This document shows positions 1-57,983 of a stretch of DNA of 57,983 nt, piece after piece. The stretch's first letter is position 1. Every line of letters starts with the position of its first letter. The DNA is taken from positions 21,008 through 78,990 of the forward strand of contig JAPLUV010000017.1 in assembly GCA_026397395.1 (NCBI GenBank), in the 5' to 3' direction. Origin of the DNA: a candidate division SR1 bacterium (GTDB taxonomy: Bacteria > Patescibacteriota > Gracilibacteria > Absconditabacterales > Absconditicoccaceae). A program made the position numbers and the translations under genes. The notes below the pieces were generated by a model that saw only the letters and a program-made list of their open reading frames with translations, made no database searches and was not told the DNA's origin.

Positions 1-1
1 G

Positions 2-196
2 ATTGTTTTCGCAAAAACCTACCCAGAAAAAAGAGAGTTTTTGTCTATCTATTATCTCTGTACCATTCTTGGGGGAGAAGCAAAAGCTGCAGATAGTTTT
101 GTAGAAATTAAATGGATCAAGCCGAGTGAAGTGGCTAAATATTTCACGACATCGCTTCATCCTAATGTCTTAGCGTATTTGAAGATTTTGGAATAA
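2..196 (+). CDS. NUDIX hydrolase-like protein, C-terminal fragment
   Basis: An open frame enters from the left edge and stops at TAA, giving about 64 residues. The reading contains YLCTILGGEAKA, then FVEIKWIKPSEVAKYF and a short helical tail, which resembles the last strand and helix of NUDIX hydrolases (the E-x-x-W region). The NUDIX box itself would lie outside the window, so the family call rests on this resemblance alone. Confidence 0.45.
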   Translation: MVFAKTYPEKREFLSIYYLCTILGGEAKAADSFVEIKWIKPSEVAKYFTTSLHPNVLAYLKILE

Positions 197-521
197 ACCT
201 ATATATATTTTTTCTCAACAATACAATAATTTTTCATTCCCTGTTTTATATTCTTTCTAAAACGAATGCATTTTTTGACGATATACAAACGACTTTAGAT
301 ACTTAATTTTCAAACGTAGTACAGAGATTTAAGATTTCTAAAGTCGTTTGTATAACTCAATCATCCAAAAAAACTTCGTTTCAGTTGTCTATCGGACAGG
401 CATGCTTGTTTTTTTGGTGGTTGAGTATAAAAAAAGATAACTGAGACGCCGTGAAAACCTGATTATTTTTGATGGTTTTCAAACGTCGAAGTTATAATTT
501 CTAGCTAAGAATTGAAGTTTC
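197..521. other. Non-coding spacer with four consecutive long hairpins
   Basis: No gene is visible. Four successive inverted repeats fill most of the stretch: 282-354 (18-bp perfect arms), 352-428 (arms around TCATCCAAAAAAAC and its near complement), 433-495 (arms ending in GAAAACC / GGTTTTC) and 494-551, the last overlapping the start region of the next gene. The first hairpin has a diverged relative at 52123-52196. Confidence 0.6.
282..354. repeat. 73-nt hairpin repeat element, copy A
   Basis: The ends TATACAAACGACTTTAGA and TCTAAAGTCGTTTGTATA are exact reverse complements around a 37-nt loop. The arms and loop align with a second copy at 52123-52196, where arm changes on one side are partly matched on the other. 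This could be a miniature mobile element or a structured RNA; the sequence alone does not decide. Confidence 0.6.
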
Positions 522-857
522 TTGTTAAATAATTATTTAGCTGGTAATTATAAATTTAAGTCTGCGAGATGAGGCTATTCTCGCCTCTTTGACATCTCCT
601 GTAGAGCCTGCTGAAGCCATGTCTTAGTCTATCAAAAAGATGGGCCATGAGTTCTACTCAGATTGTATCTGGATAGAATTTTTTCTCCGGAATCTGTGAT
701 TGATTTACAGTTTAACGAATTAAAAGATATTCCAGACCTCAGATGTGCAACCTGTATGAAAACTTTGGCTGTCCCGACCATCTACGAGAAAGAACAAAGA
801 AAAGCATTCAGACTCTTTGGTGATGCGATAACCAAGAAACTAAAAAAGGTTGCTTAA
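522..857 (+). CDS. Small zinc-ribbon protein, conserved in CPR-type genomes
   Basis: About 111 residues with TGA read as Gly three times. Two cysteine pairs, CRAC-G near residue 32 and CATC near residue 76, fit a four-cysteine zinc ribbon. Between them lies a conserved-looking stretch with VYQKDGPG and LYLDRIFSP, and the C-terminus is basic. I recall the same pattern as a common small uncharacterised CPR protein but have no function for it. No ATG precedes the first cysteine pair in frame; TTG at 522, preceded by GAAG, is the best start but is uncertain. The hairpin at 494-551 covers this start and could affect initiation. Confidence 0.6.
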
Positions 858-937
858 ATACATATGATTCACTTGTAATTATTTGCCAAGAGAATATATC
901 TTGAGTAAGATCATTTTTTATTTTTATTATATTCTAG

Positions 938-1198
938 ATGGCAAAAAAAATCGCAAAAAAAAAGGTAACAAAAAAAGTAACTAAACCAACTGTTAAAAAA
1001 GTTGTTAAAAAGGCTGTAAAGACCGTTAAAAAAGATGTTAAGAAAATTAAAGCAGCAGTCAAAAAAGATGTGAAAGCAATCAAGAAAGAGATCAAAAAAG
1101 ATGTTAAGAAGGCAAAGAAGGTCGTTAAAGCAATCAAGAAAGAAGTTAAAAAAGATGTTAAGAAAGTAACAGGACGAGCTGCAGCTAAACGCAGATAA
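938..1198 (+). CDS. Lysine-rich histone H1-like basic protein
   Basis: 86 residues, almost half lysine, built from short repeats of the type KKDVKK and AIKKEVKK with valine and alanine spacers, ending GRAAAKRR. The composition resembles bacterial histone-H1-like nucleoid proteins that coat DNA non-specifically. No globular domain is visible. A rho-independent terminator follows at 1226, so the gene is a single transcription unit. The name rests on composition rather than a domain match. Confidence 0.7.
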   Translation: MAKKIAKKKVTKKVTKPTVKKVVKKAVKTVKKDVKKIKAAVKKDVKAIKKEIKKDVKKAKKVVKAIKKEVKKDVKKVTGRAAAKRR

Positions 1199-1225
1199 TC
1201 ATTTCTCTCTAGACATATTAAAGAA

Positions 1226-1250
1226 AGTCAGCTTCCGAGCTGGCTTTTTG
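1226..1250 (+). terminator. Rho-independent terminator
   Basis: The stem AGTCAGCT / AGCTGGCT with loop TCCG is followed by a T run, 28 bases after the basic-protein gene. Confidence 0.8.
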
Positions 1251-1324
1251 TATTTAATGTTAATTTAAGGTCCATCAGTATACTCCTTGCGTCACGCGGA
1301 ACTTTTATTCTTTTATGAAACACA

Positions 1325-2109
1325 ATGAAAAAAAATGCAATGTTAGTATCAAGCGTCGCTGGTCTGGTATTACTGACAAGCGCGGTAACTTTCGCAAGTA
1401 CTTCGCCGTCTTTTACAGAACAAAGCGATATGCCTATGATGCAAGATCTTCTTGGTGGACCACAAAACATGTTTGATGGTTTTGATTGATCAGGCAAGCA
1501 AGAAGGAAAAATGAAGGGCAGATGAATGAAGGGATGACCTAATATGTGGATTGGGCTCTGAAATCCTACGAATATGCAAGCTATCCAAACTGCTATAGAG
1601 AATAATGATTATACTGCCTACACTACTGCATATACCAATGCTATGATGACACAGGATCAGTTTAATACTACGGTTTCTTTGCACCAGAAATGAGTAGCAG
1701 TAGAAACTGCCATTAAAAATGGTGATTATACCGCCTATGTAGCTGCAGCGAAATGAACTCCTATGGAAGGAAAAATGACTCAGACACAGTTTCATGCGAT
1801 GGTATTAAATAATACAGCGAGAGCTGCTATGGAAACAGCTATTACTAATAATGATTATACTGCTTATGTTGCTGCCGTAAAGGGAACTAAAATGGAAGGC
1901 AAGACGACACAAGCTCAATTTACGGACATGGTAGCCAAACATACTCAGAGAACGGCAGAGCGTGCTGCTGTCCTCAACATGATTATACCGCCTTCTTAGC
2001 AGCCATCAAAGGCACGCCAATGGAAGGAAAGGTAACTCAGGAGCAATTTGCTACCATGGTCACTAACATGACAGCAGAAAAGGGACAATCTGTTTCTACT
2101 ACCAAGTAG
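1325..2109 (+). pseudogene. Secreted tandem-repeat protein, one-base frameshift near 1978
   Basis: Starts with a signal peptide (MKKNAMLVSSVAGLVLLTSA...FAS). Four repeats of about 43 residues follow, with consensus ETAIxNNDYTAYVAAxKGT and MEGKxTQxQFxxMV. In the fourth repeat the frame breaks: as written the protein stops at TAG 1997-1999, but the next frame continues YTAFLAAIKGTPMEGK to TAG 2107-2109. One missing base after AAC at 1976-1978 restores the full repeat (expected AAC-AAT-GAT-TAT). The repeat type is unassigned; the export signal suggests a periplasmic or surface role. The defect is either real or a sequencing error. Confidence 0.7.
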
Positions 2110-2146
2110 AAGAGAACTTTCATTACGGATTGATATTCGTATAAAG

Positions 2147-2167
2147 AGCCCCGTAAGGGGCTTTTTA
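2147..2167 (+). terminator. Rho-independent terminator
   Basis: The stem AGCCCC / GGGGCT with tetraloop GTAA runs into TTTTT. It ends the secreted-repeat-protein unit just before the histidine kinase. Confidence 0.9.
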
Positions 2168-2184
2168 TTTAAAGAACTTTGACT

Positions 2185-3402
2185 ATGCAACTCACGACAT
2201 CTAAACGCATTAGTTTAAAATTTACACTCTATACGATAGGCATCGTCTTCTTTTTCTGATTTCTGATTAATGTACTTTTTTTCCAGCAACGATATGGGAC
2301 GGAAAATGGAAGATTAAGAATGCTTCCACCTATTCATCCTGGAATCCAGACTCGCTTCCAGATTATGGAAACAGCAGAAGTACCCTATGAAGCGGAAACA
2401 CTTCAAGAATTAAATCATGGAAAAGTTTTCTCAAATATAGCCAAGATAGATGATCAATATATTATGTTTTCTCGTGTTAATGATACGATTAGAGTTTCAA
2501 ATATTTCTCGTCTCGTAGACGCGCAACGAAGAATGATTATTATCTTCTTTGTATTACTGGTCATTTTTTCTATAGGAACATATCTCATCTCACTCTTATT
2601 TGTAAAATCATCATTAAAAAATATCAAAGAGTTAGTCGATTATGTAGAAGATTTGGATATTCACACTTTACATAAACCCGTGCCACTTTCTGGGCCAGAT
2701 GATGATGAAATACGCATTATCGGAGCGACATTACAGCAGACACTGACAACGATCAAAGAGCAGACAGATAGTTTGAAGGATTTTGTCACGCATGCATCGC
2801 ATGAACTCAAGACACCATTGATGTCGCTGAGCGCGGTGATAGATGCCGGCGAAAAAACCTGAGATCATAGTAAGACATTTAGCTCCGCGAAAAATATTTT
2901 ACAAAATATAAATAAGCTATTCGAGACATTGTTGTCGATTACCAAACGAGAATATCATGCAATAGAAAAAAAGGAGATTGATCTTATCCCATTGATACAG
3001 AGCATCCAGACTGAGATTTCGTGAATATATACTAATAAACATATTAACTATACTGCCGATATGCCGAAGGCATTGAAACTTCGTTCTAATGAAGAAATGT
3101 TTCGTATCATTTTCTTTAATCTGTTGCAGAATGCCTATAAATATACAAATACTGACTGAACTATTCACGTACAACTCAAAGATAATGTCTTATCTCTTAT
3201 CAACTCGTGACCTGGCATTGACGCTAAAGATGGGAAAAGTATTCGAGAAAAATTTTGGAGACAACGCACGAACGGAGACAGTCAGGAAGGTTTTGGTCTG
3301 TGATTATATTTGGTAAAACTTTTGGTCAACAAACATGGTTGGTCAATAGCTATGCAAAGCAAGCCAGGAAAAACTACTTTTAGCATTTCACTCAAAACAT
3401 AA
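2185..3402 (+). CDS. Sensor histidine kinase, membrane bound
   Basis: 405 residues. An N-terminal membrane segment at about residues 12-32, a short extracytoplasmic sensor region, and a second membrane segment at about 117-138 are followed by a HAMP-like linker. The dimerisation box THASHELKTPL carries the phospho-acceptor His206. The ATPase domain shows NLLQNAYKYT (N box), a glycine motif INSGPGID with TGA for Gly, and GFGLGLYLVK (G2 box). It relays an external signal to the response regulator whose ATG overlaps its stop by one base. The signal is not deducible. Seven TGA-encoded glycines, several in catalytic motifs, support table 25. Confidence 0.92.
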
Positions 3403-4052
3403 TGCATATTCTTATCGTAGAAGATACACACGATATCGGCAATGCGATGAAGCAATATTTGGAAGCATGTGGATATAGTGTTACTTGGGTTACCACCCTC
3501 AAAGATTGCTATACTGCGATGAAACAATCGCATATTGATTGCGTAGTATTAGATCGAATGTTACCAGATGGGGAATGAATACAAGCCGTACATGAAATTA
3601 AAGCATACAAAAATATTCCTATCATTATGGAAACAGCAAAATCGCAAATAGAAAATAAGGTGGAAGGATTTACGTCTGGTGCCGATGATTATCTGACGAA
3701 GCCATTTGATTTGCAAGAGCTTGAGCTCCGCATTAAATCTATTACCAAAAGGAATGAGCCAGGAGATATTATGTATTGGAAAGATGTAACGATTGATTTG
3801 GACAAGAAACAGATATTTAGAAATGATACACTCGTCCATGTAACGAATAAGGAGTTTGTTATCATTGGATTACTTTTGCTCAATCATGGGAATGTAATTT
3901 CTAGATCAGATCTCATGGAAGAAGTACGAGGGGAAGATGGGGTCCGAGGTAAGGATAATAAGCTTGATGTCTATATTTCTACGATTAGGAGAAAGCTTGG
4001 AAAGGAATTTATCCAGACAGAGAAGTGATTTGGATATAGAATTAGTTTATAG
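3402..4052 (+). CDS. OmpR/PhoB-family response regulator
   Basis: 216 residues. The receiver domain has acidic residues at ILIVED, the phospho-acceptor Asp51 in VVLDRMLPD, and the conserved Lys in YLTKPF. The C-terminal winged helix contains VTNKEF, the recognition region KLDVYISTIRRKL, and the ending GFGYRISL, whose first Gly is TGA. Under the standard code it would stop ten residues early and lose this conserved GYR end. It overlaps the upstream kinase by one base (TAATG), so the pair is translationally coupled and is a cognate two-component system. Confidence 0.93.
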
Positions 4053-4080
4053 ATATGCGACCAGAATTGTGTCTCTGCGA

Positions 4081-4140
4081 GCCTGCCTGCGGTAGGCAGG
4101 GAACGAAGCAGTCTAGATTGCTTCGCGAATGGCTCGCAAT
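4081..4140. repeat. Palindrome-bearing intergenic repeat
   Basis: Contains CCTGCCTGCGGTAGGCAGG (4082-4100), a variant of a palindrome found elsewhere in this window. It lies inside a larger inverted arrangement of GCGAGCC / GGCTCGC and GAAGCA / TGCTTC. No coding potential. Confidence 0.65.
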
Positions 4141-4164
4141 GACTCCAAGGTGGTCGCTCATATA

Positions 4165-4191
4165 AAAAAATCCTGCAAGCGCAGGATTTTT
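4165..4191. terminator. Bidirectional rho-independent terminator
   Basis: AAAAATCCTGC / GCAGGATTTTT with loop AAGC has an A run on one side and a T run on the other. It lies between the convergent response regulator and the minus-strand gene at 4208, so it can serve both. Confidence 0.9.
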
Positions 4192-4207
4192 CATGTGAAA
4201 AAATAAT

Positions 4208-4678
4208 TTATTTATTCAGTGTAGATAGTGTTGGTAAGTCTGCCTTTAATTGGCTCAATTCTTTGATAACCACATCGATTCTTGAAGCTGCATTAGTAAT
4301 GTCACCTCTTTGGATAAATCTCTGCATGCTTGCATAATCATCTTGCAAAGCTGCCACCTTAGTCATCTGAGCTTTGATAACTACTTGGTTTGCTTTGAGT
4401 GTAGCTAAGTCGCCAGTAGATAACTTCTTGTCATCTTCTCTGTCAAATCCTTTCATCATTCCTTTACCTTCCGACAGCATTCCTCCTCTAAATCCATTCA
4501 TTTCAAATCCTCTACCTTCTCTAGCATGACCTCCAATAGCACATCAGATGGCAATACCGATAAGTAAAATAATAACTTTAACAATAATTCGTTTCCAGTG
4601 TTTTTTCATTCCTGTGCAGCAAGACTTTTCTGTTGAACAATCTTGTCCTCCGCAACAACTTTTTTCCTGATTTTCCAT
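4208..4678 (-). CDS. Membrane-anchored protein with cysteine-rich N-terminus, unknown
   Basis: 156 residues. A short cytosolic head contains two Cys pairs (SCCGGQDC and KSCC), then one membrane segment at about 30-48 (IIVKVIILLIGIAIGCAIGG, one Gly by TGA), then a glycine/methionine-rich linker and a helical C-terminal domain (about 80-156) of the type LATLKANQVVIKAQMTKVAA. The helical part is probably extracytoplasmic. The cysteines could bind a metal or thiols. No family recognised. The start ATG at 4678 includes the membrane segment; a later ATG would drop it. Confidence 0.65.
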
Positions 4679-4868
4679 TTGTCTCAAATATTTATAATGT
4701 AAAAAATAGCGTGAGCTTGATTATAGCTTGTTTCTAGCTGTTTACAAGGAGACTTCTTACGAAAAAATGGAAACATGGAAAGATGTAAGCATGGAAATAT
4801 GTAGGTGTTTTTTGTTATTTTTCCATCCCTCAATTTTTCAATCCTTCCATTCGAACGAAGTGAGTGAA

Positions 4869-5198
4869 CTATTCAAACATTCTCTTGAGATCTTCATCTT
4901 TGATCATATTGTAGGTTCGCATGGGATCAAATGTTATTTCAATCTGAACTTCGAAATCAGGGACTACCTCAAAAATAGCGTTTTTAACCAGTTCTTCTAT
5001 CATATCTGCCATAGGACAAGCAGCAGTGGTAAAGGTCATAAGAATCTGAACTGTCTTGTTTGTTTCGTCTGCTTCGACCTTGTAGATTAATCCTAAGGTA
5101 AAAAGATCCACCATCGGGAATTCTGGATCGTACACGGTCTTAAGCTTGTTTTCTATCTGGTTTACTAAACTAAGTTTAGTATCTTTCTTCGCTATCAT
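4869..5198 (-). CDS. MIP18/DUF59-family (SufT-like) Fe-S assembly protein
   Basis: 109 residues from ATG 5198. The MIP18 hallmark is clear: VYDPEFPMVDLFTLGLIYKV near the N-terminus, MTFTTAACPMADMI with the conserved Cys in the middle, and ITFDPMRTYNMIKDE at the end. Members help mature iron-sulfur proteins. Rubrerythrin and a predicted Fe-S RlmD elsewhere in this window could be users (inference). The start lies inside the end of the upstream membrane-protein gene (23-base overlap); an open extension to TTG 5243 exists but overlaps that gene further. Confidence 0.85.
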   Translation of the reverse strand: MIAKKDTKLSLVNQIENKLKTVYDPEFPMVDLFTLGLIYKVEADETNKTVQILMTFTTAACPMADMIEELVKNAIFEVVPDFEVQIEITFDPMRTYNMIKDEDLKRMFE

Positions 5199-5568
5199 AT
5201 GTTTCTTGTTTACCTGAGAATAAAGTGACTTGTAGTGCAACAAATCATCCTAATAATACTATTCACAACCATTTATTCCAGTAGCCCAGCAAGAGCAAGA
5301 GGACATTGAGAATAACGAATATTCCGAATAATAAGGATAACTTATAACTATCTTTGACGAGTTGTCATTTTTCTATATGACGATACAGTTTTTGTATTCG
5401 ATAAAAAAGGAAAAAACTTCCTCCCCATGCTGCGATAAAGAGTCAAAGGAATCACAATCCTATACCGATAGCAGGATCTTCATAGACATTGATGGATGTA
5501 TAATCCATAATGAGAATCAACACTCCGAGGACGAATTTGGATAAGGAAGCTATATAGTATAATTGCAT
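5176..5568 (-). CDS. Small membrane protein, unknown
   Basis: 130 residues, visible only with TGA = Gly (six TGA codons). About four hydrophobic segments: residues 8-22, 34-52, 75-95 and 98-115. A basic loop FYRIQKLYRHIEKG lies between the second and third. The 3' end overlaps the start of the MIP18-family gene by 23 bases in another frame, implying co-translation. No family recognised. Confidence 0.75.
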
Positions 5569-5710
5569 ATTGCGATAACTGACAGATTAAAACGAATGTA
5601 CCAACCCACCTGCCTTGTTGTCATTCCGGCGTTAAGTTTTGCGGCCGGAATCTTAATGATAATAAGTAGCTACTAAGATCCCGGTCGCAGGCTAGATAAT
5701 TTGTAACTAT

Positions 5711-6487
5711 TTATTCCACATTCACTTCTTGCTCAGTAGCATCATCTTCTTCCATCTCTTCTTCTCTTTCACCGACCGATGGAATATAAAATCCATTATT
5801 TCCTAATTCGTAAAATTTGTAATAAATTTTTTCTCGGATACCTGAACCAAATGGGATAAGTGTATATGCCAAAACAGGAGGAAGAATCATAAATAAATAT
5901 ATTTTTTGTTGAGGTGCTGATCATCCAGTAAGTTTGTAAATCAATCCGTAGATGAGGAGAGCAAACGCGAAACCAAGGACATTTCCCATCAATGAAGAAC
6001 CAGCATAATTTGGGTTAGAGGTAAACTCTAGTTGCGCTGCAGAAGCAAACACAGAAAAGATAACGTGGAAGCCTAGGATAACAAATAATGTTTCAATCTG
6101 AGATCCGAATAAGATGTACACGGGAGCTAAGATGAAAAATAAAATTCCGTTGGTGAGAAATAGTAATCCAAACATTTTGGTCACATCATGATATTTTCTG
6201 CTGTAAAATAAACTATAGACACCAGCAACGGCAATATTTCCGATAAAGGTAGAGATAAATCCAATGAAGAGTAATATCAATGGCAGTAAGGGATTTGCTG
6301 AAGATAATTCTGTCGTCTGAGCTCCCAAAGCAGTCGTAAACATGCTACCGATAAAAGATACCACGATAAAAAGCAATGCAGCGATAATACCTCCGATGAC
6401 GAGTCCCATCAATACTTTGGCTACAAGTTGTCGTCCGGAAAGATTACTTGGTGGATTGAAATCAGCTGTAGAGTTTAGATTTGTCAT
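5711..6487 (-). CDS. Polytopic membrane protein, unknown
   Basis: 258 residues. About five membrane segments lie between residues 24 and 186, followed by one more hydrophobic stretch (YLFMILPPVLAYTLIPFG) and a strongly acidic tail rich in Glu and Asp. Two glycines after KLTG (one TGA) join what the standard code would split. It heads a minus-strand run of envelope genes but no function is visible. Confidence 0.75.
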
Positions 6488-6597
6488 AATGCGATTTTAA
6501 ATGATAAATATAATGGGAATTGGTGTATTAGGAATTCGTTTATTGGGAACTTGTAGATTGTAGACAGGCCAAAGGTCTAAGAGCTACCATCTAAGCG

Positions 6598-7128
6598 CTA
6601 CCAGCTTTTTAAACAGGTTAAGCTTTTTATACTATTTGCTGTCGCAGTAAGATCTTTACTATTGTCTGCTTGAAATGAGATAAGCTGGAGGGTATTGTTT
6701 TCCATGAAATAATACTGATAGACATGGAATGTTTGCGCATCCAATTCGTAGGTAAATGTTGTGGTATAGCCCGTTAGATTAGCTCCATTGCAGGTAATTT
6801 TGGATTTAGTTGGTTTGGATCATTTATAGCTTACCAATTTCTTGGCTAATTGATCATCATTGAGCGTAACAACATTAAGGAGATCTGTGCCTGCTGGCAA
6901 CACCATCTGAGAAACGATAAACGAATTTGCCGCTCCCGTGGTCACTTGCTGTGCCTGATAGACAGCTATAGATCAAGGCTGACTTGCTAGTGGTGTATAT
7001 GCCTTACCATTAGTATCTCGTTGTAATGTGTAATGATCAAATGACACTTGCATCATAGTCTTTTTGGCACATCATACAAGCATGAGTAGGGTCAAACAGC
7101 CTAGGCTGAGATATACTATTTTTTTCAT
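6598..7128 (-). CDS. Lipoprotein, unknown
   Basis: 176 residues. The signal peptide is MKKIVYLSLGCLTLLMLVGC, where the Gly of the lipobox LVGC is TGA and Cys is the lipidation site. The mature part has a beta-rich look with two further cysteines (ITCNG and LTCLK) that might pair. It is four genes from two other lipoproteins on the same strand, so the run appears dedicated to the envelope. No family recognised. Confidence 0.8.
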
Positions 7129-7137
7129 AAGAACATG

Positions 7138-7431
7138 TTAGATAAAGATATAGAATACTGCTAATAAGACGCCGAAACTAATGCCAATAATAAATGATCT
7201 CACATAAATTTTGGTCTTCTGAGGATGTTCTTCTTCGTAGCCCAATCGTAAACGAGCAATAATATAGCCAAACATCATGCCACAAAATACGAGATATCCT
7301 GGCATCAGAAGCTGTTTGACAATCATGTAATATTCTGGAGCAATGAGAATTGTTCCTCTCAAGAAAAATAATCCTACCACAATCGTGAGAAAGAAAAATA
7401 TTCATTTGATAAATTCGAAGAAGACACTCAT
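7138..7431 (-). CDS. Small membrane protein, unknown
   Basis: 97 residues, three to four hydrophobic segments (about 10-28, 40-62 and 78-96) with a charged loop GYEEEHPQKTK before the last one. One TGA glycine near residue 10 restores the N-terminus. It ends nine bases before the lipoprotein at 7128 and probably shares its transcript. Topology resembles many small CPR membrane proteins; function unknown. Confidence 0.75.
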
Positions 7432-7455
7432 AGCTTGTTTTAAAAAGTAAAATTT

Positions 7456-7857
7456 CTATTTCATATTTTGTACTTTTTGGATAACTTGATCGATCAAAGA
7501 AATGTCATCTTCTGTCAACTTATTTTGATCCTTTGGTTGAGTAGCTCTTTGTTCTATCAATGCTTTTACCTCGCCTGTCACAGCGCTGTTGTCTACTGTA
7601 GGAGTAGTTTTGACGTTAGCTCATGAAACCATAAGTGTTCCGTTTGGAGTTGGCTGAGAAGTATCTCCTGTGACTTCTTGTCGCACATTATTATTCTGGT
7701 CTGAAACATTTTCTCCTGGCTGAGTTCCTGTCAGAGCTTGCTCTCATGAAAAGAGCGTTCACGTGTCTATCGTGGATGTAGGTACGGACTTCGATCCACA
7801 ACCTACCAAAAGTAAGCAAGACAAGCCAGCAATAAGCATCAGATTTTTTTTGTTCAT
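7456..7857 (-). CDS. Lipoprotein, paralogue of the next gene
   Basis: 133 residues. Signal peptide with lipobox LLLVGCGSKS, a Ser/Thr/Pro/Gln-rich linker, and a C-terminal segment ending KLTEDDISLIDQVIQKVQNM. Both the N-terminus and this ending closely match the 74-residue lipoprotein at 7891-8115, so the two are paralogues differing in linker length. Probably a cell-surface lipoprotein of unknown role. Confidence 0.8.
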
Positions 7858-7890
7858 GTTTTTGTTCAAAAAATAAAGTGAATATAATAA

Positions 7891-8115
7891 TTATTTAGTA
7901 GTATTTTCTACTTTCTTGATAACCTGATCTATGAGTTTTGCATCTTCCGCAGATAATGTTTTGTCACCAGTCACTTGATCTACTTTTTCTTGCAACACAG
8001 CACGTGCTCATGTCAGTGGTTGTTCTTCGGAAACGACAGGTACCGACTTTGATCCACAACCAACGAGAAGTAGGCAAGCCAAGCCAGCAATCAGAATCAG
8101 ACTATTTTTTTTCAT
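7891..8115 (-). CDS. Short lipoprotein, paralogue of the previous gene
   Basis: 74 residues. Lipobox LLLVGCGSKSVP, followed by a short helical domain with VLQEKVDQVTGDKTLSAED and LIDQVIKKVEN. It shares its first 26 residues and last 25 residues with the neighbouring lipoprotein but lacks the long linker. One TGA glycine. Likely from a tandem duplication. Confidence 0.8.
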
Positions 8116-8238
8116 ATTTTTTGGTTCAACAAAATAAAATACGCATTCAATGTACTATTTTTGTAGGCGAAATCAAATGGATTTTAACTTGAAATACAAA
8201 GCTGGAAGCTCAAAGCCTATTTATTTTTTATATAACAA

Positions 8239-8265
8239 TTAAGTCCAGTAAATTACTGGACTTAA
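8239..8265. terminator. Perfect hairpin, likely terminator
   Basis: TTAAGTCCAGTAA / TTACTGGACTTAA is a perfect 13-bp inverted repeat just past the end of the minus-strand gene at 8293. On the minus strand it is followed by a modest T-containing stretch, so termination is plausible but not strong. Confidence 0.55.
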
Positions 8266-8292
8266 TGTTGGTCATTGAACATGTTGAATAAG

Positions 8293-8808
8293 TTAAGCAT
8301 ACTCTGCTAACACAGCATTGAGATAGTGATCCTCCCAGGAGATTTCATCAGGAAGAATCCCATCATGTGATTTGATGTTGTTGATTACATCTTGGGGTTT
8401 GCAATCTAAAGCATAAGCCAGCATAAGGATTGAATGAACAACATCTTCTGCTGCCTTCAAACCCGAACCACCCGCTGCAATGATTGTACCATCGGTCATT
8501 TTGACTCGTACTGCTCCAGGATACTTCATTTTGTTTGGATTTGCACTATTTGCTGAAGAAGCATCCCCCAAAGTCATCATTCGAGTTACTTTTTCCGATG
8601 CGAAGTGAACAGCATCAGATGATGGATCAAATATTGATTCCTTGATAAAGTTCCTTGAGTCAGGATCTCCAAGAAAGATACCAATACCTGTTCTTACTTT
8701 GGTTGGATCATCTTCGATACGACCCTGAGCGTTCACAATACTGAGATAAACTTTTTTAGCGTGATCTGTGAGATCATCTTTTTGTTTTTTGAAATCTAAA
8801 TTTGTCAT
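8293..8808 (-). CDS. Hypothetical protein
   Basis: 171 residues, soluble and without a signal peptide. A central segment GAVRVKMTDGTIIAAGGSG, followed by KAAEDVVHSILMLAYAL, faintly recalls the GlcG/HbpS heme-binding fold, but I would not name it on that basis. All glycines are GGN and the gene has no TGA, unlike most neighbours. Confidence 0.6.
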   Translation of the reverse strand: MTNLDFKKQKDDLTDHAKKVYLSIVNAQGRIEDDPTKVRTGIGIFLGDPDSRNFIKESIFDPSSDAVHFASEKVTRMMTLGDASSANSANPNKMKYPGAVRVKMTDGTIIAAGGSGLKAAEDVVHSILMLAYALDCKPQDVINNIKSHDGILPDEISWEDHYLNAVLAEYA

Positions 8809-8940
8809 AGTTTTTTTATTAAATGAGTTAATATCATATATATTTGCTAATTAAAGTCAATTACCAAATCTTACATTGCAAGCTTGCTTGATTTTATTAT
8901 GCTCTCGCATGATATTTTTATTTGATGATTGTTTGGCAAG

Positions 8941-9666
8941 ATGTTTCTAGCTGTTGATAAGCCAGCACGAATTACGAGTTTTGATGTCATTCGCATCTTG
9001 AGACGTCATTTTCCTAAACAAAAAATGGGACATAGTGGAACACTCGATCCTATGGCAACAGGGTTAATGATTCTTGCCTTAGATAAGGATACCAAGAAAT
9101 TAACGGAGCTTATTTGACTCGATAAATCTTATGTTGCTACCATTGATTTTTCTAAACTCACTGACACATGGGATATGGAATACTGGGAAAAAATTACGAA
9201 TTACGAATTGCGGATTACGGATGGGGAAGTGAAATGAATAGAGATGGAAAACGGGACAGTAGACGCTCCGGTGGTAGCAGAGATAACGAGAAAGTTAGAT
9301 CAGTTGATTCCTTCTTGTGAGCTTCCACTCCCCGCTTTTAGTGCCAAGAAAACCGATGGAAAAAAATCCTATGACAATGCCAGAGAAGGAAATATTATCG
9401 AGGCGAGTAAGGTAATGAAAGTGAATGGATATGAAATCTTGAATTACGAATTTCCCTTATTACACCTCAAACTCGATGTCGGTAGTGGGACCTATATTAG
9501 ATCGATTGCATATTGGCTAGGGCAACAGTTTGGTATGGGAGGAACATTGATCCAGCTCAGAAGGACAAGTATCGGCGACTGGAATATCGAAACTATTCCT
9601 CATCGAGAAGAATTGTACAATACCTACAAAGATAAACAAGAGACGATAAGATTTGCGATCATCTAA
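8941..9666 (+). CDS. truB: tRNA pseudouridine-55 synthase
   Basis: 241 residues. TruB converts U55 of the tRNA T-loop to pseudouridine. The catalytic motif [11 protein letters not shown] with Asp36 is intact, and [14 protein letters not shown] and [11 protein letters not shown] are the usual later motifs. Two glycines by TGA restore one frame (tgactc after LTELI, and tgaata). ATG at 8941 matches the usual MFLAVDKPA start. Around residues 84-96 a short insertion [13 protein letters not shown] is encoded by AATTACGAATTACGAATTGC-type simple repeats like those in the intergenic DNA, suggesting repeat DNA captured in frame. Confidence 0.93.
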
Positions 9667-9708
9667 AATATTTTAAATTGACAATTTAGAGGAAATCAGT
9701 ATTTATCT

Positions 9709-9945
9709 ATGTCTTTTATCTCTAACAACAGACGCATGTCAGAAATACCTACCGGTCCTGTGGAAATTTGTTCGATTGTAAAACAAGATGAATTTGAAGC
9801 TAAATGACTTGTCATTGAGGAACATTTACCTGCAAAAGCTAATTTTTGTCCAGTAGTTGTCAAAGATGTTATACGCAATATAAAATATGTATTTGAAAAA
9901 TTACAAGATAATGCTACGTTTAAAGTATCTTCGCTATATAAGTAA
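9709..9945 (+). CDS. Hypothetical small protein
   Basis: 78 residues preceded by GAGGAAA. The sequence has a mixed alpha/beta look (PTGPVEICSIVKQDEFEAKG, then LPAKANFCPVVVKDVI) and one TGA glycine. It faces the flavodoxin-like gene convergently. Nothing identifies its role. Confidence 0.6.
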
Positions 9946-9973
9946 TTATTTTTCTATTTTTGCATTATCGATA

Positions 9974-10462
9974 CTATATACTTTTCAATAGTCAGATAGC
10001 ATCTAATTGATTTTCTATATCTTCTTGATAGCTATTTTTTTCGATATCTTTGCTAGAGCAGATAATTGTTGCAATTGGCCTCTTGCCAGATAAGGTTGCC
10101 ATTTCCTGAATAGTTGAATCGGCTCCTGAGCTTGCTTGGGTACAAAAGAAAACAAGCGAAGCTGGTAATGTTTTTTCATACATGATTAAAAATGTTCTGA
10201 CTGCAGCCGCCATCGTAAAATCCCAAACCGGTGTGCCAATGTATACGATGTCGTAAGCAGATGGATCATTGGTAAAATTCTGTATGGTGGTTTGTCTTCT
10301 GAGTGCAGCATCTCTTCCAGAAACGAGATGACCAAACAATCCTTTTCTTTTTTTCTTATCGATAAGTTCTTCTATGTCAGCGTTGACGAGATTTGCAATA
10401 GACAGTGCAAGCGATTTGGTAATTCCTGTCCTGGAATAATAGACTACTAATATTTTTTTCAT
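9974..10462 (-). CDS. Flavodoxin-like protein
   Basis: 162 residues. MKKILVVYYSRTGITKSLA is the FMN phosphate-binding loop of flavodoxins, and IGTPVWDFTMAAAVRTF and FFCTQASSGADSTIQEM fit the later isoalloxazine-contacting loops. It probably carries electrons or acts as a small FMN reductase. Under the standard code it would stop at TGA after DAI; with table 25 it ends nine residues later at TAG. The neighbouring ThyX-like protein is predicted to need reduced flavin, but a direct link is only a guess. Confidence 0.88.
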
Positions 10463-10484
10463 ACTATAAACTAGATTACATAAA

Positions 10485-12248
10485 TTATCCTATATCCAAT
10501 AGTTTTTTCTTTTCTGCTGATTTTTCTTCTTGAGCTTTCCTAGATGAGGTTCCTTGTTCACCACATCTGATATATTGAGAAAATATCGGCGCAATGTTTT
10601 GTAATCTATGATAGAGTTCAATGAATAAATTTCTGTAACTAAAATGTCCTTGTGGCGTGGTGCGCAATTCAATAATATATGCGATTTGTCATGGGTTCAT
10701 TTCGTAGGTCGTCCTGACAAGATGACCGAGTGCTCAGATATATTGAGCAACATATTTATCTTCTTGGATGACTTTTCTTGCCAGCAACGTAACTCTCGTC
10801 ATAATATCGTCATACGCTTGCTTGAAAGATTCCATACCTGGCAAATCTATGTATTCAGGATAATCATATCCATGGATGGCACTTACTCATTGCCGTAATT
10901 GCTGGGTTGCTCTATGTCTCTGGATATCGCGATATGCTCAGAAATCCATAAAAAATTCTACCAGCATCGTCGAATGCTGCAATGCTCTTGGCATCCTATC
11001 AAATGGTCATCTATCTCCCAAGGCAGCTTGCATGATGGAGTGTTTTTTTGCAATATCCATATTTTGTACAAGCGCCAAAATGTCTGTATATGACATACCT
11101 GATTTTCCTGCTTCTTCAAAGAGAATACTTGTGATAATTTGTTCATCCAAATCAGAATGAGTAATAATTTTACATTTTTCACTGGTTTGAAGCCCCTGGA
11201 TTATTGAGTCATGTTCAAATGATTTGGAGAGCAAAAGATCTACCTCTTCATTAACTTTTTTTTGTCTGGTTTTTTCGTACGCATTTTCTGCTACGTGTTT
11301 GAGGAGACCTGGAGAGAGTTTGAGTGCTTCTTCATGCATAGTCTGGGCCACTATTCTTACTTCTTCTAGTGGATGTGATAACATGTAAGTCAAATGAACT
11401 TCCATGGTTCTCGTGGAGAACGATGCTCCTAAAGAAGTAGCAACATTACAAGGAAGAACATATCTTACAATATCAAATATTTTTGCATTGAGCGTATTTT
11501 CATATGCTTTTTCGTTGGCAAAATCTTCTTTCTTAAGTATTCCATTTGCCTCTAAAGCAGCTTTGACTATGGGCGAATAGGTTTCATTGACCTGAATGAG
11601 CTCTTGGCATATCTTTACGATTTCATCTCCATAAGGAGACTCTTTTACTTGATCAGAGAAGAGAAGATTTTCTTGGCCAAAGTGAATATATCTCGTAGAT
11701 TTTTCTTGAAAATTTCATAAGCAAGGAAATGGAGATTCTACTACTTTGGTAAATGTTTCCGTAATTCATTCTACAACGATTCTAATCGTATCTGAATCCT
11801 TAAGTGAGCTATGTCCATAATCTACTCACCATTTTTTGAGAAAATCTGATGCTTTGTTTTCAAAGAAATCTAGTTTGAGATGAGCTTGTTTGGTAATAGA
11901 ATTGGCGAGATCGTCTACGCTTATATATTCCTCTGCAGCCAAAAGTCATTTTTCTAGGGCCTTTTTTTGATCTTCAAAGAGCTGTAAAAATCTATCTCTC
12001 AATGATACATGTGTCCTAGAATATTGCCCCACGAGAAATGCTCGTAACTGACTAGAAAGAGTGTTTTTGGCGCAGTATACATTCTTATCAATATTTGTGA
12101 AAAAGTAGTCCAAGACTATTCTTTCGTTGGATGTATAGTTTCCTTTACTCATATAAGGAGCAAGAGTACCTGTGGGAGTGGTCATGAGCAAAGATAAGGA
12201 AATAAATTCTTCTCCTAGTATATTCTTTCTCCTTCTTTTTTCAATCAA
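10485..12248 (-). CDS. ThyX-like (FAD-dependent thymidylate synthase family) long protein
   Basis: About 587 residues, more than twice a typical ThyX. Each half has ThyX-like features: residues about 150-165 carry GVDYGHSSLKDS and about 250-300 the RYVLPCNVATSLG and RTMEVHL stretch. The second half has DIQRHRATQQLRQG, close to the RHR ThyX motif, and ELRTTPQGHFSYR near the C-terminus. This looks like an internally duplicated member of the family, which methylates dUMP using folate and FAD. Whether both halves are active is unknown. Start uncertain: TTG 12248 is taken, and an in-frame region upstream with AGGAAAG lacks ATG. Eight or more TGA glycines. Confidence 0.8.
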
Positions 12249-12324
12249 TTCGGGAATATGAATAATTTGCTTTCCTGTATTATATTGCTATATAGTGGGT
12301 GTTTTATTTATTATCTCATATAAT

Positions 12325-12996
12325 ATGGTTGAAGCTATTGATCAACAATACAGTGGGGATACTGTTAATGAATGATGAATCTTGGGGTTTATAAAGAAGA
12401 AATTATTGGCCTTAAAAAATGCTATTTTTTGATGAGCTTCTTCCAAGATTAATGATCAGTTTCACAAAATTCTGACTTCACCAGCTCTACTAGCAAAAGA
12501 AAATGCAATAAGACAGGCAAATATTCAGGAATGTACTAACAAACGAGAAGCGAGAAAGAATACTTTTCACTTGGATATTGATACGCATTTTGCTTCACCA
12601 GAAGCATCGAAGGCAATCGATGAAATAATTGCCATCTACAAAAAAGAAAATGATAATAAGCTTGCACGATGAACAAATGAGCATGGAGAGACTATGGATT
12701 CAGATACATATATACAACTCAAAGCTATTAAAGAAGCAAAAGGAAGCTTAGCTTATAATAAGGCAGTGTTGTGAATATTATTGCCATGAGGTGGTGAGTA
12801 TGATTTATGAATCCTCATGGAATCTGTGATAAAATATAATTTTCATAATACCACGTGAATTCCCAAAATCGATGAGAATAGCTTAACAGCGGACAATTAT
12901 TTTCCACAGATTTTGTTAAAGTTAAAAGATTTTGCAAACCTTAATGAACAAGCTTCTAGGGAGAAACCAATATCTTTTGGAAAAATATATGCTTAA
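12325..12996 (+). CDS. Hypothetical protein
   Basis: 223 residues, visible only with TGA = Gly. No signal peptide. Basic, helical middle (NIQECTNKREARKNTF) and a glycine-rich turn GILLPGGGEYDLG at about 150-163. Divergent from the ThyX-like gene, with a 76-base promoter region between. No family recognised. Confidence 0.65.
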
Positions 12997-13123
12997 CTAG
13001 CAATACACTGTTGATGTGTGCTTTAAAATCTCTCCATACCCATGAGATGCGTTTTTTGTGGTTGAAATTTTGTCCGATATTTTTATAGTAGCTGGGTGTA
13101 TTTTTTATTATTATTTTGTTCTT

Positions 13124-13750
13124 ATGCCAAAGCAAAAAACTATTCCCTTATTAGAAAAATATGCTGATATCATCAAGGAAGAAGTAAATGTCAAAGAAGT
13201 GAGTTGATTTGCTAAGGATATTTCTATAACCAAAATTTTTAAACCATTGGGGAATAAGTTGTCAGAAAAATTTGGCAAAGATACGGGAAAAATTATCCAA
13301 TTTGGGAAACAAGGAAATATCAAGGAACTCGATGATGGTCGTGTAACTATTTTTGATGATGCGAAGCATGAACGAACATTGGAACAAGATGACTATGAAA
13401 TTGCCTATGAAGGATTGGATAGTGATGACATTGCTATCGAAGGAAATATTATTGCAAAGCTAGATTTGGAGATTACTCCAGAGTTACAAAGAGAATGAGT
13501 CGCTCGTGAAATCTCTAGATTTTTGAATCAAATGAGAAAGGATGCTGGCTTTAGTATCGGCGACAGAGTGCATTTGATGTTTGTCACTACGGATGGCGGA
13601 TTGACTGGCATTATGAAAGATTTTGCAGACTTCTTTATGCAAGAAGCATTGATTAGTGATATTACTGAACATAAAAAGAAACTAGATGGCGCTATTGTTG
13701 CGCTATTTACCAGCGATGAAAAAGAGATTGAGTTTGCGCTTAAAAAGTAG
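13124..13750 (+). CDS. Free-standing isoleucyl-tRNA synthetase C-terminal domain (DUF5915-like)
   Basis: 208 residues. The start (LLEKYADIIKEEVNVKEV), FKPLGNKLSEKFGKD in the middle and LEITPELQREGVAREISRFL then MRKDAGFSIGDRV match in order the C-terminal appended domain of IleRS. No catalytic HIGH or KMSKS part is present and nothing upstream encodes it. It is either a stand-alone paralogue or the detached end of a split IleRS. Two TGA glycines, one in the conserved EGVARE. Start ATG sits exactly at the domain edge. Confidence 0.75.
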
Positions 13751-13755
13751 ACAAG

Positions 13756-13859
13756 CAAATCCCCGGCTTCGCCACCCCCTTTGTCAAGGGGGCTATCGAT
13801 ACGGCTCCCTTGATAAAGGGAGAAGGAGCCCGTAGGACTACGGGCGGGAGAGGGATTTG
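13756..13859. repeat. Nested inverted-repeat intergenic element
   Basis: Bounded by CAAATCCC / GGGATTTG and holding three internal hairpins: CCCCCTTTGTCAAGGGGG, CTCCCTTGATAAAGGGAG and CCCGTAGGACTACGGG. Such G+C-rich folded units in AT-rich spacers look like a repetitive extragenic element; one of the hairpins may also terminate the IleRS-domain gene. Confidence 0.65.
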
Positions 13860-13933
13860 ATGTCCGCGTCCCGATCAATCAAAAAAACTACCTTCATTCA
13901 AAATTCAAAATTTAAAATTCAAAATTTAAAAAC

Positions 13934-14947
13934 ATGTTCTACATCCGATACGAATATCTCAGTGAATCCTATCCTCGCTTCCGCGTCTATAAATGACGCG
14001 AACATGAACAGGTTTTGCCGTATGTACTTCACGAGTCCTTCTCCGATGTAGTCAGACAGTCAGAAATGTATCCCAAATATCAACACTTCTTTATGCTGGA
14101 TGAAAGTAGATTTGGATTTTTTAGATTTGATGTATTTGAGACGAGAACTGAGAAATTTACGCTCCAAGATTTGAAAGATATTATCGATGAGAAGACGAAA
14201 TCCACGAAGAAACAACACAATGTGAATGGCGAGAGAATCATGGCCTATGTGGACACGATTTATGTCAACGGCGAAGAAAAGAAATACGTCATCGGAGAGA
14301 CAGGCGAGATTTTTTTCAGATTATATATTATGTATTTAGATAAAAAAAGTATCAATACGATTAATTCAACGTACGGAAATTTCTTTGATGTCAAAAATAT
14401 TACCTTTATCCCGCAGTCCTTTCATACCCTGCTCTTTCTAAGAAATAGTCTGAAAAAAGATAACTTCGTGCTGCTCTATATCAATGAAACATTTTGCAAA
14501 GCGATCAATGTGAAGAATGGGTTTTATGAATCAGTAGAGACGCTCAATCTCGGTCTAAGTGCCTTGAAACAGATGTATAAAGATAATGGGATTGTGCAAT
14601 ATTGGTACAAAGAATTTGATGTCATTGAGAGTAATCCGCTAGCGAAATCATTGGTCACAGATACGCTGCAATTTTATTCGCAATTATTTTGTAAGCGATT
14701 GCAGGAGAAAAATTTCGTCGGAAATGACGTCATCGTTATTTCTCCTATAACGAAAAATGTGCATTTCATAGATATCTTTAATAAAGAATATAAGAAAATA
14801 AATAATAATTATATCGTTCCTTTCCATCACTCCGAGCTCTTGGAGACCTTTGATAGAGACCGAGATCCTGATGATATGGATGCGCTGATCTTGATGAATA
14901 GAGAAGAATATATCAAGAGAGAATTGGGATTGTTAGCAGTTGAGTAA
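13934..14947 (+). CDS. Hypothetical protein, possibly actin/FtsA-fold
   Basis: 337 residues, one TGA glycine at residue 22, soluble. Starts MFYIRYEYLSESYPRF. The region FVLLYINETFCKAINVKNGF followed by ETLNLGLSALKQMY has the strand-turn-strand pattern of PilM/FtsA-type ATPase folds, but the phosphate-binding residues are not obvious. Function unknown; the fold suggestion is weak. Confidence 0.6.
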
Positions 14948-14955
14948 TCACCTCA

Positions 14956-15021
14956 CACCCGGGTGCGAATAATAAAAAAATAATCCTTAAAATCTATTTT
15001 TCATATCAGTCACCCGGGTGT
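14956..15021. promoter_or_regulatory. Paired palindromes CACCCGGGTG upstream of the 15106 gene
   Basis: The 10-bp perfect palindrome CACCCGGGTG occurs at about 14956 and again at about 15011, roughly 55 bases apart, in the spacer before the small basic gene. The intervening DNA is A+T-rich. Spacing near five helical turns would suit a dimeric repressor binding both sites, but it could equally be a folded repeat. Confidence 0.4.
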
Positions 15022-15105
15022 AGATGAACCACCAGCCATTGACTTTTGATAGAAAATCACTATATTTTTTCGGTTAAAAAAAATCGTATATTAAGTAATA
15101 ATCTT

Positions 15106-15387
15106 ATGGCAAAGAAAAGAATGACCACGGTAATTTGTGGCAAATTCACAGCAGCATTAAACAATAGACGGTTTTATAAACTCGTCGAGTTGATTTATGT
15201 AAAGGATGTTCTCGTGGAGAGAAGACCAACTGGTAAAACGTTTAGAGGAAGTAATTTCCCTGAACACAAAGCAAAGGTAGATCACTATTATGAGATTCAT
15301 CGTGTTCCTCACACTCCTGGGAAACACAAAGAATTAACTCATAAATCAGTGAAACAACCCATTAACAAACCAGTTGAACAACCTTAG
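15106..15387 (+). CDS. Small basic protein, unknown
   Basis: 93 residues from ATG MAKKRMTT; an open extension upstream to 15046 is unlikely because it has no start signal. Rich in Lys, Arg and His (VERRPTGKTF, HRVPHTPGKHKE) and ends with a Pro-Val-Lys-Gln repeat. Basic charge suggests nucleic-acid binding. No family recognised. A terminator follows. Confidence 0.6.
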   Translation: MAKKRMTTVICGKFTAALNNRRFYKLVELIYVKDVLVERRPTGKTFRGSNFPEHKAKVDHYYEIHRVPHTPGKHKELTHKSVKQPINKPVEQP

Positions 15388-15406
15388 AAAAAGATTTTAT
15401 ATAAAG

Positions 15407-15441
15407 CAAAAGGGCCTCGAATTTCGAGATAACCCTTTTTG
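15407..15441 (+). terminator. Rho-independent terminator
   Basis: An outer stem AAAGGG / CCCTTT and inner stem CTCGA / TCGAG are followed by TTTTTG. It lies 20 bases past the 15387 stop and faces the convergent deacetylase. Confidence 0.7.
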
Positions 15442-15464
15442 TTTTTGATGGAAAATATGTTAGA

Positions 15465-16172
15465 TTATTTCTGACTTAGGATATGTTTTCATTCTTTTTT
15501 TTTGAGCTCTGCTACTATTTTTTCGATCTCTGCTACTGCTCGAGGTCTTTCATGTATGACGATAGTATCTCCAGGATTAATACTGTCTATATTTTTTTCT
15601 CTAGCTTGATGTGCTCGATCAGAGAGCCCTATCGTCATATGCCAATGCATAGGTTTGCCGTATCAGAGACTATCTAGAAATGATTGAAAGTTTTTTTTGG
15701 AACTTGTTTTGATCCCTACACCATATGGATATCTCATATATTTAGTCTGTTGTATTCATGAGTCTTGGATAAGTGAACTCAACAAGGTATCGGTTTTACT
15801 AATCTCTTGCTCTGCTTGCTTGAGAGATAATTTTGCAAAATTGGGATGCGAATAACTATGGTTCCCTATGTGATGTCACATCTTCAATACATCTATCAGC
15901 ATTGCTCTATTCTTTTCTGTAATACCTTCTCCTACAAGAAAAAATATTCCTTTGTATCATAATGAATCCAATGTTTTGGCAATCTCCAAGGTATATTTAC
16001 TTGGCCCATCGTCGATGGTAAACAAGACATCTTTGTGAGGAGTTATTAAGGCAACATTTTTGGCAAAGGTACTAAGATTCGGCCTAGCTTCACTTTGTTC
16101 CGTCAGCTCTTTCTTTCCATATCCTGTCAATAATGCCGCTCCTAATAAGGTAGCTCATATAATTTTTCTCAT
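15465..16172 (-). CDS. Polysaccharide deacetylase (NodB/CE4 family), exported
   Basis: 235 residues. N-terminal hydrophobic export signal (RKIIGATLLGAALLTG), then the CE4 motifs: VLFTIDDGPS (catalytic Asp and metal Asp), GNHSYSHPNF (metal His-x-x-x-His) and YMRYPYG, with IVIHERP near the end. It would remove acetyl groups from peptidoglycan or another N-acetylated glycan, acting outside the membrane. Seven TGA glycines. Confidence 0.9.
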
Positions 16173-16227
16173 GACAAACAACATAAATAAATATGCTTTT
16201 GTTTATCTTTTGATTTCTTCTGCAGTA

Positions 16228-17757
16228 TTATACTAAACTTTTTCCTGTCATTTCTTTTGGCGCTGCTAATCCCATAAGTTTTAATACGGTTGGCGCAACA
16301 TCGGCTAATCAGCCTCTGGCCTTAGTGGGAACAACTTCGCCATTGGAAAGATATCGGAAGGGAACGAGGTTACTGGTATGATACGTCATTGGACGTTCTT
16401 TGGTTCCCATGACTTCACAGTTTCCATGATCAGCAGTAATCAATAGATCAAATTTATTTTTTTTGCAGAAGGAAATAATTTCAGCGACACACTGATCCAT
16501 TTTTTTGATAGCCTGTTCTGTTGCTGCGAGCACGCCTGTATGCCCTACCATATCTCCATTAGCAAGATTGACTGCGACAAATTCATAGTCATTTGCGTCC
16601 TTGAGAAAGACATTAGTAATTTCTTCCGCAGACATATCTGGATCTAAATCATAGGTTGCAACCTTATGTGATGGAACGATAATATCTTTTTCTCCATCAT
16701 AGACGATATATTTATCTCCGTTAAAAAACTTCGTTACGTGAGGAAATTTTTCTGTCTCTGCTATACGCAATTGTCTACCTTCATTCTTTGAAATTACCTC
16801 ACCAAGTGTATTAACTACTTGTATCGGTTTAATAAAAAGATTGCCATCGTATTCTTTGTAATATTTCGTCATCGTCGCGAAGTAAATATTTCTCAAATTT
16901 TTTAATGTCCAACCATTGCCTGGTCGTGTAGGATAGTCTTTGGCAACTTTTGGATTGCAAGAAACCATGATAGCTTGGGTCATTTGTCTGCCTCTATCTG
17001 ATCTGAAATTGAGATGAAATATGGTATCACCATCTTCTACTTGCTCGGCATCCATGAAACAGACCGGTGGCAAAAATTCATCGGTGAGTCCGAGTTCGTA
17101 TTGTTTGGCTAAATATTCACATGGTGTATCACTAGTTTGTAACTGACCAAACATAATCTCATCGTAGGATTTCTGAATCCTTTCTCGGTTGTTGTCTCTA
17201 TCCATGCCGTAGTATCTTCACGCCATACTTGCTATCACGACATGAGGAAATTTTTGTAAAAACTTTTGAAAATCTTTCATGACTTCTAGCGCTGCATGAG
17301 GATCGCTATCGCGACCATCAGTAAACAAGTGAAGAAAGGTAGGTACATCCTTGGGAATCAGAGCAATTATTTTTTGCAGGTGAGAACCAAATGCATGCAC
17401 TCCTCCATTTCCAAATATTTGTAAGAGATGGAGATGAGATTTATTTTTTTTGCAATGATCGATTCCTTTTTTAAATTCTGCTAACTTAGCGAAGCTTCCG
17501 TCATTGAGCATATCTTCAATCTGGACGGGATATTGTTTATTGATTCTTCCTGTTCAAATGGTCATATGACCAACTTCAGAATTTCCCATTTGTCCTTCAG
17601 GCAAACCGACGGCTTCACCAGATGCATCCAACTGTGTAGTTAATTTTTGGAAGAGCGCAGTGAAGGTTGGTGACTTAGCTAAGGTGATTGCATCTTCAGC
17701 GGGTGTCTTCGTATTGATACCAAATCCATCTAGGATAATAAGCGCGAGTTTTTTCAT
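16228..17757 (-). CDS. gpmI: 2,3-bisphosphoglycerate-independent phosphoglycerate mutase
   Basis: 509 residues, the normal iPGM length. It interconverts 3- and 2-phosphoglycerate in glycolysis with two Mn ions. Metal and catalytic residues are visible: Asp10 in ILDGFG, the phosphoserine Ser60 in [16 protein letters not shown], the [10 protein letters not shown] stretch, and [10 protein letters not shown] near the end. Four TGA codons lie at conserved glycines, so under the standard code it appears as three fragments. It overlaps no neighbour; dihydroorotate dehydrogenase lies about 100 bases upstream. Confidence 0.95.
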
Positions 17758-17859
17758 ATCTATGAAGGAAAATAAATGTCCGAGGCAAAAGTATAGTCTT
17801 TGGCAAGTGTTTTTCAATGGAGAAAAAAATGGAGACGAATATGCCTCCATGATTTTTTA

Positions 17860-18711
17860 CTATTTTTTTTCTTTCCTCACAAACAAGGTCGGTCGCCAAG
17901 GATAGCGAAGAAAAATTGAACCGAAGCTGATGGCCTGTGCACCAAGATCGCGTACTTTTTGTATGTCATCAAATTCCCAGATACTGGGCCCGATAACGGG
18001 AACAGCAGTTAGTGTAGCAAGCTTCTTTACTAGATCCCAAGTAGTAAGCTGTGCGGCTTTGCCTGATACTCCGCCACCACCAAAATGCATCAAAGGACTT
18101 TTCTGATTTGGAAAGAGTATTTCCCAAGGGACACTGTTGATAGCATAAGATTCTACCTCATTTCTGGTCTCCTTCACGATAGTCTCGATATCATGACTAA
18201 CTGACACCTTGAGCAGTATCGGTAATGACGAAGCTTGTTTTACAGCTTGGCAACTTGCAATAATTTTTTCGTTGTTGTGCAAAATGTCTGTTTGTGTATT
18301 GGGACAAGAAGCATTAATTTCTATTCCAACAATATCAAAGCATTCTAGCATTTTAACCATTTCCACCAGTTCTGCAGGTTCACCAAAAAGTGAAACCACC
18401 AATGGAATTTTTGCCGAATTGACCGATGGGCCAATTGTTTTGCACCACCAATCGATACCTGGATTAGATAGACCAACTGCATTTACGACTCCTCCGTGAA
18501 TTAATCGTATGCATCGCAAAGGATTGTAACAACGGAGATTTCCTTTTTTCGGATAAAACGTAAGTGTTTTGCTAACACTCGTAAAGAGTTCTGGCTCTAA
18601 AAAATCTAACCAATCCAATGGTCTTTCCCAGGGCCAACCTTTACCATCATATCCTAATGCACCACTTGCGGTCATATACTCGAACGTATGACCATTAGAA
18701 AACGTAATCAT
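17860..18711 (-). CDS. Dihydroorotate dehydrogenase family protein
   Basis: 283 residues. TIM-barrel flavoprotein: GALGYDGKG near the N-terminus, VVNAVGLSNPG, IEINASCPNTQ (substrate and flavin loop), FGGGGVSGKAA and VPVIGPSIW, GAQAISFGSIFLRYPW at the C-terminal FMN phosphate site. It oxidises dihydroorotate in pyrimidine synthesis; no other pyrimidine gene is near. ATG 18711 is preceded by a strong GGAGGAAAAATT ribosome site, so the open extension to 18762 is rejected. Confidence 0.85.
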   Translation of the reverse strand: MITFSNGHTFEYMTASGALGYDGKGWPWERPLDWLDFLEPELFTSVSKTLTFYPKKGNLRCYNPLRCIRLIHGGVVNAVGLSNPGIDWWCKTIGPSVNSAKIPLVVSLFGEPAELVEMVKMLECFDIVGIEINASCPNTQTDILHNNEKIIASCQAVKQASSLPILLKVSVSHDIETIVKETRNEVESYAINSVPWEILFPNQKSPLMHFGGGGVSGKAAQLTTWDLVKKLATLTAVPVIGPSIWEFDDIQKVRDLGAQAISFGSIFLRYPWRPTLFVRKEKK

Positions 18712-18917
18712 AATTTTTCCTCCATTTTTTTGAACATTTTTTCTCACCATAAAGATATGCATTGTATTATCAATAGAGAAAAGGATTGAGTTAAAAGGTT
18801 AAAAAGTTAAAAGGTTAAAAAGTTTGTTTTTTGTTTGTTGGTTCAAACATGTAACCCCAAAACATTCAACTAACTTTCCAAACCTTCAAAACGTTTTAAC
18901 TTTCCAAACCCATTCCC

Positions 18918-20114
18918 ATGGTCTACTCATTCTCACAAGTGCAGCTCTTTGCTCAGTGTCCCAAGAGATATCAGTTTAGGTATATTGATAAAATGCAGAA
19001 GGAATTTGAATCATCGGCTGACTTAATTCTTGGACATAGTGTCCACAAAGTATTGGAAAATCTGTATAACAAAATTAATGTCTTTGCTCTCCCTACGCAA
19101 GAAGATTTAGTAAAAGATTTTCATAGTATCCGAGATAGTGAATATGCAGAAGCGAGTAAAGACACCCCATTGCAGATCAAGTGAGATAATAAACTAGAAG
19201 ATTATGTTCGTAGAGGTGAAGAATATGTGAAAGCGTATTATCAGAAATATGCACCATTCAAAGATATCAAAGTCATAGGGACAGAGATTCAGCTGATGTT
19301 TGATTTAGACAAGGAATGAAATAAAAAGTTTCGTGGTTATGTAGATAGGATAGATAAAGAAGGTGATACGTTTATCATCAATGATTACAAAACAGGCAAA
19401 AGGTTACCACCAGAGCAAAAAGAAGAATACATAGAACAGCTCACGCTCTATGGTTTGGGAGTCCAACAAAAATATGCAAAGTATTTCAAAAACATCAAAG
19501 CCAGACTTTTTTATTTACATTTTGATTTGGTGGATGAACGAGAGATTACGAATGAAAGCATACAAACCGTCGTTGCGAAATATTCAACGTTGATAGAAAA
19601 CATAGAACACAAAAAATTCAGCTACAATATGTGAGACAAAAAAAGTTTTGAAACAATACAGAGCAATAACTGTGATTACTGTGAGTATAGAGATGTCTGC
19701 CCTTTGCGAGCGCATCTGAAATATGACGACGAAGTCGTAGGAAGTGAATTGGGAGAAAAAACAATCAAAGGATTGGTCGATGAATATGTCAAACTCTCAC
19801 GCGAAGAATCTAATGCTAAATGAGAAAAAGAATCAATCAAAGGCATATTAACAGATTATTTGGATAAGCACTGATTGCAGAAATTATTTGGCAACACGGG
19901 AAAAATTTCCGCCAGTAAATTATCAAATGTTTCGATCAAAGACAAAGAGAAACTACATGACGTTTTGGACAAGCTGGGCTTGTTGAATGAGGCGATGGAG
20001 ATCGATAGATTTGCTGTCCAGAGATTTGTCAAAGAAGGAAGATTACCGATAGATAAAGCAGAGTGAAGCATCGAGAAAAATGAATCTCGGAGCTTGAGAG
20101 CTGGCGAAATTTAG
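18918..20114 (+). CDS. PD-(D/E)XK nuclease, RecB/Cas4-like with Fe-S cysteines
   Basis: 398 residues. The start SFSQVQLFAQCPKRYQFRY and GHSVHKVLENLY are the N-terminal RecB/Cas4 motifs; GYVDRIDKEG then FIINDYKTGK hold catalytic Asp, Asp and Lys; the QLTLYGLG motif follows. SNNCDYCEYRDVC, with Cys13 near the start, fits the four-cysteine iron-sulfur cluster of AddB/Cas4-type nucleases. No CRISPR or helicase gene is nearby, so a DNA repair or recombination role is likelier than Cas4. It continues past a TGA to TAG 20112. Eight TGA glycines. Confidence 0.88.
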
Positions 20115-20187
20115 GTATTGACTTCTTATAGTAAATACATATAATAAACGTACAAATAATTTTGAAATACACATTAAAATAAAATCA

Positions 20188-20424
20188 ATGAATAAAACAA
20201 AAAAGAGGCTCCCTCTCTGGCAGACCTCGAAAACAGTTATTTTTGGCATGATTATTATGCTATTGTTTCTCAATGTATTTTTTGCTTGCGGAGCAATTTG
20301 GAAATTTGGGGATGTGCATTCTTTCTGGGCGAACCTATTCTTGATCCCTATTTACATTTGGTTGATCGGGAAACATAATCGCCAGATCACTAATTTCCAT
20401 AATCAATACAACAATGGGAAATAA
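20188..20424 (+). CDS. Small two-segment membrane protein
   Basis: 78 residues: a charged head, membrane segments at about 17-37 and 47-63, and a polar Asn/His/Gln tail. No TGA codon and no family recognised. Two overlapping terminator structures follow. Confidence 0.65.
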   Translation: MNKTKKRLPLWQTSKTVIFGMIIMLLFLNVFFACGAIWKFGDVHSFWANLFLIPIYIWLIGKHNRQITNFHNQYNNGK

Positions 20425-20430
20425 TTATTC

Positions 20431-20520
20431 TGGACTGATTACTCGTCGTTTATCGCGAGGACCTCAGTCCATTTTTGTTTATAAAAAAATCCCCTCGCGA
20501 TAGTGCTAGGGATTTTTTAT
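20431..20520 (+). terminator. Two tandem terminators with mutually complementary arms
   Basis: Hairpin 1 pairs TGGACTGA with TCAGTCCA and ends in TTTTT (20431-20476). Hairpin 2 pairs AAAAATCCC with GGGATTTTTT (20483-20518). TATCGCGAGG at 20451 is the exact complement of CCTCGCGATA at 20493, so the two hairpins could also pair with each other. Confidence 0.75.
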
Positions 20521-20524
20521 TTTT

Positions 20525-20618
20525 CTTCAGTGCTGTCATTCTGAGAGTAACGAAGAATATAATTGTTCTATTATATCCTTCATTTCGCCTGCCTGTCGGC
20601 AGACAGGTTCGAAATGAC
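20525..20618. repeat. Palindrome-bearing intergenic repeat
   Basis: Contains CCTGCCTGTCGGCAGACAGG (20588-20607) inside a larger inverted arrangement of TGTCATT...and AATGACA. Relative of the elements at 4081 and 33847. No coding potential. Confidence 0.65.
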
Positions 20619-20626
20619 AAGAGGGA

Positions 20627-21211
20627 TTAATACTTCTCACAATTCACTACATAATAATTAGCATCATGATCACAGGAAGGACATTTCATTGGGGGATTTT
20701 TTCCTTTGTGAATGTATCCACACTTGGTACACATCCATTCGATATCTTCTGCTTTTTCCATTAATGTTCCTGCTTGAAGCTGATCGCGAACTGCTTGATA
20801 TCTCGCCTCATGATGTTCTTCTGCATGAGAGATAGCTAAGATACGATCTGCAATTTCGTCTAATCATTCTTCTTTGGCAATCTTAGCAAACTCTGGATAA
20901 AGATCTTGATTTTCGTGATGTTCACCATTGATGGAATATTGTAAATTGTCTAATGTTGTACCAATTTTTACGAATGCACCTGTATCGACAACGACTTCAT
21001 CCATATCTTCTCCTAGCTTTGCTTTGACCATTTGGATCATTTTAAAGAATCGAGATGCATGTTCTTTTTCTTGTTCTGCCGTAGCTTCGAAGATATCTGC
21101 AATTTGTAGGTATCATTCTTTCCTCGCAGCACTTGCGTAGATGGCGTAGCGGTTTCTTGCCTGTGACTCCCCAACGAATGCTTTGGTCAGGTTAGTTAAT
21201 GTTTGTTTCAT
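20627..21211 (-). CDS. Rubrerythrin
   Basis: 194 residues. The N-terminal diiron domain contains FVGESQARNRY, AEQEKEHASRF, and HAEEHHEARYQ, giving the Glu and His ligands. The C-terminal rubredoxin domain has CTKCGYI and CPSCD. Rubrerythrins reduce hydrogen peroxide in anaerobes and microaerophiles, so this suggests a low-oxygen lifestyle with peroxide defence. Two TGA glycines. Confidence 0.95.
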
Positions 21212-21259
21212 GAGATAATATTTAAGAAAAATAAAATAATTTTTAATAGGGAGAGATAT

Positions 21260-21871
21260 TTATGGACATGGAATAACATCAACTGGCTTTATATCTATTG
21301 AATTATTCTGTGGCCTTTGATCCAAACTTCGATTAGTAAGTCATGGAATTTGAGTATATGAAATACCATTAAGCGATGTTGTTGTCGTGGGAAGAATTTT
21401 TATTGATATGCTTGTAGATCCTCCTGGGAGATTGATACCATGCGCCCAATTAATATATCATCAAGCAGGCAGTGGAGTTCCTAGTCCATTCATAGAATAT
21501 GGACTAATATACGGCGTAGTCAATTGTGCAAAATAATATGCTGAATCTACATTTCATAAATTAATAACTTTATATCTAACATTAATGAGTCTCGTTCAAG
21601 AAAAAGCTCAATCTAGACAATCAAATTGATCAACAATAACCGATCATGAAACGATAGCAAGATCTTTGGTTATTCTATTCATTCCCGTTGTTGGGGAACC
21701 TCCATTAGGAGCTTTCATATTACTAGATTTTGAGACATTCAGTTTGACGATATCTTCTCACTTGGGAAGTGATAAAACACTCGTCAGGAGGTTCTCATTC
21801 TTTCCTGAAAAGACAAAGAAAGCTACTCATCAAAGGATAAGTATTCATACTACCCGCCGGAATTTTTTCAT
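21260..21871 (-). CDS. Secreted or membrane-anchored protein, unknown
   Basis: 203 residues, visible only with TGA = Gly (more than ten). One hydrophobic N-terminal segment (RRVVGILILGGVAFFVFSG) acts as signal or anchor. The rest looks like a beta-sandwich with LINVRYKVINLGN and STSISIKILPTTTTS, reminiscent of surface protein domains. It lies between rubrerythrin and a P-type ATPase without obvious linkage. Confidence 0.75.
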
Positions 21872-21961
21872 AGGAAGATAAAATAAAAATAAAAATCTGA
21901 ATGTGTTTCACGGATTAACTTTAACTATGTCTGATTTATTTTCAAATGTATTGTCTTAGAA

Positions 21962-24763
<2,802 letters not shown>

Positions 24764-25044
24764 TTTTGTTCTGATGGTAAAAAAACAAAACATCTGAATT
24801 GTTTCACGAATGAATACTAACGAAGTATAGTTTGTTTTCAAAGGAAGTTTTGCAAAAACGACCACTAGAAACCCCAAACACACACAGAAAATAGTCTCTA
24901 CAACAATTGTCAATTCTTTCGTTCTTATAATGAGAAAAAACGGCATACTAAATCAGTATTTCTATTTGATTATCCAAACGAATTATACATCTATATCGCA
25001 ATATTACGCAAATTTTATGTTTTTTTAATTTCTATAAAAAAAGA
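24764..25044. other. Divergent spacer between ATPase and surface protein genes
   Basis: 281 bases of A+T-rich DNA between divergent genes, so it should hold two promoters. No clear consensus pair or structured RNA is visible. An open frame continues from the ATPase gene across most of it but has no family features. Confidence 0.4.
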
Positions 25045-28000
25045 ATGAAAAAAAGTTTTAAGAAATTATTTTCTGTAGTGGCGGTATGTATGATGCTAGC
25101 AAGTCAGACGCCATTGACTGCTATTTTATGAATAGCCCCTGCTAAAGCAGCAGCTGATTACGAAATATTATCCAGTGATTTTACCGTTTCCTCTCCCGTT
25201 GGAACTGAGGTACGAAATGGTACCAAAACTATTACTTGGACCACTTCAAGTCTATCTACAGATGTAGATCTCTGGTATTGTGCTGGAGCTGATTGTGGAA
25301 ATGGTAGTTATACCTTAATTGCTGCTAACCAACCAAATAATTTATCATATAGTTGGGATACGACTACCGCCACAGCATGAGATTCTGCTCAATATAAAAT
25401 AAGAGTATCACTTCCTTGAGGATCAAATGGTGGAATGTCTCCTAATTATTTTACCTTAGATAATACCGTGCCATCTATCTCTATTTGAGATAACATCTTA
25501 GCATGACCTGTCTGATCTGATTCTTTCGCAGCTACTATTACTGATACTAATATCAGTACAAGAAAATATGGCTATGTGAATAATTCTTCAGACTGTACTA
25601 CTTCTGTAAACACTGCTGGATTTACTGCTTATACATCAGCATCTACAGTAAACTTAACCGATGAAACTCATAATGGTAAATATGTATGTTTTTATGCAGA
25701 TGATACTGCGGGGAATAAAAATGTTGCTGTATCGGCGAATCCTATAAATATAGATATTACAAATCCTTCTATTAGTATTACTGATAACATCTTAGTGTGA
25801 CCTACAAGTAGCGACAGCTTCGCTGCTACCCTGACGGAAGCTAATCCATCAATACTGAAATATGGATTTGTTGCTGCTGCTGGAAACTGTACGACTGCAG
25901 TCAACACGAGCTCTTTTACTACCTATACATCTACAAGCACAGTTACTTTATCTGATCAATCACACAACACCAACTATCTTTGTTTCTATGCACAGGATCA
26001 GGTCGGAAGAAGTGCTGTAGCGGTATCTGCAAATCCTATTAATATAGATATTACCAATCCAACCATGCCATCAAATACTCTAACAGCTCCAAATGGAGGG
26101 ACTTATCGAACATGATGAAGCATCCATGCCATAACTTGGGCAAATGCAAGCATTACGGATACCAATCTTGCTGCCAATCCCATCACCTTAGCATATAGTA
26201 CAAATGGCGGAGATAGTCGGACTCAGATAGCTACTAATGAAGCTAATGATGGTTCTTATACTTGGACTACGCCAAACACCAGTAGTACCTTCCTTGTTCG
26301 TATCACTGCTGTAGATACGGCTGGAAATTCTTCTTCTGATACCAGTGATTCTACATTTATTATAGACAATACCGCACCAACGGTTTCGTCTGTTGTAGCT
26401 TCTCCTAACCCTGGATCATGAACAGTGAATGTTACTGTCTACTTTACAGAAGCATTGGCTGGTATGTATATATCTCAGCCACCAACTGTCGCCTTATTTG
26501 ATTGATCATATCGTACGGTTACTGCAAGTGCAGTTGCTGGACATACTAATGGATTCCGTGATGATAATCATAATGTATGGGAATGAACTATTGATGTTTC
26601 TTCTAGAACGAACGGCACATTAAACTTTGCTGTATCATGAGCAAAAGATAATGCCCTCAATCTTATGACCCTCAACTCTAGTGCTGGCTCAATGGTAGTA
26701 GACACTGTTGCACCAACATTTACGGTAAATAATAGCGTAAGCTCATGGACAACGTCAGATACTATCAATGTAACTGTGGCTGACGTAACAGCTGGCGTCG
26801 CTTCATCAACATATGGATTTAGTTCTGATGCTACCTGTAACTGAAGTGATACCATTACTACTGCATTTACATCAAATAGTAACTTCTCTATAGAATGAAA
26901 TCACATAGATTATCTCTGCGTCAAAGCGGTTGATAATGCAGGAAATGTTTCTTATCAAACAATAGGACAATTACACACCGACAATACCTATCCTGCAATG
27001 AACGGTAACACATTGACTGCACCTAATGGGTGAGAAAAATGGGCTGGTGGAAGTACACACAACATCACTTGGGGAAGTATTACTGATACTAATCTAGCAA
27101 CTAACCCTATTACTTTAGCATATAGTACTGATGGATGAGATAACTGGACACAGATAGCTACGAGCGAAGCTAATGATGGTTCTTATACCTGGACGATTCC
27201 CGCTATAGATTACGATACTGTCTTAGTAAGAGTTTCAGCTGTTGATAATGCCGGCAATATATCTACTGATGTCAGCAATACTGTACTTACACTAGACAAT
27301 ACACATCCTACTACATCCATCACCAATCCAACAAGTAGCCAAGTGATAGCTTGACCTACAAGACTTATTGAGTCTGCTACAACAGACAACTTCAATATAT
27401 CAAGTGTTGTATTCTATTACAACAGTAGCAATGATGCTTGAGAGGGTTCTCAGGTTATATCTACAGATACTTCTTATCCATATACAGCAAGTTTCAATAC
27501 AACAGCTCTAGCGGATGGCACCTGGTATCTTTTTACCGTAGCTATAGATGAAGCAGGGAATACAACAACCTCTGCCATCATTCCTGTAACCATAGACAAT
27601 ACTAAACCAGAAATTCTCAATAATACATTAAATTTTCCAAGTGATGTTTCTGGATCATGAACATTAGCAGGAAGAGCTACACATCGTTCTTTGAATATTA
27701 CTCAAGTTGAATATTTTGTAGATGCTATATGAGATAACGATGATTGATATGATCTTAGTTTATGAGCGGGCACTACTGCCAAGGATTTTGGTGATACAAT
27801 AAATGTCTCCGCATTATCTAATGGACGACATACGCTTTATGTTCATGCAATGAATAGTGAATGAGTTCGAGGTACGGGATATGCAAATAAAACGTTTAGA
27901 AAATGATCTGCTGCTCCAGATATCACTAGTCTCTATATGTCCGATATTACAAATAGTTCTGCAACTATTAATTGGGACTCTACTACTGAGCCAGACACAG

Positions 28001-28629
28001 CAGAATATAGAATCAAAGAGAATAATGGAACATTTAGTTCTTGGTCATCTCTAGGTCATCCTCAATCTATTGGGGAACTTAGTACTACTACTACTTATAT
28101 AGTAGAGATAAGACTTGCTGCTGGGGTTAATTCTTCTACAGATACCGTTTCCTTCACTACAGCGTCTGCAAGTGATGGCATTATTGTTGATTCTATCAGT
28201 AGAATATTAAATGGTAATACGCCTACTCCAGGAGGAGATTATGAAAGTGGATATCACTTTAGATTCAATCTTACTCTAAACGATATCTTTGCTGACACAT
28301 TAAACTTTAAATTGGCTGATTGGTCCAACTCTGCAACTACTACGGCTGTCGCCAACAATACCAAAATATATGTATCAGAGAATGGGATTGATTCTGCTAA
28401 CCATGAAAATCAACTAGCAAATTTTGATCCACAAAACCATGCTGATTATTTTACCACATTGACAGGTGCTGATACGTATTCTGAGGATTTGTATATTTAT
28501 CATTTGGATAGCGATAGTAGTAAATGAGGTAATCAAATTATCTTGGATATGTTTTATAAGATTCCCACGTGAGCCCAAGGAATTTTCTCTACAAACTATG
28601 GAATCAAAACAACATCTGATCCAAAATAA
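25045..28629 (+). CDS. Large exported surface protein with Ig-like repeats
   Basis: 1194 residues. Signal peptide with LASQTPLTAILG and cleavage near AKAAA. Then tandem Ig-like units with recurring ITDNILxGP, YVCFYADDTAGN and DNTxPT motifs, a pair of LTAPNGG-type units (about 350 and 655), and a fibronectin-III-like unit near residues 955-1040. No C-terminal anchor like its neighbours. Likely an adhesin or stalk for contact with other cells. More than 25 TGA codons make it invisible as one gene in the standard code. Its cysteines are few and appear in pairs within units. Confidence 0.85.
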
Positions 28630-28678
28630 AAATTTCTATCTCTACTATAATTATATTTTTAATATTTAAATATGTAGT

Positions 28679-29641
28679 ATGGTACATACCAAAAAAATAT
28701 ACTGACTGTGAATTTTGGCAGGCTTAACTATTACGGCCTGATTGATGTTCGTGGTATCTGCTGATGAAATTGGAGGAACATTAAGTAATGGGATTGATCA
28801 ATGATTATCTGTTTCCCTTCCTTGTACTCCTGCCTCTGTATCTCATGGATCTGTAAATACAACGACCTGTGCTATTACTTGTGGTGCATGATATGATAAA
28901 TCAGGAAACTCATGTATTGTTCATCAAAGTGGTGGATGAGGTGGTGGATGAGCTCCTGTTATTCCAGCATGTAGTCTCTCACACTTAGTGTGTACTGATG
29001 GAACCTATGTCAAAAAAAGTGGTGTCAGCTGTGAATGAGGATCATTAGGAAATGCTTGTAACGTAGCTACATGATCGCTAGAAAATACCTGATCAACAAC
29101 TCCCCCTCCCGTGGAATGAGGATGAACTATTACAGGATCACCATTTTCTCCTGAGTTGAATGATGCATATCTCTACGCATATCATTTGTGAATCACTACT
29201 ATCCCTACTATTTTGAAAGCAGATTTGGAGTGAGTATTGATTAGATCTCATATGGCCAAGATGATGGTAAACTATGCTATCAAGGTATTGAATAAACAAC
29301 CAGATCTAACCCTTAGCTGTAATTTCAATGATATAGGAAATGAAACTGTTGAGCTTCAATGATATATTAAGTTAGCATGTCAGCTCGGATTGATGTGATA
29401 CGCCAGTGATGGTGTGACGCAAAACGCAAGCTTCTATCCCGAACGAATCGTAGACAGAGCTCAGTTTGGTACTGTTCTTTCCAGACTTCTTCGAGGTACG
29501 CTCTATGCAGGTGGAGAACCTTTCTATTCCCATCATCTGGAAGCGTTAAAAAATAATAATATTATGACAAATATCGATAATCCACTTGCTTCTGAGCTTA
29601 GAGGCCGAGTGATGTTGATGCTGATGAGAGCGGATAAATAG
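28679..29641 (+). CDS. Exported Cys/Gly-rich protein with shared C-terminal surface domain
   Basis: 320 residues. Signal anchor (LGILAGLTITAGLMFVVSA), a Cys-rich segment with LPCTPASVSHGS and CAITCGAGYD, a glycine run of eight made mostly of TGA and GGT codons, and a C-terminal domain from about residue 180 with RSHMAKMMVNYAI, CNFNDI, RAQFGTVLSRLLRG and a terminal LMRADK. The same C-terminal domain ends the protein at 29998. It resembles S-layer-homology-type repeats and probably attaches the protein to the envelope. Confidence 0.85.
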
Positions 29642-29705
29642 AACTTAGATAGTAGCACTTAGAACTTAGACCGGTCTGCTATCTACCATCTTCAAACTCC
29701 AATCT

Positions 29706-29734
29706 AAAAGGCTACTTATCACAAGTAGCTTTTT
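29706..29734 (+). terminator. Rho-independent terminator
   Basis: GCTACTT / AAGTAGC with loop ATCAC, flanked by AAAA and TTTTT, about 65 bases past the surface protein gene. Confidence 0.85.
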
Positions 29735-29997
29735 GTTTTGTAAAAAAATTACACTAGTCAATATAAGACACAACTTGCCAGCCCATCATTGCCTTAATGC
29801 TAATTGTATGTATATTCCAAAAAAATATATATCTCTGAAAACCTAGTCACGGTTTAGTTTTTTTTTATGGATGGATTTTTCTTCTTCTCATTTATTATTT
29901 TCTTGTCAATATTTTAATTACTAGCTCAGCTCCGAGAAATTGACAACTCGCAGTTCTTAAGCTGAAATCGCATTTTTAATTTTTTCTATCACGCGCA
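29735..29997. other. Spacer before LRR protein gene
   Basis: About 260 bases without a gene. A weak hairpin AAACC / GGTTT with a long T run lies near 29838-29862 and could be a second terminator. The rest is A+T-rich and presumably holds the promoter of the next gene. Confidence 0.4.
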
Positions 29998-32900
29998 ATG
30001 AAAAAATGATTAATGCAATTTTTGGAAACTAGATTTCTCGTTGGATGTATCATGTTACTCGCTATCTTTTGTTTGTATCAAACAAGTGGCCTAGCAAAAG
30101 CAAATGAATCAGGTACTCCTGCAAACGTTTCTGATGAACCTATTTCTAGTGGGAATAATGAAATCCAATCTCTTTCATTTACTCCAAATGGAGAAGATTC
30201 GCTATTAGCCATACCAGGAGTATTAGTCTATAATGCCAATATTGCTCCTCCTGCATGATATGTTAAAATGGTAGATAATACTACTAATCCTCAACATATG
30301 GTATTTATAAGACAAAATCCTATAGGAACTAATGGCGATAATGGGATGTGATTTAGCTACGCACAAATGCAAGCCTACTCTGCTCCTTTAGGCTGTGCCA
30401 TTCCTACTAAAGCACTCCAAGATCTATTTTTATCAAGCAACCATACTACTACCTGGGTAGTAGATTATACATCAGATCTTATGTCTGATCAAGGTAATCG
30501 ACCAGATTGGGTAAGTAATCCTGTAAGCGCAGGTGGAGATAATTATGATCTTATTACTGCAGATAGTTCTCCTGCTAGTGAAATGAGCAGTCAGTATGGA
30601 CAATATTTTGTGACAATGACAAATAGCTCTGCAAGGATTAGACTCGTCACGCTCTCCACTGGCGGATGCCAACCAGATTGGCCCACTATCTATGATGCTG
30701 TAGGCGCAGCTTTGTGGAATAATGATATCTACAATAATCTGGATTATGTTACTAATGATAACGTTACTAACTTTAGTGATCTTTCTTTCCGAACTGATTA
30801 TGGTCAACTTCAGTTTCTCACATGATTAAATTTGACAGATACTAATGTCCAAGACTTCTTACAAAATCTACCCAATAGTTTTTCTATGGAAAATTGATAT
30901 CTATGATTTGCTCCTACAGGTAATGGATCATGACTAAACATTCCTGCAAGAATTCAATTCTGGCTTTATGATAGATTACCTCCATTTATTGGCACAGGAA
31001 ACGCCGTAGATTATCTCACTGCTAGAGATAACAATGGGAATATTCTGTCTGGTATAGATATTAATGGCCTCTTTGGAAATGATTGAGTCCTAGATTGTAA
31101 TTTGGGTGAATGATATTATTGTGAATTTAATATAAATCATTTCACTTCATTTGAACTTAATAACGATTTTGATTGTAGTCAAGTTACTGATGTTCCTGTC
31201 TCAGAATGTCAGGTACTGGTAAATCTTTATGATAATACTAATGGAGACAATCGATACTACGATGAGGATTATGGAGATGATTGGATGAGTAGCTATGATG
31301 TCTGTGATTGGTATGGTGTACGTTGTGATCAAGATGACAATGGTGATTACCATGTTAGTGAATTGTATCTCGAATATAATAATCTTGCATGAAGTGTAGA
31401 TTTCTCTGGATTACCATATCTGTATGAGATTGATGCTTACTCCAATGAACTTACCAGTGTCAATCTTAGTGGACTAACTAATTTGGAATATCTTTATCTA
31501 GGAGAGAATTATCTTACTGATATCAATCTTGCTGGGTTAACTAATTTAGGTGATATTGAATTGTACAGCAACAATCTCTCTAGCATCAGCCTTGCTGGAC
31601 TTGAAAATCTCTATAGCATTGAATTGTACGACAATAACCTCTCTAGCATCAGCCTTGCTGGATTAACTAATTTGGATGATGTTGAACTATCTTCCAATCA
31701 TCTGACTACTATCGATCTTGCTGGACTGACTAACCTAGAATATCTCTATCTAGACGATAACTGGCTTTCTAGTATCGATAATATTGGTGATGCCACTGAT
31801 TTGTACCAACTTGATATAAGTGACAATCTAATGACAACCATATCTACTTCAATTATGGATACTAGTTTGGATACGTCTTATCTCGATAATAATTGTCGAG
31901 ATAGTTCTATCAGCGGGGACCTCTTTAGTTTTCTTGATAATACTTCAGATAATGGCTGATGGCAGAATATTGAAAATGATGCATGTTGGAATAATCCTGC
32001 AGAAGTAGATGCTTTGATAGATCTCTACAATGCAACTGATGGTCCAAATGGCTGGGACTCTAACGATAACTGGTGAGACAGACGTGTCCCCGTGTATGAG
32101 TGGTATGGCGTAAGTACTGATGAATGAATGCATGTCATATGAATTGAGCTTGAAGAAAACTATCTAAGCGGAGCTGTTCCTGCTAGCATTTCTCATCTTA
32201 GCTATTTAAATTATTTGGATTTATATGATAATAATATTACTTCTATCCCAAGCTCTATTGGAGAATTAAGTAATCTTTCTTCCCTTGAACTTTCTGATAA
32301 TAATATTTCATCTCTTCCAGAAACTCTTGGTAATTTAACGCAATTGAATGAACTATATATATATGGAAATCAGCTTACTTCATTACCAGAAAGCATTGGC
32401 AACTTATCTAATTTATGAACTATAGAAATAGAAGATAATTATCTTACAACATTACCAAATTCTTTTGCAAATATAGAAAATTTGTGATATGTTTCTCTGA
32501 ATAACAACTGTATCTATCAAGATCGTCTCTCCTCTGATGTGTCGAATATGCTTAACGATAGGCTAGAAGTATACTGGTGAGATCAATGAGCTCCTCATTG
32601 TCCTACAAGTCATCTAGTAACTACTGAAGACAATGGGTGATCTTATGCTGATGATATGCTTGTCTATGATAGTACCTGTACAGGTGCAGCAATTCATGGA
32701 GAATTTTCTGTGTACGATCAAGATAATGAATCTAATTATTTAGCATTTACTGCTGATGGCGTTGAGGCAGTTAACGATGTCTGTTGGAATGGATTTATTT
32801 ATGCACCTACGAGTGTAGCTAGTGGCAGTAATGCATCTGCTGAATTTGGTGAAACATGAATACCAAATGAAACAGATTGATCTACGATAAGAGCCATTCT

Positions 32901-33783
32901 CATAACCGTCCAAGCCGGATCTCCATGAGTAGATTTAGTAGCTAACGGAACTACATTTACCGTAAATTTTGTGGTAAGTGATGGCAGTGTTGGTGACATA
33001 CTTAATATATATAGATCAGAAGATTGAACTACTTGGGTAGCGAATACTCCTGATGCTACCTGCACTTTGGACGAAGCTAAGGTATGTAATTTCCAGACAG
33101 ATCATCTTTCTTACTTTGCTCCTATCAAAGAAACTACGACTACAAACAATTCGTCTAATGGATGATGATCTTCTTTCCAAAAAGACAATTGTCCAAGCGG
33201 CGACACTTCAGCAAGTTTCTATGATGGTAAATGTTCTGTCACAGAAAGCGCTAAGGTGCAAGAGTCAAAAAACACCTTATGTTCTATTGCAGAATCTCCA
33301 TTCATCACCGATGTAAATAATGGCTATCTCTACGCTTGTGGTATTGGCGTTACTTCTGCTCCTACTATCCAAGAAGCCGATATGGAAGGCAAACTCATTA
33401 GATCTCATATGGCTAAGATGATTGTAAGTTATGCTACGAAAGTAAATGGAATGAAGCCAGATACGACAAAATCATGTAACTTCGATGATGTAACAAATCA
33501 AACTACAGAATTAAAATGATATATCACTTCGGCATGTCAGTTAGGATTAATGTGAGTAGACATGAAATCCTTTGATCCCGAGACAACTGTGACGAGAGCT
33601 CAGTTTGGAACAATTCTTTCTAGAGTACTTCGATGAGACAAATATAATAACGGAAAATTATATTATACTGATCACTTGCAAGCATTGAAAGATGCTGGCA
33701 TTATGACTGACATTAACAATCCCGAATGGAAGAACGAGTTGAGAGGATTTGTTATGCTTATGATGATGAGAGCAGATAAATAG
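29998..33783 (+). CDS. Large exported leucine-rich-repeat surface protein
   Basis: 1261 residues. Signal peptide to about 34. Residues 455-637 hold at least seven LRRs of the type LTNLEYLYLGENYLTDINLAG; a second LRR block (about 690-830, LSNLSSLELSDNNISSLPE type) is introduced by VDALIDLYNATDGPNGW. Both blocks end with NNC caps. Beta-rich modules follow. The last 140 residues match the C-terminal domain of the preceding gene, ending MMMRADK. LRR proteins on bacterial surfaces usually bind partners or host cells. Over 20 TGA glycines. Confidence 0.88.
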
Positions 33784-33846
33784 GACTTAGAACTTAGATG
33801 GGAGAACTTAGACTGCAGACCGGCCTGCTAACTCCCGACTCCCAAC

Positions 33847-33866
33847 CCTGCCTACCGGCAGGCAGG
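33847..33866. repeat. 20-bp palindrome CCTGCCTACCGGCAGGCAGG
   Basis: Exact copy of the unit also present at 39000-39019 and 54684-54703, with variants at 4082, 20588 and 52211. It lies just upstream of the terminator of the LRR-protein gene. Confidence 0.75.
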
Positions 33867-33875
33867 TCCAATCTT

Positions 33876-33903
33876 AAAAACCACTCACAACGGGTGGTTT
33901 TTT
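33876..33903 (+). terminator. Rho-independent terminator
   Basis: AAAAACCAC / GTGGTTTTTT ends the LRR-protein transcript, 64 bases before the thioredoxin-like lipoprotein. Confidence 0.85.
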
Positions 33904-33967
33904 GTAATTGAAAATCCGGAGTAAAAACATACAATGACAATGTATTTATTTTGTTACGAGGAAATCC

Positions 33968-34324
33968 ATGAAAAAATTCAGTTTATTTTTGTTGACGATA
34001 GTCGCTACAACTACCCTCGCTTGATGTGGAACGACACCAAGCACTACATACTCTAGTGGTAGTCTTGATACCTTTGCACAGTGTCTGAGCGACGCTGGAG
34101 CAAAAATGTTTGGACTTGCGACCTGCAGTCATTGTCAGAAACAAAAGGCGCTTTTTGGTACAAGTTTTGCTAAGATCAACTATACCGACTGTAAAGAAAA
34201 TCCTACTGCTTGTTCTAGTTTCAAATCAGTTCCTACCTGGGAATTTAAAGATGGAACTCAATTGGTTGGTGAACAATCATTTGCTACGCTAGCTACAAAA
34301 ACTAGTTGTGCTTTACCAAAATAA
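33968..34324 (+). CDS. Thioredoxin-like lipoprotein with CxxC
   Basis: 118 residues. Lipobox LAGC with its Gly encoded by TGA, then a short thioredoxin-like domain: FGLATCSHCQKQKALFG holds the CSHC active site and KSVPTWEFKDG the cis-Pro loop. Similar to the periplasmic thioredoxin domain found with VKOR-type proteins. Likely a thiol oxidoreductase facing outward. The next gene encodes a membrane ferric-reductase/FNR protein, so the two may form an electron-transfer or protein-repair pair. Confidence 0.85.
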
Positions 34325-34333
34325 TTATTTTGC

Positions 34334-35719
34334 ATGTATATCTCTCTTATCAGAAAACTGGAAAATCTTTTTGTCTTTCTGATGACCTATATAGTGCCTG
34401 TGGTGGTGATTGTTTTTTTGTTGCTCCTGTTTTTTCATATTGTCCCTGCGGGAGAATCGCAGGAATCGTTTGCTAACGGCTGACTAGCATTACTTATTTT
34501 TGTTTTGGGTATTAAACCAATTTCGCTTCTTATCAAAAGATATTTGAATCCGATTTATCGAACGTTACCGGAATGAATTTCTTATGTGGCAAAATGATGG
34601 ACAGAGAATCCTATCCTTATATATATACAACATCTGATTGTCAACACGGTCTACTCGATTTGTCTGTATGGACTGAGATTGAGGAAACGACTCGGCATTC
34701 TTGTCTTCTGGTTAATATTTTTGCATCGAAGTATATTGGAAATCGTTGCCTATCAGCATGGAGCTCCGCTCCTCCTCTTGCGTAGCAATTGGATGATCCA
34801 GACGGGTGTCGTCTGACTCGCGGCGCTTGTGATTGCGGGCATTACTTCTAATATGTTTTCCATCCGCCTCTTGAAGCGCCGCTGGAAATTCTTCCAACAA
34901 TTTGCCTACCTTGCGTTTCTCGGAGCTTGCTTGCACTTATTCTTTTTGCAACATGACCGGACGTATATTATCGTGATGATCGTCTACGCTGGATTAAAAA
35001 TTTGGGAACGACGACCACAAAGAATCCAAGCCGTAGTGAAACAAGCCGAACCTGGTGAAGCAATTCCCGATGTGATGAGAGCCAGAATAATTAACCGTAA
35101 ACTGTTGACCCAAGATATTTTGGAATTGACACTAGACGTCAACCAAGAGTTAAAAATTCTTCCTGGACAACGAGTGATGTTGAGATTCAAAGACGCAGAA
35201 GGTGATGTAGAGAGAGCCTATTCCATCGTAGATTTTGATGTCGATCAATGAAGCACATTATTTGTCCTCGCGATAAAATTAGTGAGTGGAAGATGAACCA
35301 CGGATTTGGCAGCAATGAAAATTTGAGATGAACTTTGACTGAAATGAATTTATGGAAAATTTGTCTTGCAAGCTACTGATGCGCCGAAAGTATTTATTGC
35401 TACATGAGTCGGCATTTCACCTCTGCTTTGTATGGCGAAATATAGTGAAAGCAAAGATAAAAAATTTTATTTTTCTGTCCCGACACTGAAAGAACTTTTT
35501 TATGAAGAGAGAATAAAAACTATTCACGATCTAACATATGAAATTCATATCACGAGAGAAAATATTCCTGGCTATGCGTTTGGAAGATTAGATATAGACA
35601 AAGCAGACATTGATCCTCAATCAGAAATCTATGTTTGTGGAAATCCCAAAGTCGTAGAAGCGATTATCCAAGATTTAAAAGCTAAGTGATACAAGTACAT
35701 CTTTAGTGAAACGTTCTAG
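34334..35719 (+). CDS. Ferric-reductase-like transmembrane protein fused to FNR-type reductase
   Basis: 461 residues. The first 220 have about six membrane segments with several His (HIV, HRS, QHGAPL and LHLFFLQHD) in the style of ferric reductase/MsrQ heme-binding domains. The rest is an FAD/NAD module: PGQRVMLRF and ERAYSIVDF bind FAD, ATGVGISPLL binds NAD, YVCGNPKVVE is the terminal loop. It probably passes electrons from NAD(P)H through heme to an outer acceptor, possibly the thioredoxin-like lipoprotein just upstream. More than ten TGA glycines, including the second Gly of ATGVG. Confidence 0.85.
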
Positions 35720-35834
35720 AACGCTCGAAATAATTTGAAATGCTAAAAGTATAAAAAAGTGCTTGATTTTGTGTCTTATTTATATATATACATCCCACGA
35801 AGTTTTTTTTCTATTATCTAAAACTTCACGATAT

Positions 35835-35908
35835 GCGGATATGATGTAATTGGTGTAGCATAGCAGACTTCAGCTCTGCTCGTACGGGTTCGAGTCCCGT
35901 TATCCGCT
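35835..35908 (+). tRNA. tRNA-Gly(UCA), decodes UGA as glycine
   Basis: Acceptor GCGGATA pairs with TATCCGC, discriminator T. Anticodon stem GCAGA / TCTGC encloses loop CTTCAGC, giving anticodon TCA, which reads UGA. T stem ACGGG / CCCGT with TTCGAGT loop. Glycine identity features of bacterial tRNA-Gly are present: G1-C72, C2-G71, G3-C70, U73 and C35. This is the molecule that assigns UGA to glycine in this genome and explains the in-frame TGA codons everywhere in the window. Confidence 0.93.
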
Positions 35909-35928
35909 AATTAGCTCTCTACAAAATT

Positions 35929-36174
35929 ATGGCGAAACAAATCATTATCGGAATTTTTGTAGCAGCGATTGGCGGAGTCCTGATCTATTTTTCCAACTAC
36001 TTGGTGGAAGCTTTTGGTAGAAATGCCCGAGCAGAAAATAAATTGGGAGGCACGAGAAATGGGTACTTGCTTGTGGGATTTGGCCTCATGGTATTGTGAT
36101 TATTATTCCTCTTTGGAGTGATACCTACAAGCTCCCCTACGGCGAACTTGCCAACACTCGGTACCGTAAAATAA
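35929..36174 (+). CDS. Small two-segment membrane protein
   Basis: 81 residues, ATG 21 bases after the tRNA. Two membrane segments (about 4-24 and 46-64) flank a loop AFGRNARAENKLGGTRN. One TGA glycine. The pattern resembles small CPR membrane proteins of unknown role. Confidence 0.7.
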
Positions 36175-36290
36175 AATGTACAAATTTACAAATTATTCCG
36201 AATGCACAAAACAATTTAAAAATTTACAAATTCTAAAATTTAAAAATTGTTTCGGTAATTTGAATATTAGAACATTCGTAAATTCTATTT
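36175..36290. repeat. A+T-rich repeat, copy 1, left of the tRNA block
   Basis: The stretch around ACAAATTATTCCGAATG, ACAAAACAATTTAAAAATT and TTAAAAATTGTTTCGGTAA recurs almost unchanged at 37443-37535. The internal AAACAATTTAAAAATT / AATTTAAAAATTGTTT arms can fold. The two copies bracket the Ala/Tyr/Arg/Glu tRNA group as direct repeats. Confidence 0.65.
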
Positions 36291-36297
36291 CATACCT

Positions 36298-36555
36298 GGG
36301 CCCTTAGCTCATTTTGGTAGAGCAGGCGCGGTGAACACCGGCCGGGTAAGTGGTTCGAATCCAAGTTAAACAAAAAAGTAAAATAATATTGCCCATGTAT
36401 ATGGGCCCTTAGCTCATTTTGGTAGAGCAGGCGCGGTGAACACCGGCCGGGTAAGTGGTTCGAATCCAAGTTAAACAAAAAAGTAAAATAATATTGCCCA
36501 TGTATATGGGCCCTTAGCTCAAACAAAAAAGTAAAATAATATTGCCCATGTATAT
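36298..36555 (+). repeat. Tandem degenerate tRNA-Ala copies (105, 105 and 48 bp units)
   Basis: Units begin at 36298, 36403 and 36508 with GGGCCCTTAGCTC, the 5' end of the intact tRNA-Ala at 36556. Units 1 and 2 keep the 5' half to TAGAGCA but then switch to a different 3' half (GCGGTGAACACCGG and a T-like arm) whose end cannot pair with the acceptor. Unit 3 has lost 57 bases. The units share the tail AAACAAAAAAGTAAAATAAT and TGCCCATGTATAT. None is a plausible functional tRNA. Confidence 0.8.
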
Positions 36556-36629
36556 GGGCCCTTAGCTCATTTTGGTAGAGCACCTGCTTTGCACGCAGGG
36601 GGTGAGGGGTTCGAATCCCCTAGGGTCCA
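36556..36629 (+). tRNA. tRNA-Ala(UGC)
   Basis: Acceptor GGGCCCT / AGGGTCC includes the G3-U70 pair that defines alanine tRNAs. Anticodon stem CCTGC / GCAGG, loop TTTGCAC, anticodon TGC. T arm GGGG / CCCC with TTCGAAT. Discriminator A. Confidence 0.95.
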
Positions 36630-36735
36630 AATTGTAATTTATAGTTCAGAATTCAGAGTGCAGAAAAAAGTAAATCAATCAAAAAACACCTTCATTCTGC
36701 ATTATACATTCTACACTCTACACTCCATTCACTAT

Positions 36736-36818
36736 GGGGAGATGGCAGAGCGGTCAATTGCATCAGACTGTAAATCTGACGCCTCACGGCTACGTTGGTT
36801 CAAATCCAACTCTCCCCA
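36736..36818 (+). tRNA. tRNA-Tyr(GUA)
   Basis: Long-variable-arm tRNA of 83 bases. Acceptor GGGGAGA / TCTCCCC, anticodon stem TCAGA / TCTGA, loop CTGTAAA with anticodon GTA, variable arm near GCCTCACGGC, T arm TTGG / CCAA. A GIY-YIG gene starts 21 bases downstream and a degenerate copy of this tRNA follows that gene. Confidence 0.95.
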
Positions 36819-36839
36819 AATTTATTATCAATTAACCAT

Positions 36840-37088
36840 ATGGTAAGTTGATTTGTCTATGTACTTTCCATGAATAATGGAAAATATTATGTCTGAAGCA
36901 CCAATGATTTGGAAAGAAGAATTGTCCAGCATCAAAAGTGATATGTCAAAGCAACTAAATTGTATGTTCCTATTTGATTATTGTACTCCAAAAAATATGA
37001 TACAATAAAAGAAGCAAGACAAGTAGAATACTTGCTCAAGAAACAAAAAGACAGAAAACAGATCGAAAAATTTATGCAATGATTTTAG
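36840..37088 (+). CDS. Small GIY-YIG endonuclease next to tRNA-Tyr
   Basis: 82 residues with six TGA glycines. GFVYVLSMNNGKYYVGSTND carries the GIY-YIG strand pair (VYV and YVG), followed by LERRIVQHQKG with the catalytic-type Arg, and an acidic QVEYLLK helix with the Glu. This single-domain family cuts DNA; many members behave as homing or repair-type nucleases. It sits between the intact tRNA-Tyr and a degenerate tRNA-Tyr copy that starts two bases after its stop, suggesting that the gene and copy moved in together. Confidence 0.85.
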
Positions 37089-37090
37089 TC

Positions 37091-37160
37091 GCGGTCAATT
37101 GCACCCGCGGTGAAACCGGGGCGCCTCACGGCTACGTTGGTTCAAATCCAACTCTCCCCA
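37091..37160 (+). pseudogene. Degenerate tRNA-Tyr copy with replaced anticodon arm
   Basis: Starts inside the D region (GCGGTCAATTGCA), lacks the 5' acceptor half, and ends with the same 39 bases as the intact tRNA-Tyr. The 17-base anticodon arm is replaced by CCCGCGGTGAAACCGGGG, a short hairpin. It could not function as a tRNA. Confidence 0.85.
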
Positions 37161-37193
37161 AATTACTTTACTACACAGTATTCACTAACACAG

Positions 37194-37265
37194 GCTCCCG
37201 TAGTTCAATGGATAGAATAGAAGCCTTCTAAGCTTTAGATCCAAGTTCGATCCTTGGCGGGGGTA
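37194..37265 (+). tRNA. tRNA-Arg(UCU)
   Basis: Acceptor GCTCCCG / CGGGGGT with two G-T pairs, anticodon stem GAAGC / GCTTT, loop CTTCTAA giving anticodon TCT, T arm CCAAG / CTTGG with TTCGATC. Discriminator A. Confidence 0.88.
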
Positions 37266-37358
37266 AATAAAAATTAGTGATTGAAAATTGAGAATTGACA
37301 ATGCAACTGCATCTCAAGAATTCCTAATTCTTAATTCTTAATTCCTAATTACTCAGAT

Positions 37359-37432
37359 GCTCTCGTCGTCTAGTGGTTTAGGACATCACCCTCTCACGGT
37401 GGAGATCGCGGGTTCGAGTCCCGCCGGGAGCG
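37359..37432 (+). tRNA. tRNA-Glu(CUC)
   Basis: Acceptor GCTCTCG / CGGGAGC, anticodon stem TCACC / GGTGG, loop CTCTCAC giving CTC, T arm GCGGG / CCCGC with TTCGAGT. Discriminator G. Confidence 0.92.
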
Positions 37433-37442
37433 AATAAAAAAG

Positions 37443-37535
37443 AATTACCAAATTTACAAATTATTCCGAATGTACAAAACAATTTAAAAATTAATAAATT
37501 CTAAAATTTAAAAATTGTTTCGGTAATTCGAACAT
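37443..37535. repeat. A+T-rich repeat, copy 2, right of the tRNA block
   Basis: Near copy of 36175-36290, in the same orientation, differing at scattered bases. A third, shorter relative lies at about 38762-38822. Confidence 0.65.
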
Positions 37536-37577
37536 TTGAAAAATATTTGTACATTTGTTTTATCCCATTACAGCTAT

Positions 37578-38126
37578 ATGGATACTAGACCACAAGGCAA
37601 TCGTGACAACAGAGTTCAACTTGTCTATCTTAATGAGTCCATCAAGGCTCCCAATATTATCATCCTCGATGAGGCTGGTGAAAACTTAGGAACTTTTCCT
37701 AGAAGAAGAGCTTTGGAAATAGCACAAGAAAAATGACTAGATCTTGTCCAACTCAGATACGATCATGAAAATATGATATCTACGGTGAGAATGGTGGATT
37801 ATGGAAAATACCAATACCAGAAATCCAAAGATGACAGAGAGAAGAAAAAAACACAGAAGCCCAAAGTATTGAAAGAAATTAAATTGAATTATGCAATCTG
37901 AGATAATGACTTATTGCTCAAGATGAAGAAAGCAAAAGAATTTCTCGCAGAGAAACATAATGTAAAATTCTCTATCAAACTCAAAGGAAGAGAAAAAATC
38001 TATGCAACCAAAGCGATGGAAAAACTCAAAAAAATAAAAGACGATCTTGTAGATTTCGGGAAAGCACAATATGACATTCCCAAGCAAGAAGCCCATGGTT
38101 ACAGTATTATTTTATTCAGTAAATAA
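37578..38126 (+). CDS. infC: Translation initiation factor IF-3
   Basis: 182 residues. VYLNESIKAPNIIILDEAGE and LEIAQEKGLDLVQL form the N-domain; the basic linker KKKTQKPKVLKEIKL leads into the C-domain with FLAEKHNVKFSIKLKGRE. IF-3 binds the 30S subunit and checks initiator tRNA. An upstream open extension to 37536 is rejected because the M-D-T-R-P-Q start matches better. First gene of the usual infC-rpmI-rplT unit. Two TGA glycines. Confidence 0.94.
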
Positions 38127-38134
38127 CGGTTAAA

Positions 38135-38329
38135 ATGACAGCACAAAAGAGTCACTCTGGTGCAATGAAGAGATTCAAAGTAACTAAGTCCAAAAAGGTG
38201 ACATTCAAGAAGGCATGCAACAACCATTTGTTGACCAACAAAGGGAAGAATAACAAGACTGACCCTTATGGTAAGACAGTGATTGGTAAATATGCAAAAA
38301 AAATGAGAACTTTACTTCCTTATAGTTAA
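38135..38329 (+). CDS. rpmI: Ribosomal protein bL35
   Basis: 64 residues, KSHSGAMKRFKVTKSKKV and the terminal KKMRTLLPY match bL35 of the large subunit. It follows infC by eight bases and precedes rplT by five, the classical order. Confidence 0.95.
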   Translation: MTAQKSHSGAMKRFKVTKSKKVTFKKACNNHLLTNKGKNNKTDPYGKTVIGKYAKKMRTLLPYS

Positions 38330-38334
38330 TTCAG

Positions 38335-38682
38335 ATGGTTAGAGTAAAAAATGGTCTCCAGAGACAAAGAAGACACAAGAAATTTATCAAACTTGCAAAA
38401 GGGTTTAGACTCGGTAGAAGCAAAGTATACAAGCAAGTAAGATTGGCACTGGTCAAACAAGGACAACATGCCTACCAAAATAGAAAAGAAAAAAAGAGAG
38501 AGTTTAGAAAACTCTGGATCGAGAGACTTTCTGCCGTTATCAGAGAAAATGGAGGTAAATACAGTACTTTCATTGCTCAGATGAATGACAAAAACATTAT
38601 GCTTGACAGAAAAGTGATGTCTAATGTAGCAGTAGCGTTTCCTGAAGTGTTTGCAAAAGTATATGAAACAGTAACGAAATAA
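38335..38682 (+). CDS. rplT: Ribosomal protein bL20
   Basis: 115 residues. Basic head MVRVKNGLQRQRRHKKFIKL, KGFRLGRSKVYKQV and WIERLSAVIRENGGKYSTF are diagnostic. It binds 23S rRNA early in assembly and in many bacteria also represses this operon. Ends in a terminator at 38693. Confidence 0.96.
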   Translation: MVRVKNGLQRQRRHKKFIKLAKGFRLGRSKVYKQVRLALVKQGQHAYQNRKEKKREFRKLWIERLSAVIRENGGKYSTFIAQMNDKNIMLDRKVMSNVAVAFPEVFAKVYETVTK

Positions 38683-38692
38683 TCTGACAGAG

Positions 38693-38727
38693 AAGGCGCG
38701 GTTAGGATGACTATCAACGCCTTTTTT
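38693..38727 (+). terminator. Rho-independent terminator of the infC unit
   Basis: AAGGCGCGGTT pairs with AACGCCTT around a short loop and runs into seven T. Confidence 0.8.
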
Positions 38728-38977
38728 GAGAATAACGTTTGGAGTTGCTTTTGTGTGAAAACAAAAATTCGGAAATTCGAAAATTGTTTTGGAATAATTT
38801 GAACATTCGAATATTTGTACATTATGTTTGTGCCCGGGTGTGCCAAGCTTGCCCAAAAGCACAAGTGCATACGTAGTGATTTTGGAAGCAAGCTTGAGCA
38901 TCCCGCAATACTGCGGGAGTGGTAATTGTAAATTGCATACAGATGAATCTATTGTTAAAAGTACACTAAAGAAAAAT

Positions 38978-39035
38978 GCCTGGGTGGTGGAAAGGTAGAC
39001 CTGCCTACCGGCAGGCAGGCACAAGGGACTTAAAA
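38978..39035 (+). pseudogene. Truncated tRNA-Leu copy with inserted palindrome
   Basis: GCCTGGGTGGTGGAAAGG and TAGAC copy the 5' end of the tRNA-Leu at 39321 with one change. A 20-base palindromic unit then interrupts it, and ACAAGGGACTTAAAA resumes the tRNA through the end of the anticodon loop. Similarity stops there and the next 30 bases lead to the GIY-YIG gene. Confidence 0.85.
39000..39019. repeat. 20-bp palindrome inserted in tRNA-Leu copy
   Basis: Exact CCTGCCTACCGGCAGGCAGG. The intact tRNA-Leu reads TAGAC directly into ACAAGG at this point, so the insertion is precise and 20 bases long. Confidence 0.8.
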
Positions 39036-39067
39036 CCTTACATGATGTTTTATATCATCGATATATC

Positions 39068-39313
39068 ATGTACACTGTTTATGCAATAAAGAGTAGGAAC
39101 CATAATTATATTTATGTTGGATTAACTGATTGTCTGGAAAGAAGATTATCTCAACATAATTGAAAGCATGCAACAGCTACGCAGTTCTATGCTCCATTTG
39201 ATTTATTCTTCTCTGAAACTTATCCGACAAGAGTCGAAGCAAGGATAAGAGAGAAATATTTGAAATGATGATCTTGAAAGGAATTCTTAAAAAAGAAGTT
39301 GGCAGAATTATAG
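39068..39313 (+). CDS. Small GIY-YIG endonuclease next to tRNA-Leu
   Basis: 81 residues. YTVYAIKSRNHNYIYVGLTD holds the GIY-YIG pair (VYA and YVG), DCLERRLSQHNGKHA the catalytic Arg helix, ARIREKYLKGG the conserved Glu, and EFLKKKLAEL the end. Three TGA glycines, including the GG in YLKGG. It lies between a truncated tRNA-Leu copy and the intact tRNA-Leu, which starts seven bases after its stop. A second such gene lies beside tRNA-Tyr; the two share little beyond the family core. Confidence 0.88.
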
Positions 39314-39320
39314 AATACAT

Positions 39321-39401
39321 GCCCGGGTGGTGGAAAGGTAGACACAAGGGACTTAAAATCCCTCGACGCAAGTCGTGCCGGTTCGATCCCGGCTCCGGGT
39401 A
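39321..39401 (+). tRNA. tRNA-Leu(UAA)
   Basis: 81-base tRNA. Acceptor GCCCGGG / TCCGGGT (two G-T pairs), anticodon stem AGGGA / TCCCT, loop CTTAAAA giving TAA, variable arm CGACGCAAGTCG, T arm GCCGG / CCGGC. Discriminator A. Confidence 0.93.
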
Positions 39402-39434
39402 TATTATACATATATTTCTACAGCTGTCGTGTAT

Positions 39435-39480
39435 AAAAAATGCCAGATCGTGCTTTCGATCAACAGTAATGGCATTTTGT
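39435..39480 (+). terminator. Terminator after tRNA-Leu
   Basis: AAAAAATGCCA pairs with TGGCATTTT, with an inner GATCG / CGATC stem. Confidence 0.75.
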
Positions 39481-39620
39481 AAAAAATATGTAAAAAAAGA
39501 CTTGCATTTTGATACAAAAATTATATATTCACTCGGCTAAGAGAATTTTTTTATTACGTTAATTTTTTCTTCATGTGATTTACCGTTTGGAGAACTTGAG
39601 ATCTCAATACCAATGAAAGA

Positions 39621-39836
39621 ATGGTTTCTTTTTATAAGAAAGAACTACGATCTTCACATATTTTGGATAAAGCAAAAAAACAAAAGCACTATAACACGAA
39701 GTGGTATAGAAAATTTGTTTCGTTTAAATTTCCTGGTGCAAGAAGATATGAAAGACTCAAAGCTATCGTATCTAACGCATATAGAAAGAACAAGAAGAAA
39801 TACAACACATTGGCTCAACTTGGAAAAATCGTCTAA
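39621..39836 (+). CDS. Small basic protein, possibly ribosome associated
   Basis: 71 residues: MVSFYKKELRSSHILDKAKK, then KFVSFKFPGARRYERLKAIV and a Lys/Asn-rich end. It is strongly basic with many aromatic residues, and leads into ribosomal genes. I compared it with bS21 and see no convincing match. A second overlapping frame starting at 39613 is less basic and is treated as a shadow. TAA stop. Confidence 0.5.
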   Translation: MVSFYKKELRSSHILDKAKKQKHYNTKWYRKFVSFKFPGARRYERLKAIVSNAYRKNKKKYNTLAQLGKIV

Positions 39837-39948
39837 TAGACTGGAGGACTTAGGTAGTAGGACTTAGACAATAGAAATGCTCCAACCTACAACCTACCAT
39901 CTACAATCTAAACATTCTAAATTTTAAATTCTAAATTCTAAATTACAA

Positions 39949-40269
39949 ATGTATGCAGTAGTAGAATACAAAGGACATCAACATATCGTGAAAGAATGAG
40001 ATGCTCTTACCGTAGATCTTGTAGATGAAGTCGAAGGAGGAAAAGTTACTTTGGACAAAGTATTGCTTGCTTTTGATGATAAAGGAGAAAAGGTAATTAT
40101 AGGAACTCCTTACGTGAAAGGTCATGTAGACGCTGAAGTACAGAAACACCAACAAGCAGACAAAATCAGAATCATTAAGTTCAAAAGAAAAAATAGATAT
40201 CAGAGAACAATGTGATTTAGAGCTCAACAAACGGTTTTACTTATTAAAAAAGTCCAGATTGATGGATAA
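39949..40269 (+). CDS. rplU: Ribosomal protein bL21
   Basis: 106 residues. MYAVVEYKGHQHIVKEGD, then DKVLLAFDD, GTPYVKGHVDAEV and IKFKRKNRYQRTMGFRAQ match bL21. The G in EGD and MGF are TGA. Its stop overlaps the ATG of infA (ATGGATAA), which is unusual: rplU normally sits with rpmA. Confidence 0.93.
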
Positions 40270-40495
40270 AGAATGAGTTTTGGAACGAGATGGTGAGGTG
40301 TTAGAAGTCTTACCAGCCGGCTATTTTAAGATCAAACTCAAAGATGTGGACACCCTTGTCCGCTGTAAGAAATCTGGAAGAATGAGTAGATCAAATATTT
40401 CCATCATTCCCGGAGATCGAGTAAAGGTTGAAATCAATCAGTATGATATGAATCAATGACGCATCGTATTTAGATACAACAATTATCAACAATAA
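40262..40495 (+). CDS. infA: Translation initiation factor IF-1
   Basis: 77 residues, one S1/OB fold: EVLEVLPAGYFKIKLKD, TLVRCKKSGRMSRSNISIIPGD and VEINQYDMNQGRIVFRY. IF-1 sits in the 30S A site. It overlaps rplU by eight bases and precedes rpmJ, giving the standard infA-rpmJ-rpsM-rpsK-rpsD-rpoA-rplQ order. Two TGA glycines. Confidence 0.93.
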
Positions 40496-40522
40496 TCCTT
40501 TTATATACCAGTCCACATTAGC

Positions 40523-40639
40523 ATGAAAGTAAAGACTTCACTCAAGAAAAGATGCATGTACTGTCAGATAATCAAGAGAAAGGGTATTCTCTATGTTACT
40601 TGCAAAAAAAATCCTAGACACAAAGTAAGACAAGGATAA
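40523..40639 (+). CDS. rpmJ: Ribosomal protein bL36
   Basis: 38 residues: [20 protein letters not shown] and the terminal [10 protein letters not shown]. CxxC and C-x-H-type metal residues are mostly present (C11, C14, C27, H32), so this is the zinc-type form. Confidence 0.95.
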
Positions 40640-40666
40640 TTTTATATTTTGTAAATCGTTACACGT

Positions 40667-41041
40667 ATGTTTAGACTTATGGGACATGTCCTTCCAGAAA
40701 ATAAATCTATCTGGATCGGATTGACAACTATCTATGGTATCTGACTCAAGAAATCAGACACTGTTCTCGCAAAGGTAAAAGTTGACCGCATGAAAAAGGT
40801 CAAAGATATTACTGAAGAAGAACAGAAAAAAATAGGTGATGAAATCAGAACCTTCATCTTGGAAAATGATCTCAAGAGAGAGGTAGCTTTTGCTATCAAG
40901 AGATTGAAAGAAATCAAATGCTACAGAGGAATGAGACATAATGTTGGCTTGCCCGTAAGAGGACAAGTAACGAGAAAAAATGCTAGGACAGCCAAGAAAC
41001 TCTTGGGTAGAAACAAAGTGAGACCAGTTTTGAAGAAATAA
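40667..41041 (+). CDS. rpsM: Ribosomal protein uS13
   Basis: 124 residues. [15 protein letters not shown] (one Gly by TGA), then [20 protein letters not shown] and [12 protein letters not shown] are the uS13 signatures. It contacts the 50S bridge and P-site tRNA. Normal position after rpmJ. Confidence 0.95.
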
Positions 41042-41142
41042 GCTTGCAGAACTTAGTTGGCAGAAATTAGCTTTATGCTGCAGTCTGCTAGCTGCTAACT
41101 CCAAACCAATAAAACAATTTTACCTCTAATCCTATAAAACAA

Positions 41143-41544
41143 ATGGCAACTAATGACAAAGCATCAGCTCCAAAAAAGAAGAAGAGAGATATTAAGATCG
41201 CTACTGGTACTCTTCATGTCCACACAACAGACAACAATACTGTCCTTGCCCTCGTAGATGAGACTGGCAACAAAGTTTTGTGATGAGGAACAGGAAAGCT
41301 CGGATACAAATGAAGCAAAAAAAGTACTCCTTATGCTGCAGAACTTTTGACTAAACAGATTCTGAAAGAAGGACAAACGCTTGGACTCAAAGAAATTGGA
41401 ATTGTCTTTAGATGAACTGGATTGGCTAGAGATGGCGTCTTTAAGGCTATCAATGAAATAGGACTTATCGATATCAAATATATCAAAGAAGATACAGCTG
41501 TCCAATTCGGAGGATGCAAAGGTAAAAGACCAAAGAGAATCTAA
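41143..41544 (+). CDS. rpsK: Ribosomal protein uS11
   Basis: 133 residues. GTLHVHTTDNNTVLALVDE and the C-terminal GGCKGKRPKRI are typical. Residues 47-48 in VLGGG and others are TGA glycines, so the standard code would split it in several pieces. Forms the 30S platform. Confidence 0.94.
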
Positions 41545-41652
41545 CAAATAGATAGGAGGACTTAGGTGGTAGGACTTAGGCAATAGAAATGCTCCAACCT
41601 ACAACCTACAATCTACAAGCTCAATATTTTAAATTATAAATTGTACATTTCA

Positions 41653-42273
41653 ATGAAGTACACGTGACCTAAGTTTAAGTTATGTAGGAGAGAACAAGTA
41701 GATCTTTTTGGATCTAAGAAATATGCTGTGAACAAAAAAAGAGCGCTTCCTGGTCAACATGGAGCCAGCATGCAGAGATCTTCTGAATACGGAAAACTAT
41801 TGAGAAATAAGCAGGTACTCAAGAGAACGTACTTACTTTCAGAGAAGCAATTTAGCACAATTGTAAAAAAGACTGCTGCTAAATTTTCCAAAAATAATGA
41901 TGTAACTCATGATACTGCTTTGTTTCAATTCTTGGAAAGAAGAATGGACGCTATCGTCTATAGAGCAGGATTTGCCAAGACCATTATCCAAGCAAGACAA
42001 ATGGTTAACCATGGACATTTCCTTCTCAATGGTATCAAGCACAACATTCCTTCTACCTTCTTGAATGCTGGCGATAAAATTACCGTCAAAAACAAGTTGC
42101 ATGAGTCTCCATTGTTTACGCAAAATTTATCAGAAGTGAAAGGAAAATTACCTTCATGGATCAAAGTCGACAAAAACGACTTTGCTATTGAAGTATTAGG
42201 CATGCCCAAAATGGGAGAAATCGGCGTACCTGCCGACATATTGAAAGTTATCGAGTTCTACGCTAGAGTATAG
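41653..42273 (+). CDS. rpsD: Ribosomal protein uS4
   Basis: 206 residues. KYTGPKFKLCRREQVDLFG starts the N-domain, and RRMDAIVYRAGFAKTIIQAR followed by VNHGHFLLNG is the S4 RNA-binding domain. The C-terminal IEFYAR is also characteristic. Nucleates 30S assembly on 16S rRNA. The third-codon-region Gly (YTGP) is TGA. Confidence 0.95.
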
Positions 42274-42430
42274 TCGTAGACATAATACTTCGACCACCAT
42301 CCCCCAATTTGGGGTGGATGTGAGAAGAATACCGGCGATTTGAGAAACCAAAAGAACAAATAGCATGAAGTTATTTTGGATTTCGAAAACAGTCGGTATA
42401 CCAGCTTTTAATTTCTTACTCCTCTACTAC

Positions 42431-43426
42431 ATGTTGGATATACAAAAACTAATAGGATCACCAAAAATTATTGTTTCCAATACCGATGACAGAACTACGA
42501 AATTTGAAGTGAAATATTTACCTAGAGGATTCGGTCATACATTAGGAAATGCCTTGAGAAGAATTATCCTCGGATACAGCGTAGGATGAGCTATTACCGG
42601 ACTTAAGATCAAAGGAGTCCCTCATGAATATTATGTCATTGATGGAGTCAAAGAAAATGTAATCGATATGATGCTCAACTTCAAAACATTACGTTTCAAG
42701 GTAGAAGAAAGCGCAGAAAATATCCAACGAGTCTCTCAAAGATTCTCAGGAGTAGGTGCATATAGCTCTAGCAACATCAAGTTGCCAAGTGGCATAGAAT
42801 TACTCAACGAAGATGTCTACTTATTTGAAATAACCGATCCTTCTGTAGAGTTGAATATAGATATAAGAATAGAAAAATGATATGGGTATTATAGTATCGA
42901 CTTTTTGAGAAGTCGCGATAGAAAAGATGAAGATAATGAAGTAAATATGCTCCTTATCGACAACGACTTCAAACTCGTAGAATATATCAAGTACGACGTA
43001 GTAGAAGTCATTGAAGATTTCACTGGAGCAACGAAGGATCTCTTGGTAATGGAGATCAAGTCAGGATTCAATAAGATCCCAGCGAAGGAAATAGTTATGT
43101 TTGCTGGTGAAGTATTGGCTTCTTATGCTAAGTTATTTATCTTCGATAATATCTACATTGATAGATCATTCTTGGTAGATATGGAAGACTTGGAGAAAAT
43201 TCAAGAAAAATTCCAAGAAGAAACTAATGTCAAAACTATGCCAATTGATGCACTTCCATTGAGTGAAAGAACAAGAAATGCATTGATCAAAAATAATATT
43301 CTCTATGTAGAAGATTTGGAAAAGAAAAAGAAAGGAGAATTATTGCTTATGAAGGGTGTAGGAAGAAAGGCTATAGATGAAATCAATAGTGCATTGGGCA
43401 ATATCGACAAAGCACTCATAGGCTAA
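42431..43426 (+). CDS. rpoA: RNA polymerase alpha subunit
   Basis: 331 residues. LPRGFGHTLGNALRRIIL is the N-terminal dimerisation motif. The C-terminal domain contains LPLSERTRNALIKNNI, then GELLLMKGVGRKAIDEI. The central region is intact across two TGA glycines. Start ATG 42431 (MLDIQKL) is preferred, since the upstream ATG 42365 would add a hydrophobic 22-residue extension atypical of RpoA. Confidence 0.94.
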
Positions 43427-43452
43427 TTTTATATTTTGTAATCGTTTGTTAG

Positions 43453-43816
43453 ATGAGACATCAGAACAACAAGTTGTTGGAATTACGTACTTGAGAAAAG
43501 ACCAAAAGTATATTCATTAGACAACTTTTGACCAACTTAATCAAGAATGGTAAGATCACTACCACTGCAAAAAGAGCTAAAGTACTCAAATCTGAGGCTA
43601 ACTTCTTTTTTTCTAGATTGGTACGTTTGTCCAAGACACTTGAAGCGAAAGATGCTAAAAGAGAATGTGATAGATTTATCAAGTCTATCATCTACGGAGA
43701 AGCTGAAGGCAAGAAAGTAATGACTGACTACTTACCTAAATATATCGCTGAATGATTACAAATTAGGATTTAGAGTTGGTGATGCTGCTGCCAAAATCTT
43801 ACTCAAACTTATATAA
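43453..43816 (+). CDS. rplQ: Ribosomal protein bL17, frame broken by one base at 43753
   Basis: MRHQNNKLLELRTGEKTKS (TGA for Gly) and RQLLTNLIKNGKITTTAKRA are bL17. In the written frame it ends GLQIRI at TAG 43773. If one base (T at 43753) is skipped, the reading continues DYKLGFRVGDAAAKILLKLI to TAA 43816, the expected bL17 end. As the gene is essential, the candidates are a sequencing insertion or a programmed +1 shift. The shift lies at GAA-TGA, where TGA is a sense codon in this code. Confidence 0.85.
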
Positions 43817-43899
43817 AAATATATACTTGAAGTTTTGAATATTCGGAATAATTTGAAAAATATTTGAACATTATTATTTATTTACCCTTATGATATACG

Positions 43900-44361
43900 A
43901 TGGAATTTACTAAAACTGACCTCAACAAAACACTCTGGGTCAAGCCAACTGAAATGGACAAGCAAAGAAAGCGATACAAAGTAGACGCTACTGGCAAGAC
44001 GCTAGGAAGATTGGCTACTGATATTGCAAAGAAATTGCTCGGCAAGGATAAAGTTTATTACTGTGATTTCTGGGATTGCGGAGATTTCGTAGTTGTAGAA
44101 AACGCTGACAAGATCAAAGCTACTGGTAAAAAGTTAGATGAAAAAATGTATTATACCTACAGTGGATACAAAGGTAATGTAAAATCTATGCCACTCAAAG
44201 ACATGTTGAAGAAAAAACCACATAGAGTATTGGAACTCGCTGTCAGAGGAATGTTGACTAAGAACAAACTCAGAGACAGAAGAATGAAGAGACTCAAGGT
44301 CATTGCTTGACCTACTGCAGCATTTGACCATTTCAAGCCAGTAGATCTCTATACTAAATAA
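43900..44361 (+). CDS. rplM: Ribosomal protein uL13
   Basis: 153 residues. WVKPTEMDKQRKRYKVDATG, LGRLATDIAKKLLGKDK, YSGYKGNVKSMPLKDMLKKK and AVRGMLTKNKLRDRRMKRLK match uL13. The last Gly before PTAAFDHF is TGA; the standard code would cut 17 residues. Precedes rpsI in the usual pair. Confidence 0.95.
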
Positions 44362-44413
44362 ATTATACAAACTATATTATTCAACTCTTTTATTGTGTTT
44401 CGTTGTATACATA

Positions 44414-44818
44414 ATGGCAAACAAAGACTACTACTATGCGATAGGAAGAAGAAAAGAAACTACTGCTATCGTCAAGCTCTTCGCTAAAGGAAGCGGCAAC
44501 TTCGTCGTCAAGACACCTAGTGGCAAAGACAGATCACTCCAGGAATATTTTGGAGGAAATCTGTATCTTTTTGATAATGCCCTATCTCCTCAAAGAATCA
44601 AACAATTTGATGCTGAAATCACGCTCAGTGGAGGTGGTATTGCAGGACAATCTGATGCTATCAGACTTGGTCTCGCAAGAGGTCTTATCTTACACGATGC
44701 AGATCTTAGAGTCACGTTGAAGCCTTATGGATTACTCAAGAGAGATCCTAGAGTCAAGGAAAGAAAGAAGCCAGGTTTGAAGAAAGCGAGAAAAGGCCCA
44801 ACTTGGTCAAAGAGATAA
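44414..44818 (+). CDS. rpsI: Ribosomal protein uS9
   Basis: 134 residues. YYYAIGRRKETTAIVKL, SGGGIAGQSDAIRLGLARGL and the C-terminal KKPGLKKARKGPTWSKR reaching the P site are conserved. Start at MANKDYYY; the open upstream extension MCFVVYI is unlikely. Confidence 0.95.
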   Translation: MANKDYYYAIGRRKETTAIVKLFAKGSGNFVVKTPSGKDRSLQEYFGGNLYLFDNALSPQRIKQFDAEITLSGGGIAGQSDAIRLGLARGLILHDADLRVTLKPYGLLKRDPRVKERKKPGLKKARKGPTWSKR

Positions 44819-44841
44819 TCGTTCTTATTACTACATACTGA

Positions 44842-44869
44842 AAGGAGGTCGCGAAAGTGACTTTTTTTC
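44842..44869 (+). terminator. Terminator of rplM-rpsI
   Basis: GTCGC / GTGAC around GAAA, followed by seven T. The preceding AAAGGAGG is SD-like but no gene starts there. Confidence 0.75.
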
Positions 44870-44977
44870 TTATCTTGAAATATAGAAACCAAGCTTTATT
44901 TCTTTGAGATTGACTTTATATACTATATATGTATATATAGTTTTGTAAAACAATAAAAAATTAAAATATTTCATATT

Positions 44978-45409
44978 ATGGACAATCCAAAACAAACTAT
45001 GTTTCTCATTCCTCCAGGAATTTCTTGGCCGAATGCATTTGATCTACACGCACTTGTCCCGCAAGGATATATGCCTAATATTGCTCAGTCTTTCGAGGCA
45101 GCAAAAGTACTTATTGATATGGGAATAGCCATTGCTATCATATATCCATTTTCTATTCCATGGAATGCGTATACGTTCCAAGATACTCAGATGAATCCAA
45201 TCTATAGCGGTGGTTATTGCTTCTGGCAACAAGAACTTGAAGCAAAGCAAATTCCAACTATTGTCGTGGACTTGAACATCTTAGGAAGTGACTGGTTTTT
45301 ACATCTAAAGTCACTACCATGGAAGGATAAAACTTTTGTGCGCTTCTTTAGGCACGATGAGCTATCTCCCAATTGGGATGAGCTGGTTGCGTTGATCAAA
45401 TTATTTTAA
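44978..45409 (+). CDS. Hypothetical protein
   Basis: 143 residues, soluble, Trp/Pro/Phe rich: FLIPPGISWPNAFDLHALVP, then IAQSFEAAKVLIDMGIAIAI and WDELVALIKLF. No TGA codon. The alpha/beta order suggests a Rossmann-like fold. Not recognised. Followed by a terminator. Confidence 0.6.
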   Translation: MDNPKQTMFLIPPGISWPNAFDLHALVPQGYMPNIAQSFEAAKVLIDMGIAIAIIYPFSIPWNAYTFQDTQMNPIYSGGYCFWQQELEAKQIPTIVVDLNILGSDWFLHLKSLPWKDKTFVRFFRHDELSPNWDELVALIKLF

Positions 45410-45428
45410 TCACATGTAATCAAGACAT

Positions 45429-45466
45429 AAAGACGTATTGTGTATTTCCACGATATGTCTTTTGTT
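45429..45466 (+). terminator. Rho-independent terminator
   Basis: AAAGACGTATTGTG pairs with CACGATATGTCTTT around a short loop, followed by T-rich DNA. Confidence 0.75.
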
Positions 45467-45572
45467 TTTTATACAACTTTGGGAGGAAATACGTTGAAAA
45501 GGGGCAGGACTTTGTTACAATGCAGTCGTGAAGTAATTCAGATTTTTTTTATTCTTTATATATTCGACACTC

Positions 45573-46142
45573 ATGAAAGACTTAGTATTTCTTGGTATCC
45601 AAGGTTGTGGAAAGGGAACACAGGGTAAAATGCTTTTTAAAGACTATCCAAAGACTGTATATATGGAAATGGGGCAGCTCTGTAGAGCGCTTATGTCCAA
45701 TGACAATGGCATTGGGAATTATATCAGAAATCTTGTAGACAATGGCATCATGGTAGATAATTTCATTACCCATGATCTTCTCCATACGACAATACAAATT
45801 GCACAGAATAATGGGAAGTGAATTATGACCGATGGATTTCCAAGACTTATGGAACAAGCAGAATATTTTATCAAGACTATGGGAGAATTTGGGAGAGATT
45901 ATGTTATCATCCACTTTGAACTTTCTAAGGAAAAAGCATTGGAAAGAATGCAAAAAAGAGCAGCTGTCGAAGCTCGCAAAGATGATACTCCTGAAGCAAT
46001 GGAAAGAAGAATATCTATCTTTATGAATGAAACTATGCCTGTCATCCAGCATTTTGAAAGTCTTGGTAAAGTAATTACCATCAACGCTGATGATACTATA
46101 GAAAACATCCAAGCTGACTTAAGAACGAAGCTTGGCCTTTAA
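45573..46142 (+). CDS. adk: Adenylate kinase family protein
   Basis: 189 residues, short-LID form. P-loop GIQGCGKGTQGKML (Cys where Ala/Ser is usual), YMEMGQLCRALM in the AMP-binding region, GIMTDGFPRLMEQAE, and RRAxx-type KRAAVEARKDDTPEAMERRI. It equilibrates ATP, ADP and AMP. No TGA other than one Gly before IMTDG. Identity as Adk rather than another nucleotide kinase rests on these motifs. Confidence 0.88.
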
Positions 46143-46159
46143 TTCCTGGTAATCTGCCT

Positions 46160-47765
46160 ATGGCTAAACTGATCCAAGGTATCAAAGTAGAGAAAATCTG
46201 ATATGGCGGCATCGGTCTGGCGAGAATGTCTGATGGCAAAAGAATCTTGATCAAATGAGGTGCGCTGCCCTGAGCAGTCGTTGACCTCAGAGTCGTCAAG
46301 CAGAGAAAAGACTACATTGAAGCCCATATAACGAAGATTCACAAATACGATCCTGCGCTTTTGGATGGGAAGATTTTCTGTCCACATTTTTTTTCGATGA
46401 TCGGGAACGAAGAGAACTCTGCCGGTCTGGCAAAATGGCTGTGGCTGATGTAAATGGCAAATGCTGAGCTACGCAACGCAACTGAAATTGAAGCAAGATA
46501 TCGTGGCTGATTCGTTTAAAAAATTGAAAATGCCTGAGCTAAATATTCTGCCAATCGTCGGTTCTCCATTAGAAAAATGATATAGGAACAAAATAGAATT
46601 TAGCTTCGGGAAATATATTACCAATGGCGAGCAAGTGAAAAATGGTGAAGCTCGAGAGAAGCAATTGAATGTGCTTTCTGATCGAAGTGTGGGATTTCAT
46701 AGGCAAGGAGAATTTAGTAAAATCGTAGATATTACTAATTGTGGACTGATTTCTGATCAGGCAAACGAAGTGTTTGCTCGTGTCAAATGACTGTGCTTGG
46801 CTTCTGGTTTGCCTGTCTATGACCAGAAAACGCATCAAGGATTCTTTAGACATTTGGTGATCAGAGAAGGATTTCATACCGGACAATTCCTAGTCAATCT
46901 GTCCGTATCAGAAGAAAACTTGAAGACCAGTAAATCCGGGAAATGGGACCAGCTGTTGGAGGTTTTGAAAAAAGACGAGCTCTTGAAAGATAAGGTAACA
47001 ACCTTCGTTATAACATACAATAATGGACTTGCCGATACGATAAGAAATGATAAATCAGAGACTAAGACCTTTTGGGGCGATGGCTATATGTATGAGAAGC
47101 TAGTGTTTGGTAAAACCGAGGAGACTGGGAGATTTAATGGAGATATGGAGATTAACACTCAATCATTCTCCCAATCACCAACCAATCACCAAATCCCTTC
47201 AGAAGTAAGTTTTAGAATATCACCATTTTCATTCTTCCAAACAAATACGCTCGGAGCTCAGCAACTCTTTTCACTGGGTATGCATATTGCGGGTCAAGTG
47301 GAATGAAATATTTTGGACCTCTATTGCTGAACGGGAAGTATCTGATTAAGTTTCTTGAAAGCAGGAAAAGGAGAACAATTGATTGGCATAGAAATCGTAG
47401 AAGAAGCTATCACGGATGCGCGATACAATGCCAAGATAAATGGACTAGAAAACCAAGTTCTCTTCGTTGCTAATCCAGCGGAAAAAGCGTTGACGAGCAA
47501 TGATGAACTCAGAGCTAAGATCAAAAACATATGACTCGTAATCGTCGATCCACCAAGAGATGGACTACACAAAAACGTCATCTCCTTTTTGGCTGATTTA
47601 AAAAAGGAACAGAACTTCAAATTGCTCTATATTTCTTGTAATCCTGTGACGATGGTAAGAGATATTGAACTCTTTGCTGCCCAGTGATTTCAAATACAGA
47701 CTGTCCAACCTGTGGATATGTTTCCTCAAACGCATCATATCGAAGTGATTGGATTGTTAATATAG
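46160..47765 (+). CDS. RlmD/TrmA-family RNA (uracil-C5) methyltransferase, frameshifted at a T run
   Basis: About 534 residues if repaired. TRAM-like start IQGIKVEKIGYGG, then CPHF, and after the break CGGCKWQMLSYATQLK, the Fe-S cysteines with Gly by TGA. The SAM domain has ILDLYCGTGSIGLSFL, VIVDPPRDGLH, and the catalytic Cys in YISCNP. These enzymes make m5U in rRNA or tRNA. A run of eight T at 46387-46394 breaks the frame: seven T joins CPHFF to the CGGC region. As written the first part ends at TAA near 46455. Indel or sequencing error. Confidence 0.85.
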
Positions 47766-47896
47766 ATTTGATGCTTCTATGCTTAGGGTTTGTGGTTAAT
47801 GGCTAGTTCGTTAACCATTTTTATGTACACAATATTATATTGACATTTTACTGCTTTTATTTATAAACATTCTATTTATTCTCTATTATATATTAT

Positions 47897-49402
47897 ATGA
47901 ATTTTTTAAAAAGAGATGATTTTGACTGTATTCCTAGAAATAGAGATATTTTACAAAAGGAAAAAAAATATTCTACACATCACTTCAAACTGAATTCCAA
48001 AATCATTCGCGCGTGAATAATTTCTGCGATTGCTCTTACTATCGGTGCATGAACTATCGAACTTATTTCCGAACATACATCTAAACCAGAATCTGGACTC
48101 GTAAAACATCCACCTCACGAACAAGATTCTGTTGTTGTTGTCGAAACCACAGAAGTTCAAAATCCAGGAACAGATATTGCCCAAGTAACAGATGCCATCA
48201 AAAAAGAGTTTATTGATCTACTAGCCCAAAATAACATTTATGATTACTCAAAATATTACGAAGTTTCCAATAAAAAAATTAAAAGCTTGTTTTCTCATTT
48301 ATCAGACAATATAGTTTCCCAACTACCCAAACTAAAGGAGGAAAAAATTGAAGATATGCTTTTTGCAAAAGATTTTGCATGGTATCTAGCAGCCAAACAC
48401 AAACAACGCCCTACGTTGCAAGATAAAATCCTCACCTGAGATGATAGAAAAAAAATTCTTGATATTATGGAATCTAATGAATTCAAAATCGCAGTTAAAT
48501 CTTCATATACAAATATCTCGTTTCATAGATTATTTTCACTAGCGCAAGCTATTGCTAGAAATATTCCCTATAGATATTCTTTTAATAATGTTGATCCCCA
48601 TGTGCGTCAATCACGAACAGAGTGGTATATTGCTCAGCTCAAGAGTTTTGAAAAGACTACAATTGTATCCAAAGATGTCAATGTGTGTATGATAAGTTCC
48701 TCTGACTTTGCACCAGGCAGCAAAAAGTTTATTCAACGATATACATCTCTCTCTAAAGACTCATCTAAGGTAGTATCTAACCAGAGTATCCCATTGCATG
48801 CGACAGAGCAACAGGCAAAGGCACAAGTTAACATATTTCAGCACAGTATAGAAAAGAGTGTCTGACCAACTTGTATTATCTTACAAAGCCATGGCGCATA
48901 TAACTGGGATAATGGAGTGCCAACATCGACTGTTGCTTTATGAACCTACACAACATGATATCCTGGTGGTGCTTGTGTCCAAATCAGACCTGAAGAATTG
49001 GGTGCTTGGATGGCACACTCAGGTAATAAAAATAATTTATCAAATTTTAGAATTATTTTACCGAGTTGTTTGTGATATAGATATATTACTACATTACTTG
49101 ACTATCTAAGTGCTCACGACACCAAATGAAGTCCAACAGTTATTGTATTTGCTAATGATGGAAAGGACGCCTTTTGACAACGATGATACGACGATTTTCT
49201 TATACCATTTAAAGACTTTACAAACAAGAAAGAGCTCAAGTGAATCGATTTTCTCCAAATGGAAAATAAACAATCAAAAAATGATCCGGCTTTTTTTATA
49301 GCGGCACCTCAATCTTCTCAACCGAAGAATTCTTTTTATACTAAGAAATATGTAGAAGTATCTGAGTGACCCACAGTACAGACGTGAACCCCTTGCAGTT
49401 AA
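47897..49402 (+). CDS. Membrane-anchored protein, unknown
   Basis: 501 residues with about 14 TGA glycines. Charged cytosolic head, one membrane segment (IIRAGIISAIALTIGAGTIEL, about 37-57), then a long extracytoplasmic part. Its C-terminal half contains CIILQSHGAYNWDNGVPTST and GGACVQIRPEELGAWMAHSG, which look enzyme-like (conserved-type His, Asp and Gly). No family recognised. Together with the 49458 gene it may form a unit. Confidence 0.75.
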
Positions 49403-49457
49403 GTATGTCTTTGTCTATATATGTAATTGATGTAATAATTTTATCTCGTAGCTAAGG

Positions 49458-50048
49458 ATGATGAAGAGTGATTCAGAAAAATCATCTGAGCAACTTATCA
49501 GAGACCCGAAATATCTCGAACGAAAAAGCAAAGCCGATATACTGATTATCGACTTCAAAAATGAAATCAGACAGGAGATCAAAGAGCCTCATAAAGCTTT
49601 TTTTGGTGACGCCGATATGCTCTTACATCATCATAATAGTGTCTACGATATCTATGCAGAATCATTTCAGATTGCTCAAAAAAAACTTAGCTATTTCAGT
49701 GGCAAACAGCAAATCATTGCGCCCATTATTACTGAATATCAACAAATATCTCTAGATAATAAAGATGATGTTTTTCTAAAAACCTTTAGAAGTCGCATCG
49801 GAGAACATATTAGAAAGTATGCTGCAGATGCCAATAGATTGGAAGATTTTGCCAAGGAATTTACTCGTACATTTAGAAAGCTTGCTGAAAAAGGAGCGAG
49901 ATTATCTTACCTGCAAAATCAGCATGCTAGGATACAAGACATGGAATCTCGTTTTGCTGAGCTCAGTCGACGAATGGATATGCAGGTTCAATCACTTCAA
50001 GCTATGCGTGTCCAAGCATTTCGTCTTATGAAAAATCCTAAAGAATAA
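49458..50048 (+). CDS. Helical coiled-coil protein, unknown
   Basis: 196 residues, nearly all helix, no TGA, no signal peptide. C-terminal half RTFRKLAEKGARLSYLQNQH and FAELSRRMDMQVQSLQAM has heptad spacing suggesting a coiled coil. It follows the membrane protein by 55 bases. Function unknown. Confidence 0.65.
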   Translation: MMKSDSEKSSEQLIRDPKYLERKSKADILIIDFKNEIRQEIKEPHKAFFGDADMLLHHHNSVYDIYAESFQIAQKKLSYFSGKQQIIAPIITEYQQISLDNKDDVFLKTFRSRIGEHIRKYAADANRLEDFAKEFTRTFRKLAEKGARLSYLQNQHARIQDMESRFAELSRRMDMQVQSLQAMRVQAFRLMKNPKE

Positions 50049-50113
50049 ATAAATTGACAACCATAGTTCAAAAAGTATAGTAAAGCTCACTTCTTATCTC
50101 ATCATTATCAGCT

Positions 50114-51142
50114 ATGCACATCCAAGAAAATGTTTCATTAAAAAAGTATAATACCTTTCAGATTGATGCGAAAGCGGCATTTTTTGCTGAAGTACAACAT
50201 ACCGAAGACATACACTATCTGATCTCCAACGAGGTATGGATTCGCTATCCTCATCTGATCTTGGGTGGCGGAGCAAACATACTCTTCACAAAAGACTATG
50301 CTGGACTTGTCGTCAAAGTATCTTTGCTGTGAAAACACATCATAGAAGAAAAAGATAGCATCGTCTATGTCAACGTATCTGCAGGCGAAGATTGGCATGA
50401 AACCATGATGCGAATGCTAGAGCAGAAATTAGTCTGATGTGAAAATCTAGTCTATATCCCATGAACCGTTGGTTCAGCTCCAGTAGGAAATATTTGAGCC
50501 TATGGCAAAGAAGCCAAGGATATTATTTTTTCGGTAGAAGGGATTGATCTGATTAGCGGAGAAACGAAAGTACTCAGCAATGCCGAATGTGCATTTGACT
50601 ACCGTGATAGCGTGTTCAAACATGATCTCAAAGGCAGATTTTTGATTACGTCTGTAATATTTAAACTACAAAAAGAAACCCCAGAATATCAACCAGATGT
50701 CGAGTACAAAGATATCCAGCAAGCCATAGCAAGCCAGGCATTGGAGAAAGTTTCCGGTCTGGAATTGGCTAATATTATTATTGAGCTCAGGAAGAAAAAA
50801 TTGCCAGACCGGCATGATGTCTGAACTGCAGGAAGCTTTTTCAAAAATCCGATTGTGGATAAAAGTGATTATGATAATTTATTGCAAAAATATCCTGAAT
50901 TAATCTGATGGCCAACAGATGAATTGCGTATGATAAAATTATCTGCTGGACAACTCATCGATCTCGCTGAATTGAAATGATATAGAGAATGATATGTCGG
51001 TATTTCAGAAAAGCACGCGCTTGTACTGATAAACTATGGCTGAGGAACTGGTCCAAATATGGTAAAACTCGCTAAAACTATACAAAAAAAAGTTCTAAGC
51101 CAATTTGGAATTCGCCTAGAACCTGAAGTCTTATTTGTATAG
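50114..51142 (+). CDS. murB: UDP-N-acetylenolpyruvoylglucosamine reductase
   Basis: 342 residues. ENVSLKKYNTFQID, LGGGANILF, YIPGTVGSAPVGNIGAYG and YRDSVFK are the FAD-binding and active-site motifs; GTAGSFFKNP holds the catalytic Ser, and EKHALVL the final region. It makes UDP-MurNAc in peptidoglycan synthesis, matching mraY 2.5 kb downstream. Length fits the E. coli-like form. Many TGA glycines, including those in PGTVGS. Confidence 0.93.
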
Positions 51143-51268
51143 TCTATCAAGTCATCAAGTCTATCAAGTCTTAAAGTCATCAAGTCTATCAAGTCTTAAA
51201 GTCTATCAAGTCTTAAAGTCTAAAGTTCATCATGTCTAAGATCTAAGTTCCAAGAACTAAGTTCTTTT
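51143..51268. repeat. Short tandem repeats of AGTCTATCA and AGTCTTAA type
   Basis: From 51143 to about 51230 the spacer is made of near-tandem copies of TCTATCAAGTCTTAAAG-type units of 9-17 bases. Similar low-complexity spacers lie at 18790 and 13895. No gene. Confidence 0.75.
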
Positions 51269-51868
51269 TTAATACATGTAAATATATCTAAGTTGATCTT
51301 GTGTTGGATCGTATTTGCAATTCCCGTTATTGTCATTTGTAGGACTACCTGCATGTTGAGTGAAACTAGTACAGAGATGAATATCTGAATAATTTACTGT
51401 TTCATCGATATCTGGCAAGCCAACAACTCGATTTGATCCTCATTCTGTTTCTGTAGCTGCCATAAGAACAAATCCATTACCATCTATTCCTCACTTTTTG
51501 ATAGGAGTATATCCGAATTGTCCTCATGCGATATCAAGGCTTCAAATACCCAAGAAATGTCTCGATGCTGATGGATCTGTAGGGATACTCGACATACCAG
51601 CCGCAACTAATCATGTCTGGACTGCGGATAATGGGCATCCTCCATTTGATGGACAGCTAGGAAATGATCAGCGATCTATCTGATAAGCAACTATTGCCGT
51701 AGCTGTTTGTTGAAGGTCGGCCTTCCTTGCTGTATCGTTTGCTCTGCCTCTTGCACTAGAAAGTCTAGGGATGAGCGCAGCTGCCAAGATACCGATGATG
51801 ACGATAACAATAAGCATTTCTATCAAGGTAAACCCTTTTTTTATTCTTTTGAGAAAATGTTTTTTCAT
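51269..51868 (-). CDS. Type IV pilin-like / pseudopilin protein
   Basis: 199 residues. N-terminal KKGFTLIEMLIVIVIIGILA, the prepilin peptidase site (Gly-Phe with Glu5) and hydrophobic helix, then a Cys-containing globular C-terminus (CPSNGGC, LCTSF, NCKYD). The family builds pili for adhesion, twitching or DNA uptake. No assembly ATPase is in the window; dprA next door is compatible with competence. Several TGA glycines lie in the globular part. Confidence 0.9.
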
Positions 51869-52122
51869 TTTTTATTCTATAGAAAAAGTAAATCGCTTGT
51901 CTTCAATATATGATTTCTTGATATTGTTGCAAGTGGAATTGCAGGAAAAGGCCATTATATTTTCTTGCAAAAAAACTTGATTTCTGTTTTTGTATTTCTA
52001 TACTAGTTCTGTTACCTAATGTCGTTTCGTCTACAAACATAACGAAAAAACTCCTGTCCTCCGGATAGGTTTTTTTATATTCTCCTTCAAAAATATATTT
52101 CAGTATTTTTGATTGAAGAATA

Positions 52123-52196
52123 TATACCGACGATTTTAGAAACGTTAAGTTCAAATGTAATGAAGAAATTATAGATTTCTAAAACAGTTCGGTATA
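52123..52196. repeat. Hairpin repeat element, copy B
   Basis: Relative of 282-354 with arms TATACCGACGATTTTAGA and TCTAAAACAGTTCGGTATA. Left and right arms changed together at the TATAC(C/A) base, keeping pairing. Confidence 0.55.
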
Positions 52197-52210
52197 AAAA
52201 ATTTACAAAC

Positions 52211-52229
52211 CCGCCTACCGGCAGGCAGG
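52211..52229. repeat. Palindrome variant CCGCCTACCGGCAGGCAGG
   Basis: 19-base variant of the recurring 20-bp palindrome in the spacer past dprA. Confidence 0.6.
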
Positions 52230-52309
52230 TTACCAAATGAATTTTAGAATGTAAAATTTTAATAATTTATAAATTATTTTTGGAATAATTTGGTGTAATT
52301 CGGAATAAT

Positions 52310-53288
52310 TTATATACTAAGTTTGTACACTCCTGGGCTATCCTGGATCACATACTCTTTCATCTCTAGCAAGGTAAGCAACGAAATAATCTCCTGCGAT
52401 GATAGGGAGCCGATACTGAGAAAGTCTGTCAGACTACAGGTGGTTTGGGTAGATAAAAACCTAACGAGTGTTTGTTCGTCTGCTGATAGATTTGGGAGCT
52501 CTTTGACTACCTGTGCTGCGGACTTCTTGGGGAAAAAACTTTCCAAAAAAAGCTGAATATCTATCACTGCTTGGGCTTGTCATGATGCGAACAGTTGGTT
52601 GATGCCCGTACTCGTAGTGACGAAAATACTATTTGGAACTCCATATACTGGCTTTCCCATATCGATGGCAAAATTTGCGGTAATGAGACTCCCACTTTTG
52701 GCACCAGCTTCGGGAAGAAATAAAACCAGCGATAATGCGGTTTCTCTGAGGAAAAGTATAGGTCTGTGGTTCTTGGAATAGTCTGAATTCGGAGATAACT
52801 AATCCTCCATTGGTAACAATTTCTTGGATAAGTTCACGATCTCTTCATGATAAGAAATGTCTAAATCATCAGCCAAGCACGGCAATCGTCGGAATGCCTT
52901 TTTGGAGTGATAATCTATGGCAGAGCTGATCAACTCCTGGAGCCAGTCAGGAAATAGTTGCGAAATGATAACTAGGAGCCAAGGCAAACAGCTTCGTCAA
53001 AATCTCTGTCGCATATGAGCTATGCATCCTTGGACCAACAATTCATAAGATGGAATAATTGAGGATATCTATATTGCCCATATAGTAAATAATATGTGGT
53101 TTGGATTTAATCAGTAATAATTTGTAATGAAAATCATCTTCTCCTTCTATCGTCCGCTTGATAGATTCTTTCTCTGTCCGAGCTTGAATTTCAGGAAAAA
53201 TATCAGAAGAAACTTTTTCTAGATTTTTGAGTCCGGCAATCGTTATTGATTCATCTCCAGAATACAGGAGTCACTTGTTATGATTCAT
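52310..53288 (-). CDS. dprA: DprA DNA-processing protein, frameshifted
   Basis: About 330 residues if repaired. NYSILGIVGPRMHSSYAT and ATISGLAPGVDQLCH precede the Rossmann site; then PQRNRIIAG breaks, and the next frame gives LFLPEAGAKSGSLITANFA with C-terminal winged-helix STQTTCSLTDFL. DprA loads RecA on incoming single strands. The break at 52725-52735 has one copy of ACCAGCGATAA where two would restore the reading, so an 11-base unit was probably lost. Either a disabled gene or an assembly collapse. Confidence 0.8.
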
Positions 53289-53611
53289 CTACACATCCAT
53301 CAAATAAAACGAATATAGTATATCCAACGACTTTGTAAAATCAATACTTGATTACTATAATTCTCTTGTCAAAAAGACATATGACAGCTTTGGGACATTT
53401 AGCATTGTCTTTTCTGAGTAAAAAGATATATATTTTCGGCGCTCAACAAAAGAAATTGAGTGTTGTTGTAATGTATTCCGGCTAGCCGAAATGTAATGGA
53501 TAGTAATATATTCGCCTAGGCTAATGTTATGTATTGTCTACAATAAATTCCAACCCATTACCATGCATTACGATTCATTACAATCGATTTTAATTTTCCT
53601 CCTAGTCTACT
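53289..53611. other. Spacer before mraY with two 8-10-bp palindromes
   Basis: 323 bases without a gene. CGGCTAGCCG at 53479 and GCCTAGGC at 53514 lie within two loosely repeated segments (GTAATGTATTCC and GTAATATATTCG). Further down there are repeats of CATTAC. It probably holds the mraY promoter; the palindromes could be operators. Confidence 0.4.
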
Positions 53612-54676
53612 ATGTTAATTAAACTAAATAGTATAATCATATTTGCTCTCGTAGCTTTTTTCCTATCTTGGATTATCTATCCGCTCTATATCAAGCTTTT
53701 GCACAAATACAAACTTGGGAAGACCATACGTGAAGACAGTGCAACGTGAGAGAAGTCAGTTATTTTTTCTCAAATGCACGAACACAAAAAAGGCACGCCA
53801 ACAATGTGAGGTGGAATTTTTCTCTTGGTTGTTGGACTTATGATATGAGCTTCATATGTATTGAAACACTACTGATTTGTAAATAATACGCTAGTTACGA
53901 GACAGGAGACCTACGTTCTTTTGTTTGGATTTTTTAGTATGGGACTTATTGGATTGGTTGATGATATTTTGAATATTAAATGACATGGCAAAGTAAAATG
54001 ACTCAGTGCCAAAACAAAATTAATCTGAATGTTTATCTTCGCGGCGTTTATTTCTCGACGGTTTTATAGCAAACTTGGTGTGGACTACATCAACTTTTGG
54101 CCTTTTGGTGGTAATGTTTCACTCGGCATATTGTATCCTATCATTACCTTCTTTCTTACGATTAGCATCGTCAATGCGATCAACATTACGGATGGATTGG
54201 ATGGATTGGCTGGTGGATTGATGATGATTATCTTGTTTGTATTGGCAGTGATCACCTTCTTTAATGGAACCTTTATTGCTACAACCGTGATTGCAATTAT
54301 TATGGCAATCTTAATTGCCTTTATGTTTTACAATATCAATCCAGCTAAAATATTTATGTGAGATAGTGGTGCATTTGCACTGGGATGACTCTTGAGTGCG
54401 CTCCTATATATGTTGAATATGAGGATGGGTATATTACTTCCTTTTGTTGTGCTTTTTGGTATCTTTATCATCGATACCTGATCTAGTTTTCTTCAAATCT
54501 TATCCAAAAAATATCGTAAGAAAAAATTATTTGCCGTCTCTCCTCTGCATCATTTATTTGAGCATCGAGGAACGCCAGAGACGACCATTGTGATGAAGGC
54601 GTGGCTTATCCAGTGAATTCTCGCTGCCATCGTCATCATTGCCATCTTCTATCAATTTAATGGAAAGATATTGTAG
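53612..54676 (+). CDS. mraY: Phospho-N-acetylmuramoyl-pentapeptide transferase
   Basis: 354 residues, about ten membrane segments. KKGTPTMGGGIFLL, GLVDDILN, NAINITDGLDGLAGG and FMGDSGAFALGG are the MraY catalytic motifs with the two-Asp site and the Gly before Asp by TGA; HHLFEHRGTPETTI near the end. It transfers the phospho-MurNAc-pentapeptide to undecaprenyl phosphate, forming lipid I. With murB this shows the cell makes its own peptidoglycan. Confidence 0.95.
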
Positions 54677-54683
54677 ACGTGAG

Positions 54684-54703
54684 CCTGCCTACCGGCAGGC
54701 AGG
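54684..54703. repeat. 20-bp palindrome CCTGCCTACCGGCAGGCAGG
   Basis: Exact copy, eight bases past the mraY stop; it might double as a terminator stem but no T run follows. Confidence 0.75.
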
Positions 54704-54756
54704 TAGTGAGTAGTCAAAATAAAAAATAGAAATTAATATTTATTTTACCTGACTAC

Positions 54757-55122
54757 ATGAGTATACAACTTGAAAAATACACAAAATATAAAACAGCTTC
54801 CGAAGGAATAGTTGCTTTGACAAATGCTTTGGACCATGAGAATATGTTGCATACATATTCATTAGCGTTAATAGAAATACTTGGCATTGATAAAAACTTA
54901 TCATATGAAAACAAAAGAGAACTTCTCAAAGACGAAGTTGTAATCCACTGACTAACTAGCAATATGATTATGCCTGGAGCTGATTGGCATCAGAGAACTG
55001 GGAAATGTTTACGATGAAATAGTTGATGAGCATTAACGAACGCCAAAGATCCAAAAAGACTACTTGCTGGGTTTGATATCAAGATAGATGCAGACGACAC
55101 AAATTCCGATAAACAAATATAA
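54757..55122 (+). CDS. Hypothetical protein
   Basis: 121 residues, helical N-terminus (YTKYKTASEGIVALTNALDH), then a segment GADWHQRTGKCLRGNSGGAL with TGA glycines. No family recognised. Between mraY and the ligase-like gene on the same strand. Confidence 0.6.
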
Positions 55123-55166
55123 AACAAGAACTTCAAGACACACCATTTATATTCTAGCGAACCGCA

Positions 55167-56531
55167 ATGAACGAAAGTAAAATCATTAAAATCTGAACAC
55201 TTATTACCAAGATATTCCTTGTAGGATTATTGATTCAGTTTTTTGTACAAACATTTGTCACCTACCAATTACACGGTACAGGAACACTTTGGAATCTTGT
55301 TTGGATGTGGAAAGAAATTATTATCCTAGCTATTGCTGGCTTCTTGATATGGTTTTTGAGCAAACGCAATATACGAGAGGCACGACGAAAGACCACGCCG
55401 ATCAAACAATTTGTTCTGCGATTTGGTATCACCTTACTTGTCATGCTTTTTGTTTCTATTGTAATAACCCAGTCTGGAGTTGGTATAACGGTGATGTCAC
55501 TGAGATATAGTATGATGTGATTTTTTATCTTCATTATCTTCTTTGCTTTTGCCTATCTCTTTTTTGGGACGAGAGAAATCAATATCGTCAAGCGATATAC
55601 AAGGATAATCAAAGCACTACTTGTTTGAAGTTTAGTACGATGGGGAATATTGTGGTTAATCCCAAATTTACTTGGGCATTTCTGATATAATCAATTTAAT
55701 TATGAGTGAGATATCGGTATTGCACCACCAGCCGTCTATTATACGCAATATGATAGTGGCTTTGTGCGCAATCAATTTTTATTTGAAAGACCTATTAGTC
55801 GAGGATTCTTTTTGGTAGCTTTTTGGCCATTATTCTTTTTGCTTTGTATGAAAAAGAAATCACGATCAGATAAAGCAATCCGAGGCTGATTGTATGGCTT
55901 GGCAATGTTATCAACCTTTTCTAGAGCGGCGTGGATTGCGTGGGCGATAGAGATTGTTATTTTGGTTTTATTACAAATGAATAGAAAGCATTGGAAAGTT
56001 GCTCTCTATAGTTTCTTGCCCTTATTGCTGCTCTTTGCCGGAGTAACCTATGTCGGCAGAGATCAAATCATCAATAGAAGTTTCTCCAACAACGGTCATC
56101 TCAGCATGATAGTAAGCGCTGCCCAAAAGGTGATTCAGAAACCTTTCTTTGGACGAGGAGCTGGATTTGCTGGCCCTGCATCTCATTATCTCCCAGCGGG
56201 TGAAGCTTATAATCCTGAGAATCAATATCTTCAAATCTGGCTGGAATATGGAGTCTTCTGATTTGCATGACGGATGTATCTCTATCTCTGGTTACATCTC
56301 ATTGGACGGAACGCTTACAAACTCGAACAACATACAGAAAAACATAAACTCTTGAAAAAAGCTAGACTCTACGGCATCTTGATCTTCGGCTTATCGCTAG
56401 GATTATTTGGATTGACGATAGAATGATTTGTCTTGCATAGCTTTGTAGATAGGATGATTGTGTATCCATTTATGGCTGTTTTTGGTTTAACCTATGCATT
56501 ATATTTGAAATCATTAACGAATAAGCATTAA
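55167..56531 (+). CDS. O-antigen ligase / Wzy-like polytopic membrane protein
   Basis: 454 residues. About ten to eleven membrane segments with a large extracytoplasmic loop between, including GRGAGFAGPASHYLPAGEAY and NPENQYLQIWLEYGVFGF, the pattern (GxG..., NxYLQ) of Wzy_C O-antigen ligases and polymerases. Acts on undecaprenyl-linked sugars at the outer face. Ten or more TGA glycines. Ends before a terminator. Confidence 0.82.
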
Positions 56532-56552
56532 GTATCTATTTCTCAAGAAGCT

Positions 56553-56580
56553 CCGTCATCCTCTTTGGATGACGGTTTTA
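56553..56580 (+). terminator. Rho-independent terminator
   Basis: CCGTCATCC / GGATGACGG with loop TCTT, then TTTTA. Confidence 0.8.
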
Positions 56581-56705
56581 AAAACGTAAAAAATCAGTAA
56601 AATCCATTGATTTGGAGCCTTTTCTATTGAAAATAATTTCCATTATCTTATACTGTTTTTTATATAAAAATAAAAAAAATTATTAATTAAAAGAAAGGAG
56701 TTTTT

Positions 56706-57116
56706 ATGAGTATTAATTTTTGGGACGATCACACCATTTTTTTCTTTTTGGCGATGATCTTAATCCCCCGTTTGTCTATGGTGTGGTTTGGGATGATAAA
56801 TCCCTTATCAGTTGTGGCGATTGCAGAATGGTCTTTTATACCTAGGATAAATATGGCAATCATATTTTCCGGTGCGTATTATGACTATAATCCAAAAACA
56901 ATTATTGCTTTTTGGATCATAGCTGTTGTTGGCGACATTATCGATTTCTGGATAAAGTTTAAGCAAATGCGCAAAACGTATAAAGCCCAACAGGCTGTTA
57001 TGATGCAGAAGTATCCTAATTTATTCAGAAATCATTATTGAACAAACTGGAGGTTCTATGTACTAAAAAGTCGCGGATGTATTTGTATTCCCGACTTTTT
57101 TCAAAAGAAAATTTAG
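56706..57116 (+). CDS. Small membrane protein of a CPR-type family; 3' end uncertain
   Basis: ATG 56706 follows AAAGAAAGGAG, one of the strongest ribosome sites in the window. Three hydrophobic segments: IFFFLAMILIPRLSMVWF, WSFIPRINMAIIFSGAYY and IIAFWIIAVVGDIIDFW, then a basic tail. The PR motifs at both segments recall a common small CPR membrane protein. No glycine is TGA in the first 111 codons. A TGA at 57039 would end a typical protein; read as Gly, translation continues 25 residues across a terminator hairpin to TAG 57114. Confidence 0.65.
57065..57102 (+). terminator. Terminator overlapping the 3' end of the preceding gene
   Basis: AAAAAGTCG / CGACTTTTT with a 19-base loop region, inside the predicted TGA readthrough extension of the 56706 gene. 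Confidence 0.8.
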
Positions 57117-57203
57117 GTAAAATGCATCGATTTGGAATTGTTATTATATGCTATTTTACTATACTCAGAGCTCACAAAACATTTATTTTTTGTAGAGAAA
57201 GAT

Positions 57204-57983
57204 ATGTCCGATTTGATTAGTATTATTAGTAAGAAAGTAGGGATTTCGCCTACTATTGTTCGCACCATTGTCCAGCTCTTGGATGAAGGGAATACTGTCC
57301 CATTTATCGCTAGATATAGGAAGGAATTGACTGAATGAGCTACGGATGAACAGCTCAGGGATTTTAATGATATGTATAGTTATACGAGAAATCTAGAAGC
57401 GAGAAAAGCTGATGTTATTCGTTTGATAGATGAGAAGTGACTGATGACGGACGAGCTGAGGAAGCAAATTATGGAAGCAGAAACCTTAGCGAGAGTAGAA
57501 GATCTCTATAGACCGTTCAAAGAAAAGAAAAATACCAAAGCCACGATAGCCAAAGCCAAAGGTTTGGAGCCGCTCGCGGATATTCTCGCCAAAGCAGAGT
57601 TGAGCAAAGAGGACTTTGAAGCAGAGGCAGAAAAATTTGTAAAAGATACGGGTGATGTGAAGACGAGTGTAAAAGATATGAAAGAAGCTATTCAAGGAGC
57701 CAAAGATATTTTGGCTGAAGCTGTTTCCGATCATGCCGATCTCAGAGAAGCGATTAAAACCAGAGAAGAAAATACAGGAATCTTGGAATCTAAAAAGACC
57801 AAAACATTTGAAGAGCAAGGCGTGTACAAAATCTATGGCGCTTATAGCAAGAAATTATCAGAGATGCCATCATATGCATACTTAGCGGTTTCTAGAGCGG
57901 AAGTGGAAAAGCAATTGACGGTGAAAATGCAATTTTCTCACGATAAAATCTGGGAAGAGACGACAAGTTTTTTCTATCCTAAA
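57204..57983 (+). CDS. Tex-family RNA-binding transcription accessory protein, N-terminal part
   Basis: 260 residues to the right edge. SIISKKVGISPTIVRTIVQL, DEGNTVPFIARYRKELTEG and EDLYRPFKEKKNTKATIAK are the Tex N-terminal helical motifs; the YqgF and S1 domains would follow outside. Tex binds RNA and supports transcription fidelity and stress survival. Two TGA glycines. Confidence 0.92.

Follow-up and report, generated by a model that had tools for sequence, protein, structure and literature searches.

In tRNA-integrating islands and in the Allomyces mitochondrial atp6/ORF360 insertion, the target gene is restored and a partial copy of it is displaced; the islands rely on tyrosine integrases, and an identical repeat of the attachment site remains. 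SegB of phages T4 and T6 is encoded by a GIY-YIG gene that lies within a tRNA gene cluster, reads in the same direction and specifies an enzyme that cuts inside tRNA genes (PMC13096335; PMC2988022) and drives amplification of the tRNA and the nuclease gene (PMC13096335). The motif reported for SegB, RAWTSGAAC, corresponds by our reading to the universal T-loop sequence in reverse complement. GIY-YIG ORFs are also reported from non-intronic insertions within rRNA genes of CPR bacteria, and most insertions lie at the tops or bases of stem-loops (PMC11270868). For CGTC-tagged REPs, a published survey reports no associated or dedicated transposase (PMC3733652). The tRNA-Leu(UAA) locus described here, from a 57,983-nucleotide stretch of a candidate division SR1 genome (the window, from the first letter of which positions are counted), belongs to a widespread class of tiny units that probably target tRNA genes. 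Each unit has one intact tRNA, with partial copies of the same local tRNA on one or both sides of the tRNA and its nuclease gene.

At this locus, infC, rpmI (L35) and rplT (L20) are followed on the + strand by a 5' partial copy of tRNA-Leu(UAA), a GIY-YIG gene and an intact tRNA-Leu(UAA), the only one found in the assembly. The features, with the partial copy defined by alignment to the local tRNA, are:

38335..38682, + strand: rplT (ribosomal protein L20), conserved upstream neighbour and anchor of the empty-site comparison
38977..39035, + strand: 5' partial copy that covers nt 1-39 of tRNA-Leu(UAA) and is split by a palindrome
39000..39019, no strand: palindrome CCTGCCTACCGGCAGGCAGG, 20 bp, between tRNA nt 23 and 24, just 5' of the anticodon stem
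39068..39313, + strand: GIY-YIG nuclease gene, 81 aa, TGA read as Gly, UPF0213/SLX1-like, active-site residues conserved
39320..39402, + strand: intact tRNA-Leu(UAA)

These coordinates bear out the initial annotation, which placed a damaged copy upstream, then the nuclease gene, then an intact tRNA-Leu starting 7 nt past the stop codon. Its claim that similarity ends at the 3' edge of the anticodon loop also held, as nt 39, the end of the partial copy, is the last base of that loop; overlooked, however, was the palindrome at 39000-39019, which divides the copy into nt 1-23 (38977-38999) and nt 24-39 (39020-39035), with one mismatch. The partial copy is not ascribed to chance because its first 24 nt gave E=8.8e-5 in a whole-genome search and because a Leu(UAA) partial copy with an identical palindrome and an identical end point recurs in a second species (L035). 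The nuclease ORF contains four TGA codons and is open only if TGA encodes Gly; TGA is glycine in the window genome, where many genes are open only under NCBI table 25 and a tRNA with anticodon UCA is present at 35835. Upstream of the partial copy, a more decayed tRNA-Leu-like stretch at 38831-38918 (TGCCCGGGTG.., with palindrome TCCCGCAATACTGCGGGA) suggests a trace of an earlier round.

The other unit of the initial annotation, with mirrored order, was likewise confirmed approximately 2 kb upstream, where an intact tRNA-Tyr precedes a nuclease gene of a different clade and a 3' partial copy. Two nuclease-free partial copies of tRNA-Ala lie in tandem nearby, and tRNAs for Met, Cys and Gly, as well as Ala, have such copies in the window genome. 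The features of this region are:

36297..36362, + strand: 5' partial copy of tRNA-Ala (nt 1-64), anticodon arm replaced, without a nuclease gene
36402..36467, + strand: tRNA-Ala nt 1-64 again, as a tandem 5' partial copy, arm replaced
36555..36630, + strand: intact tRNA-Ala
36735..36819, + strand: intact tRNA-Tyr of the mirror-order unit
36840..37088, + strand: GIY-YIG nuclease gene of the mirror-order unit, 82 aa
37091..37161, + strand: tRNA-Tyr nt 16-85 as a 3' partial copy, with CCCGCGGTGAAACCGGGG in place of the anticodon arm TCAGACTGTAAATCTGA

Membership of the Leu(UAA)-unit protein in the GIY-YIG superfamily was evident from its Pfam domain (E=6e-16, with GIY-YIG matches only) and from conservation of the catalytic Tyr, Gly, Arg, His and Glu (active-site pattern Y, Y-x-G, R, H and E). 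The nearest solved structures are UPF0213 (1zg2, E=7.9e-18) and SLX1 (E=1.4e-7), with which Foldseek concurs and behind which I-TevI ranks. The AlphaFold2 model (pLDDT 94.9) of this 81-aa protein comprises the GIY-YIG fold and a C-terminal helix only, and no DNA-binding module was seen next to the nuclease domain. The tRNA-linked proteins, of 73-98 aa, all lack an added module of this kind and thus the pairing of nuclease and DNA-binding module that marks free-standing homing endonucleases of the SegA-G type. Given this absence, targets may plausibly be selected by structure (hairpin or cruciform). Orthology with UPF0213/YhbQ was rejected, as the tRNA-linked proteins, L009 excepted, fall outside the YhbQ-like clade. 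The analogy drawn in the initial annotation to group I introns, for which the anticodon loop of tRNA-Leu(UAA) is a classic insertion site in other bacteria, was not upheld: the Rfam scan revealed no intron family, the tRNA is intact and uninterrupted, and the nuclease is of the UPF0213/SLX1 type without a DNA-binding extension.

Alignment of 62 partial copies with their local tRNAs identified the anticodon arm as the focus of change, since the native arm was altered in 61 and intact in one; its position is mostly occupied by a GC-rich palindrome. Copies upstream retain the natural 5' end of the tRNA, and those downstream its natural 3' end. The acceptor 5' strand was kept in 90% of upstream and 9% of downstream copies, the acceptor 3' strand in 4% and 99%, respectively, and the D arm in 98% of upstream copies, most of which also preserve the bases beside the anticodon arm. 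A perfect hairpin of at least 6 bp was present in 37 of the 48 copies of an earlier set compared with 7% of shuffled pieces, and typical hairpins (TCCCGATAAATCGGGA, GTCCGGTATCGACCGGAC and CCCCGCCTTGGCGGGG) recur in unrelated phyla. Some of the replaced arms in Flavobacteria look like the native loop on a stronger stem. The view of the anticodon loop as target was therefore sustained insofar as the arm is the part commonly altered (61/62), but not with respect to the loop edge as a general breakpoint, which was rejected from the scatter of end points. A search for the same boundary beside other GIY-YIG genes found it in the second Leu(UAA) unit (L035), and this end point is common to the two homologous Leu(UAA) units only; in the remaining upstream copies the end lies mostly at nt 44-64, from the variable region to the T loop, and the start of most downstream copies lies at nt 2-19.

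The palindrome families of the partial copies are also dispersed away from tRNAs in the window genome. Their density is approximately 8 times higher within 250 bp of tRNAs. Dispersed palindromes of the forms CCTGCC..GGCAGG, TCCCGC..GCGGGA and CCCCGG..CCGGGG were noted at window positions 33847, 54683 and 4082 (see also L086-L105), and such palindromes are sometimes nested inside other REPs, as in the GTCATTTCGAA..GAAATGAAGGAT repeat at window position 20592. Some palindrome-bearing copies are called by tRNA finders as odd tRNAs (Asp-AUC, tRNA-??? or a 'stop' tRNA; L123:2230-2307, L107:375-446 and L181:1738-1806), and such calls may contaminate tRNA inventories.

Association of small GIY-YIG genes with tRNAs was noted well beyond the window. 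Four of the eight GIY-YIG matches in the window genome adjoin tRNAs (Leu-UAA, Tyr, Leu-UAG and Val-GAC), and at 29 loci of relatives, which involve Leu, Tyr, Val, Phe, Lys, Trp, Arg, Met, Ala and Gln isotypes, genes situated no more than 170 bp from a tRNA were on the strand of that tRNA in every case (29/29). A tRNA was present within 250 bp at 24 of the 30 top loci examined in a sample of 192 Patescibacteria genomes (same strand, 24/24), and 22 of 30 loci in Flavobacteriaceae were tRNA-linked (same strand, 22/22); chance adjacency was rejected from these two samples. Further cases came from a scan of GTDB genomes, with phylum names taken from record titles, in Nitrospirota, Desulfobacterota, Bacteroidota and several CPR lineages, and those with a tRNA within 250 bp comprised 12 on the same strand and one, from Treponema (L129), on the opposite strand. 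The query for this pattern scan was a single protein, as a profile of 25 tRNA-linked proteins was too diverse. With all samples pooled and duplicates removed, nuclease and tRNA were on one strand in 84 of 85 cases. A phage- or plasmid-carried unit was rejected, as tblastn with the Tyr-unit protein returned three weak phage and nine weak plasmid hits; a scan of viral contigs gave one weak match.

Direct repeats flank 23 of 25 tRNA-linked genes compared with none of 14 YhbQ-like genes. Inverted terminal repeats, which exceeded the control in 6 of the same 25, were rejected as ends of the units. In tandem arrays of Flavobacteriaceae, the repeated unit comprises a tRNA piece, a terminator and the nuclease gene and has a period of approximately 300-390 bp, and 5' partial copies are repeated in L010 and L069. 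One flavobacterial array (G334:C1:1215157-1216951) consists of five tandem GIY-YIG genes at a spacing of exactly 391 bp.

Empty sites were found on alignment of close relatives. Between rplT and tRNA-Leu(UAA), the nuclease gene and 5' copy are present in two genomes (G000 and G004), whereas six others of the same genus (G001, G002, G005, G006, G007 and G008) have an intact tRNA-Leu(UAA) with neither nuclease nor upstream copy; two of the latter (G002 and G007) carry a downstream 3' tRNA-Leu fragment with a T-loop palindrome and no nuclease gene. Similarly, within one Bacteroidota genus, a nuclease array occupies the tRNA-Val site in G284 while a clean tRNA-Val and terminator follow a similar upstream flank in G360, G361 and G362. 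In this presence and absence of an allele at one site among relatives, the units agree with free-standing homing genes of the SegA-G type. A conserved element of about 100 bp (GTAGCCAATAATGAACCCACC..AGACGTCGAAATGAATG), seen 3' of tRNA-Leu(UAA) in six genus members (L078 and L080-L084) and missing from the window genome, could represent either the decayed remains of a 3' tRNA copy or an RNA of unknown kind. Scattered breakpoints and partial copies without a nuclease, both named in the initial annotation as telling against it, do occur, yet clean empty alleles exist. Its core idea, a nuclease element that invades tRNA genes, gained support from these alleles and from recurrence across phyla, and its argument that two mirrored loci are not due to chance was strengthened by recurrence of the nuclease-in-tRNA unit in both orders and by the empty sites of relatives.

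Sequence comparison points to a local origin of the partial copies. Of 129 positions that distinguish a local tRNA from the same tRNA in another genome, the copies agreed with the local one at 128, a count slightly biased by the fact that copies were found by alignment to the local tRNA, and import of copies by the element from another species was rejected on this basis. On the nuclease tree, tRNA isotype required 10 changes compared with a shuffled mean of 17.1 (0/300 as low), while genome of origin required 18 compared with 19.8, indicating no clustering by genome; tRNA linkage, with 4 changes compared with 19.5, is restricted to few places in the tree. Since palindrome and end point are common to both Leu(UAA) units, the tRNA part has been renewed or kept identical and the palindrome inherited.

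In a separate clade of small GIY-YIG genes (clade b), 11 of 14 loci had a GTCAT-palindrome-ATC repeat on either side, the pair being inverted, compared with 1.15% of control windows. These repeats are CGTC-type REPs. The flanked loci are L002 and L006 in the window genome and L018, L019, L023, L027, L034, L054, L063, L029 and L010 in relatives, and solo GTCAT-type repeats are scattered in the window genome, for example at window positions 20534-20640.

The reading we favor, with a probability of roughly 0.55, is homing-like break and repair by a tiny mobile unit, a UPF0213/SLX1-like GIY-YIG gene inside a tRNA transcription unit, that would regenerate the tRNA it enters. The nuclease would make a break in or close to the anticodon arm of an empty tRNA gene; repair templated by a donor allele would then install the nuclease gene and rebuild a complete tRNA. 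The leftover of the target would persist as the partial copy, the palindrome-altered arm of which would be immune to recutting and yield no working tRNA; later rounds, or recombination between direct repeats, would produce tandem arrays, nuclease-free copies and loss. Orientation would be fixed because the gene would be read from the tRNA's own transcription unit, which it must not block. As judged from the sequence comparisons, such repair fits the presence and absence of alleles, tracking of isotype, the regenerated tRNA, the altered leftover arms and the fixed orientation. Against it are the scattered breakpoints, the partial copies without a nuclease gene and the want of a DNA-binding module such as GIY-YIG homing enzymes usually have, which leaves recognition of one particular tRNA unaccounted for. 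In addition, the intact tRNA beside the nuclease has a native anticodon arm and must therefore be protected by something else, and random mutation would escape cutting as well, so homing alone does not explain the repeated GC-rich palindromes.

The palindromes are better accounted for by hairpin-ended transposition, in which the palindrome-bearing tRNA pieces would delimit a small transposon, much as REPs do in RAYT/REPtron and subterminal hairpins do in IS200/IS605. Such pieces would be moved by a GIY-YIG nuclease that is structure-specific and processes hairpins or cruciforms, with tRNA genes chosen as hairpin formers. We know of no case of such transposition by a GIY-YIG enzyme and consider it doubtful, although deserving of attention. 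Points in its favor include the dispersal of palindrome families and their enrichment near tRNAs, the structural proximity to UPF0213 and the branched-DNA nuclease SLX1, the sister clade between inverted REP palindromes and the stem-loop positions of CPR rRNA-gene insertions with GIY-YIG ORFs (PMC11270868). However, the ends of the units are direct rather than inverted repeats, and they match the local tRNA and do not travel with the element. The local match would also be expected if SegB-like breaks in tRNA genes and unequal recombination had duplicated pieces in place without horizontal homing, as might the tandem arrays of Flavobacteriaceae and the 5' copies that recur in L010 and L069; in T6, segmental amplification of tRNA-Tyr together with segB is promoted by SegB (PMC13096335). 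Such local amplification is nevertheless unlikely as the whole explanation, for it accounts neither for arrival at empty tRNAs of the same isotype in scattered genomes nor for the replaced anticodon arm.

Preservation of the D arm and of the bases beside the anticodon arm in most upstream copies, together with the flavobacterial arms that resemble a strengthened native stem and loop, could instead reflect selected RNAs that serve as leader, decoy or processing signal and either control the nuclease, then a host gene, or respond to tRNA-targeting toxins. This is quite improbable in view of presence and absence within genera, tandem arrays, breakpoints that remove either half of the tRNA and copies that stand alone with no nuclease gene. 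Many of the sequences come from metagenome assemblies, and nuclease-free copies are what might be left by ordinary tRNA pseudogenes or by artefacts of assembly at a recombination hotspot where a nuclease lies by chance; but the same architecture in unrelated phyla, the near-absolute strand bias, the isotype-tracking tree and the single-contig genomes among the hits (G184, G206 and G047) make this scarcely credible.

If homing-like repair is correct, an essential and usually single-copy class of gene, the tRNA, is parasitized by an element that is forced to rebuild its target, and the element would resemble a natural cleave-and-rescue drive. The class of units would account for many tRNA pieces that have unusual anticodon arms and are listed by tRNA finders under strange isotypes, and it offers a testable role for one of the commonest 'hypothetical nuclease' families of CPR and Bacteroidota, annotated only as GIY-YIG. 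The sister clade is a candidate enzyme for CGTC REPs, left without a transposase in the published survey (PMC3733652). Tentatively, and at somewhat less than even odds, small SLX1-like GIY-YIG nucleases may constitute a new class of palindrome-associated mobile elements, one branch of which would invade and regenerate tRNA genes and make hairpin-bearing repeats while a sister branch would mobilize CGTC-type REPs. A literature search on GIY-YIG with REP, palindrome, tRNA or CPR found no earlier description, which is weak evidence as subscription papers and preprints were outside its scope.

Compared with known systems, the units look like an undescribed kind of tRNA-targeting mobile element. 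In sequence and fold their proteins are closest to UPF0213/YhbQ/YazA and SLX1, a family of structure-specific nucleases, but the YhbQ-like gene occurs about once per genome in the genus and lacks flanking repeats, whereas the tRNA-linked clade is separate and multicopy. The sister clade b resembles RAYT/REPtron in having a small nuclease gene between palindromic repeats with scattered solo copies. RAYTs, however, are HUH tyrosine transposases associated with GTAG-tagged REPs, and assignment of the tRNA-linked units to that system was rejected, as their proteins gave only GIY-YIG matches and their flanks are tRNA-derived direct repeats. Restoration of the target and displacement of a partial copy are shared with the Allomyces atp6/ORF360 insertion and with tRNA-integrating islands. 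Identity with such an island was rejected, as the Leu(UAA) unit contains a single 81-aa nuclease ORF, no integrase gene was seen within the units of approximately 350 bp and the repeats differ at the anticodon arm. With the CPR rRNA-gene insertions (PMC11270868), the units share nuclease superfamily, bacterial radiation and a structural RNA gene as target outside group I and II introns, but those insertions interrupt rRNA genes whereas here the target tRNA is regenerated and a partial copy remains. As with SegB, a GIY-YIG gene is found among tRNA genes and read in the same direction; in T4 and T6 the gene lies between tRNAs, whereas here an arm-altered partial tRNA copy accompanies each gene, the units are chromosomal and involve many phyla and isotypes, and the protein is without a DNA-binding module. 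By analogy, then, the unit would work like a free-standing GIY-YIG homing gene, minus the DNA-binding module and plus an arm-altered tRNA copy.
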